Origin: Sipunculus nudus
Taxonomy: Eukaryota > Annelida > Sipuncula > Golfingiida > Sipunculidae
Length of the DNA stretch: 64,000 nucleotides
Reading direction: 5' to 3'
NCBI GenBank assembly: GCA_026874595.1
Contig: CM049313.1
Coordinates: forward strand, 77,634,659-77,698,658
This document shows positions 1 to 64,000 of the stretch, in pieces. Position numbers and translations under genes: made by a program. How positions within the stretch are numbered: position 1 is the stretch's first letter; each line of letters opens with the position of its first letter. The notes under the pieces are model-generated. The model was not told where the DNA came from, made no database searches, and worked only from the letters and a program-made list of their open reading frames with translations.

Positions 1-1033
1 CTCCTCAAACGACATTTCCTATACATAGCCATGCAGCAGCCTTCACATGCACCCCTCTAATTAACCGACCCACTTCACACTCCTCAAACAACATTTCCTA
101 TACACAGCCATGTAGCAGCCTTCACATGCACCCCTCTAATTACCCAACCCACTTCACACTCCTCAAACGACATTTCCTATACATAGCCATGCAGCAGCCT
201 TCACATGCACCCCTCTAATTAACCGACCCACTTCACACTCCTCAAACAACATTTCCTATACACAGCCATGTAGCAGCCTTCACATGCACCCCTCTAATTA
301 CCCAACCCACTTCACACTCCTCAAAAGACATTTCCTATACATAGCCATGCAGCAGCCTTCACATGCACCCCTCTAATTAACCGACCCACTTCACACTCCT
401 CAAACAACATTTCCTATACACAGCCATGTAGCAGCCTTCACATGCACCCCTCTAATTACCCAACCCACTTCTCACTCCTCAAACGACATTTCCTATACAT
501 AGCCATGCTGCAGCCTTCACATGCACCCCTCTAATTAACCGACCCACTTCACACTCCTCAAACAACATTTCCTATACACAGCCATGTAGCAGCCTTCACA
601 TGCACCCCTCTAATTACCCAACCCACTTCACACTCCTCAAATGACATTTCCTATACATAGCCATGCAGCAGCCTTCACATGCACCCCTCTAATTACCCAA
701 CCCTCTTCACACTCCTCAAACAACATTTCCTATACACAGCCATGTAGCAGCCTTCACATGCACCCCTCTAATTAACCGACCCACTTCACACTCCTCAAAC
801 AACATTTCCTATACACAGCCATGAAGCAGCCTTCACATGCACCCCTCTAATTACCCAACCCACTTCACACTCCTCAAACAACATTTCCTATACACAGCCA
901 TGTAGCAGCCTTCACATGCACCCCTCTAATTACCCAACCCACTTCACACTCCTCAAACGACATTTCCTATACACAGTCATGTAGCAGCCTTCACATGCAC
1001 CCCTCTAATTACCCAACCCACTTCACACACCTC
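1..1033. repeat. 79-bp satellite array with 158-bp dimer periodicity
   Basis: About 13 head-to-tail copies of a 79-bp unit fill the left edge; units begin at 1, 80, 159 and so on. Two variants alternate: one reads CATAGCCATGCAGCAG and ends AACCGACCC, the other reads CACAGCCATGTAGCAG and ends ACCCAACCC. This gives a 158-bp higher-order unit. The alternation breaks down after about position 650, where the second variant dominates. The array is truncated by the window start, so its full length is unknown. No ORF runs through it. It is a satellite rather than a coding repeat. Confidence 0.95.
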
Positions 1034-1369
1034 AAGCCAGCAACTCCATCTCCTTCCTCCTCATTACAGATAATTATCAGCCCCCTGTTACATACTAACC
1101 ATTATCAGATCTCTCCATCCCTCTGAATTCCTCTCACATCCTTCTCTTCCTCTTTCTTTCTCCTTTTCTGTATAATATTCCGAGGCAAGTTGCTCCACAC
1201 ATGCATTAACATTATCATACATCATTAAATGAATATATTCCTATTTAAACATAACCTATCCCATGAGAATTACCTTCACCTTATATTTTGTGAAAATTTG
1301 TCTCACATTCTTAAATGAAAACAACAAATATCCGCCATCTGTTGTCCTTTTCTTCTTATTTTTTTGTGC
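1034..1369. other. Unassigned pyrimidine-rich spacer
   Basis: C/T-rich sequence follows the satellite and grades into AT-rich DNA. I see no ORF, splice-flanked exon or terminal-repeat structure here. Confidence 0.5.
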
Positions 1370-3993
1370 TTTTGAATACCTCCATCATTGCCACTTGAGG
1401 TATATTTAATTTTAAAATTGAATTTAAATTAAATTAAATTTTTTTTAATATATTAATTTTTTAATCTTGGATAGCATGGAATGAGGTATATTTAAAGTAA
1501 TGACCTTGACTATGTAAGTGACCTTGACCCTGAATATTTCCATATTTGGTGAAAATCATAAAATTAATAAATTTAAAACATAAAATTAAAAAAAAAACTT
1601 TTTTTATTAAAAATTTTCTTTTTTAATCTTAAATTCTTTTAATTTTGACAGAATACTTTTGCACCTGTTAATACCCCACCATTGCCACTTGACAGCACTG
1701 AGCATGATAAATTAAAAACTAAAGGACAGATTTCTTTCATATCATGCATATATATATTTTTGAGTTAAAAAAAAAACTTTTTTTAAATCTTTGATTGTTT
1801 TGTCTTCTGCAGAATACAGGTTGCGCCACCTTGTGTGGTTTCTTGCTTTCGCAACTTGTAATACCCCACCATTGCCACTTCAAGGCACTGTGAGCATGAT
1901 AAGTTGAAAACTAATGGAAAGATTTCTTTCATATCATGTACCGTAAATTTCGGCATATACGTCGACCCCGTGTATAAGTCGAGGTGGGATTTTGAAGAGA
2001 GAAATCGGGAGAAAATTTTAAAGAGCCCACTGAGTCTGGATAGTCCCCGGCTCACAACAGATAAGTATATGAAAACCAATGGAATGAGTCATTTAAAAGT
2101 CGCACCAAAAAATAAACTTACGTGAATAGTTGTCAGGCTACAAGTACCACTACCACTGCTTGTAGTGCAGGTAACATTCCCTTTCAGTAAAGGTCAAACC
2201 GACTGGACGCCCTGATTTATAGCTGAAAGTGAAACCCCCAGTAAGGCCCGCTGTGTGACGACGTAGGTAACAATATTAATTAACATGGGTTCACGGTCCC
2301 TTGTCGCTTTCAAATGAACAAAGTCGTTTCCCGAGTGTTATGAATAAGTATCTATGTAAGTATGATATGAGTAAGTATATATACGTAAGTCTATATAGTT
2401 ACAGACATAATTCCATATAAGCTTTGAGAACAGACACTTCTTTATACCAACGGCATAAAAGTAGTCATACATTTTCCCGGAAGATGTCGCAACTGTTGCC
2501 TGAAAATAAATGGGGAAATTGACAACCAAACGTCAAGGAGACCGTTCTGCTTATGAGAAAGGGGAGAAGCTGAATTCACATTATTTCGTGTTTGTATTTT
2601 ATTTTCTGTACATAAATATGAACAAGATTTGCTCTTCAAATGTTATGAATAGATACATAACGCAAGACTAAATAACTTTCATTTTAAACCTTTCAGAACA
2701 AGTGTTAATTTGTCACCGCTATAAAAAAATAGTCAACTATATTCCCGTCAGGTGACGCCAATGTTGTGTAAAGAAAAATGGAATCTAGAATCAAAGATCA
2801 AGCTCAAGTTTGCCGTTACTGCTTATCTGACAGTGGATCAAATAAAATAATCTTCAGCAATGTTCAGAATTGATAACCTGTGAATGAAAATATGATATCC
2901 GTCATAGTTTTGTATTTTTAATCCCAGTACTTAACAGACTGCGGATTTATCAGCTACTCGATACGATCGCTGGCTGAATGGAACACGTATCTCGTCTGAC
3001 TTGTTGGGCGACCACAGTTCTGTGCGGGTCTTTGCTATCATCATGGCATATAATTCCAAGCTAACTGATAATATTTTAATTGTCTGAAGAATCAGTTATG
3101 AAACCATTGCGCTCTGAAGACCGACGACCTGTGTCAATGGGAAAATGGCTTTGAAGTTCACCCGAGTTCGCCCGCCTTTTGTCACCTGTTCATATTCACA
3201 AACAGCGGCCCGTGGTCATTTGCGTGTTTGCTCGGTTGTGCAAGCATCAAATGTTGTTGCCGAGCAATTCTTAAACAGACTTTGATGTCGAATACACTGA
3301 GGTCGATGCCATTGATAAAATCTCAATAGGTTACGCAATACTCGTGCCTCTTGCACCCATGCTCAATAGCCCATGAATGAAGCTCGTTAATAATAAATCA
3401 GGCGCGGGGTCACGTGGTGGTTGTCGGCATCCAAGTTTATCACATGAATTTTTATATATTGCATTATCCAATTAAAAGGACAACGTAAATGGCCGATCTT
3501 GAAAAAAAAATATTATGGAAGTCTAATTCCACAGTATTTAATGACTGAAAGGGCCACATATGTTCCTGGCATCCCCGGAAACGAACATCTGATGAGCGAT
3601 TAGGCAAGTCCTATCTGCGTCAGCCGGACATTCAGGTCGGCAGTTTGACGAAGTCTGGGTAAAATTTGGACTGTCAGGCTTATACCCGCACATAAGGCGA
3701 CCCTCCATTCCTGGATTATTTTTTTAGGAGCAAATTTCTTGACGTATATGCGGAAATTTACGGTACATAGACATGGGTTATGGAATGAGATATATTTCAG
3801 TTTGGATCATGACCTCTCCTATGAGAGTGACCTTTACCTTAAATATGCCTATACTATAAGAAATCATGGTGGCTTGCCAAGTGTCAGTCTCTGCATCTGA
3901 ATTCAAGATGGGATCCTATTCTTCGAGGCGGGGGGGTGGGGGGGTTAATTGTCTGGGGATACCATGGCACCTGTGGTGCCAAGAAATATCTAG
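1370..3993 (+). mobile_element. Old Helitron-like copy, 5' end not found, interrupted at 1941-3763
   Basis: The sequence on either side of the 1941-3763 insertion is a diverged relative of the better-preserved element at 9934-13093. Both share the phrases ATTGCCACTT, ATTTCTTTCATATCATG and CATGGGTTATGG, and paired 'gacctt' runs. The 3' end shows the Helitron-type terminus: a perfect 6-bp stem GGCACC-TGT-GGTGCC at 3966-3980, nine spacer bases, then CTAG at 3990-3993 followed by T. No protein is encoded, so it is a non-autonomous copy. The left boundary is uncertain; 1370 is where similarity becomes visible by eye. Confidence 0.55.
1941..3763. mobile_element. Non-autonomous TIR DNA transposon with TA target duplication
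   Basis: The termini CCGTAAATTTCGGCATATAC (1941-1960) and the inverse of 3744-3763 match at 22 of 23 positions when extended to 23 bp, with one G/C difference. A TA dinucleotide flanks both ends (1939-1940, 3764-3765). Removing the element with one TA rebuilds a continuous copy of the surrounding repeat (ATCATG-TA-CATAGACATGGG), comparable with the uninterrupted relative near 10400. TA duplication fits Tc1/mariner-type transposition, but no transposase is encoded in the 1.8 kb. Family assignment is therefore inference. Confidence 0.8.
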
Positions 3994-4698
3994 TTATATC
4001 ATATGAGTTTCTAATACTATATATGTGCAAAGGCATGATTAACATAGGAAATGCTAGTGAGGCTTCAGTATAAATGACTCTACATCTGTGTGGGGTAGGT
4101 GTCTTAAGTATTAACAAAGGTTTTGATTTGGTGATAGTTTCCCTTTTGTGAATATAAAAAAAAATTTAACCCAGAGGCCAAAAAAAGGGTATGGTTCCCT
4201 GGCACTTTTTTTAAAAATCAGTGCGGATGGGCAAGATTTTGTTTTACCTTTTTTTGTATGTTTTGATAAAAAATGTCATATGATCAGGGAAATGCATGAT
4301 AATAACAGAAAATTTCTGCCAAACAGGTAAAAGCACTTCATAACAAGGAAATCTTATCAAAATTGTATTATTTAATCTCCTTGAACAATGAAAATCAAAA
4401 TAAAAATTACCTGTACTCACCTGACAAACAGGAGTACTGTACCATACATGTTTAAGGTCACCAAAGTACTGATTCTGCATGAAGTATATTTACCTCTTAA
4501 TAAGAGCTGATCATTTCACAAAAAGTGTCTGTTGCAGTTTCTTTGTAATTATCTTTTATATAAACATCATATTTTATACAACTTTTGAGTATGTAAAAGT
4601 GCAAAATCAATCTGAACAACAGATGTGTGTTTTTCTGTAATATAATCTGTATAGTAAAGGTTTAAGACATTCTATATCCATACAAAATGACATTTCAG
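3994..4698. other. Intronic sequence upstream of the penultimate DCAF12 exon
   Basis: AT-rich sequence between the Helitron-like 3' end and the splice acceptor at 4697-4698. Short ORFs here lack homology I can recognise. No other DCAF12 exon was found to the left, so the preceding exon probably lies outside the window. Confidence 0.6.
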
Positions 4699-4844
4699 GT
4701 ATCCGATCAGTGAGCTTCCGTGAGCATATCATCACATTTGGCACTGGGGCAGGCAGTGTGTACTTTTATGATTTGAGAACCTTGAAATACCTAGACTGTC
4801 ACTGTGGTCACCTATGTCACCTAGATGTTGGAAAAGGATGGCTG
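4699..4844 (+). CDS. DCAF12: DCAF12, penultimate coding exon (WD40 region)
   Basis: This 146-bp exon encodes the peptide from IRSVSFREHIITFG through VYFYDLRTLKYLDC to DVGKGWL. I recognise this as the late WD40-repeat region of DDB1- and CUL4-associated factor 12, a substrate receptor of CUL4-DDB1 ubiquitin ligases that recognises C-terminal di-glutamate degrons. The acceptor is TTTCAG at 4693-4698 and the donor is CTG|GTGAGT at 4845. The first two bases complete a Gly codon begun in the previous exon, and the exon ends in phase 0, which matches the next exon at 39749. The reading frame has no stops. The short HCGHLCHLD insert differs from the vertebrate protein as I remember it. The upstream gene is outside the window. 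Confidence 0.9.
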
Positions 4845-5502
4845 GTGAGTTGTGTTTGTTTTAAATTACAGAAGAATCTCTGTGATAAAACAGCCTGTGG
4901 GATTGTGGTCTTTTTATACAGGGTAACTGTAAATAATTCAAATGCTTCATGGTTTATTCAAGGGTGGTCTTTATAGGCAGATGGTCTTTGAGACAGGTTC
5001 TACTGTGCATGAAAACAGTAGGAGTTTATGTTTACATGTTTGATAAAACTTCCCGGTTTTGAGTGTAAGGACCAATGATCAAGGTCTGTCAGCCCTATGG
5101 TCAACAAGTGAATCCATAGCCTCATGCATTGATTTAAATTACCTCTGCCAAAGAGGTTATGTTTTCATCTTTGTCTGTTTGTCATTTTGTTTGAATTAAA
5201 TTAAAATTTTTTTCCTGGAATTAAATGTACCTAGTTAAAGGACCAGACATCTTGCTGCTATAAAAACCAGCACTAAATGCATATATTCATAAATGTTGTA
5301 GCTAGGAATGCTGGGTAATATATTTATTCCCCTGGCTATGGCTTAAACTATTTGGGTAACTTTAATGTCTTATGTGCAAGCTCTCATTAAATATTGTGAT
5401 TTAACAGTGAAACAGCTTGTAATTAGATCTCATTTCGTGAAGCTCTGAGACCATAAACTCATTCCCACCATTTGGTGCCCAAGCACAGTTACTACACACT
5501 AG

Positions 5503-6339
5503 AGATAAAACTTCAACACTATCTATGTGTAGGCTTATGCTTCTAGCACACTCACACTGCCAGGGTCACTGCTTTCATTTTGACAGATTATGGACCAAAT
5601 GGTCTACCTACCCAGCACTCCTCTTCATGCCCATGGTGGCATATGAGGCCATGCAGCCAACCCCTCCATCTCTCTCCATCTTTAGCGATCCATTCTGTCT
5701 CCTTCCTGGTTCTCCATCCCATCTTGTCTGTTTCTGTCTATACTGTTCTTCTCTAATTTATCTTTGGTCTACTCCTTCGCCTCTTTCCTTCTGATGCCCA
5801 GGTTAAAGCTACTTTAGTGTCACTGTTGTCTTTTTCTCTAATAATGTGCCCTAGCCATCTCCAACATCTAACTTTGATATAATCTGTTACTGAGTTCATT
5901 TAAATTCCAAGTTTCCATTGGCCAGTACACCTTAAGTATTCATCTTAGACCTTTCCTTTGAAAAGCATCCAGTCTTTTCTTATCTGCCTCTGTCATTTTC
6001 CCTGTCTCTGAACTGTATAACAATACTGATAGTACATTACTTTTGAAAATTCTTAACTTCGTGTCCATCTTGTATCTGGTAGATTACCACAGTTTATTTA
6101 ATTTCACATATGCGCTTCTTGCCAGATTCATTCCTTTCTTTGTCTTCCTTGGATCCCCCTTCCTTGTTTATTTCTGCTCCAAGATAAGTATATCTATTTT
6201 GCATCCTTCATTTCTTGTCCTCCTATTGATATCTGATCTTGTTTCTTGTTGTTGGCTCTTAGTAGTTTTGTCTTCTCAGTTTTAATTTCTAAACCAATTA
6301 ACCTAGCTATTCTGTTTCATCTTTTACTCTATTCTTGCA
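5503..6339 (-). pseudogene. Antisense LINE fragment, 3' part (RT C-terminal region and 3' tail)
   Basis: On the minus strand this stretch reads as the C-terminal part of a non-LTR retrotransposon reverse transcriptase, in several frames. Recognisable pieces are LRIFKSNVLSVLLY, ADKKRLDAFQRKGLR, ILKVYWPME and RCWRWLGHII, plus an upstream NRIARLIGLEIKTEKTKLL. These are the post-palm and thumb motifs of endonuclease-type LINEs from invertebrates. Several frameshifts and stops make it non-functional. It continues at 39314-39385, where the adjacent upstream RT motif lies; the two halves were separated by the block 6340-39313. The bases at 5503-5625 are the LINE 3' tail and recur at 39390-39506. Confidence 0.75.
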
Positions 6340-6689
6340 CAGGGTTCTTGCGCCTTTTCATTTTCAAAAAGTAAGACCTTTTTAAGACTTTGTAAGACTA
6401 TTTTACGTGAAAAATTTTTTGGCTGAGTTACAGAAGGTTGAACTTTGTTAACTGTGCAAAAAAGCATATTAAAATTTAAATCTCAGAAATGGCTGGAGCT
6501 ATCATCACCAAATTTTATGCCAATGTTGTTCACATTGGTCATATCTAAAATTGAGGTATTGGTGGCGCCACCTGCATCGGCCTTTTTAGCTCAGCTGACT
6601 ATAAGTCATCTGAGCTATAGTCGTGGTCCATTGTCCGTCGTCCGTCCGTCTGTCCGTCCGTCCGTCCGTCCGTAGATGTGGCACATTTT

Positions 6690-9600
6690 GAAACCGTAAG
6701 ACCTAGGAATCCAAAATTCAGCATAATGTTAGATGTCCCCAAGATCTCCTACCAAGCCGAAAACTGGGTCTTTGCGACTTCATTCCTTTGAGAAATTAAG
6801 GAAAAACCTCAATTTTTTATTAAAAACCTATTTTCACACTTCAGGACTGCCTTATATCAAAACCACTCATCTGTTTTTCCTCATATTTCCTATAAATAAT
6901 CCTCTTTATAATTCCAATGTACATGCCAGAAATTAGGTCTGTATTATATAATTTAAAAAAGTTATGGGCCCAAACATGATGCATTTTGTAAATAATCAGG
7001 AAAGAAATTTTATCACTTAACACAAAACTTGTTAAAGCTAAGCACTTTTTTTCCAGTAATATTACTTTTATTAATCAAAATTAAATTGTATACCCAAAAT
7101 AAGATCAAAATCTTTAAAATTTTTTAAAATATTAGCAAAAATAAAAAATTGGTACCTTAAATTTTGCCCAACTTTGACCATGGCACGTTTTTTTGCTGTA
7201 ACTGCTGTGGATTTAATTTTCACAGCATGTTTTTGTTAGCATTTCAACTGTTAACACCAAAAATTTGAAACCAGTTGATCAAAAACTGTAGATTTTATTC
7301 AAGTTTTCAAGCACCATGTCACATATTGCTAGTGTTATGCAGTTTGCTAGAGCTCAGCTCCCGAGCTTCAGCTCTAAGTTCCTTAAATTTGGCATACAGT
7401 TGGATTTCTCCAAAATCCCCTATCATGCCAAGAATTTGGTCACTAGGACTTAATTCCTTCGAGATATCAATGAAAAACTTCATTTTTCCATTAAAAACCC
7501 ATTGTTACACTTTAAGACTGCCTCATATCAAAACCACTGATCTGACTTTGATTATATATAATATACATATTTTTCTATACATTCGCTATGCACATGCCAG
7601 AAATGATGTCAGTATTGTGTATTTTTTTTAAGTTATGGGCCCAAACATAATGCACTTTTTTAAAAATCAAGAAATATATTTACTCACCTTAGATGAGAAT
7701 TGCTGAAGCTGGAGACTTTTTGTCAGGAATATAACTTTATTTAATCAAGATTCGATTGTTTACCCAAAATTAGATCTGAATTTTGCAAATTTTTCAAGTT
7801 ATTAGCTTAAATAAAAAATCAATACCCTTAATTTTGTCCAACTTTGCCAATGCCATGTTTTTTTCTGTAAGCACTGTTGATTTAATTTTCGCAGCATATA
7901 TACATTAGGATTTAATCTTTTAAAATCTGAAATTTCAAAGGAATTGATTGAAAAGAGTAGCTTTTATTCAAGTTTTCATACACCATGTCAAGTGTTGTTT
8001 ACATCTAGCCCACCTAGTAGTAAAGCCTTCACTTGCATTATGTAACCCACCCCAGGCAGCTTGTCTTGGCTCAGCTGGGCCACTACTAGCAGGCTTCTTC
8101 TCTGCCCTGCTCACCCTCCCCCCCCCCCCCCCCCTAGATGATGCATTAACTAGATGAATGTTATAATTTTCTGTATTTCATTTTATTCTTGGCTATGCTA
8201 CTATTAAGATTTTGTATTTACCACCAGGGTTACAATGATTAAAGTACACATTTAATTGTGTCCACAAAGTGGTGTATTGCTATGAAAGTGTGGATGTTCA
8301 TCAGATAAGTAATTCCTTCCTTGAGAAGAGTAAAAACTTCACAAGGTGTGAAATTTACTATTAATTCCAGGAATAAATTAAAGCTTAGATTGTAATTAGC
8401 ATAATGATATTGTTTGTCCCTCATTCAACCAACAGTGTGTATACTTTATTTGAAAAGATGTTTTTATTTTACCAAATTTACAGAATCTTATTTTATTTTG
8501 GTGAATAAGATTAAGCATGTACTGAAAACTCCAATGTGCAAAACTTTTTAATAGTGATTCAAGGAATAATCTTGCAGATGCCATGTTGTGGCATTATTTT
8601 CTTTTAAATTCAGTTTAAAAATTTGTGATTTAAAAATAATAAAAATATATGTGTATGCATAATATGACCCAATACGAGCTACACTCTGGATGTATAATAA
8701 TTGCAACTAAGAATTCTAATATTTTAACTTATATTTTCAGTGTTTTTTTAATACAAATTTATAAAACTTGTAAATAAAAAAAATTAATCAGATAAAAACT
8801 ATTTTAATGGAAAAAGTGGATATGCTTAAATAATATATAAACTTAATTGTATTATTCCCTTGAATGTGAAATAAAGGTATTAGTCCAGACCTAGGAATCC
8901 AAAATTCGGCATAATGTTAGATGTCCCCAAGATCTCCTACCAAGCCGAAAACTGGGTCTTTGCAACTTCGTTCCTTTGAGAAATTAAGGAAAAACCTCAA
9001 TTTTTTATTTAAAACCTATTTTCACACTTCAGGAGTGCCTAATATCAAAACCACTTATCTGTTTTTCCTCATATTTACCATAAATATTCCTCTATATAGT
9101 TCCTATATACATGCCAGAAATTATGTCTGTATTATTTAATTTTAAAAAGTTATGGGCCCAAACATGATGCATTTTGTAAAAAATCAGGAAAGATATTTGA
9201 TCCCTAAACACAAAAAAGTTAAAGCTATGGACCTTTTTTCCAGTAATATAACTTTAATTAATCAAAATTAAATTATATACCCAAAATTAGATGAAAATCT
9301 TTTAAATTTTTTAAAATATTAATAAAAATAAAAAATTGGTACCTTAAATTTTGCCCAACTTTGACCATGGCACGTTTTTTATACTGTAAGTACTGTGGAT
9401 TTAATTTTCACAGCATGTTTTTGTTAGCATTTCAACTGTTAACACCAAAAATTTGAAACCAGTTGATCAAAAACTGTAGATTTTAATCAAGTTTTCAAGC
9501 ACCATGTAACATATTGTTTACATCAAGCTAGTGTTATGCAGTTTGCAAGAGCTCAGCTCCCCATCTTCAGCTCCAAGTTCCTTAAATTTGGCATACAGTT

Positions 9601-9933
9601 AGATGTCTCCAAAATCCCCTACCATGCCAAGAATTTGGTCACTAGGACTTAATACCTTCGAGATATTAATGAAAAACTTCATTTTTCCATTAAAAACCCA
9701 TTGTTACACTTCAAGACTGCCTAATATCAAAACCACTGATCTGACTTTAATCATAAATAATATACATATTTTTCATTCTCTATGCACATGCCAGAATGAT
9801 GTCAGTATTGCGTAATTGTTTTAAGTTATGGGCCCAAACATAATGCACTTTGTAAAATATCAAGAAATATATTTACTCCCTTAACAAGGGCATTACTGAA
9901 GCTAGAGATTTTTTTGTCAGGGATGTAACATTA
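6690..9933. repeat. Duplicated 1.2-kb internal module of element A
   Basis: Sequence beginning ACCTAGGAATCCAAAATTC near 6701 recurs near 8888, followed in both places by GTTAGATGTCCCCAAGATCT. A second submodule with GCTCAGCTCC and TCTCCAAAATCCCCTA is at 7355-7640 and 9545-9830. Similar modules occur at 15380-16300 and 34800-35740. These are diverged copies of one internal unit of the repeat family. Short ORFs through them with similar peptides are chance readings of the repeat, not genes. Confidence 0.8.
8120..8136. repeat. Poly-C tract
   Basis: A run of about 17 C within element A. The equivalent tract in element B is at about 16770-16787. Both sit just after a shared CCTTCACTTGCATTATGTAA phrase, so the homopolymer is a conserved feature of this subfamily. 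Confidence 0.8.
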
Positions 9934-12900
9934 TTGTATCCCCAGACAAAGTCGGGGGATACTATGTTTTCATACCGGTCCCCCCGCCGCCGCCGCCGCC
10001 TCCGCCGCCGCATATGAATCTTGTTGGCGCGATAACCCAAAAAATATTTCATGGAATTTTACCAAACTTGGTATATGTATAGATATGGGTAAGAGGACGA
10101 CGCCTATTTAAAATGAGGTCATGACCTTTACTAGGAGAGTGTCCTTGACCTTGAATAGGTCCAATTTTGAGGAAAATCCCACAAATTCTTTAATATCTCA
10201 AGAAATCTTGCATGGATTTATCCCAAAATCAAGTTGATGGAAGATCATGGATAGGGTTGTCATGTTCCAGAAACTGGTGGCGCCACCTATTATTCTTTAC
10301 TTGTTTTCGTGCCGATAAATACCCCCAAAATTGCCACCTTACAGCACTGTGTGCATTATAATTCAAAAACTAATGGACAAATTTCTTTTATATTATGCAT
10401 ATACATAGGTATGGGTTATGGGATGATGCTTATTTAAATTGGGGTCATGACCTTTCCTATGATAGTGGCCTTGACCTTGAATATTGCCATATATGGTGAA
10501 AATCACACACCTCTTATGATATATCCAGTGTTGATAGCCATATGGATTTCAAACATGACTTATGTATGGCTCACCACTAAAGTAAGAACCCTATAGGTTC
10601 TAGGGTCATGAGGTCAAAGGTCAAGGTCACTGGACTGGCATTTTAAAAGATACTGTGGATGCATTTTAAGCCAAACTTTCATCCCAGGTCTTCCATCTTG
10701 AATATATAGCTCACTTGCCAATAATGGATGATCCATATAAATTTTGGGGTCACAAGGTCAAAGGTCAAGGCCACAGGAGCTATCTGTCAAAAAATTAGTT
10801 TCTGGATGATAATTCCTGCTTTTATTGATGTAATGATTTCAAAATTGACTTATATATGTCCCATTGAAAAAGCAAGACCCAAATTGATTTTGGGGTCATG
10901 AGGTCAAAGGTCAAGGTCACAGGAAACCTCTTTAAAAAGATTGTGGATACATTTTCAGCCAAACAATTCATCTCAGATCTTTCATCTTGCACATATAGTT
11001 CACGTGCCAAGAGTGGAAGACCCGTATCAATTTTGAGGTCACAAGGTCAAAGGTGAAGGTCACAGGAGCCATATGTCCAAAAATTAGTTTCTGGATGATA
11101 ATTCCTGCTTTTATTGATGTATGGATTTCAAACTTGACTTATATATGTCCCATTGGAAAAGCAAGACCCAAATTGATTTTGAGGTCATGAGGTCAAAGGT
11201 CAAGGTCACAGGACACATCTTTAAAAAGATGTGGATGCATTTTCAGCCAAACATTTCATCTCAGATCTTTCATCTTGCACATATAGTTCACCTGCCAAGA
11301 GAGGAAGAACCCTGTCAATTTTGAGGTCACAAGGTCAAAGGTGAAGGTCACAGGAGCCATATGTCCAAAAATTAGTTTCTGGATGATAATTCCTGCTTTT
11401 ATTGATGTATGGATTTCAAACTTGACTTATATATGTCCCATTGGAAAAGCAAGACCCAAATTGATTTTGGGGTCATGAGGTCAAAGGTCAAGGTCACATC
11501 TTTAAAAAGATGTGGATGCATTTTCAGCCAAACATTTCATCTTAGATCTTTCATCTTGCACATATAGTTCACCTGCCCAGAGAGGAAGAACCCTATGAAT
11601 TTTGAGGTCATAAGGTCAAAGGTGAAGGTCACAGGAGCCATCTGTCCAAAAATTAGTTTCTGGATGATAATTCCTTCTTTTATTGATGTTTGGATTTCAA
11701 ACTTGACTTGTATTTGACCCATTGGAAAAGCAAGACCCAAATTGATTTTGGGGTCATGAGGTCAAAGGTCAAGGTCACATCTTTAAAAAGATGTGGATGC
11801 ATTTTCAGCCAAACATTTCATCTTAGATCTTTCATCTTGCACATATAGTTCACCTGCCAAGAGAGGAAGAACCCTGTCAATTTTGAGGTCACAAGGTCAA
11901 AGGTGAAGGTCACAGGAGCCATCTGTCCAAAAATTAGTTTCTGGATGATAATTCCTTCTTTTATTGATGTTTGGATTTCAAACTTGACTTGTATTTGACC
12001 CATTGGAAAAGCAAGACCCAAATTGATTTTGGGGTCATGAGGTCAAAGGTCAAGGTCACATCTTTAAAAAGATGTGGATGCATTTTCAGCCAAACATTTC
12101 ATCTTAGATCTTTCATCTTGCACATATAGTTCACCTGCCAAGAGAGGAAGAACCCTATCAATTTTGAGGTCATAAGGTCAAAGGTGAAGGTCACAGGAGC
12201 CATCTGTCCAAAAATTAGTTTCTGGATGATAATTCCTTCTTTTATTGATGTTTGGATTTCAAACTTGACTTGTATTTGACCCATTGGAAAAGCAAGACCC
12301 AAATTGATTTTGGGATCATGAGGTCAAAGGTCAAGGTCACATCTTTAAAAAGATGTGGATGCATTTTCAGCCAAACATTTCATCTTAGATCTTTCATCTT
12401 GCACATATAGTTCACCTGCCAAGAGAGGAAGAACCCTATCAATTTTGAGGTCACAAGGTCAAAGATGAAGGTCACAGGAGCCATATGTCCAAAAATTAGT
12501 TTCTGGATGATAATTCCTGCTTTTATTGATGTATGGATTTCAAACCTATATGTCCCATTGGAAAAGTAATACCAAAATTGATTTTGGGGTCATGAGGTCA
12601 AAGGTCAAGTTCACAGGACACATCTTTAAAAAGATGTGGATGCATTTTCAGCCAAACATTTCATCTCATATCTTTCATCTTGCACATATAGTTCTCCTGC
12701 CAAGAGAGGAAGAACACTATCAATTTTGAGGTCACAAGGTCAAAGGTGAAGGTCACAGGAGCCATCTGTCCAAAAATAAGTTTCTGGATGATAATTCCTG
12801 CTTTATTGATGTATAGATTTCAAACTTGACTTGCATATGTCCCATTGGAAAAGCAAGACCCAAATTGATTTTGGGGTTGTGAGATCAAAGGTCAAGGTCA

Positions 12901-13093
12901 CAGGACACATCTTTAAAAAGATCAAGGTCACAGGACCAACATCTTCAACAAGATTGTGGATCGTTAGATGGAATAAACAATAAATATGCCAAGTGTCAGT
13001 ATATGCTGCTAAAAATGGGGGTCTGTTCTTGTAGGAGGGGGGCCTAATATGTCTGGGGATACTCTGGCACCTGCGGTGCCAAGAAATGTCTAG
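9934..13093 (+). mobile_element. Helitron-like non-autonomous element with internal minisatellite
   Basis: The element starts TTGTATCCCCAGACAAAG at 9934 with a terminal TATCCCC...GGGGATA fold and ends at CTAG (13090-13093). The end is preceded by a perfect hairpin GGCACC-TGC-GGTGCC at 13066-13080. It sits between A and T. Joining the flanks rebuilds the uninterrupted family sequence AACATTA-TTTAATCAAG, as seen in the paralogues at 7730 and 16405, with no target duplication. A CTAG end, a hairpin about 10 bases inside it and A|T insertion are Helitron hallmarks; the 5' TT rather than TC is atypical. There is no Rep/helicase gene. About 2.4 kb of its interior is a 281-bp tandem repeat. Confidence 0.75.
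10540..12960 (+). repeat. 281-289-bp tandem repeat inside the Helitron-like element
   Basis: About 8.5 units can be traced by the phrase AAGATGTGGATGCATTTTCA and by AGGTCAAAGGTCAAGGTCAC, at spacings of about 289, 289, 281, 281, 281, 281 and 274 bases. The three central units (from 11537, 11818 and 12099) are nearly identical. The outer units are more diverged and differ by a small indel after AGGTCAC. Every unit has clustered AGGTCA half-sites. Repetitive 67-codon reading frames through the array are by-products of the repeat. Confidence 0.95.
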
Positions 13094-14599
13094 TTTAATC
13101 AAGATTCAATTGAATACCCAAAATTAGTTCTGAATTTTTCAAATTTTATAAGTTATTAGCATACATATAAAATTAGTACCTTAAATTTTGCCCAACTGTG
13201 ACCATGGCACGTTTGTTTCCCGTGAGCACTGTTGATATAATTTTCATATCATGCAAACATAAGGATTTCAGCTTTTTAGTTTAGAAAGCTGAAAGAAATT
13301 GGCCAAATATTGTAGCTTTTATTAATGTTTTCTATGAGACCCTGTCAGACTTTGGCTCTCTCCAGCCCCTCTTGAGTCACCACTTTGTTGACCTTGTTGA
13401 CCTTTCATCAAATTATGCACGCTTGAGGCGAGAATCCAGGCAGCTTATGGCCAGCCACAGTTGATCCAGGTGTCCAACCCAGCTCATCTAGAAGTTTTAA
13501 CCAACAACATAACAATAAACAATAAATTAATAAATTTTTATTGGTTTTTAATAACAAATTAAAGAAAAATAGAAAAGGAATTTGTTAGTTTATAAAAACA
13601 GGAAATTAACTTGCAGTTACTGATGATATAAGAATCTTGTATCGATGGGTAGAATGTCACATATTCCAAATAACACCATGCAGTCACCTATGGCATTTTT
13701 CAGTTCAATTTTAATGATAAAGAAGTAAATCATATTATTCATTACTAATCATTAGGGATTATATAAAGGAAATTAATGATAGACAAAGATGCAGTTGATA
13801 ATATTAATCTAGATTCCTACTGTGTCTAGTGTGTACATTGATGTGAAATTAGTCCAAAATGAATTTTTTACAGTTATTTTTTAATATAAATAAAGGCCAT
13901 AAAACCAGGTACTTATGATCATTATTTAAATGTGTGAATTTTGTATATTCTGGATTCTCAACATCTTTGTTTGGTGAAAACTGAATAAATACCAGACATG
14001 GTGCGAATACTTTGTAATTGTATTTAAATACGAATATGATTATGTACTCCATTATAAAATTTCTTGCATAAAGATTTGGGAATTCAGGTAAAAATGAAAG
14101 TATATGAATACTCGTGCAAATACTTTCAAAATGTATTCATGAATGCATTCATGAATATATTCTTTAATATTATTTAATTTATATTAATATTTAATATATT
14201 TAATATTAATAATCATATCAGTTATATTTCATTTTAAAAAATCATATGATTCTCTTATTATTTTTAATAAAAATTATATTTGGGACAATATTTGTAATTT
14301 TTTTAATAAATAGTTAAACTCTTATATTATATGTTCTGCTTATAAGTTATATGGCCAAGTCAAAATCTGTGTGACAGTAGTACTCCATTTGTTAATAAAA
14401 TAAATGAAATCAATCCTCTTCCCTGTCTCCAAAGGTACTATCAAAATCATACATAAGCTAAACAACAACAACTCATAATACAGCTTATATTTATTACCAC
14501 ACAAAACCAGCATGTGCCTCATTTCTAAATAATATTTTTTTATCATATATAACAGCTGAGCGTCGTGACCCATAGGTCCCTTGTTATTACGGTGTCATC

Positions 14600-15240
14600 A
14601 GTGCCTGTATCACACTGAGGGCTACAAAAAACTTCTTCTCTGAAATCATATGGCCAAAATGTTTAATAACGCACAGAAATGATCTTAGGGTAGTGCTTTC
14701 TGAAGTTTGTTCAAATGGTCTCTTTTCAGTGACTTTTGGCTAAGTAATGGGAAGCTGAACTAAGTCATATGCCGTAGGAGCCCATTTTAGCTCAGTGGCT
14801 ACAAAGATCTTCTTCTCAAAAACCACTGGGCCAAATTCTTAAATCTCACACATTAATTATCCTCAGATGTTGATAATTCAAGTTTGTTCAAATGGTTTTG
14901 GTTCAGTGCTTTTTGGCTTAATTACAGGAAGCTGAACTTAGCCAGTTTGCTGTATCTTCCTATATGAGTTATAAACCTGGGAAACGGTTTTCGACTGATG
15001 CTATTGAAGCCAGTTTGTTAAATATTGTACAAGAATAATCCCTACAATAATTCTTATAATAATTGTCATTAATGGTTCCACATGAATGATTTTTTGGCTG
15101 AATTATGGAGATTGAATTGAGTCATTTTACCATATATGATAGCTGTGTGATGCTGTTACATCTAGCCTGGCACCAGTTTATCAGCATCTATTACATCATG
15201 CCACTAGACATTTAGGTTTCAGGTTATCTTGGGTTAATAT
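14600..15240. repeat. Degenerate tandem repeat of about 180 bp
   Basis: Between elements A and B, the phrases TTTGTTCAAATGG, CAGTG.CTTTTGGCT and GGAAGCTGAACT recur in order near 14705-14765 and 14880-14945. A weaker third copy is near 15080-15125. It probably belongs to the tandem part of an older repeat element. No gene is seen. Confidence 0.55.
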
Positions 15241-17466
15241 TTACAAGAAAGTTTTTTAGCTCAGCTTACTATAAGTCATCTGAGCTATAGTCGTGGTCCA
15301 TTTTCCGTCGTCTGTCCGTCTGTCCGGATGTCCGGATGTCCGTCCGTAAGACTGGCACGTTTTGACACCATTGGACCTACGAATCTGAAATTTGGCATAC
15401 AGTTAGATGTCCCCAAAATCTCCTACCATGCCGAAAATTGGGTCAATAGGACTTCGTTCCTTCGAGATATTAAGGAAAAACCTCAATTTTTTATTAGAAA
15501 TCTATTTTCACACTTCAGGACTGCCTAATATCAAAACCACTCATCTGGTTTTCTTCATATTTACCATAAATATTCCTCTATATAGTTCCTATGTACATGC
15601 CAGGTATTAAGTCAGTATTATATAATTTAAAAAAGTTATGGGCCCAAACATAATGGACTTAGTAAAAAAAATTAGGAAGATATTTTGTCACTTAAGACAA
15701 GAATTGTTAAAGGTAGGGACTTTTTTCCATTAATACAACTTTAATTAATCAAAATTTGATTGTATACCAAAAATTAGATCAAAATCTGTTAAATTTTTTT
15801 AAATATTGGCAAAAATATAAAATTTGTACCTTAAATTTTGCCCAACTTTGGCCACGGCACGTTTTTTTCCTGTAAGTACTGTGGATTTAATTTTCACAGC
15901 ATGTATTCATAAGGATTTAATCTGTTAAAATCTGAAATTTGAAAATAAAAGCTGCAAAATTAGGCTAGTTATTGAATTTTTTTGGAGGCTCTTGTTGTAT
16001 TCCCTTACATTGTCAAGCAATCCACTTTGATGACTGTAGGTCATTCAGTGCACATCTCTATTCTCCCCAGGCTGTTGGCATAATTTTAGATGTCCCCAAA
16101 ATCTTCTACCATACTGAAAATTGGGTCATTAGGACTTCGTTCCTTCGAGATATTAAGGAAAAAAATCATAAAAAAAAGCCATTGTTACACTTCAAGGCTG
16201 CCTAATATCAAAACCACTGATCTGTTTTTGATCGTATTTAGTATTCACATTCTTTCATACATTTTCTATGAACATACCAAAAATTAGGTCAGTATTGGGT
16301 ATTATATTGAAGTTATGTGCCAAAAGATAATGCAATTTTTTAAAAAATCAGGAAATATATTTACTCACCTAACATGAGAATTGCTGAACCTAGAGACTTT
16401 TTTTCAGGAATTTAACTTTATTTAATCAAGATTCAATTGTTTACCCAACATTAGATCTGAATTTTGCAAATTTTTCAAGTTATTAGCATAAATAAAAAAT
16501 CAATACCTTAAATTTTGTCCAACTTTGGCACTGTTGATTTAATTTTCACAGCATATATACATAAGGATTTAATCTTTTGAAATCTGAAATTTCAAAGGAA
16601 TTGTTTGAAAAGAGTAGCTTTTATTCATGTTTTCATACACCATGTCAAGTGTTGTTTACATCTAGCCCACCTAGTAGTACAGCCTTCACTTGCATTATGT
16701 AACCCATCCCAGGCAGCTTGCCTTGGGTCAGCCTGGCCACTACCAGCAGGCTTCCCCTCTGCCCTGCACTCCCCCCCCCCCCCCCCCGATGGTGCATAAA
16801 CTAGATGAATGTTATTATTTTCTGTATTTGAATCATTCTTATTCTAGGCTATGCTAGATTTTAGATTTTGTATTGTACCACCAGGGTTACAATGATTATA
16901 GTGTACATTTAATTGTGTCCACAAAGTGGTGTATTGTTATGAAAGTGTGGATGTTCATCAGATAAGTAATTCCTTACTTCAGAAGAGTAAAAACTTCACC
17001 AGGTGTGAAATTGACTATTAATTCCAGTAATAAATTAAAACTGGGGTAGTAATTAGCACAATGATATTGTTTGTCCCTCATTCAACCAACAGTGTGTATA
17101 CTTTATTTGAAAAGATGTTTTATTTTATCAAATTTACTTTTATTTTATTTTGGTGAATAAAATTAAGCATGTACTGAAAACTCCAATGTGCAAAACTTTT
17201 TAATAGTGATTCAAGGAATATTCTTGTAGATGCCATGTTGTGGCATTATTTTCTTTTAAATTCAGTTTAAACATTTATGATTTAAAAATAATAAAATATA
17301 TGTGTATGCATAATATGACCCAATATGAGCTACACTCTAGATATATGATGATTGCAACTTTTGCAACAATTCTAACATTTTAACTTATAGTTTCAGTTTT
17401 TTACTCTGTATATATAATGATTGCAACTTTTGCAACAATTCTAATATTTTAACTTATATTTTCAGG

Positions 17467-20400
17467 TTTTTAGCTCAGCTGACTGTAAGTCATCTGAGCT
17501 ATAGGGATCACCTTTTGTCCGTCGTCCGTCCGGCCATCCGGCCGTCCGGCCGTCTGTCCGTTAACAGGGCACAAATCGTAAGCGCTAGAACTGGAATCTT
17601 CTTACTTGACATCCTGGGAGGTCCATGAAAAATCTCCTTGGAAACCAGAAATTAGGTCTCTGTTACCCATATCCTTCGAGCTATGGGGCCCCAAAGTACC
17701 CCCCAGAAAAGTCCTAAATTTCATACAAAAACTTCAATATCTCATTAACTACTTGACTGATGGTCATGATTTTTGGCATACATATTGATCATGAGAGGTT
17801 CCATCAGTTCCTGAAGACTGGTGGCGCCACCTGTATTTTTCGATTTTTTACGAATTTTTTTCTCTATTTTTGACAACTTTAAAAATGTGAACATCTGTTA
17901 ACAAGGCACAAATCGTAACGACTGGACTTAGAATCTTCATTCTCGACACACTGAGAGACCTATGAAAAGTCTCCATGGAAACCAGAAATTAGGTCTCTGT
18001 TACCCATATCCTTCCAGCTAAGGGGCCCCAAACTACCCCCCAGAAAAGTAAAAAATTTCATACAAAAACTTCAATATCTCATTAATTACTTGACTGATGG
18101 TCATGATTTTTGGCATACATATTGATCATGAGATGTTCCATCAGTTCCTGCAGACTGGTGGCGCCACCTATATCATTCAATTTTTTTACGAATTTTTTTC
18201 TCTATTTTTGAGACCTTTAAGGATGCTGTCATCTGTTAGCATGGCACAAATCGTAACGACTGGACCTAGAATATTCATTCTCAAAACACTAAGAGACCTA
18301 TGAAAAGTCTCCGTGGAAACCAGAAATTAGGTCTCTGTTACCCAAATCCTTTGAGCTATGGGGCCCCAAAGTACCCCCCCAGAAAAGTCCAAAATTTCAT
18401 ACAAAAACTTCAATATCTCATTAACTACTTGACTGATTGTCATGATTTTTGGCATACATATTGATCATGAGAGGTTCCATCAGTTCCTGAAGACTGGTGG
18501 CGCCACCTGTATTTTCGATTTTTTACTAATTTTTTCTCTATTTTTGAGACCTTTAAAAATGTGAACATCTGTTAACAAGGCACAAATCGTAACGACTGGA
18601 CTTAGAATCTTCATTCTCGACACACTGAGAGACCTATGAAAAGTCTCCATGGAAACCAGTAATTAGGTCTCTGTTACCCATATCCTTCCAGCTTTGGGGC
18701 CCCAAACTACCCCATAGAAAAGTCCAAAATTTCATACAAAAACTTCAATATCTCATTAAATACTTGACTGATGGTCATGATTTTTGGCATACATATTGAT
18801 CATGAGATGTTCCATCTTTTCCTGCAGACTGGTGGCGCCACCTGTATCATTCAATTTTTTACGAATTTTTTTCTCTATTTTTGAGACCTTTAAGGATGCT
18901 GTCATCTGTTAGCATGGCACAAATTGTAACGACTGGACCTAGAATCTTCATTCTCGACACACTGAGAGACCTATGAAAAGCCTCCATGGAAACCAGAAAT
19001 TAGGTCTCTGTTACCCATATCCTTCCAGCTATGGGACCCCAAAGTACCCCCCAGAGTAGTCAAAAATTTCATACAAAAACTTAATATCTCATTAACTACT
19101 TCACTGATGGTCATGATTTGTGGCATAACTATTGATCATGAGATGTGTCATCTGTTCCTGCAGACTGGTGGCGCCACCTGTATCATTCGATTTTTTACGA
19201 TTTTTTCCTCTATTTTTGAGACCTTTAAGGATGCTGTCATCTGTTAGCATGGCACAAATCGTAACGACTGGACCTAGAATCTTCATTCTCGACACACTAG
19301 AAGACCTATGAAAAGTCTCCATGGAAACCAGAAATTAGGTCTCTGTTACCCATATCCTTCGAGCTATTGGGCCCCAAAGTACCCCCCCAGAGTAGTCAAA
19401 AATTTCATACAAAAACTTCAATATCTCAATAACTACATCACTGATGGTCATGATTTTTGGCATACATATTGATTATGAGATGTTCCATCAGTTTCTGCAG
19501 ACTGGTGGCGCCACCTATATTGTTTGATTTTTTTACGATTTCTTCCTCAATTTTTGAGACCTTTAAGGATGCTGTCATCTGTTAGCATGGCACAAATTGT
19601 AACGACTGGACCTAGAATCTTCATTCTCGACACACTGAGAGACCTATGAAAAGCCTCCATGGAAACCAGAAATTAGGTCTCTGTTACCCATATCCATCCA
19701 GCTATGGGACCCCAAAGTACCCCCCAGAGTAGTCAAAAATTTCATACAAAAACTTAATATCTCATTAACTACTTCACTGATGGTCATGATTTGTGGCATA
19801 ACTATTGATCATGAGATGTGTCATCTGTTCCTGCAGACTGGTGGCGCCACCTGTATCATTCGATTTTTTACGATTTTTTCCTCTATTTTTGAGACCTTTA
19901 AGGATGCTGTCATCTGTTAGCATGGCACAAATCGTAACGACTGGACCTAGAATCTTCATTCTCGACACACTAGAAGACCTATGAAAAGTCTCCATGGAAA
20001 CCAGAAATTAGGTCTCTGTTACCCATATCCTTCGAGCTATCGGGCCCCAAAGTACCCCCCCAGAGTAGTCAAAAATTTCATACAAAAACTTCAATATCTC
20101 AATAACTACATCACTGATGGTCATGATTTTTGGCATACATATTGATTATGAGATGTTCCATCAGTTTCTGCAGACTGGTGGCGCCACCTATATTGTTTGA
20201 TTTTTTTACGATTTCTTCCTCTATTTTTGAGACCTTTAAGGATGCTGTCATCTGTTAGCATGGCACAAATTGTAACGACTGGACCTAGAATCTTCATTCT
20301 CGACACACTGAGAGACCTATGAAAAGCCTCCATGGAAACCAGAAATTAGGTCTCTGTTACCCATATCCTTCCAGCTATGGGACCCCAAAGTACCCCCCAG

Positions 20401-22537
20401 AGTAGTCAAAAATTTCATACAAAAACTTCAATATCTAAATAACTACTTCACTGATGGTCATGATTTGTGGCATAACTATTGATCAAGGGGTGTTCCATCA
20501 GTTCCTGCAGACTGGTGGCACAACCTGTATTTGTTCGGGTTTTTTTTTTACGAATGTTTTATCTATTTTTGAGACCTTTAAAGATATGAACATCTGCTAA
20601 CAGGGCACAAATCATAAAAACTGGACCTAGAATCTTCATTCTTGACACACAGGGAGACCCATGAAAATTCTCCATGGAAACCTAAAATTAGGTCTCTGTT
20701 ACCCATATTCTTTAGGCTGTATGGCTCCAAAATACCCCCCAGAATAATGGAAAATTTGATACAAAAAGTGCAGTATCTCAATAACTACAACACTGATGGT
20801 CATGATTTTTGGCATACATATTGATCATGAGCTGTTCCATCAGTTTCTGCAGAGAGGGTGCGCCATCTCTATTTTTTTCAAATTTTTACGAATTTTTTTT
20901 CTCTTTTTTTGAGACCTTTGAAGATGTGGCCATCTGTTAACAGGGCACAAATCGTAATGACTACACCTAGAATCTTCTCTCTTGAAATGTAGGGAGGCCC
21001 ATAAAAAGTCTCTTTGGAAACCTGAAATTAGGTCTCTGTTACCCATAACCTTTGAGCTATGGGGCTCCGAAGTACCCCCCAGAATAATGGAAAATTTGAT
21101 ACAAAAGCTCAAGTATCTAAACAACTATTGCAGTGATCACCATGATTCTTGCATGGATATTGATCATGGAATGTGTCATCAGTTTCTGCAGTATGGTGGC
21201 GCCACCTGTATTTTTTTATTTTTACGAATTTTTTTCTCTATTTTTGAGACCTCATAAGATTCGGTCATCTGTTAACATGGCACAAATCGTAACAACTGGA
21301 CCTAGAATCTTCTCTCTTGACATGCTGAGAGGCCCATGAAAAGTCTCCTTAAAAACTTGAAATTAGGTCTCTGTTACCCATAACCTCTGAGCTATGGGGC
21401 TCCGAAGTACCCCCCAGAATAATGGAAAATTTGATACAAACGCTCAAGTATCTGAACAATTATTATATTGATCACCATGATTCTTTGCATGGATATTGAT
21501 CATGAAATGTTTCATCAGTTTCTGCATTCTGGGGGAGCCACCTGTATTTTTTTTATTTTTTAAAGTTTTTTTTCTCTATTTTTGAAACCTTTTAAGATTT
21601 GGTCATCTGTTAACAGGGCACAAATCATATCAACTGGACCTAGAATCTTCTGTCATGACATGCAAGGACATTCATAAAAAGTCTATATGGAAACCTGATA
21701 CAAGGTCTCTGTTACTGATATCCTTTCAGCTATGAGGCTCGGAAGTTCCTCCCAGAATAATGCAAAAATTGATACAATAACTAATGCATTGATCACCATG
21801 ATTGTCCACATTTGTATTGATAATGCCTTGTTTCATCAGTTTCTGTAGACTGGTGGTGCCACCTGTATTTTGATTTTTTTTAAATTTTTTTCTTGATTTT
21901 TGAGACCTTTAAACATTTGGTCATCTGTTAACAGGCCACAAATCATAATGACTTGACCTAGAATCTTCTTTCTTAACATGCAGGGAGGTCCATGAAACAT
22001 CTTGGAAACCTGAAATTAGGTCTCTGTTACCCATATCCTTCATGCTCTGGGGCTCCGAAGTACTCCCCAGAATAAAGATTTGGTTATCTGTTAACAGAGC
22101 ACAAATTATAATGACTTGACCTAGAATCTCCTTTCTTGATATGCTGGGAGGCCCCTGAAAAGTCTCCTTGTGCACCTGAAATTACATCACTGTTACCCAT
22201 ATCCTTCATCCTATGCGGCTTTGAAATACCCCCCAGAATAAACATTTGGTCATCTGTTAACAGGGCACAAATCATAATAACTGGACCTAGAATTTTATTT
22301 TTTGACATGCTGTGAGACCCCTGAAAAGTCATCTTGTAAACCTTGAAAATAGGTGTCTGTTACCCATATCCTTCATGCTACAGAGCTCCATAGTACCCCA
22401 ATGAATATTGGATGATTTTATACAAAAGGTCAAGTTTGGAAAAAGTATTTCATTCAAATTTGACATTCAGATGATAAAATTACTTTTGTCAATGTCTTCC
22501 TGGTCAGCTGAGCGTCATGACCCCTGGGTCACTTGTT
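17467..22537 (+). mobile_element. AGCTCAGCTGAC-family repeat element C, nested in element B
   Basis: This element has its own 5' hairpin (TTTTTAGCTCAGCTGACTGT at 17467) followed by repeated CCGTCCGG. Its 3' terminus is CAGCTGAGCGTCATGACC followed by CCTGGGTCACTTGTT (to 22537). It interrupts element B within a T-run and leaves no clear duplication. Most of its length is a tandem repeat of about 337 bp. No protein is encoded; the short minus-strand reading frames repeat once per unit. Confidence 0.7.
17560..22440. repeat. 337-bp tandem array with palindromic GGTGGCGCCACC in most units
   Basis: Units are marked by CAGACTGGTGGCGCCACCT near 17820, 18157, 18496, 18831, 19168, 19505, 19842 and 20178, a spacing of about 337. 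The array becomes degenerate from about 20500 to 22440, with truncated units. Each unit also has ACAAATCGTAACGACTGG, GGAAACCAGAAATTAGGTCT and CATGATTTTTGGCATA. The segments starting near 18870 and 19543 are almost identical two-unit blocks (673 bp), indicating recent amplification. Confidence 0.95.
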
Positions 22538-23529
22538 TTATTAAAAATTTATAAAACCTGTAAATAAAAAAATGATTCAGATAAAAACTTCTTAATGGAA
22601 AAAGTGGATATGCTTAAAAAAAATAGGATTATATAACTTAAATGCATTATTCCCTTGAAAGTGAAATAAAGGTATTAGTCCATTCTGTCCACTTGCCTGT
22701 CCATCTGTAAATTTTCATATGCATCACAGTATCTCAAAATTTTACTGTTCATGACAGTCTCGTCAGAGTATTAGTTTGCAATCATATATTTAGAACTTTA
22801 CTATAACCAAGTAGGAGGGCCCCTTTCCTCTTAGCTTTTCATATTCTTATATAAATGAAAAACATTACAATAAAATATTTCTACATCCACCTTCGTGCTG
22901 CCCTCACTTTCCCCTTCTCCAAACCCCATCCCAAAGTCAGCCTCAGTAAGCAAGAACAATATGAATCAGATATATTCATACTTTAATATTTTGTATAACT
23001 ATACGTCTATAGGTACCTATGTACATGCCAGAAATAATGTCAATATTGTGTAATATGTAGACATAGTGGGCATCACAATAATGTACCTTGTCAAGACTAA
23101 AGAGATATTGTGTCATACAGTCACAAATTCATAAATCACTTCATCAGCATAGTTAATCATAACATCATATCTGTCAAATTGAAAGCTTGCAGACTACCTT
23201 ACACTTTAGATCCTTCAACAAATAGCCTTATCATCATTCTACTACTGCTTATTACTGCTGTCATTGCATTCATATTTGCTCAAATATATCACAATTTTCA
23301 ACCCCTCCTAAATAAATAAAAAATAAACCACTATATTTGACTCTATTAATCCATCAGTCAGGTAATTTCATTTATCATTTACTCACATATTACATTACAT
23401 TCCTTTATAACAGCCCGACATGTCCATGATATTCATAAGCTTTATCGACTCGATATAGTATCACAGTGGAGAAACATTTATAGTACAATCACGATCAGCT
23501 GAGCGCCGTGACCCATGGGTCCCTTGTTT

Positions 23530-23850
23530 AAAAGCTTTAAAAAAATTAGATTTATGATTTAAGTTGTTCATCATACCAGACAGTGTTACAATAATGGATA
23601 TTTAGCTCTCTGTGGCTATATAAAGACAATTGTACGTGGATTATAAATTATTGGTATCCCTACTCAACTTAATTCAAGAATTTGCCATCAATGAGATATA
23701 TCTGTATTTTAATTTTGCAATCAGTATGCATCCATAATAATTTTGCATATATTCCTGATTTCTTTTTTTTATAAAAAGTCAGCTGAAAAGCATTTTGTAT
23801 TGGGAAAATAAATTTCAAAGTTATTTCAAGTAGGGACTGCTTTTTTGTAC
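23530..23850. other. Unassigned AT-rich spacer
   Basis: AT-rich sequence between element B and a short repeat cluster. I see no gene or terminal repeat. Confidence 0.5.
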
Positions 23851-23929
23851 AGATGGCAGCAATTGGTTTACCATTGACAGATTGCCAGTGCTTGATGTTG
23901 GCCATTAGCCAAGATGATGTCAGCTCTAT

Positions 23930-24260
23930 AAATAGTTTTGGCACAGTGCCAGGATTGGAAGAAGTGCAGCCAGGTATAGGTCCAGAGTTCACTCAGTGCA
24001 GTTGCTGTATTCTATTTATAGCTTTTCTATTTATAGCTATGATGCTCACTGCATCATATTTGGCACCAAAGTTCAGCCTGAATCTATTTATAGCTTTGGC
24101 AGACTGCCAACTGTGTCAGATTATGCAACAGGTCGAGTTCACTCAGTGCAGCCAGGTACAGGTCAAAAGTTCACTCAGTTTAGCCAGGTGCAGATCAAGA
24201 GTTCACTCAGTGCAGTAGCTTCAGCCAGCTATTTGTCACAGATCACTTGGGTCCAACTGC
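23930..24260. repeat. Short imperfect repeat cluster (GTTCACTCAGTGCAG)
   Basis: The phrase GAGTTCACTCAGTGCAG recurs near 23986, 24136, 24170 (variant) and 24200, interleaved with CCAGGTACAGGTC and CTATTTATAGC. Reading frames of 105-121 codons pass through it but the peptide matches nothing I know and shows repeat structure. I treat it as non-coding. Confidence 0.55.
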
Positions 24261-24359
24261 CTTACACACCTAAGCCTGGTCAGCCCAGTGCATCAAACTC
24301 AAGGGAAGTTTGATGTATTGGCCTGATATTTTGACCTGTCTATGTGTCTTTGATGGTAT

Positions 24360-25990
24360 TCTCATTTACAAGACAGTTGTCGCCACCTTCATTGACTTTT
24401 GCACAGTGTATGCGCCTGCTTATTTCTACAGAGGAATTTGATACATTAGCCTAAAATTTGGCATGTTTATACATATCAGGTAGCTTTATAGTGTACAAGA
24501 CTGGTGGCTCCACCTACAATAATTTTTGCACAGTGTCCCTGCTTATTTCACAGGAGGGGTTTGACATATGAGTCTGACATTGGGAATATATATATATATA
24601 TATATCTCTTTGTTGTATATAAGACTGGTAGTGCCAGCTACAATCATTGTATCAGCAAAAACAGGGTTTTGCGGATACTATGTTTTCAGTCGGATGCCGA
24701 GCTGCCGCCATCGACACATAGGTTTGCGGAGAACTCCTCCATAACCACTGGGCAGAATTTTTTAAAATTCGGAATTATGATCAGTCACATGTGAACTGCT
24801 GCGCCCTCATTTTTGGTTGACCTCTGACCTTTCCTCTCTGCCCAGCGTCCATTCGTGCATCTGTTTCAACACATAAACCCACATATCTCGGGAACCGTTT
24901 GACCGATAAGGCTAAAGATTTTGCACAAATGTAGCCCTTGGAAAGCTTTATAATATACACTAAAATGGTGGCGCCACCTGCAACTTTTTTTGCACAGCTT
25001 CCATTTGTTCATCTGCCTTAGGATAAAAACACTCATATCTCTGCATTGGTTGGACTTATCCACCTGAAATTTTGCATGTGTATACATCTTGGACAGCTTT
25101 CTTGATTTTATGACAGGTGGTGCCACCTACATTCACTTTTAAGCTGCAGACATCCAAGCTCATATCTCAGGAACCATTTGACCAATTGGGCAAAAATTTT
25201 GCTTGTTTATAGATCTCACATAGCTCTTTATCATACGCAAAACTGGTGGCGCCACCTGCAATCAATTTTGCACAGCGTCCGTCTGTTTGTTTGCCATGGG
25301 ATAAAATCACTCATATCTCGGCAGTGGTTTGACATATCTGCCTAAAATTTTGCAGGTTTATACATCTTGGATAGCTTTCTGGATTTTGTGGCAGGTGGCG
25401 ATACCTACATTTATGTATACGCTGCAGACATTCAGGCTTATATCTCGGGACTGGTTTGACATATCCCCCAGAAATTTTGCATGTATATAGATCTTACATA
25501 GCTCTTAAACATACACAAAATTGGTGGTGCCACCTGCTACCATTTTTGCACAGCATCCGTCTGTTTGTCTGCCATGGGCTAAAATCACTCATATCTCAGA
25601 AATGGTTTGACTTATCTGCCTAAAATTTTGCATGTTTATACATCTTGGATAGCTTTCTAAAATTTTTTTGGCAGGTGGCACCACCTACATTTATGTATAT
25701 GCTGCAGACATTCAGGCTTATATCTCAGGACTGGTTTGACATATCCCCCTGAAATTTTGCATGTGTATAGATCTCACATATCTTTTAATCATACACAAAA
25801 TTGGTGGCACCACCTGCCACCATATTTGCACAGCGTCCGTCTGTCTGCCGTGGGCTAAAGTCACTCATATCTCAGTAGTGGTTTGACTTATTTACCTAAA
25901 ATTTTGCATGTTTATACATCTTGGACAGTTTTCTGGATTTTGTGGTAGGTGGCGCAACCTACATACACATTTCGGCCGTAGACATCCAGG
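24360..25990. repeat. 278-bp tandem array (two 140-bp half-units) with GGTGGCGCCACC-type palindromes
   Basis: Full units are marked by AAAATTGGTGGCGCCACCTG-like sequence at 24967, 25243, 25523 and 25801. Half-units with AGGTGG.GCCACCTACATT are at 25108, 25394, 25674 and 25944. Shared phrases are ACTCATATCTC, GGTTTGAC and AAATTTTGCATGTTTATA. A short (AT)n run is near 24586-24607. At 24637 the array contains TTGTATCAGC...GCGGATACTATGTTTTCA, which resembles the 5' end of the Helitron-like element at 9934, so the array may lie inside another such element. I could not find its 3' end. Confidence 0.85.
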
Positions 25991-26402
25991 CTATTATGCA
26001 ACACACCTCACTCTATTTCCCCTTGCCACTCAATCCATGCCTCACTTCACCTTTCCCACTCTGATTTTGGTGGATACACATCGTCGCTTGTTGACTACCC
26101 ATATTCTAGTTTTTGTGTTGTGTGCACCCATGCCAGAATTGCAGCAGTGATGTTTGTTTAATTGTTTCTTGTTCTAAGTGTTTAGTACTTGCATTGTTCA
26201 TATACATGTTACACATGTTCTTGAAAAGTAATGGTCCAGCATTGAAGCATTAGACCTGGTGTAATCTCATTGCACAGGTTCGCATTAGGCCTGTAGGCCT
26301 TGTTCATGGTTATTAGAAACCTTATATATGGTTCTTCATTATATTCGTTTTTATACTGATCTAAATAACAAAAGACACATTATAAAATAAATAGCTCTTC
26401 AT
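25991..26402. other. Unassigned spacer before the TTAA element
   Basis: Moderately AT-rich sequence with no recognisable gene, exon or terminal repeat. Together with 27833-27835 it was the insertion site of the TTAA element and the nuclease transposon. Confidence 0.5.
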
Positions 26403-27832
26403 TTAACACATTCACTGCCAAGCCCATGTTCACCCCCAGTGCCAGGGCCATACACATGGACTCTAACAGCCCTGAGAGCTGCAGTGGTACCAAGACTAGG
26501 TGCTAATTACCCGATAAGATGGTGTGACTTCGGATAACACAGGGGCAATAAAACTCGGGGGAGGTGTGAAGTTGGGCACTAAGCCAAATGACCGCGACAA
26601 TAGTCAAAGCATGGCCCCGGAGGACTGGTCTCATAGTGTCTACGTTGACACCAGCATAAAGCTTACAACTGATTCAAATAAAGATCTATATTTATTGTAA
26701 ATGATGAACTAAATGAAAATGTGTATGTTGGCGCGAATGCTGAATCGGGAAGAGTCAAATGACTGACAAATATAGGCCTATATACATTGATGTAATGTTA
26801 CCATAAACACACATTGCAATAACAGACCTGGAATGGTACAGTGGTTAGAACAGGTGGTCTGTTTGTGAAATATAACCAACCGCGTAAGTTCAAACCTGCA
26901 CGGTATGATTTTTTTTTTTTCTACAAACATGCAGTTTTAGCTCAATCATACATTTTTACACTTTTATAACGAACACAGCGATTTATCCGATCAATATAAT
27001 TAAAAAATATATATATATAATTTTACATTTCACATATAATTTTCAAACATTGATTGTTTATATATACCGACATGCTTGAGCCTTGAAGAGCAACTGACCT
27101 CGTCATTGTAACAGTCACACGAAACACAGAGATTATTTCTGTATTGCAATTTACGAGCACTTGTTTGTGAAGTTACTAATATATGCATATATCTATATAT
27201 AAGTAAATAAGGAACAAGAAATAAGCCGACAGAATCATTTGCAGCCACGTTCTGATTACACTGCCGATCTGTGTGTCAATCATGTGGCACGCGCCCTTTG
27301 TTCTTGATTGCGCAATACCCAGTCCTCGCGAGGCAATAAACCTGAACGACCTGACGCCTCGCTATCTCGAGTTCACGCCTAAGGTGCGATCTATTACACC
27401 TCGGCCTCCCAACCGGGTCTGTCGTAAATAAGTGGCCAAAACATGTTCTAATATTAAACTAGCTACATATTTTTACGATCCTCCTTTTTGTTTGATTCAA
27501 AGTAGTATTCTTACAATGAATCGACTTCAAACTGAAGTGCATCCTAAAGTTATTTCACGGCAATGGACCGGAGCCGTGGATTTTGTCACCATCTACACAC
27601 CTTTCCTCTTTGCACTGTTGCAGCGCACTGTTGAATAACAAATAATTCATTTTCATTCTGCGAGACTATTTTATAAAAGGTCTACTACTCATCAGCAAAG
27701 AATTTATTGATTAATTTATGAGAATTCTTGCTAAAAATGGCTTATAAATTAATGACGTGTATACACGTGCCTGGCACTGGGGAAATCAGAATAAATGACG
27801 AGTATACACTTCACTGGCAGCGAATGTGTTAA
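26403..27832. mobile_element. piggyBac-like non-autonomous element with TTAA duplication
   Basis: TTAA at 26403-26406 is followed by CACATTCACTGCCA. TTAA at 27829-27832 is preceded by TGGCAGCGAATGTG, the inverse of the left terminus with one mismatch. A TTAA duplication with such termini is the usual signature of piggyBac-type elements. The 1.43-kb interior encodes no transposase, so it would be a passenger needing an enzyme in trans. A tRNA-like internal promoter is present near 26828. The element ends only three bases before the target duplication of the nuclease transposon at 27836. Confidence 0.8.
26828..26913 (+). other. tRNA-like segment (A-box and weak B-box)
   Basis: The sequence TGGTACAGTGGTTAGAACA matches a tRNA D-arm/A-box, and AAGTTCAAACCTGC lies about 40 bases downstream like a B-box. 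A proper acceptor stem and T-stem do not form, so it is not a functional tRNA gene. It could be a decayed tRNA or the head of a SINE captured inside the TTAA element. Confidence 0.35.
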
Positions 27833-27845
27833 ATGCCCGTATATT

Positions 27846-28215
27846 CCCTACTCTTTTGCCGGCTGTTGTCATATACCCATTAGTCAAGCAGATCCGTGCA
27901 GAAAAGCATAAGCATTGTGGGTTTTGTGGAAAAAGCATGAAATTTGGCACACATATAGAGTTTTCTATACTGAAAAATATTGGATATAGAGCCAATCGCG
28001 AAAATTCAAAATGGCCGCCATTTTCCAAGATGGCGGACATGAGTCATGAAAAATCGCTAATAAATAATTAAAAAAATCAGATTCGATGATATCTGCCTGA
28101 AAATTTGCACTAATGTGGAGATTTTTATAAAGAAGAATACAAGATGTATAAACAATTAAAAAATTCAAAATGGCCGCCATTTTCCAAGATGGTGGACGAA
28201 TTATGAATAATCTCG
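27846..28215 (+). repeat. Left inverted terminal repeat of the nuclease transposon
   Basis: Landmarks AGTCAAGCAGATCCGTG, GTGGGTTTTGTGGAAAAAGC, GAGTTTTCTATACTGAAAAA and GCACTAATGTGGAGATTTT appear here and in inverted order at 34095-34446. I judge similarity at roughly 80-85% by eye. A 12-base insertion relative to the right copy is present near 27898. A further related subrepeat at 28216-28355 lies just inside, so the subterminal region has a period of about 155 bp. Confidence 0.85.
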
Positions 28216-28791
28216 AAAAAATCCGAACAATTTTGGATTTGGTAAAAAAAAATGCATGAAGACTTGCACTTATGTGGAGATTGTAATAAACAAAACAGAA
28301 GCTGCACCTGCAATTGAAAAAGTGGTCGCCATTTTCCAAGATGGCGGACATTGCGCAAAACTATAATTCGATATGCGCGGTTGTACGTATCATCGCTGCA
28401 ACGGCAAATATCGCATACATGTCTTTTACTTACTTATTGAAAGAATTGTATCAAAATAATGTACATGTATCTAATAGACAATGTACCTGTCAATCGTAAA
28501 GAGCACGAAATACTCCTAACTATAAATAATTATTCTAATTCCATTTTGATATTATTTTCATGAAGGAAATAGTGTAATTTGAAGTACATCAGAATTTGGG
28601 TGTAAAATGTTAGCGTTGACTTGGTACGTACGTATGTGTGTTTATGTTATGAATGAAAGTTTATGACAAGGTATGTTTTAATTCAGTTCTAAAATACCCC
28701 ACATTTAATTCTATGTTTGCAAGTATTTTTAAGCACAGTCAAAGTACAGAGAATACATGTCTGACATGTAACATTTCCAGAAGTATTCACT

Positions 28792-29346
28792 ATGTCTGAG
28801 GCACAATCCAATGTTGAAGCTGCATCGGCAGATTCTTCCACCTGCCAGTTGGAATGGGACAAGTGCGTTATATGTCAACAAAATACATCAGAGGTACTTC
28901 AGTGTCCAATGGACTCAAAACGTACAGACATCGATGCAGGACTTGGATACAGCACACTGTTGAACAATGTCAGACGTTTTCATGAACTTGGTTGTTTACC
29001 AGTAAAACCGAAATTTGACGTTTCAAAAATTGAACTAGGCACATTAGTTGAGACCTTCAAAGAAAAACAGGCGAAACTGCACAAGACATGTAACACCGTC
29101 TCCAATAAAACAAAGCTACTTCGAGCTGAGAGAAGAAAATCCACTGAAACCGAAAGTGAAGCCAGCAGCATTACCAAGAAATGTACCCGGAAGGCGTGTA
29201 GTACTGTTGCTGCCGGTCCAGAGGGTGCCTGCTTTTTCTGTGATGACACGTCCGGGGACCTGCACAAAGTGGCAACGTTTCGCCTCGATCAACGTGTCAG
29301 AAAGTATGCGTCTATGTTAGAAGCTATCTTAGTGCCGCTGATATGA
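28792..29346 (+). pseudogene. Nuclease-transposon protein, N-terminal zinc-binding fragment
   Basis: This open segment begins MSEAQSNVEAASADSS after ATTCACTATG, a plausible start; no earlier in-frame Met extends the similarity. Two Cys/His modules are visible: CVICQQNTSEVLQCP with LHKTC downstream (residues about 25-100), and CFFCDDTSGDLHK (about 147-160). The HxxxC partner of the second module falls in the next segment. Paired CxxC...H/C modules suggest nucleic-acid or protein binding. A single-base frameshift near 29325 moves the protein to the frame used from 29343, where it continues as AADMIAQDAVYHISC. Confidence 0.7.
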
Positions 29347-30529
29347 TCGCACAGGATGCGGTATACCACATCAGCTGTCTGTGCACATTATATAAGAAAG
29401 CTGACAGAATGCAGTCCAGTAAAGACGAGAGCAGCAAAGAGAGAAGACTTCATGGTATAGTTCTAGCAGAACTGCTGTCATACATAGAAGATACGAAGCT
29501 TGACAATACAACGGAGACCAACGTATTCAAGTTAGCGGACCTCGGTAAGATGTACACATCCCGCTTTGAACAACTGGGTGGTGCTATGAAAACTCGACTC
29601 CATACCACTGAGCTCAAGAATAGAATCCTGGCACATTTTGAGGATATGGAAGCCCACAGACAAGGTCGTGATGTCTATCTTGCTTTCAAGGATGACGTTG
29701 GCTTTGCACTAAAGATGGCCTTTGAAAAAGATTATGATGACGAAGCAATCACCCTCAGCCAGGCAGCAAAAATTGTGCGTAAAGATATGCTCGACGCCAA
29801 CAAAACAGTATTCAGTGGTACATTTGACAGTCAGTGTCAAGAAACAGCTGTGCCACAATCCCTTGTAACCCTGATTGCAATGATCTTAGGTGGGCCAAAT
29901 ATTGTGACACAATCTGAAAACGTGGTCGAGACACAGGCAGTCCTTACCATAGCACAGTTGCTACAGTACAACTGCACCATTCGTCGGCGTGAAGGATCTA
30001 CTGCCTCTTACCATAGCCGGAATCGTGAGCCTCCAGTAGCAGTATACGTTGGAATGTTGCTGCATGCAGAAACCAGGACACGGGGACTTATTGACAATAT
30101 GCATTCTCTAGGAATTCGGTCTCCTACGATCGTGTATTGGCTCTGTCCACTGACATGGGAAGCGCTGTCTGAGATAGATTTGAGGAAGAGCAAGTCGTTT
30201 GTCCCGCTATACTTAGAACAGATCTCTTCACAACCGCGGCCGTCGACAATATTGACCATAATCCGAGTTCAAACACATCTCAGGGATCCCTACATGGTAC
30301 AGGTATATCCATATTCCAACACACTGATCTTGGTTCCAAGGGCAAGGAGCGCACACAGGTGATCCTGAATCCCGACGGTACGCGTCGTAAGTCAATCGCG
30401 CCACTCCCTGAAAGTTATACATGTGTCCCACCAGCGTCACTTCGAGAGAAGGAGCCCACAGTACCAAACGTCAACACCCCACTGATAGGAGCATGTACAA
30501 CAATACCTGGAGCCATCCAAGAACAATAA
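29343..30529 (+). pseudogene. Nuclease-transposon protein, second segment
   Basis: After the frameshift the protein reads AQDAVYHISCLCTLYKKADR and then an alpha-helical region with no domain I can name. At about 30118 a one-base loss shifts the frame again; the continuation VSYDRVLALSTDMGSAV meets a TGA at 30170-30172, probably a mutated Cys codon. It then reads on openly through VDNIDHNPSSNTSQGSLHGT to the TAA at 30527-30529. The stretch 30530-30860 does not continue the protein and is either an intron (donor-like GTTTGT near 30532) or an insertion. Confidence 0.65.
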
Positions 30530-30861
30530 AGGTTTGTGTTGTGCTACTGACGCAGAGTATGATGAAATACATATTCATATACATGGATGTATATAGTAGC
30601 CTAGACCTAGCGAGTAGATTAAACTACCATAGTTCGTACTTCGTACTATGTAGGTGTGTGTATGCAATAGCAGTAGATTTAGGGAAGTTCATAAAAGTAA
30701 TAGAATGCTCATAACCCTGCTTTGCTATTGGTGTTAGCATAGATGGCAGCGCACAAATTGTAATACATGTAGTGGTGGTGGATTACTATTACATAACTTG
30801 TCCTAACGTTTCTTTTATGGTGGCTCAATCATGTAAAACAAATCCATGAAGATGACAAGGA

Positions 30862-32231
30862 GCCAGACAGTCATGGGCAGCATTCCACGCAAGCAATGTG
30901 ATAGAAGAAGTATCGCCAACCGACATTAATGCATTGTTGCCACTGTTTCAGGATCAAGCTCACTCACCTGCAATGATTAAACACTCAATGAATATCGTTA
31001 AACAAAATGTAAATTTGCTCAATCCTGGCCAGATTCCTGTTGTAGTTTTTGATCAACCACTGTATGCCTTAGCAAAGTTTGTACAGTGGAACTGGCCAGA
31101 CACACACGGTGAGAGTCATTTTGCAGTGATGCTTGGTGGTTTACATACAGCATTTAGCACACTTGGTGATTGGATGGAGGGCAGTGGATGGACCGCTGCT
31201 CTCACGGAGGCAAATATTGCAAATCCAGGTACAGCTGACTCTTTCTTGAAGGCGACACACGTATCACGAACCAGACATGGGCACCAGGTGACCGCTTGTT
31301 GTCTGCATATCCTTATGCAAAAGGCTTACGTTCAACATATAGAGGGCCTTTCCGACAATGAAGACCTACCCACTTTCGATGCCTGGAAAGCCACGATGAT
31401 ATCGGAGCATCCTCAGTTCCAGTACTGGTCGTTAACTCTAGATTTTGAGTTGGCTATTCTCAACTTTGTGCAGTCTATTCGACAGGGAAACTTTCAGCTG
31501 AACATTGACGCTTTGGTGAAGCTGATGCCATGGTTCTGTGCCTTGGACCACGTGAACTATGCACGCTGGGTCCCAGTTCATATTCGGGATATGCTGGCCC
31601 TCCAAGAAACACATCCTGATGTGGCTGCACACTTCAAACAAGGCCATTTTGCTGTGACGAAGTCCCTGAAGACTTTCTCTGCAATTTCCATAGATCACGC
31701 TCACGAACAAAATAACAAACTCGTGAAGGGTGATGGAGGCGCAATTGGCTTAACGGATATTCGTCGGCACTTCGTCGCTGGATGGTTTCTGGCCCGGAAA
31801 TTTCTCGTGTCATACACGAATTTGAAGCATCTCAGGAACTGATCAAAGTGAACCAAAGTAAAGGTCCTAATATCCTGCATCATGAGCAGACAAAAGGGGT
31901 ACAGAAAACCTTCAAGAAGCAAGTCTCTGATTTGTGCACTACTATTGAGAAGATAGGAAATCCATTCCTCGAACAGAGCAAAGACTTGCTTGTTCTAGAT
32001 AGTAGAGATATCCTTGATAAGCAGGTGGCAGCAACTGTCAAAAACATCGAAAGTATTGGGCAAGATCAATAACAGCAGTTCGTCCAAGCCAGGCTAGGCA
32101 CATCAGAAGCAAGAACAAGAACACTCTTCGACCTAATTCGCAAAAACAAGTTACCATTGTTCAGTCGACCACCAGTGAAAGAGTTGTCCAAAGAAAAAAC
32201 AACAGATATGTTCTCTGAAGCAGAATTGTTC
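30862..32231 (+). pseudogene. Nuclease-transposon protein, middle segment
   Basis: Reading resumes before the Met at 30898 with SWAAFHASNVIEEVSPTD, and runs to HAHEQNNKLVKGDGGAIGLT. Features include the highly patterned WNWPDTHGESHFAVMLGGLH. A frameshift at about 31762 continues as LRRWMVSGPEISRVIHEFEA. A TAA at 32070-32072 interrupts IGQDQ|QQFVQARL, after which the same frame is open again through SRPPVKELSKEKT. The end is a 7-bp tandem duplication ATTGTTC at 32225-32238 that shifts the frame into the nuclease segment. I do not recognise an enzymatic domain here. Confidence 0.65.
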
Positions 32232-32232
32232 A

Positions 32233-33718
32233 TTGTTCTCACAGCTGTATGTTTCCTGCCAGGTGCGCTGTGGAGACCTTGAAGAATTTTTTAAACACGA
32301 AAATCAGTCTAGTCCGTCATCGTTGTCACAATTTGGAGAAATCAGGTCAGGAACGAAGTCAACCTTGGTATCATGCATTGAGAAGGGGTTAGCAAACACA
32401 GACGTGAGACCAGAAGTTGATGCTATACTCCTCGACGGTGCAGCTCTAGTCAACATGCTAAAGCCTGGTGTTTGCAAGACTTTCCTGCGCTATGCGAAAG
32501 ATGTATTCTTGAAATACATCAGGTCACAACTGCAAGAAGTCAAAAGAATCGACCTCATTTGGGATGAGTATCTGCCAAATAGCCTGAAATCGACAACAAG
32601 AAGCAGAAGTGGAAAGGGTATTAGGAGACGTGTAACTCCGGAAAGTAAGCTGCCTGGCAACTGGGAAGCATTTCTCAGACTTGACGAGTACAAGAAAGAA
32701 CTATTTAAGTTCTTGGCAGAGCAAGCCATGACGGTTATTTCTGCTGGAAAAGAAGTTGTATCAAGTCATGGTGGCAACGCTCTCAGCACTTCACAACGTA
32801 GCCTCAGTGAAATGTCTCCATGCACGCAGGAAGAGGCCGATACGCGTCTTCTGCTTCATGCCGCAGATTTTGCCAGGCAGGGTTGTACCCGACTGATGAT
32901 TCGCACAGTCGACACAGATGTCCTCGTGATAGCAGCAGCTGTTTTCCATCATTTAAATCTACAAGGTGTAGCTGAATTGTGGGTAGCATTCGGCACTGGG
33001 AAATCATTTCGCTATATTGCTGTGCATGCTATTGTTACGTCGTTGGGCCAAGAGAAAGCCAGCGCTCTGCCCGTCTTCCATGCAATTATTGGCTCGGATC
33101 AAACTTCCTTCTTTGCTGGTATAGGAAAGGCCACTGCATGGGAAACGTGGAATATCTACAACGACGTCACTAAAGCTTTCATTGCTCTCAACACAGCCCC
33201 AGACATTCAGGCTATAATAGAGAACATGCCTGTTTTGGAGCGATTTGTTGTTCTAATGTATGACCGAACCAGCACCTGCATGAGCGTTAATATAGGGAGC
33301 ACGAAAGGCATTGTTCACCAAAAAGGGAAGAGCCATGGATGCTATTCCACCCACTGCTGCAGCACTACTGCAACATACCAAACGTGTAGCATATCAGGCT
33401 GGATATATCTGGGGACAGGCCTTGTCTTCAACAGTGGAACTGCCTTGTCCGAGTGAGTGGGGTTGGAAAAAATCCCCCAATCAATCCTGGAAACCTGAAT
33501 GGACAACACTTCCTGAAGCATCAAAGTCTTGTCTTCAGCTCACAAAATGCGGATGCAAAGTGCAGAATGGTTGTAGAGGAAGATGTAAATGTGTCAAAGC
33601 AAACCTGAGATGCACAGCGCTCTGTGCTCGCGGTGGCGATTGTGAGCGCTCAGCAAAACTTTATAGTGGCTCCCAATCTAGTGTATGTACATCTGCGCTA
33701 CCCAATGTATGTATGTAG
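32233..33718 (+). pseudogene. XPG/FEN1-like (PIN-fold) nuclease domain plus CXC-like cysteine-rich tail
   Basis: The open segment 32233-33456 has the order expected of an XPG/FEN1 nuclease. EVDAILLDGAAL (about 61-72) and RIDLIWDEYLPNSLK (about 105-119) resemble the N-region acidic residues and the Lys/Arg that follow. EEADTRLLLHAAD (about 200-212) and TVDTDVLVIA (about 225-234) resemble the I-region acids. IIGSDQTSFFAGIGK (about 285-299) resembles the GxD...GIGxxxA helix-turn-helix. A frameshift near 33296 continues as GRAMDAIPPTAAALLQHTKR, then PSEWGWKK, and a tail CGCKVQNGCRGRCKC with LRCTALCARGGDC, like a CXC zinc-binding domain. Catalytic activity is inferred from motifs only, and this copy is broken. 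Confidence 0.7.
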
Positions 33719-34094
33719 CAAAAGCAAAAGAACACTGACATTTTGACATCCTTCTTGCTTCTAATCACTTAACTGTCTTCTGGTTATTTTTTATCATTGG
33801 CAACAAAACAAAATAGTTCTAAAGTAATAAAAAATAAAAATAAATAAAATATATCACAATCCACTTATCATTTTATGCATTCCATTTTCAAAAGAAACTT
33901 AACACTTACCTGTCTCACCTTGCAAATATCCAGTCGTCTTCGGCTGTACATTCCACTGCTTGCAGCCAGCGTTGTCCTCGGATGTACATTACACTATCTT
34001 GCATGTCTTAATGTAACTAAAATCACCTCTATATAGCTTTTGTTTTCACAGCGATGTGATGTTGGGATATTACTCAAGTGATAGGGCCTATAGC

Positions 34095-34446
34095 TATATT
34101 TGCCATAATTCGTGTCCGCCATCTTGGAAAATTTTGTATTTTTTTCAATTGTTTACACATCATGTATTTTTCTTTATTAAAATCTCCACATTAGTGCAAA
34201 AATTCAGGCATATATCATCAAATCTGAGTTTTTAATTATTTATTAGGGATTTTTTAATGACTCATGTCTGCCATCTTGGAAAAAGGCGGCCATTTTGAAT
34301 TTTTGCGATTGGCTCCATATCTAACATTTTTCAGTATAGAAAACTCTACAAGTGTGCCAAACTTCATGCTTTTTCCACAAAACCCACAATTGTTACACGG
34401 ATCTGCTTGACTACATACAGATATGTCCTTACGATCAGAGTTCATT
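34095..34446 (-). repeat. Right inverted terminal repeat of the nuclease transposon
   Basis: The inverse partner of 27846-28215, sharing the landmarks listed there in reverse order. It carries two of the GCCATCTTGGAAAA motifs (about 34124-34140 and 34270-34295). The outermost 10-15 bases match poorly, so the exact transposon tip is fixed mainly by the flanking CCCGTATATT repeat. Confidence 0.85.
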
Positions 34447-34456
34447 CCCGTATATT

Positions 34457-34661
34457 ATACATTGCAAAACATGCATCTTATTATCCATAAATCTGTCCAT
34501 TAAGTTTACCAAATGTATAAACAGCGTTTAGTCCTAGAACTGTAATGTTGTAACTTTGACTGCTACAGCCCCACGATTGCCAGGCCCCAATTTTCCCTTA
34601 GCATCTTCATTTTCCCGCAAAAATCAAAGAACACGTGCAAGCCAGTCCTCAGGTACAAACA
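34457..34661. other. Unassigned spacer between nuclease transposon and element D
   Basis: This is the right flank of the nuclease transposon's insertion site; by the nesting it should once have been continuous with 26160-26402. No gene is seen. Confidence 0.5.
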
Positions 34662-37236
34662 TTTTAAGCTCAGCTGACTATAAGTCATCTGAGCTATAGT
34701 CGTGGTCCATTGTCTGTCGACCGTCCATCTGTCCGTCCGTCTGGATGTCCATCCATAAGACTGGCACGTTTCGACACCATTGGACCTACAAATCTGAAAT
34801 TTGGCATAATGTTAGATGTCCCCAAAATCTCCTACCATGCCGAAAATTGGGTCAATAGGACTTCGTTCCTTCGAGATATTAAGTAAAAACCTCAATTTTT
34901 TATTAGAAATCTATTTTCACACTTCAGGACGCCTAATATCAAAACCACTCATCTGGTTTTCTTCATATGTACCATAAATATTCCTCTATATAGTTCCTAT
35001 GTACATGCCAAAAATTAAGACAGTATTATTTAATTTAAAAAAGTTATGGGCCCAAACATAATGGACTTTGTAAAAAAATCAGGAAAGATATTTGGTCAAT
35101 TAAGACCAAAAGTGTTAAAGGTAGGGACTTTTTTTTCAGTAATACAACTTTAATTGATCAAAATTTAATTGTATACCAAAAATTAGATCAAAATCTGTTA
35201 AATTTTTTTAAATATTGGCAAAAATATAAAATTGGTACCTTAAATTTTGCCCAAATTTGACCATGGCTCGCTTTTTTCCTGTAAGTACTGTGGATTTAAT
35301 TTTCATAGCATGTTTTTGTTAGCATTTTGTCTGTTAACACCAAAAATTTGAAACCAGTTGATTAAAAACTGTAGATTTTATTCAAGTTTTCAAGCACCAT
35401 GTCACATCAAGTTTACATCAAGCTAGTGTTATGATATTTGCTAGAGCTCAGCTCCCCAGCTTCAGCTCTAAGTTCCTTAAATTTAGCATACAGTTAGATG
35501 TCTCCAAAATCCCCTACCATGCCAAGAATTTTATCACTAGAACTTAATTCCTTCGAAATATTAATGAAAAACTTCATTTTTCCATTAAAAACCCATTGTT
35601 ACACTGTAAGACTGCCTAATATCAAAACCACTGATCTGACTTTGATCATATATAATATGCAAACTTTGCTATACATTCGCTATGTACATGCCAGAAATGA
35701 TGTCAGTATTGCGTAATTGTTTTAAGTTATGGGCCCAAACATAATGCACTTTAATCAAGATTCAATTGAATACCAAAAATTAGTTCTGAATTTTTCAAAT
35801 TTTATAAGTTATTAGTATAAATATAAAATTTGTACCTTAAATTTTTACCCAACTTTGACCATGGCATGTTTGTTTCCTGAGAGCACTGTTGATATAATTT
35901 TCATATCATGCACACATAAGGATTTCATCTTTGTAGTTTAGAAAGATGAAAGAAATTGGCCAAATATTGTAGCTTTTATTAATGTTTATATGAGACCATG
36001 TCAGACCCAGGCTTAATCCAGCCCCTCTTCAGTCACCTGTATGTTGACCTTGTTGACCTTTCATCAGATTATGCATGTTTGAGCGAAGCATACATTGGGG
36101 CAGCCAGGCAGCTAATGCCCAGCCACAGTTGATCCAGGTGTCCAACCCAACTCATCTAGTAGTTGTTTTGAAAAACAACATAAAAATAAACAATAAATTA
36201 ATAATTTTGTATTGGTTTTTTATAACAAATAAAATAAAAATTAATAGAAAAGGAATTTGTTAGTTGATGAGTAACAGAAAATTAACTTGCAGTTACTGAT
36301 GATGTAAGAATATTGTATGGATGTATAGAATGTCAATGTCAATGTTATTCCAAATAACACCATGCAGTCACCTATGGTATTTTTCAGTGAAATTTTAATG
36401 ATAAAAAAATAAATCATTTTATTCATTACTAATCATTAGGGATCATATGAAGGAAATTAATGATAGACAAAGATGCAGTTGATAATATTCTAGATTCCTG
36501 TGTCTAGTGTGTAGATTGATGTGAAAGTAGTCCAAAGTGAATATATTACATTTATTTTTTTTAATATAAATAAAAGCCATTAAACCAGGTACTTATGATC
36601 ATTTTTTAAATTTGTGAATTTTGTATATTCTGGATTCTCAACATCTTTGTTTTGCTAAAACTGAATAAATACTACACATGGTGCAAATGCTTTGAAAATG
36701 TATTTGAATACGAATATGAATATGTACTGCATTCAAAAATTTTATTGCATAAGAATGGGAATTCAGGGAAAAATGAAAGTATTTGAATATAAGTGCAGAT
36801 ACTTTCAAAATGTATTCATGAATGCATTCATGAATATATTCTATAATATTATTTCAATAATCATTTCAGTTATATTTTATTTTAAAAAATCATATGATTT
36901 TCTTATTATTTTTTTTAATAAAAATTATATTGGCACAATATTTGTTATTAAATTTTAATAAATAGTTAAACTCTTTTATAATATGTGCTGCTTATAAGTT
37001 ATATGGCCAAGTCAAAATCTGTGTGACAATAGATCTCCATTTGTTAATAAAATAAATGAAATCAATCCTCTTCCCTGTCTCCAAAGATACTATCAAAATC
37101 ATACATAAGCTAAACACCAACAACTCATAATAAAGCTTATATTTATTACCACACAAAACAAGCATGTGCCTCTTTCCAAAATCATATTTTTTATCATATA
37201 TAACAGCTGAGCGCCGTGACCCATGGGTCCCTTGTT
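34662..37236 (+). mobile_element. AGCTCAGCTGAC-family repeat element D (uninterrupted)
   Basis: This 2.6-kb copy is the simplest member. It has the 5' hairpin TTTTAAGCTCAGCTGACTAT at 34662, internal modules at 34790-35740, and an AT-rich tail. The 3' terminus is CAGCTGAGCGCCGTGACC followed by CATGGGTCCCTTGTT, ending about 37236. It matches the right half of element A (8888-9933 plus 13094-14585) along its length and lacks the 9934 Helitron-like insert. It has no coding capacity. It serves as the uninterrupted reference for the family in this window. Confidence 0.7.
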
Positions 37237-39299
37237 ATGGACATGTTATGATAACTTCAGTAACTCTAGTTAATTGAATAACCGCAAAAAAACAACGCAG
37301 CGGTCAATTTGATATGACATATTTGCTGACGCATAACCGTGATGTTTCATGCTGCGAGAGTGACCAGTTTCCACTTTGAAACCCTTGAATATCCTGCTGT
37401 ATTAGCGCGATCTACTGCTAAATCGCCGGTGCCCACCAAAGAGTGAGGGATTTGTAAAGAGAGCAAGCGAGCTTGGACGTTCAAAAATTCACGGGGATAC
37501 ATTTGGAAAAATGCAGTTGGATGACACTGACATCATTAACATTGGGCAGACCGTAATATGTGGGCAAAACATGTTCTGAAATGCGAGAGCAATAGGATAA
37601 AAACTAATTTACGACAAACAGAATAGATTTCTTGATGTTCATGTATATTTTCGAAATACCTGCTGTATATAAGCGCAATCTACTGCAAAAACCACGTGTC
37701 CCCGCCAAGATTCTTGTGAGACATTTTTAACGAGAGCATGTGCTTCGACGTTCAAAAATTTACGAGGATATGTTTGGAAAAATGCAGTTGGATGACATTG
37801 ACATTGTTTGCATCGGGCATACCGTAATATACGTGGGCAAAATGAGTTCTAAAATGCGAGGCAGTATAATTAAAATTTATTTACGATCAACAAAATAGAT
37901 TTCTTGATGGTCATGCATTTTTTGGAATACCGAGTTTATGATACATGCAGTATTTGGTGATACAGCCTGTAGGCTCCTCATTGCTGACACCAATATACGC
38001 TCCTTCCAAGTTGCATACGCAGGCATAATACATAATTAATATGTTCTAATCCTAATGCATAAATTTATAGGCATACAGAAATTAGAGGAGCATCTGTGGA
38101 GCAATTATAGCTTGTTATTTCAATGTTCAAACATTGAAAACCTATTTTACAGCGCAGACTTATAATTTGTTAAATATGCAGTGTAAGCTGGCCGATCTAG
38201 GCCTATATACTATAAAAAGATAACACCGTGGAACTTTCCCGCGCTCCACTTTTCCGAAGCAGCATAAACTAGCTCGTACTTTCATGCCGTAAATTTGACA
38301 AAATATGATTCATTGTAACTGATTTTACCAGTCATCCATTAATTAAATTGGTCATATGTGACCGGAATGGTCATACGTGCCCGGAAAGATGTCCTTGACC
38401 ACAAAGTTACAGAAGTTGACTTCAGAGTTACAGAAAACGCACATCAGTTCATGCCGTGTTCTGATATACAGGGTTATATAAATGCTGGCTGGTTAAGAAA
38501 TAGCTGAAGCTTCTTCTGTACACCAACTCGCACACAAATATTTATTTCAACTTCCATTTCCAAGCACGTATCCAAATATACCTATTACGCTTTCAAGCAC
38601 CTAAATAATAATCATCCATGCCCTGCTATCCTTATGAAGATGAGTCCAGCAAAATAATTTAACTTTTTTAGTGCTGTCAATATTAATACATGAATAAACA
38701 TGTACACGAACCTGCAAACATGAAACTGAAAAGACAACGAATAATTCGTTGTTTTTGAAATTTCTTCTACTTTATTTGCATTGTCGACAAATACACAGCG
38801 CGTCGTTACTTGCAGCATCCACCGACATGCAGAACCTGCTGAGGTTACATGATTTAGGGAAAATGTACAGCAGAGGAAAATACCATAATAATTGGTGATG
38901 AACTGGCAGGCAACTTTTGATTCCTCTTTCATGCCGCCATACATTTGAACGCGTGTCTTCTGATTCCAATTTATTCTGTGATGTCCTCATTGAAAATACC
39001 CTGCAGGTGCTCCCCATGAAAATGAAAGCCACGGTAGTCAGAACATGCAGATGATGTCTGACATGCAGATAAATATGGGAACAAGCTTTGAAAAAGTAGC
39101 TACTTGTAGGTTTATGGTATCCAAGTATTTGCCTCCTTCACGATTCAAAACTAAAATAAAATTAATTCAGTTTTTTTTGTGAAACAAAAAGTAAGACTTT
39201 TGTAAGACCTATACTCTAAAATCTAAGAAAAGTAAGACTTTGTATGGCCTTATTTTTGCAAAAAATGAAAAGTAAGACTTTGTAAGACTTTGTAAGACC
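37237..39299. other. Candidate interior of the CAGGG-ended element
   Basis: This sequence lies between element D and the right CAGGG-type terminus. It includes a 270-bp two-copy repeat (see next entry) and short minus-strand frames of 86-110 codons (38612-39032) without recognised homology. It may be original sequence of the CAGGG-ended transposon. GTAAGACTTT repeats occur from about 39188 onward. Confidence 0.45.
37383..37925. repeat. Two-copy tandem repeat of about 270 bp
   Basis: CCTGCTGTAT...GCG.ATCTACTGC, GACGTTCAAAAAT and TTTGGAAAAATGCAGTTGGA recur in the same order at 37391-37650 and 37660-37925. Confidence 0.85.
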
Positions 39300-39313
39300 G
39301 CGCACGAACCCTG

Positions 39314-39385
39314 TTGCATGTGTTGATGATTGCTTGTTAAAAGTACAATATCATATGCATTTTCCAGGTAATCTAATATAGAGAT
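39314..39385 (-). pseudogene. Antisense LINE fragment, 5' part (RT palm edge)
   Basis: On the minus strand this reads DIVLLTSNHQHMQ, the sequence just after the catalytic F/YADD box of a LINE reverse transcriptase. Here the box itself is mutated. It joins directly onto the fragment at 5503-6339 once the 6340-39313 block and one TTGCA copy are removed. Confidence 0.75.
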
Positions 39386-39389
39386 ATAA

Positions 39390-39506
39390 TAAGAGATATA
39401 AATTTCAACACTGTCTGTGTCTAGGCTTATGCTTCTAGCATACTCACAGTGCTAGGGTCACTGCTTTCATTGTGACAAGTTATGGACCAAATGACAAACA
39501 TCCAAT
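39390..39506 (-). repeat. Second copy of the LINE 3' tail
   Basis: This is closely similar to 5503-5625, with GGCTTATGCTTCTAGCA, GGGTCACTGCTTTCATT and TTATGGACCAAATG in common. It is probably the 3' end of another antisense copy of the same LINE that inserted next to the first. Confidence 0.7.
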
Positions 39507-39718
39507 TTTGTATTAGGTCCTCAGCTGGGTTTCCTGACCCTAAGGTCACTTTTAGTCATCATAACATTTAAGATTTTGGTTCATTTCAACGACTTATATG
39601 TTCATGTATACATATAATCACTGTAAAATTCCTAACTGAAGCCATGACTTGTACTAAGAAAACAAATGATAGAATGCAGAATTTTCTGGTATATTTTTGT
39701 TGAACATACAAATAATAA

Positions 39719-39904
<186 letters not shown>

Positions 39905-40020
39905 TAGGACAGCAGACAAACAATGAACTGTGTTGTCAGGTAGCATATCAGAACAGGAGGCGACGTGACTATGTTATATTATGTTATAATATTTATTGCT
40001 TTTAAAAAATAACCTGTTTT

Positions 40021-40045
40021 ATATATATATATATATATATATATT
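40021..40045. repeat. (TA)n microsatellite
   Basis: About twelve TA dinucleotides in the DCAF12 downstream region. Confidence 0.9.
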
Positions 40046-43000
40046 GATTTATAATATACAGATGCCATACTTTGTTAGTGGATAGGGATAGGTATCAGAT
40101 TTATTTTCAGTCATTCCTTGATTATTTTTTATTTATGAAGGATTGACTGTTGCATAACATGTTTCATTATTATTTCATGAATATGTAAAATCACCAGGCC
40201 AATGAAGACACTTCTTCACTTGTGCACAGACATTATATTATCTCCTGTTAATTGTGTGGTGTAACATGGGATTGACATTATGTTATCTCCTGTTTTTTGC
40301 TTGGTGTAATGATGGACTGAGGAAATTTTTTGCAATCTAAAATAAGACATTCCGCAGAGTCACAGGACAGAAACCCAAATGGAACTATATTGAATGCCTA
40401 TGTTGAATATGTTTAGGGTGACTGAGACCATGGTTCAGAATTTATAATAAGTGAAGCTGGTCTCATAAATCATCCATACCTTCTGATAGGCTTAGATGAT
40501 CTGTCTTTCATGACAGAAACCTGGTGCTAGTCTGCATTGTGGTCCTCAGATAGAGCTTTTATCATATTTTATACCATATACGATGAGTATCAAATATTTG
40601 ACTTGAATTAAACCAATAGTTAATTACTGGCAAGTCATCATGGTTTAATGGCTCATTGTTACTAATATTTTATTTGGCTCTGTAGCCAAGGGAAGCAATC
40701 TTGGTCACCAGTGTACAGATTCACTTCAGGTTGAACATACAAGTCCACTTATCGGACCAGTGGTTAGGGGCAAAATAGTGAAATCAGGCTACCGGTAATT
40801 GAGGTTGATGCCTCAAGAAATTATGAAAACATAGGCACTGGCATTCAGAATATGATTAACTTTTAAAATATGAATCATTACAAATTATCAGAATTACAGG
40901 CATTCATAGTACCAGGGTAATATTTAAAAAGTAATATTGATCACATTTGTTACATGCAGTTTTAATACTTATCATAAAGGACACTGTTATTGATTTTCTG
41001 TAACTTGCATTTGAAATGATGTCCGTGTTTGGGTCTTCAAAGAGCTGATAAAATGGGGAGTAAAGATTATTACTTAGGGTGCCAATATCCTTAATAATCT
41101 GCCAACAAGAATACGTTCATGTTTTGTGAAGGGCTGAAGGATTCACTTTGCTGAGAGTTTACATGATGTATCACTACCTGAGATTGGATACACATCTGAT
41201 ATATTTATCCTTTCAATTATTTTGTTGATTTGTTATCCTATTTTAACAGTTAACAGCTGTCAATACCAATGCCTAGGCACCCCAATATAAAACTACACAG
41301 TGAGAAAACTGATTAAATTCAGCTTAGATGAATTTAGACTACTGGTAGTTATTCCAAACTTAAAACGGCATATTAACAGTGAGGATTGCAGTCCTTTTCA
41401 TGAAAGGAGAGACTTCATTCTTTTTAGAACATTGGTTTTACATTGTAATATATAAAGTTAAAACCAGACTGTGGCAAAATACTTTATATGGGGTAAATGA
41501 CAGCTATTACAGTACTTTCGAAAGACCAGAAGGGACATTGAGAGCGGAGGAGAAGCTTAAAGGAGGAGAGAACGAAGGCTTTTAACCAAGGTTCTTGATA
41601 TAAGCAGTTAAGATGTTATATGATGATAGAGGGACTATAATTTATAAATACTAGGTTTATTGACACTAAAAGTGTTTATCTGGCCTGTGAGCTATTGCCA
41701 TTTTGCATTACATACACATTTGTATTGCCATTTTTGTTGAAAACATTATTTTTTGGCACAGCTGATATTCAAATGGTCTACCTTTAATTCATGATTTTTC
41801 CAACATTAACGTATTTAGCATTACATTTTTATATATGTGGTTTGGTTTGTTTGGTGGCAAAGATACGCAAATTGTCCCATCTCTATAACCTTAAACTGTA
41901 CATGCTATGGTGCTTGGAACATGGTTTAATGAGTTGAATAAATACTGCTGGAAAGGTCAGATGCAAAATACATTTAGGAGAAAGATCTGATTTTACACTA
42001 AACTTTAGACCTGCACAAGAACAAAGTCATGCTAAATATGTCAGCATGAAATACTCAGTAATACTCCATAAAATAAAAATATACCAAAATTAACAAATAT
42101 ATTTATCATGCATGTGATGGTTTTGTGGGGACCTTCATGCTTGTTGATGTTGAGAAGAAATATCCAGTTAGAAATGTTTAGCCATATTCCTGTTTGTCTT
42201 CATATTCAATTAAAGTTCACCAACTGTAAGGAAAAACATATTCTGCCAGGCTGCTTGGTGATTTTCTCAGTATCTCATTTATGGTTGTGGCTATTGCTAT
42301 ATGGATAAATGCTCAACATATTGTGTAAAGCACATATTTTAGACACATGTAGGTTTAATTCTTTTTTCAAATTTCATAAGGATTAGAATGTATTTTTTTT
42401 TTTTTTTATTTTAATCTATGTAATCATGATTCATGACAAATAGTTTATTAATTTGCTTTTGTATATTTTAAACTTCACTCTGTGAGTATATTTAAGCAAG
42501 GAAAAGTTATGAATGGAAACTATTTTGTGTCAGTGGTATAAATTGGTAAGTTTTGCAACAAAACGATTGTGTAAAGTGTGTATTTAGTATCATGGAGTGT
42601 TCAGTTAGTTAATATAAATCCTTTCAGTAGGTAAATATATGTGATAAGACTCATGAGTTGTTTTCATACTTAATTACCCAGTAGTCAAGACTGAAACCTT
42701 CATTTAACATTTTTGACTTGTAATTTTGCTTGCATAACTTTCACAGTTTATGCATTTTGTTCATGTCTTGTCAAGGTCTTTACATCAAAATGAAAACTTA
42801 AATATCTGTGATTGTTTTCTCAGCTGAACTGGTTAAAAACTTAATATCTAGTTGTTTAGCATTCAGTTTGTTCAGAAGAAAATAAAAACTATTTTGAAAA
42901 GTTATTTACAATCACTAGTTAACACAGTAATGTCAGACTATTTTCATGCTGTTATAACTGGTATTATTTAGAAGTATTAGACCTCTATACTATATTGAAT

Positions 43001-43297
43001 GGCTCTGTTATTCAGAGATTTGATGTCCTGTGGTTAGGGGTGTGTGATTTGAAAAGTGCTGTGGTTTACACAGGGTGACATACAAGCATATTGTGATAAT
43101 GCAAATACATCATAATTGGAAACTTGAAACTGCCACCTGGCTTCAAATGTGCTGTTTTTGTACAACTTATGGTATCTGAAAGACAGTTCAATGTATAGAC
43201 AGGGTTTAACCACACATACATTACAAATACATTGAAATATAATGCGAGTTCATCCATGAATTTGGTAATGGAGCTGCACAGTGTAAAATACAAAGGC

Positions 43298-43776
43298 AGG
43301 TTACTGACATGTCTAATCTGTACTTGGCTGCAGATAACTGACATGTCTAAACTGTACTTGTCTGCAGGTTACTGACCTGTCGAAATTGCATCTGTCTGCA
43401 GGTTACTGACATGTCAAAACTGTACTTGTCTGCAGACTACGGCCATTTCTAAACTGTACTTATCTGTACAGTCAGGTTACTGACATGTCTAAACTGTACT
43501 TGTCTGCAGGTTACTGACATGTCTAAACTGTAATTGTCTGTGGGTTACTGACATGTCTAAACTGGATTGTCTGCAGGTTACTGACATGTCTAAACTACTT
43601 GTCTGCAGGTTACTGACATGTCTAAACTGTACTTGTCTGCAGGTTACTGATATGTCTAAACTGTAATTGTCTGTGGGTTACTGACATGTCTAAACTGGAT
43701 TGTCTGCAGGTTACATGTCTAAACTACTTGTCTGCAGGTTACTGGCATGTCTAAACTGTACTTGTCTGTAGTCTAC
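43298..43776. repeat. 34-bp minisatellite (TTACTGACATGTCTAAACTG)
   Basis: About 14 copies of a unit with consensus GTTACTGACATGTCTAAACT followed by GTACTTGTCTGCAG. Some units have lost a few bases, and two variants read TAATTGTCTGTGG. It lies in the probable DCAF12 3'UTR, so it may be transcribed. Confidence 0.95.
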
Positions 43777-44797
43777 TCCTTTTGCATTCCATCATTCTTT
43801 CTTTCTCAAACTTTATGCTGAAAGATAATAGCATAATCCAGTTTTTTTAATTACTGTGTACAGTATCATGTGGTGAATACTTTGAAAGGTTAATTAGTCT
43901 GGCAGAAAATGAAGAGGTATGAGTTAATGCCACTGGAGATCGGATGAATGTAAATCAACAAAACCAAATTGCTTCTCATCCTATTTTTGTCTGTTTTTGT
44001 CTTTGCACTAGCCCATTATAATAAGAAGAGGCTAAATTCCATATGTTGGATAGTTACAGCAATGGACTTCATGCATAGTTTCAGTGATAATCCAATGCAT
44101 ACTCAACCAAAGGATCTGTATAAATTCCTTCTTTTATTTAGGTTCAGTTGTAAAATTGCTCAGGTGGTATAAGTATGTTTTGTATCACTAGTAATTAATT
44201 ATCAGGAGTATTGTTAAATTATGATTATCATCCCCATAGAGCAAGCAGAGGACAGCCATTGATAGAATGTGATGTCATATATATATATTATACACTTATT
44301 TGAAAGTTTATCAAGTGAAGCATAAAGTTCAGTTATTCAAATATACTGAATTGAGACCTGTAAATTGGCCAATCTTGCATTTATAATACGGGCCACTAAC
44401 CACATTTTGAAGATAAATTAAATGTCTACTTGAGAGTATATTTATGTGAAAAGAATCCTTTCATCAACTGATTAATCTGTTTAAAAATCTTTATGGATTA
44501 GAATGAAAGAGATGCGGTGCAGTTTATAGATTTATAAATGAGACATCTGACATTAAATTATATAAAGTATTATATCCAACTGTTATGTTCTTGTAATAAA
44601 TGACACCTGTATTTATGTAGATATGTACATGTAGCTTTGTTGAGTTGTACCTGGGTGTGCTATGGGGTGAATCTGGCACATCATACATACTGTGTAAATA
44701 AGTGTATATAGCTGTTTACAGTATTCTTCTGGCATGACACAAGCTGTGCTCGAGTATTTGTTAATGCTGAAATTCTTCAGCTACTCTGCTGATTTGA

Positions 44798-44803
44798 AAT
44801 AAA
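44798..44803 (+). terminator. DCAF12: Candidate polyadenylation signal of DCAF12
   Basis: AATAAA within GATTTGAAATAAACACAG, followed about 30 bases later by a T/G-rich stretch (TTCTCTTTTGTTTTGAG). This layout is that of a vertebrate-like poly(A) site. No transcript evidence is available. Confidence 0.55.
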
Positions 44804-44829
44804 CACAGTTCACAGAATATATTCTCTTT

Positions 44830-46970
44830 TGTTTTGAGTTTTTCCTTGTTGCCCAATGTGTTTTGAGACAATAGAAATGACATGCACATGAGTTTACAGA
44901 TGGCTTATAATAATTTAAATCTGAATAATTATTTTTCTGAAATAACTGTAATAAGTTAAATCAGAAAGACCAAGCCCTCATTTATGAACCCCTCTGTTCT
45001 GACCTTTGATGAAGCAAATTTTCATATTCCGAAGTGTGTGTCTGGTGGTCATATTGGGTTTCTGATGGGCTTAAACTCCAGTAACTGAGATCCTCTTTTC
45101 TGTATGGTAAAAATATCTTTAGGACATTATCTCACATTCTGCTTTTGAATAATAATAAATTTGAAAGGATTTATAATACGGTAAAAGCTGGTAGGAATTT
45201 TTGATTGCCGAATAGTTAAAAATTGTATTGCACAGATCTTCTTGAAGGCACCAAACTGTATTATTTCATGGAGGTTCCCCTAGCCATTCTTGAAAATTGT
45301 AAGAGTGATGGACAGTTGGACAGAAACCTGTTTACTATCGGACACCTGTCAAGACGAGGCCCTATAGTTAGAATAATTGTAGATTATATATTTGATATAT
45401 TTGAGCCAAGTGTAAACTCATACTAGTAGCATTTGCCCCTTTAACATGAAAATCCATCAAGATGCCAAAGTAGTATACCTTCCAGTTTCAAAAGCTGCAC
45501 TGGAAATCTCAGGATGCAAACATTTTTGTAATTGTTTACACTATTTCAATACCATTAAGTATGCTGTCATTTAAATCTTGAGAATTTTTATATATGTTCA
45601 CAGCTAAAACTCAAACCAAATCATGTCATTATGTCCTCTCCAAACCTGCCTTGCTTTTCCATATTTACAAACTTCTAAATAAAATATAAGACCATACAAC
45701 TTTTGAACCCTACTTTGTTTCAATGAATCACATAAAGAAAAATTTTATATTTTTTTGGTGTATGACCTATAAAGTAATTAAGGTAGATATGACCTATATA
45801 GTAATTAGGTAGATATATCATCGATATTTGAGTACTTGTACATGACATGATAATTCAAGAAATTTGTGCATGGCAGATCCTAGGCATTTTTATTGTTTGG
45901 CCAAATTAACACTGCTGTAATACATTGCAATACAGGGTGCTGTGTAATTAACATTTTAACATTTACCAGTATCCACTATACTTGACTTTTGGCCCCACCT
46001 GTGCAACATGACAAAAGATATCTAAGACAAGACCTATTTAAATATTGGTATTGCCAAAGTCAGTGAACATATGGGTATATCTGATCCTAGAAATTCCAGG
46101 TGTCAACGTCAAGAAATACCTCAGACGATTCCCGTGTCATCCTCCAGATACACAGTCTCGTTTCATCTGATAATATTCTGGTTTTAACCAATCAATGCAT
46201 ATTTCTCAGTAAAATTTTCTTATTTATAATTAACAGAAATGATTAAACACTGGAAGTAAGGGGTTTTATGAGAAATGTAACGACCTAACTCGAGTTTTCT
46301 CTAAACCTTTCTGCAAACAGTATGGTGGTATCTGGCACTTGCTTTACCAAATGTGGCTACACTTCTGAAAACAGAAAGGAGGTACGAGGCCTTTCAGTTG
46401 TTTTACTGTCCAATAACACTACATCAGGTTTAAGTCAAGTACCTGTTTGTGTAATTGTTCAAAATTTTTGGTACTTGCTTTGTATATAATCAATTAAATT
46501 TCAAATAATGGTCAAGTGTATTTTCAACGAATCATTATACTTGCTGTATAATCCATTACACCGGTCCGCATTTAGACCTGTAGACCGTGTTTGATGATAC
46601 AGAACTGTGTTAGGATATACCATATAGGCGTGTAGGTGGTGGCTACCACTGCTACTAGTAGCATTAGAGTGCTTTACACGCTTTGTTTTCAGATGGCCGG
46701 GAATGGCATAAAAAAGAAGCAATTTGGTAAGCCAGTACATAGCCTCTCCTTAGCCACCACTGCTGCAGTGCCTTCCCGTGGTTACGCATGGTAACTTGGT
46801 ACCTTGTAGCCACAGGCTGAACTATGTTGTTGATATCAGAGCACTCATGGACACCATTGCCCTCCGGTTCCAGGATATGCCCTGCCACCCATCAGCCATT
46901 TGAACCGCTGTGGGTCATTAGCCACACTGCAATGTATGTGGCTATAGAGCTAGAACTATTAATGCAATGC
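44830..46970. other. Intergenic AT-rich sequence, no gene recognised
   Basis: Only short ORFs without recognisable similarity occur. The sequence from about 46640 may already be 5' sequence of the degenerate LINE that follows. Confidence 0.5.
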
Positions 46971-46974
46971 AGAG

Positions 46975-49275
46975 AACAGCACTGGTATGGAACTGACCAA
47001 ACTGTACACTGACTTAAGCTGTCTACAAGAACAAGACTTCCTGCCAGCGAGTCTCTCAAGGAAGAGCACAGCATATTCTTCTAGAAAAGAAAGGCTGCCG
47101 ACCAGAGAAGTGAGCATAATCTTGGCTTTGCGCACAAGAACTCGCTCTTCGCCATCAGTTAAAAGCTCTGACCGCATACCTATCCTACGTCCGTCCACCA
47201 CTGCTTCGTTTGCCTGCCTTGTATCTGTATACGCTCCTACCCTTGCCTGTCCGGATGAAGCTAAAGATCAGTTGGACAGAGCCATGTCCCAAATCCATTT
47301 CAACGAGTCGCTCTTCCTCTTGGGTGATTTTAATGCAAGGGTAATTGCTAATCACCTCATATTGCCAGCATGTGTTGCTGGAATTTTGGATCAGGGATGA
47401 ACGAAAACGGTCTGAGAGCACTGGAGTTTTGTACATGGCACAACTTCTGGATCACTTATCCCTTCTACCACCTAACGCACAAAGTATCATTGAATCATCC
47501 AAAGATAAGGTCGCTGGCATCAATTCGACCTCATAATTAAAAAATAACGCATTTTTGCTATACTGAACATTCCCTGTCCGTTGCACGGTTCGATTTAAAC
47601 CAAAGAAGCTACACCACTACAACCAGGCTGGAAAACTAAGCACAAATGTCGCAATATGGTCCATGAGGCGCGAGACAATCTATGACTCTGTGGTTGCTTC
47701 TCTGAGCAAGAAGTGTTACAATTATGCCGGCTGGTTTAAAGTAAACAGTCGTGATGGAGCCAACCGATTGGAATTAACCAGATATAAAGAAAAACCCAAG
47801 CCAGGGAAATTTTAGATTTCCACGGGCTGCCAGGAAATAAGCTCAGGTCCCTGCTCGTCAGTGAATACATTTTTACTGGAACAAGCTGTCAAAGAAATTC
47901 AGTACATAATCCGGTCTGTGGCAATATCCGCACAATGCATAAAAAAGACAAATCTATAAAACCGTCTCTGATATCCAAGACCGGTGGAATTATAACTGAC
48001 CCAAAAAGAAAATGGAATTGGTTGGAGCTTCCATTACACACTAAGATGACCATCTTACTAAGCAGGAACTTGGCGAGGCAGTTCGTGCAATCCCATGTGG
48101 TAAAGCTCCTGACGAGGGTTTCACACCTGGGCTGACAAAGCATGACAAGGTACTGCTACTAACAGCTCCATAAATTCCTTCTGCAGTGCTGGAAATGAAA
48201 GGCTGTTACTCAAAACCTTAGAGATGTCAGTATGATTACCCTGTATATATACCTTGTTTGTGGCAATTGATCTGATTAGAAGGAAATCTTTTCACGAGGG
48301 CGTGAAAGGTTCAATCATATTTGATGATAAGACACCTGATGCTTTTTGGATTTGCTTTGGATTGCAGCAGGGCTGTGTGCTTGCCCCTACAATTTTTGGG
48401 CTTTTCTTCGCCTCCATATTGTTCCTTGCTTTCAGACTCTCCCCAGGTGGTGTATACATTTTTACCAGAGAAAATGACAAATTGTAGAGATTAGTCCCTC
48501 TGATTAAAGACCCCCTCTTCGCCGATGATGTTTTTATCGTGGCTCTCTCAGAGGGACAGTTTCAAAAGCTGATGGACAAGCTTGTATATGCATGCGGAGT
48601 GTTTATCTAATATTAGTATAAAGAAGACACGAGGTGAGATGACTCGCCCACTTTACATAAAAATAAGCGAATATGTCCTTGTATATGTCCGACCTGGGGT
48701 CCACAGTGTCAAGCAACCTTTCCATTGAAGCCGAATTCAACACCCAAATCAGCAAGGCTAAAATTGCCTCAGAATTAAACAAGAGGATCGACAAATACGG
48801 ACCTGACCTCCAATTTCGAGGAGTCTTAAACAAGTTCACCTCCGCTGCCTCCGAAGCATACTTGGCATCCATTAGGAGGGCAGGGTTACAAATACCGATG
48901 TCTTGGTGCGCATTGCGTGTACTAGGATCCAATCAATATTTTTTCTGCCTGGGCCGCTTACGCAGGCTAACACATGTCCATAGGATGATGAGAGTATCCC
49001 AAGGTAAAATTGCTGATGGCACTCAGGTACTCGGTCCAGAGGCCACTCGTATAATGCTCCGCTATAAGGGTGTCTCTTAAAGTAACCACCAACAGATCAG
49101 CCGGAGTGAACTGAGGATGAAGACTCTTCGAAGAGCCTAGCATTAGATGTCTCGCGGTCTCAGTTCTTTGAGGACCAGAGAAACGCCGCCACAACTGAAA
49201 AAAAAGAAGAACAAGGAAATGCCAGCCGAGGGATCTGCCAGCCGAGGGATCATCCGCGAACTGAGTCCTCTCCAT
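46975..49275 (+). pseudogene. Degenerate + strand non-LTR retrotransposon (endonuclease and RT)
   Basis: Fragments in all three frames follow LINE order. MELTKLYTDLSCLQEQDF (near 46987) is an endonuclease start with its Q-E motif. LVSVYAPT and LFLLGDFNARV (47215-47340) are later endonuclease motifs. NENGLRALEFCTWHN follows near 47400, and KPKKLHHYNQAGKL near 47600. The RT has GLQQGCVLAPTIF (48357-48395), PLFADD (near 48515; the palm C-box) and LGSTVSSNLSIEAEFNTQIS (48690-48750). A C-terminal LGPEATRIMLRYKGV is near 49030-49075. Many frameshifts and missing segments show it is an old copy. The clade is not certain. Confidence 0.75.
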
Positions 49276-49636
49276 TCTTCTGCGCCACCGCGACTGTTAC
49301 TGATTTATCAGTCACGAAAGGAAGTGCACGAAGTGACTCAAACCCATCTTCATACTTCCAAGTCTGTTACATGACCTCACATTCACAGACCTTGATTCCG
49401 TGACCGGCGATCCTCACTGGCATCTCTTTCATAAAAAATGAATAAATCAGTTAAATCAATCAAATGGCTCGCAGACACTCGTTTAACGCAAATGTTTTTT
49501 TGTGATGTTTTGATCAAACATGGGGGTATGCGTTTTACTAAATATAAGGAGAGTTGCGGGCTACTCAACTTCACATGTGCTTAACTTATACGCGCAGTCC
49601 CTGGCTACCAACTAGACCTAGAGCCATAGGGTGAGG
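49276..49636. other. Left flank of the L1/Tx1-like LINE insertion
   Basis: No gene seen. The last 12 bases before the LINE (49637-49648) are the target duplication described below. Confidence 0.5.
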
Positions 49637-49648
49637 TCTACACCCTAT

Positions 49649-52600
49649 TTTTTTTATATTGTTGATTAAAATCAGATTTATGTACAATCGTATTTACAAA
49701 CATAATACAACCATGCAATGGTGTTGATATAAACACAAGCCGATACATGCACAATTAACTTACAAAATTACACATATATCAATTTAAGGACCTACGCGTA
49801 AAACAAACAACAGTCAAGAACAAATAAACAATAAGGAAAAGGAACCAGAAACAAAACAGAAATGCAAACCTATTCAAGTGAACAAACCTATATGCATACA
49901 TACTTCGGCCATCCAATAATGTTTACATAAATACAAACATGCACCGACATCGTTAAATTACAGAAATTACACATGTCCGTGTATCAAATTAAAGACCTAT
50001 ATATAAAATGAAAAATAATCAAGAACAAAAGGGAAATAAACGAAAAAATAAACTTATTGGAATGAACAAACCTATATTATTGTAAAAACATATAATTGTA
50101 AATATATTTACCGGTTCTTTAAGGGCCGACTGAAGGGCCCTACCACTAACTATACAACTAAAGTAAAATAATAACCATAAAGAAACAATACTTATCCTTA
50201 AAACATAAAGAGACCATCTCGACGGGGCCTAACTCTAGACTACAAATTAAAATGCTTCATACTAACTGAATTGTAATAGAACAGAACCCTACATACACGG
50301 AAATTAAATGAATATTCACCCAATACAACCTGTCCTCCAAAACAAGCCTACCATATAGATTCAAACTATAAGCACCATCTGGTGGCTACATGGCAAAACA
50401 AAATCTCTAAAGTTAAAAAAGCATAAACCCAACCTGCAAACAAAGTACTTAAAACCCACTCAAAAAACATAAAGCAGCATGTTATTAATCACAAATAAAT
50501 CCCTTCCCAAAGCCTAAAGAGAAGTAGAGCACTTTAACTCCAAGCATTTCTCCGTATACTGAGACTCAGTATTTATAAACGAACATAATTCGAAACTCTA
50601 AGATTATGTCCCTTCCTCTGTGAAACTTAACAGAATAGTTAAAAACTGGGCACAGATACCATCTAATGACCAAACGGACGAAAGTGTAACGCACCAGCTT
50701 AAAGAAAACATTAAACTCAAACGCCCCCTGTCATTAGAAATGCACATAAACATATACACAATGGTAAAAAGTCAACTCAAGCCCTACCTAGTGATTAACG
50801 GACGAAAAAAAAAATTACTTACCATGCACACACACACGCATATACAGACGTGTACCTATATCTACACATGCGTAATACAAGCGGACGACTGTGTAAGCTT
50901 ACTTAATACTGGAAACTCAAACACCCTCTGGAGACAAGAGTGCACATCTGCATACATTATATCCCTCTTAGAAACCGTAACTCAACACAAGTTAAACCAA
51001 AAATGCGGTCCCTCATTTCGCTGGAAACGTGTCTCAATGTGAATAAACTCGGTGTTTCTAAGTAAAATTAATTTGTAAAACCCTAAAACCAACAATATAT
51101 GCGTAATAACCCTATAGAACCCATCCTCCATAAATTTATCGAAAGAGTTGCACAGTAGGAATCGAGCGCCGCCTGGCGACTGACGAACGAAGATGTTGCA
51201 AACTAAATGCACCTACACACCTAATCACATGTACATATATATATGTACATGCATTCTGCGAACGGACGAATGAAAACTAGTAGCTAAATAAGTAAACATA
51301 TATCACAATACACAACGAATCTCTGAAATCCAATATCCCTCCCAGAAATCTAACCCATAACTCAAACTAAGTTTAAATTAAATTAAACCAAAATCAAGAT
51401 CTCAAATTCTGTGATGTATCCACATATAGAGTTGCATAATTTGACCTATTTAAATACAAATGTCTAGTTTAAAACCTTCTTTAACAGAACACAAAGCTTC
51501 ATTATAACACCACTGTTTCTTAAAGAGAATTTTCGCATGTTCCCCTTTCTGCTTACAGGACAAATATTCCTGTTTAATCCTACTCGTTATAATATTCTTA
51601 AAAAACAAAATCGGTTGGATTGGTCTAGAAACGATACTGTTGTTTCTGTTGGTCCATAATACATATTTGGCTGAAAGCAAAACGAAGTCTAATAACAAAA
51701 TACACTCATCTGATAATTCTCGCCATTTATGGCTGAACCCAAAACATACAGTATAAAGATTAAAGTTCAACGACTTGCCTACAATTTTATCGAACAACGG
51801 TTTGATTGCCTTCCAAAAATTAAAGGCTACCGTGCAATCTGAAAAAAACATGTAAATTGGTTTCAATTTGTTGACACTGATGACACAAATTGCTCGAAAG
51901 AATATGACATCTAACTAAATAATCTTTTGTTGGTAATGACATATGCAGAAATCTCCAGTTCAGGTCCAGCTGAAACCGGTCATTTAAATTATAAACTTTT
52001 ACTAAATACATGTTTTACCTGTAAATCCTTATGGAAAATTCTCTTCCATTTATCTATACAAACTGGTACGGCATCCCCTAACAATAAACTATATAAGAAC
52101 TTGGTAGTGTATTTGGACGATACTACAAATTTATCATGGCTCAGTTTAATCCCAAACATTAAATTATATTCAAATTCTCGTCCTCTCCGAAGGGTATTGA
52201 TCCATTCACTAGGAAAACAATTAATTAGGTGACCATACTTTGCTTTGTACCAAGCCGTATTCAGAATATTAAAACGTGAACAAAGTTCATCAAACCTATA
52301 AAAATATCCAAGTCTCCTGTTCCAAATATCCTTAACATACATACATCCTTTTATTACAAATTCTTTGATAAAAAAAGTTTTCTCCGATTCATCTATAATA
52401 CAATTATTCATAAAAATTGGCTCGTCTAGAATTGCACTCTTATTATATGGTTCACATTTAGATATTACATGGAGTTTTTACACCCTCTCAACATTTCCTT
52501 ATATACTATCGGTTGACCTTTACAGTTCTGACTGGTGACATTATAAATACATTTTAAAATATTCTTACCGAAATTTGCTTCCCGATACAATCCAATAAAA

Positions 52601-55223
52601 TATTCAGCCAAAATTTTACATTTGTGGTCTATATTAAGAACTTGAAACAACCAGTTAACCCGCTGAACTTCAACTTTCTTTATTATACTTACCAATTTTT
52701 GCCCTCCCTGTTCCCTCGGCAATATGATGACCTCTTTGCCCACTAGGTGTCTTTTATGATCCAAAAAAAAAAATTCAATAGATATTTTCAAACTTAGCAA
52801 TTACCCAATCAGGTAGCGAAATTACATACGAAAAGTACCATATGATACTCGATGCAATTGAATTGCATACTACAATCTTCCCTGTATATGTCAAGTCTCG
52901 CTGGGACCAAAGATATAAGATATTTTGAAATTTCTTGATTTTCGGTTCCCAGTTTAATTTAAGAGTGTTTTCGTTTCCTAAATAAAACCCTAAAACTTTA
53001 ACATATCTGGAGGTCCAGGCAATATTACATAACCTCACCTCCCTTCCCACATTGCTGCCCAACCATAATCCCTCGGTCTTTTCCCAGTTAATTTTTGCTC
53101 CAGATGCACCCTGAAAAACATATAAAATATTAAAACATCTTTCTATTGAAATATCATCTGATAAAAATAAAGTGGTGTCATCAGCATACTGTGTAATCTT
53201 TAATTCTGTTTTCTCTGGCAAAGTTATGCCTTTAATATTAATATCTTTTCTAATAGCATTTGCCATCAGTTCTGACACAATTACATACAATAGGGGGCTC
53301 AATGGGCATTCTTGTCGTGTGCCTCTTAACAAACCGAAAAAAGAAGACATATTTCCGTTTATTTTAACACAACTCTGTACATCGCTGTAACACAACTTAA
53401 TCCATTTGACAAAATCTGGGCCAAAACCAAAACTCGCTAAACATTTAAACATAAAATTCCAATTTATTCTGTCAAAAGCCTTTTCCTGGTCAACGCAAAT
53501 CAAGGCACCGGATAAATGTTTCAACTTAGTATATTCAATTACATCTCTGATTAAAGTTGCACTTTGAATTATAGACCTTCCCTTTACGGAACATGTTTGG
53601 TCATGACTAATGATTTAATGTAAAACAGCTCGTAATCTGTTACATAGACATTTGGTTAATATTTTATAATCTACATTCAGAAGAGTTATTGGACGCCAGT
53701 TTTTTAACAAATGTTTGTCACCCTTCTTGTAAATAATAGTTATAATACCTCTCCTCTGTGACAAGCATAAGTGGCCCGTATAAAAAGCAAAATTTAAAAC
53801 CTTCACCAAATCTGGAACAATTACCCCCCAAAAGTGCCTGTAGAATTCACAAGTTAACCCGTCAATGCCGGGACTTTTCCCGGTTTTAAAACTACGAAGT
53901 GCCTTTGTCGCCTCCTCAATTGAAATTTCACCTTCACATTCCAAAGAATCTGTTAAAGTTAATTTAGTAGACTGCCTCGACAAAAAGAAATTTTCCGACT
54001 CGGGGTCCGTCGGTTCATGTCTATACAAATTATTGTAAAAGGACACCCCGATATTCAGAATGCCCTTTGTATCTGAATGTACTCTGCCCCGGTCATCTTT
54101 GAGTGCACTCACACTCTGTTTCACCCCTCTTTGTCTCTCGAGCCCTACAGAGAACTTTGTTAATCTTTCCCCCCGCTCCCGGTATTCAATTTTGCAACGG
54201 ACTGCCGCGGCCCTGGATTCTCTTTCATTAAAGTCTTTAAGTTGATTCTTGAGTTCTAAAAGTAGATTACCGTTGCTATGTAGTCCCTGTTCAAACAAAC
54301 TTAATTCAGCGTTATATTTCTTCTCTAAAACTTGCCAAGTACGGCGTTCGGCCTTCACCTTCGCTTTACAATAAGATCTTGTGATTTCCTTTATCTTAAT
54401 CTTTCCAGTGTCCCACCAAGTCAAAATATTAGAGTATTCATCTTGCAATGTTTGCCAATGCTCCCAAAAAGCAATAATAGTTTCTGTATATTTGTTATCT
54501 AATAAAATTTGTGAATTGAGGTGCCAAAATCCTGGCCCTCTCTTTAAAATATTTAACTCCACCTCAACGGCCATACAATCATGATCAGACAAGACATTAC
54601 GAATAATTCGAGAATTTCTGATTTTTACCACACGGCTATTATATATACGGTCTATTCTAGTATGTATTTTCTGGCTAATGTTATGGAACGTAAAACGTTT
54701 CTCCTGTGGATTCAGAACTCGAAACGAGTCTTCTAGCATATATTTGTTTTTTAAACAGTTAAATTCATTACCACCAATTAGACAATCCTTTAGACTTGTG
54801 CTTCCTCCCTGCTTATCTTTAGATAAATCTTCAATAAAATTAAAGTCCCCTGCCAATATTACAGGACAGTTTACAGGATCATTGGATAATATATAGTTTG
54901 GTATCTGTTTAATAAATTCTCGCCTTTCACCTTTTTTTGCCGGACAATAAACATTTATTATATTAAATGACAATATATCAAATGATAAAATTATACTTAC
55001 AATTCGCCCAGCTGAATCGAATTTATGTTCGACCACCTCTGCCCCACTATCATCGGATATCCATATGGCTGAACCATTATGGCGGTCTGTGCAACTGCTA
55101 GAATAGAATTGTTCCCCCCCCCCCCCCCCAAGATTTAACAATATTACCATATTCCTGTGAAAATAAAAAGGTTTCTTGCATACAACAAATATTTATATGA
55201 TGCTGAACCACAAAGTTCTTTAA
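49649..55223 (-). mobile_element. 5'-truncated L1/Tx1-like LINE with 12-bp target duplication
   Basis: TCTACACCCTAT occurs at 49637-49648 and again at 55224-55235, bracketing the element. Next to the left copy is a short T-run (the antisense of a poly-A tail), so the 3' end is on the left. The right end cuts into the endonuclease domain, which is 5' truncation typical of target-primed reverse transcription. The 3'UTR (49649-51446) is about 1.8 kb and contains a (CA)n-rich stretch near 50828. Confidence 0.85.
51447..55223 (-). pseudogene. LINE ORF2: AP endonuclease, reverse transcriptase, zinc-knuckle C-terminus
   Basis: The N-terminal endonuclease is present from INICCMQETF (55160-55200). 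Translation crosses a poly-G run at about 55116-55130, where the frame changes. It then continues with VILAGDFNFIED, HTRIDRIYNS and SDHDCMAVEV, the later endonuclease motifs. The RT follows: GKSPGIDGLTCEFYRHFW, NWRPITLLNVDYKILTK, then CVDQEKAFDRINW, LRGTRQECPLSPLLY and ITQYADDTTLF (the YADD box). A single in-frame TAA at 53615-53617 separates the two main segments. An A-run near 52763-52773 shifts the frame. The C-terminus has CHILSSNLCHQCQQIE, a zinc-knuckle typical of the L1/Tx1 group. Confidence 0.9.
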
Positions 55224-55235
55224 TCTACACCCTAT

Positions 55236-56038
55236 GCCCTCTACCTGCATAAGTGCTCATACCCCCACTCTGCCCCAAAGGGCTGCCTACTTTATCATGC
55301 GGGCATTTATGGGTATGTCCCCTTATAGTGTAGAAGGGGTTGTATCTATTAAGGGTATATGGAATATCCTACAATAAAACCCAGCTAGCACAAACAATTT
55401 TTTTTTATTTTAACATTTTGCAAAATATTCGGATGATGTTTTCTCATATTATGATATTTTAATAACACAATTTTGTATCTTAAAAAATGTTTCTGGGATG
55501 TTTTGAAAATGTTTTACTAAAACGTTTTGAACTTGTTTCTGCATTGTCATTGTGAAACACATTTTCGATGCTTCCAGGATGTGTATATGAAATGTTTTGG
55601 GAAACTTTTAATGTAAGAATGTTTTCTTGGAACGTAAAACATAAATTATGTGAATGCCTCATTATTTATTTCTGGCACATAAAGTAAACATGCCTTTTTT
55701 ATATTTTCATGAAGCATGAAAGTTGCCTGCGAAAGTCGGGTGATTTTCACGAAGATTAACCCCTGGTATGTGTTCAAAATACAGTGCAAAATGCAGTGGT
55801 TGCATAATTTCCTGGATACTGGTAGACTTAGAACTAAGGAGTGGGAGTAGCGCCATTTTCTGATTTAATGGGTTAAAGCATAGAACAGTAGCCCCGTGCG
55901 CTGGCCCTGGAAAGACCGGAAACAATGTCCCTGTGTTCATCATCTGTATTGATAGAAGACAGTCTAGACAACACAGAACGTGTGAAAATCGTATTTTATT
56001 ATGACGGTAAATTTACATTTAAAAATGTCATTATATAT
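55236..56038. other. Spacer between LINE and LTR retrotransposon
   Basis: AT-rich sequence with no recognised gene. Short minus-strand ORFs (for example 55707-55943) have no recognisable domain. Confidence 0.5.
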
Positions 56039-56812
56039 TGTTACAGGTGCTCTTTTTATTGTGTGACACGGGCGTAACTCGTGTTGTTGTTACATTTTAT
56101 GTTTAATCCGTACTGGATAAACTCTCGTTGTCATGTGAGCCTTGAGTTTTCGTGCCTGGTCGTGGGTCACGTGATGAGCCTGGTATGTGTAGAGACACAC
56201 GGCTATGTCTTTCTAGAGAATTCCTGAAACGCATGTTTACTTTTGAGTAGGGTCCTTATAGACTGTTCGAGAAGTGGACAATTCCCGCCTGGGGGTGTGA
56301 AGGTATATAAAGGGACTTTTTTCTAGAACCAGACAGCAGAGCAGATACAAGCTGACGCAGAAGCGTGTGTCAGGACTAGGACCTTATCCGAAGAATGCGG
56401 CAATTATAGATTTTCAAGGACTTTCTCCTGGATTTTATACATTTGGACTTCAGTTTTCTCTCTGTGATGTTGCAAGAACTTTCCACTGGACTGTCAAAGG
56501 ACTTATCGTGGTGACTATATTGGTATAGACGTACTGTACCATTAACTTTCTGTGTGATTATATTGACTTGTTGCTATAACGCTGTTTTACTGTATAATTG
56601 TATTGATTTAGTGTATTGTATTGTTAGGGTTGTTTTAAGAATAAATTATAGTTATTTGGTAACAAAAAACCGCTGACTTCTTTATTCGTTCCCCTAGGCA
56701 TTTCACGCTGCCTATTGTTGCAGAATCTGATTTGTTTTGTTTTTTTTTATCTCCATTACAAAATTTGTGTTCATCACGCATATGTGATCTGTTTATATTA
56801 TGTTCCGTAACA
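56039..56812 (+). repeat. 5' LTR (774 bp)
   Basis: It is bounded by TGTTAC and GTAACA. It matches the 3' LTR from about 56216 (AATTCCTG.AACGC.TGTTTAC) to its end with a few percent differences. It contains a TATATAAA promoter box at 56304-56311 and an AATAAA at 56640-56645, the expected U3 promoter and poly(A) signal. Confidence 0.9.
56304..56311 (+). promoter_or_regulatory. TATA box in 5' LTR
   Basis: TATATAAA in GAAGGTATATAAAGGGAC. The same box is at 61425-61432 in the 3' LTR, so it is a conserved LTR promoter element. Confidence 0.7.
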
Positions 56813-56818
56813 TAAAAT

Positions 56819-56837
56819 TGGGGGCTCTCGTCGGGAT
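56819..56837 (+). promoter_or_regulatory. Primer-binding site, tRNA-Pro-like
   Basis: TGGGGGCTCTCGTCGGGAT lies six bases after the 5' LTR. It resembles the primer-binding site complementary to the 3' end of tRNA-Pro, with small differences. Confidence 0.65.
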
Positions 56838-56905
56838 GCTTAATAGTTTTCAAATTTATTAGGCCTTGACCTGGACACGTTGTTTTATCATACATTGTTT
56901 ACAAG

Positions 56906-58306
56906 ATGACATATTGTTTACAGTACATTGTTTACAGGATTTATCTCGATCCGGACCCTGATCAACTTGAACAGTTGTCAAAAGACAAGTTGTTGCGTTT
57001 GGGACAACACTTAGGGCTAAGTATGAAAAAAGCTATGAGAAAGCCTAATATCACTGCTAAATCCTTGCCGGATCTTATTAGCAAAGTTTCTTTATAAAAA
57101 AATTATAGCCTTGCTATGCAATTGGAATTAAGTTGGAAATAAAGTTGGAAATGCAACATGAGCTAGCATTAAAAGAGAGGAAAGAGCGGTTAGATAGAGA
57201 CAGACTAGAAAAAGAAAAAAAGAAATTGAGTTAAAACGACTGGAGTTAGAAAGACTTAAACTAGAACATAGTCTACGTGCTGCCCCAACTCACAGTTTTG
57301 ATGTTATTAAACACATTAAACTTGTCCCACCTTTTCAAGAAAAAAGGTTGATAATTTCTTACATTTTGAGAAGGTAGCTGAAAATTTAAAATGGCCTAAG
57401 GAAAATTGGACTATGCTGTTACAAAGTGTATTGACTGGCAAGGCCAGAGAAATTTATACAGAGCTTTCAGTAGAAGCTGCTGCTGACGACGACCTGGTAA
57501 AAGGGTAATCCTAAAAGGTTATGAGTTAGTTCTAGAGGCTTACCGCCAGAAATTCAGAAATTGGGAAAACCGCAAAAATCAGACCTACGTCGAATTTGCT
57601 AGCACAAAAGAGCAGTTGTTTGATCGCTGGTGTAGTTCTAAAAATGTAATGAAAGATTATGACAATTTGCGCCAGTTGATTTTGCTTGAAGAATTTAAGC
57701 GCTGCATTAACGCAGATGTTAAAACTTTTCTCGATGAGAAAAGTCCTGAAACACTTGACATTGCCGCTCAGTTAGCTGATGATTATTTATTGACACACAA
57801 AATGTCCTTTACGAGCAAATCAAACCAATCATACACAAACAAGAATGTTAATCAGTATGGTCAAAAGAAGTTTAAAGCGCAGTCACCCGGTACTAGTAGT
57901 CTTGATAGTTCAGCAAAGCCCATAGCTACATCTAAGTCCACGTCCACTGTGTCTAAGTCCAACAAAGACCAGTCATTTTCAAAGAAAATCTGTAATTACT
58001 GCAAGAAGGAAGGTCATCTAACATCTGACTGCTGGAAACTTGCGAATAGACCAAATAGCAAACCTTCTGTTTTTGTTTCAAAATCTATGCATAGCATAGT
58101 ACAAGAGCCAGGCTCTTTTCATGTAAATAAGGGGTACAACTCCTTTGTTGACTCAAATAAAGAGTTTGATGCTGCGGAGGTCCAAGTGCCGTCTAAATCC
58201 AAAGAAGAATCCGTAGATTGCGGGGTAAAAACCTCAGTTGATTCCCGCGAGGAATTAAATAAGGTTAGGTCCTTTCAAGACTCCTGCGAGGAGTGTTCTC
58301 TTTTAT
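56906..58306 (+). pseudogene. gag polyprotein remnant (SCAN-like capsid, CCHC zinc knuckle)
   Basis: An N-terminal piece reads LDPDPDQLEQLSKDKLLRLG (near 56945) and ends at a stop near 57097. A charged coiled-coil-like stretch follows, then VIKHIKLVPPF, FEKVAENLKWPKENWTMLLQ and KAREIYTEL, typical of SCAN-related gag capsids. From 57616 the frame is open: LRQLILLEEFKRC, DIAAQLADDYLLTHK, a Ser/Lys-rich linker, and one zinc knuckle CNYCKKEGHLTSDC at about 57990-58030. Stops or frameshifts occur near 57097, 57230, 57345 and 57505. After the knuckle, short acidic repeats of the type VDSxxEE occupy the link to protease. Confidence 0.85.
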
Positions 58307-58387
58307 GACTCATGCGAAAGTATTCAAAATGAGGCCAGGTCCTCTTATGACAAACAAAAGTTTGTTTATCTGAGGAAAATTCCTCTG

Positions 58388-59212
58388 TTGACTCCCATGA
58401 GGAGTTTGGAAGGATGTAGATTCCTTGACTCTGACACAGAGTTTATGACTGACACCTTCAATGTCAGTTCTTTGTTTGATGAGGTTGAGGTAGTAGATTC
58501 CTCTCTTGACTCTGAAATTGAGTTATTTGAGCCATTCATACATGATGGTTTTGTATCACTTTCAAGTGATTTTTCAGATTCTACCCCTATTAGAATTTTG
58601 AGGGACACTGGTTCAGGCCAGACTTTCATGTTAGCAAACACTTTGCCATTTTCTAATAGGTCCTTTACTGGTGCACATGCACTTAATAATGGTGTGTTTT
58701 CAGACAGGCACACTTCAGTTCCGCTTCACAGTATCCATTTAAAGTAAGATTTGATTTCCGGGAATATTACTGCGGTCATAAGAACCACTTTACCCTTTAA
58801 GGGAATTCAGTTGCTACTAGGCAATGATGTTGCAAGTGATAAAGTACAGCATGTACCAATAGTGGCTGAAAAGCCGTCACTTGATCAGGAAAGTCAGGCA
58901 ATCCCTGGTTTGTATCCTTCATGTGCTGTAACTAGATCTGTGTCCAAGAAAAACACACATGAGGATAATGGTCCAGATAATAACACTCTGGGAGTCACTA
59001 GTGACTCGTCTAATGACTCGCCCGTACAGGATGCAGCATTCTCAAGGTCAGAACTTATCGCGGAACAGCATAAGGACCCTGATATTTCATGTTTGTTTCC
59101 CAGGGCAGTTTCTAAAGATGAGCTGTCACAAAACCCAGTTTGTTTCTATGTCAAAAATGGCGACCACCTGATGTATGCGCTGATGATGAGTGGGCCATCA
59201 AACATTAAATAG
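58388..59212 (+). pseudogene. Aspartic protease region
   Basis: The segment ending at 58747 has IRILRDTGSGQTFMLANTLP, containing the DTGS active-site motif of retropepsins (near 58597). After a stop at 58745-58747 the continuation VIRTTLPFKGIQLLLGNDVA supplies the C-terminal flap-distal LLGND motif. The rest to 59212 is a linker with SELIAEQHKDPD, similar to the segment that precedes integrase in such elements. The stop between the two halves disables this copy. Confidence 0.75.
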
Positions 59213-59214
59213 TA

Positions 59215-60647
59215 ATGCCCAGAAGCTTTTGCAGTGAAGTTCTAAGCATGGCACATGAGGTTCCTTTGTCTGGCCATTTAGATATAAATAAAACTTATCA
59301 GAAAGTTATTACACACTTCAATTGGCCTAGCCTCAGGAAAGATGTTGTACAATATTGTAAATCATGTCATACATGTCAGATGGTAGGCAAGCCGAATCAG
59401 AATCCTCCTAAGGCCCCACTTAGGACTATTCCTGCTTTTGACGAACCATTCAGTAGGATTATTGTTGATTGTGTTGGACCACTGCCCAAAATAAAATCTG
59501 GACATGAATACTTGCTGACAATCATGTGCACATCTACCACGTTCCCTGGGGCAATACCATTGCGCAAAATTAATGCCAAAAGTGTTGTCAAAGCTCTGAT
59601 CATTTTTTTTACAACTTTTGGATTACCAGAATCCGTCTGGTCTGACTAAGGGTCAAATTTTATGTCTGGCTTTTTCCAACAAGTTATGCTTGAGCTAGGT
59701 ATAAAACAGTACGGCTCTTCGCCGTACCATCCTGAAAGTCAGGGCGCCCTCGAGCGTTTTCACCAGACGTTAAAAAACATGACCAGAACTTATTGCTATG
59801 ACACACAGAAAGACTGGGATGAGGGAATCCACCTATTGTTGTTTGCTGTCAGAGAATCTTTTCAAGGGTTCTTGGGTTTCAGTCCCTTTGAACTATAGTT
59901 TTTGGACACTCCGTTCGCGGACCATTGAAACTGCTTAAAGAAAAACTCTTGTGTGAAAATCCTGATTCTCTTAGTTTACTGCAGTATGTCTCAGACTTTC
60001 GCACTAAACTACACAATGCTTGTGAGATTGCAAAGTCAAATCTAAAATGTGCACAAAGTAAAATGAAAACAGAGTATGACAAGCACACCGTAAGTAGGAC
60101 GTTTGAGCCTGGTGAAAAGGTCCTTGCCTTACTTCCCATCCCTGGCAGACCTCTGCAAGCTAGGTATTTTGGTCCTTACATTGTTGACAAGAAAGTCAGT
60201 GATTTAAATTACATACTGTTGACACCAGATAGTCGTAAGAAGAAACAACTGTGCAATGTTAACATGTTGAAACCATATTATGACAGAAATGGCACATCAG
60301 ATGTTGTACAAAATGTTATTGCTGTTAATTGTGTAAACACTGACCCTGACCCAGTTAAAGTAGATACTGATTGTAAGTGTGATGTAAACATTCAGTGTGG
60401 TACAGTGCCATTAAAAAACTCAGACGTGCTTAAAAACCTGAATGCCAAACTGTCACACCTTACCGCACAACAACAAGACCTCAAGAACCTGCTGCGGAAT
60501 TATGAACATTTGTTTAGTGACATTCCAACGCGAACTAACATGTTGTGCCATGACGTCGATGTTGGTGAGGCAAGCGCAGTCAAGCAATATCTATATAGAC
60601 TGAATCCAGAAAAGCAAAAGTATCTGAGTTTTGTCACGCACAAGTAA
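59215..60647 (+). pseudogene. Integrase (HHCC, DDE core, GPY-type C-terminus) and start of RT
   Basis: The zinc-binding HHCC module is MAHEVPLSGH with CKSCHTC. The catalytic core has IIVDCVGPLP (first D), VWSD followed by a TAA at 59647-59649 then GSNFMS (second D; a Gln codon mutated to stop) and SPYHPESQGALERFH (the E). A frameshift near 59897-59900 leads to VFGHSVRGPLKLLKE, EPGEKVLALLPIPGRPLQAR and YFGPYIVDKK, a GPY/F-type C-terminal module. The reading frame then continues through a spacer into the RT N-terminus (FSDIPTRTNM, VKQYLYRLNPEK) until the deletion at about 60622. Confidence 0.88.
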
Positions 60648-61313
60648 CATTTTTGTGTCATATTGTAGGGCAGGGTCAGGTAAAACCTGTTGATGCTAAA
60701 ATAAGTGCTATTTCTGTATTTCCTAGACCAGAAAACAAAAATCAAATAATGCGTTTTCTTGGTATGGTCGGGTACTACAGAAAGTTTTGTCCAAATTTTT
60801 CTGCTGTACCTGAACCTTTGAATAATTTGTTAAAGAAGAAACAAAAGTTTGTATGGATGGTTCAGTGTGAAAATGCATTTCAGAATTTGAAAGCAATTCT
60901 GCAAAGTTCACCAGTTTTAGCAGTTCAGACTTTTCAGTACCTTTTAGGTTAGCTGTAGATGCTAGTTATACTGCTGTTGGTGCTGTGTTGTTACAAGAAG
61001 GCAATGATGGCATGGATCATCCAATTTGTTATTTCTCAAGAAAGTTTAATGCAAACCAGAAAAACTACTCCACAATTAAAAAAGAATGTTTGGCTTTGAT
61101 TTAGGCGTTGCAACATTTTGAAGTGTATGTTACTTCATTAATCAGACCTATCGTTGTCTCCAGTGATCACAATCCCCTTACGTTCATGAACAAGTTGAAG
61201 TGTAATAATCAAAGATTGTTGTGATGGAGTTTGTTCTTACAGGATTACAATCTTGATATCATACACATTAAAGGGAAAGACAATGTACTTGCTGATTGCT
61301 TATCGAGATGTTA
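60623..61313 (+). pseudogene. RT thumb/connection and RNase H
   Basis: After the internal deletion the sequence reads EFCHAQVTFLCHIVGQGQ, then FLGMVGYYRKFCPNFS, the RT thumb/connection. A frame change near 60945 gives the RNase H domain, with the acids in FRLAVDASYTAVGAV, IKKECLALI, SSDHNPLTF and DNVLADCLSR. Stops at two positions (Trp and Arg codons in related elements) break it. The fingers and palm with the YxDD box, about 150 residues in related elements, are absent between NPEK and EFCHAQ. Confidence 0.85.
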
Positions 61314-61337
61314 ATGAAATTTTGTAAACAATTTTTC

Positions 61338-61932
61338 TGAATTCCTGGAACGCGTGTTTACTGTTGAGTAGGGTCCTTATAGACTGTTCGAGAAGTGGAA
61401 AATTCCCGCCTTGGGGTGTGAAGGTATATAAAGGGGCTGTTTTCTCGAACCAGACAGAAGAGCAGATACCAGCGGACGCAGAAGCGTGTGTCAGGCCCTT
61501 ATCCGAAGAATGCGGCAATTATAGATTTTCAAGAACTTTCTTCTGGATTTTATACATTTGGACTTCAGTTTATTTTTCTGAACTTTCCACTGGACTGTCA
61601 TTCTCCGAGAGTTTACATTCAAAGGACTTATCGTTGTGATGGTGTTGGTATCGAGGTACTGTACCAGTATCTTTCTGTGTGATTATATTGACTTGTTGCT
61701 GTAACGCTGTTTTTTTCTGTATTATTGTATTGATTTAGTGTATTGTATTGTTAGGGTTGTTTTTAGGAATAAATTATAGTTATTTGTTTACAAAAAACCA
61801 CTGACTTCTTTATTCATTCCCTTAGGCATTTCACGCTGCCTAGTGTTGCAGAATCTGATTTTTTTTTTATCTCCATTTCAAAATTTGTGTTCATCACGCA
61901 TATGTGATCTGTTTATATTAGATTCCGTAACA
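61338..61932 (+). repeat. 3' LTR, 5'-deleted (about 595 bp)
   Basis: It matches the 5' LTR from AATTCCTG (56216) to the terminal GTAACA. The first 177 bases of the 5' LTR (56039-56215) are missing here, and the expected polypurine tract was not identified, so the deletion probably removed it. There are small internal indels relative to the 5' LTR. Confidence 0.85.
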
Positions 61933-62544
61933 ATATGATTGACAGTAAGATAACATGATAAATAACATTACGGTAGAGATAAACTTACTCAAACTTAATT
62001 ATAAAAAAGTGTCTGCCGTGGACCCAGTGCCGGGCAGCATCCAGCTCGTGTGACCTTGTGCTGGGGTCAGCCACAGGGTAGCAAGCCTGCCGATAGCCGC
62101 CAGATTGATGAGAAACAGTGCATTTTCAGAGTTTTGAATAATTCATCTATGTATGGCAAACATTAAAATTAAAATACAAATCTGCATCGTACATCTTGCA
62201 TATTGATTCTTTAATATAAAGCTTAAATGTTTTCCTAAACATGATTTAAACAAATATAATAGACCACGTGTTTCTGTCATTTATGAAATGTTATAAAAAA
62301 AATTTTTGTACCACCTGTTTCGGCAATATTTTAGAACACCAGATGGAAACAATGTCAGTCAGCAGCATAGTCATATATAATTTATTTATTTGACAAAAAC
62401 GGAAACCATTTAGTTAATTTATGGTCAGAAAATATTATAAAAATAAACACATTTGCGTTTTAAGATTTGTCAAGTGTTTTACGTTTTTTTTAAATATTTT
62501 ACAGGTACGTTCAATTGAGTACGGTGGCTGATTTAGGACACAGA
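61933..62544. other. Unassigned AT-rich spacer
   Basis: Right flank of the LTR retrotransposon. No gene, exon or repeat structure recognised. Confidence 0.5.
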
Positions 62545-64000
62545 AAACAAATATTTATCTCGAGATCTCGACTTAAAATTTCTCAAATAAAATTTAGGAA
62601 CCAAAAAAAATATCTCGTAAAAAAATTTAGGAAGAAAAAAATATATCTCGAACAAAAAAAATTAGGAAGCAAAAAAAAATATGTATATATATCTCGAGAT
62701 CTCGACATAACACTCGAAATCTAGACTTAAAATCTCGAGTGTCGACATAAAATTTCACACAAAAACATTTGCTACAGAAAAAAAAAATATTTATCTCGAG
62801 ATCTCAAGATGTTAAGTCGAGACCTCGAGATGTTAAGTCGAGATCTCGAAATAAATTTCACATTTGTACGAACCATTCGATGCTGAATTGACATAAAGCA
62901 AAGCAACGTTAAAGGGACAGTATACGTTAAGAGTGCTTACTATAGCATTTATAAAACAAAGACCAGTAAACTGTGTTAAACTGAACGGTAATACAATATA
63001 ATTCATTTAAAATTAATCAATGTTGTTTATCTCCTAAGATAAGGCGAGGGGAAGAAAAGTTCAATATAAAATTCAATATTTTATTGTTCATATCCGTTAG
63101 GAAGATGTCAAAGTATAAAGAAACTGAAACATTTCCTGAACGGCGGATTCGAAGCCTTGGCTGAGAAAACACTCAAATAGAAATGTTTAGGTCTGCATGC
63201 ATGCATTGTGGGTGCCCTATTATTTTAAAAATACAAACAAATATGAGCTTCGTATTGAAACACGCTTTTTGTACAATTTTTTCAGCTTTTGTTTTTATCG
63301 AAATTGTGTGTTGTTTTATAGAATATGTATTTGACCATCATAAATGTAAATATGCTAAAAATGATTACTACATGTGTTTTCGGGTGGGTAGGCTGGGGGG
63401 GGGGGGGGGGGGGGGGGCTTCAGCCCCTAGAGCCCCAGTCTTGATCCACTATAGCTATAACTATAGCTCAGATTACCTTTAGTCAACCTATATTCATAAA
63501 TGTTTTATATTCATAAATAAACGGTTTAAATATTTCGATCATCTCTCATCATGATTTTCCTTCAGCAAAATGCTCTGTTTTGGTCTTAAAGTCCCTATTC
63601 ACTTGCCTTATTTATAGAATCTTTGTGATACCGGCTAACTCTGCATATACATATTAAAAAAGTGAATGTAATCCTTGCTGGGAAAGGGTCTTATAACGCC
63701 ACTTAGACGTATAAACATTTTTTCTACAGGCTACTTGTACACAAGGTACTTGAGCAAATGTTAACATACAGATAAAAGCATGTAACCGAGTTATTGAAAG
63801 ATCCCTATAGTTGATGTTCGTTAGAGCATGTGAAGCAATGCAAAATTTGTCATTTAAAGAACTCTGTACTCTCTGAATTGAAGCTTCCTAAATTTTTTTT
63901 GCAAGATAAATTTTTTGTTTGCTTCCTAAATTTTTTTTGCGAGATATATTTTTTTTTTGCTTCCTAATTTTTTTGCGAAATTTTATCTCGAGATAAATAT
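62545..64000. mobile_element. Inverted-repeat element rich in TCTCGAG, running off the window
   Basis: The left arm begins AAATATTTATCTCGAGATCT (62547). It contains several copies of ATTTAGGAA..AAAAAA..ATCTCG, then TCTCGAGATCTCGACAT repeats to about 62850. The inverse of 63880-64000 contains the same modules in the same order (ATATTTATCTCGAGATAAA, TTAGGAAGCAAAAAAAAA). The two are therefore inverted arms around a spacer of about 1 kb. The right end is beyond the window. No transposase is visible; it may be a foldback-type non-autonomous element. Confidence 0.6.
63390..63418. repeat. Poly-G tract
   Basis: About 29 bases, nearly all G, inside the inverted-repeat element spacer. The 99-codon frame across it is a chance ORF. 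Confidence 0.9.

Follow-up and report, generated by a model that had tools for sequence, protein, structure and literature searches.

The nuclease of AcademX elements is of the XPG type. The source paper for this lineage of the Academ superfamily is reportedly Kojima 2020 (Mob DNA 11:15). Target duplications are given as 3 or 4 bp for AcademX and 9 or 10 bp for AcademH, a difference that has been tied to the nuclease encoded by the former and the helicase encoded by the latter (PMC10045372). Academ was counted among the 17 DDE/D superfamilies used in another study, whose curated bivalve Academ elements have a mean length of 5,565 bp (PMC10294476).

Here, we analysed a stretch of 64,000 nucleotides of the Sipunculus nudus genome (the window). 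We propose that it contains a decayed full-length cut-and-paste transposon that very probably belongs to Academ and, within it, to the AcademX type, whose members carry a nuclease. On this reading, the element is a new family within an already described lineage, not a new transposon system.

Results

The transposon copy spans positions 27881-34413 of the window (6,533 bp) and is bounded by inverted termini of ~325 bp with the outer sequence TAGTCAAGCAGATCC (Table 1). The terminal arms pair over 266 nt at 86% and over their outermost 18 nt at 100%, bearing out the long inverted termini (~350 bp) around one decayed gene that an earlier note on this DNA had described; the transposon itself is real, with borders and an identity that differ from those given there. 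The left end was found at six other places in the genome, at one of them without its first T. Five further full-length copies are present in the same 1.43-Gb genome, with pairwise identities of 96.9-99.3%, and an initial genome scan with exon 2 gave 836 candidate places. The six full-length copies thus collected have identical ends around the same gene, apart from the first T missing in copy C2b, and none of them has other termini.

Table 1. Features of the transposon copy and its insertion site, in window coordinates
Feature	Position	Strand	Basis or remark
Left target duplication CAT, 3 bp	27878-27880		Flank comparison and unoccupied sites L017-L019
Left terminal inverted repeat	27881-28205	+	~325 bp; first letters TAGTCAAGCAGATCCGTG
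Exon 1, transposase gene	28792-30531	+	Start placed by homology to L011, the open copy
N-terminal Cys/His modules	28864-28881, 29230-29247, 29364-29384	+	Within exon 1
Catalytic acid 1 (probable), P0002 D500	30245-30247	+	Motif VDNIDHN; exon 1
Predicted intron, 288 bp	30532-30819	+	Predicted from DNA by comparison with L011
Exon 2	30820-33658	+	DUF6589-like/probable DDE region, FEN1-order nuclease region, CXC-like cluster
Catalytic acid 2 (probable), P0001 D88	31051-31053	+	VVVFDQP; exon 2
Catalytic acid 3 (probable), P0001 E309	31705-31707	+	DHAHEQNNK; exon 2
FEN1/XPG-like nuclease core	32434-33129	+	Motif order, family alignment
Nuclease-core acids D552; D595; E685/D687	32434; 32563; 32833, 32839	+	P0001 numbering
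Nuclease-core acids D711/D713; D773; GxGK	32911, 32917; 33097; 33118-33129	+	P0001 numbering
C-terminal CXC-like cysteine cluster	33530-33655	+	Family conservation
Right terminal inverted repeat	34104-34413	-	~310 bp; last letters CACGGATCTGCTTGACTA
Right target duplication CAT, 3 bp	34414-34416		Flank comparison

The 10-bp direct repeat that had been taken for the target duplication, CCCGTATATT at 27836-27845 and 34447-34456, was rejected as such: it lies 35 and 33 bp beyond the termini and is present in unoccupied copies of a host repeat, where both members are exact in L017 and L018 and the first alone is exact in L016 and L019. This pair is part of an older dispersed repeat, in which the transposon has its insertion site. 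Three of the four host-repeat copies examined (L017-L019) read CCCATACAG across the unoccupied site, the fourth (L016) being diverged there, and the target duplication is therefore the 3-bp CAT. When tabulated over copies, an exact 3-bp duplication was found in 7 of 8 full-length copies (5/6 of the element's family and 2/2 of a related family), a count that leaves out C13 (L010), known by its left end only, and C2:79.32 Mb (L015), known by its right end. The one full-length copy of the family with no target duplication is C2b.

Copy L011 carries a two-exon gene without interruption, encoding about 1,535 amino acids. In the window copy, exon 1 is disrupted by frameshifts and stops, and exon 2 aligns to P0001 with three TGA, three TAG and one TAA internal codons, and with frameshifts too. 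The predicted intron has retained its GT donor, while its acceptor reads TG in the window copy versus AG in L011. The N-terminal Cys residues and the C-terminal cysteine cluster, both already described in the earlier note, are conserved across the family; Pfam TCR matched the relative L068 at an E value of 1.1 only. In line with the earlier note, a helicase was found neither among the Pfam matches of seven plus-strand ORFs of the window copy nor among those of the two L011 exons; the minus-strand ORFs of the window copy are at most 131 amino acids long.

No DDE motif had been recognised in this gene by the earlier note. We found instead that a D-D-E set in the central part of the protein is kept almost without exception, in a region where Pfam DUF6589 matches some relatives. 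In a 42-row alignment, D500 is D in all 30 rows with a letter at this position, D88 is D in 35 and N in 3 of the 38 rows with a letter, and E309 is E in 40 rows and V in 2. Among nine representatives below 80% identity, D88 (7/7) and D500 (5/5) are kept wherever there is a letter, and E309 is E in 8/9. The rows are query-anchored pieces merged by locus, with X at stops. The counts cover all 42 rows, which contain overlapping loci and represent 28 copies, and the 9 representatives; L068 and L069 are not among the 42. Alignment A1, without L065, L064 and L049 (stops), holds 7 of the 10 originally given.

DUF6589 matched the middle region of L065 at 1.8e-6 (27.4 bits for a cut-off of 27) and, more weakly, that of L068 (0.003), L030 (0.0084) and L048 (0.023), with no match in the window ORFs, P0001, P0002, L032, L047, L012 or L063. 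Its best place in the genome is L067 (1.5e-39), where an ORF matching Helicase_C (8e-13) lies less than 2 kb away, an arrangement that an AcademH element would show if both belonged to it. The core profile was also set directly against L067, a comparison that failed. Judged by its sequence, the middle region is probably the DDE core of a transposase.

The acidic motifs and glycine turn in XPG/FEN1 order, as first noted, hold at the motif level with family-wide conservation: the seven acids in FEN1 order and the GxGK turn are largely kept down to ~29% identity. In the representatives below 80% identity, D552, D595, D687, D711, D713 and D773 are D in 9/9 and E685 is E in 8/9, and the E-x-D/E, D-x-D and D-6-GxG spacings are identical to those of FEN1. 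When each sequence was shuffled 5000 times, the FEN1-order pattern arose once for P0001 and six times for L068. A local profile alignment places D595, D711, D713 and D773 opposite FEN1 D86, D179, D181 and D233, and both GxG glycines opposite G240 and G242; the E pair is offset by two, and the profile score is not significant. The homology of this C-terminal domain to FEN1 is put forward as a motif-based one.

Several results would fit an unrelated acidic domain rather than a FEN1/XPG nuclease, a question independent of the superfamily: (i) Pfam XPG_I has 11 matches in the genome and none at the places listed for the element's family; (ii) the hhalign comparison with FEN1 gave a Prob below 1%, with 8 of 200 column shuffles equal or better and a middle-region control scoring higher (25.0) than the nuclease region (18.3); and (iii) the two fold models are poor (pLDDT 36 and 48), and the fold searches used a low-confidence model. 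However, seven acids kept in FEN1 order, with the E-x-D/E, D-x-D and D-6-GxG spacings of FEN1, in 8 or 9 of the 9 representatives, and the pairing of four of them and of the GxG turn with FEN1 residues, argue against such a domain, which we consider unlikely.

Discussion

In its 3-bp duplication, its nuclease-like domain and the lack of a detected helicase, the element matches the published description of AcademX, and compared with that description it showed no difference. The assignment to Academ would rest on anatomy, duplication length and DUF6589. AcademH has its own helicase and 9- or 10-bp duplications, whereas the window element has 3-bp duplications and no helicase was found in it, and AcademH identity was rejected accordingly; the middle regions of the two may still be related via DUF6589, as seen in relatives of the element and in L067. 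No KDZ family match was obtained in Pfam up to an E value of 10, in either exon or in L068; the Pfam set used presumably contains the KDZ (Kyakuja-Dileera-Zisupton) transposase model. With FEN1, XPG, EXO1 and GEN1, the element shares the order and local spacing of the seven acids and a GxG turn after the last of them, but its domain is too distant for XPG_I or a significant profile and is fused to a probable transposase.

A separate lineage near but outside the published Academ, with the nuclease and the duplication length in common, would be compatible with a likeness to Academ proteins judged by description, not by sequence, and with DUF6589 scores that are weak or absent in close relatives of the element. 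Such a lineage appears very unlikely, since both described AcademX features (nuclease, 3- or 4-bp duplication) were found as far as tested. Slightly less likely still is a distinct, undescribed superfamily that lacks a DDE enzyme and relies for its movement solely on its structure-specific nuclease: Pfam transposase models had no match in the window ORFs or in the open copy L011 and a sequence search against solved structures gave no credible match, but the almost invariant D-D-E set under the DUF6589 matches of some relatives, the constant 3-bp duplications, as from staggered DDE integration, and the fit to a published lineage all argue against it.

The distinct, undescribed group that the earlier note had suggested is not supported. 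The note itself had named a DDE core in that part of the protein and clear membership in a known superfamily as evidence against the idea, and the results largely point that way: the central region holds a probable DDE core, and the element's features agree with a named lineage. The note's contrast with Academ was based on the wrong duplication and on an assumed co-occurrence of helicase and nuclease. Altogether, our follow-up places a striking element in a described lineage; its target duplication, earlier given as 10 bp, is revised to 3 bp.

The interest of this AcademX-type element lies in a probable transposase and a FEN1-like nuclease joined in one protein. We tentatively propose, as a possible but doubtful model, that two fused enzymes act at each end, a DDE enzyme for 3' strand cutting and joining and a FEN1-like one for the 5' strand or flap. 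Under the Academ assignment itself, the Cys/His modules at the N-terminus and the C-terminal CXC-like cluster would bind DNA or chromatin; the DDE core, split over two exons (D500, D88, E309), would free the 3' ends and join them to target DNA over a 3-bp stagger; and the fused FEN1-like domain would cut the complementary 5' strand, or trim the 5' flap after joining. If the two-enzyme model is true, the step performed by the FEN1-like domain would take the place of the hairpin, or of the second cut by DDE, that other eukaryotic cut-and-paste transposons use. In the division of labour of the Tn7 type, a second nuclease works alongside the DDE enzyme. The likeness would be one of idea, with a separate nuclease for each of the two strands; the other nuclease has a different fold, and in the window element, as known from sequence, a single polypeptide is involved.

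Judged by the DUF6589 matches, this unnamed Pfam family may be the core of the Academ transposase; a single, limited literature search on DUF6589 found no paper. The Sipunculus nudus genome holds many related copies, including an uninterrupted one, and may offer a setting in which to study the role of the FEN1-like nuclease in Academ transposition.

Results

The earlier note had placed the transposon at 27836..34456 of the window and had taken a flanking 10-bp direct repeat, CCCGTATATT, as its target duplication. A real transposon does lie within this interval, but its termini and the genome-wide similarity of its copies move the borders inward (Table). The element's ends open with an 18-nt perfect inverted repeat, TAGTCAAGCAGATCCGTG, inward of which lies a 266-nt inverted arm (86%). 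In a search of all 153 contigs of the genome (1.43 Gb) with window 27836-28200, the similarity of other element copies started at query bases 44-47. Query bases 1-45, CCCGTATATT included, matched a different repeat at 16 other places. Flank comparison with four unoccupied copies of this older host repeat showed CCCATACAG in three of them (L017, L018, and L019) where the window reads CCCAT-[element]-CATACAG, resulting in a 3-bp CAT duplication; in the fourth, L016, the insertion site has diverged. Both members of the 10-bp pair are exact in L017 and L018, and only the first one in L016 and L019, so the pair belongs to the older repeat and is not the target duplication.

Gathering copies by the terminus and tabulating their duplications, both proposed in the earlier note, yielded at least six full-length copies (the window, C12, two on C2, C4, and C1) with pairwise identities of 96.9-99.3%, and at least two further copies with one end each seen (L010 and L015). 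Exact duplications of 3 bp, not 10 bp, flank five of the six (CAT, TTT, GAG, TAT, and TAA). The one of the six with no target duplication at its flanks, L012, misses the first T of its terminus, and end damage or recombination between copies may account for this. Two copies of a related family (L020 and L021), with ~55% identity in exon 2 and termini TAGTCCAGCAGA, each carry a TAT duplication.

In copy L011, long open frames of 600 and 957 codons lie on either side of a 288-bp intron with GT...AG ends, predicted by sequence only; joined, the exons encode 1,535 aa counted from the first methionine. The window copy of the gene has frameshifts and stops, a TG at the predicted intron acceptor, and an AAA codon where the final stop would stand. 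Relatives of exon 2 in the Sipunculus nudus genome (63 matches, from 48 scored out of 836 candidates) go down to ~29% identity. The prokaryote collection added L068, which covers exon 2 residues 29-953 at 29% identity, and L069. Both are relatives of an animal-type transposon and probably eukaryotic DNA within the assemblies that contain them (Table). Separately, the distant relative L063 (~29% identity) has a long uninterrupted frame, with no framing inverted termini of >=20 nt in the 4-kb interval that holds it, and may belong to a separate lineage or be a host gene that arose from one.

Exon 2 residues D552, D595, E685, D687, D711, D713, and D773 follow the order of human FEN1 D34, D86, E158, E160, D179, D181, and D233, with the same E-x-D/E and D-x-D spacings and, in both proteins, a GxG at +7 from the last acid. 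Among nine representatives (<80% identity), six of the seven acids do not vary, and 8/9 retain E685. Across 42 alignment rows, standing for 28 copies, D552 and E685 each occur in 41, D687 in 40, D711 in 42, and D713 in 37; D595 (38/38) and D773 (40/40) are present in every row with a letter at the site. The FEN1-order pattern, composed after the protein was seen and missing 3/5 FEN1 sequences tested, arose in 1/5000 shuffles of the exon 2 protein, 6/5000 of L068, and 6/5000 of the exon 1 protein. By hhalign, D595, D711, D713, D773, and the GxG stand opposite the corresponding FEN1 residues, the E pair is off by two (E685 opposite E160), and D34 falls outside the alignment. The acidic motifs read earlier as XPG/FEN1 hold in order and conservation, but the hhalign score of this region against FEN1 is not significant (8/200 column-shuffled profiles score equally high, and the protein's middle region, used as a control, outscores it), and none of the 11 genome matches to Pfam XPG_I is at listed places of the family. 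Altogether, the motifs argue for a C-terminal region that is likely a FEN1/XPG-like nuclease.

Upstream, a probable DDE transposase core is marked by D500 of exon 1, conserved in 30/30 rows, and by D88 and E309 of exon 2, conserved in 35/38 and 40/42. Pfam DUF6589 matches this core region in L065 (1.8e-6), L068 (0.003), L030 (0.0084), and L048 (0.023), with no match on L032, L047, or L012. Genome-wide, DUF6589 has 45 matches, two of them at places also matching exon 2. The best, L067, whose element ends were sought and not found, looks like an AcademH-type element. Its DUF6589 and opposite-strand helicase, as expected of AcademH, suggest DUF6589 as the shared Academ transposase core, the window element's probable core being linked with L067 via this Pfam model.

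Table. Locations of the element, its surroundings, and related loci
Feature	Location	Strand	Remark
Window element	window 27881-34413		
Older dispersed repeat around element	window 27836-27880 and 34414-34613		16 other listed matches to left part
CCAAGATGGCGGAC sites	window 28025-28349 and 34114-34279		spacing ~150-160 bp
L012 (C2b)	G000:C2:12165085-12171613		full-length copy
L063	G000:C14:48706200-48710200		distant relative
DUF6589 places matching exon 2	C3:52481001 and C1:928846		
L067 DUF6589 ORF	G000:C3:42844500-42854000, 3671-5335	+	1.5e-39
L067 Helicase_C ORF	G000:C3:42844500-42854000, 7136-7948	-	8e-13; 1.8 kb from DUF6589 ORF
L068	JAJRVU010000273.1		contig filed under Planctomycetota MAG; match to exon 2
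L069	NZ_CAHJWD020000426.1		Bathymodiolus (mussel gill) symbiont assembly; match to element

Discussion

The AcademX nuclease is of the XPG type. The AcademX and AcademH lineages were reportedly defined by Kojima in 2020. Published duplications are 9 or 10 bp for AcademH and 3 or 4 bp for AcademX, a contrast tied to the encoded helicase or nuclease, respectively (PMC10045372), and Academ is counted among the 17 DDE/D superfamilies used, is abundant in bivalves, and has curated bivalve elements averaging 5,565 bp (PMC10294476). On the features tested, the window element agrees with AcademX as known from this published description. Rather than the undescribed system proposed earlier, it is most likely a new family of a kind already known.

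Alongside the observed termini, duplication length, conserved acids, and gene structure, we propose a model in which the probable DDE core would carry out strand transfer across a 3-bp stagger, the FEN1-like domain could cut the other strand or trim a 5' flap, and the cysteine modules may bind DNA or chromatin. Both termini carry CCAAGATGGCGGAC (five sites with <=2 mismatches, versus 0.16 expected in the window), which resembles a YY1 site, and these repeats are candidate protein-binding sites. The window element's family offers material for studying the mechanism of transposition.
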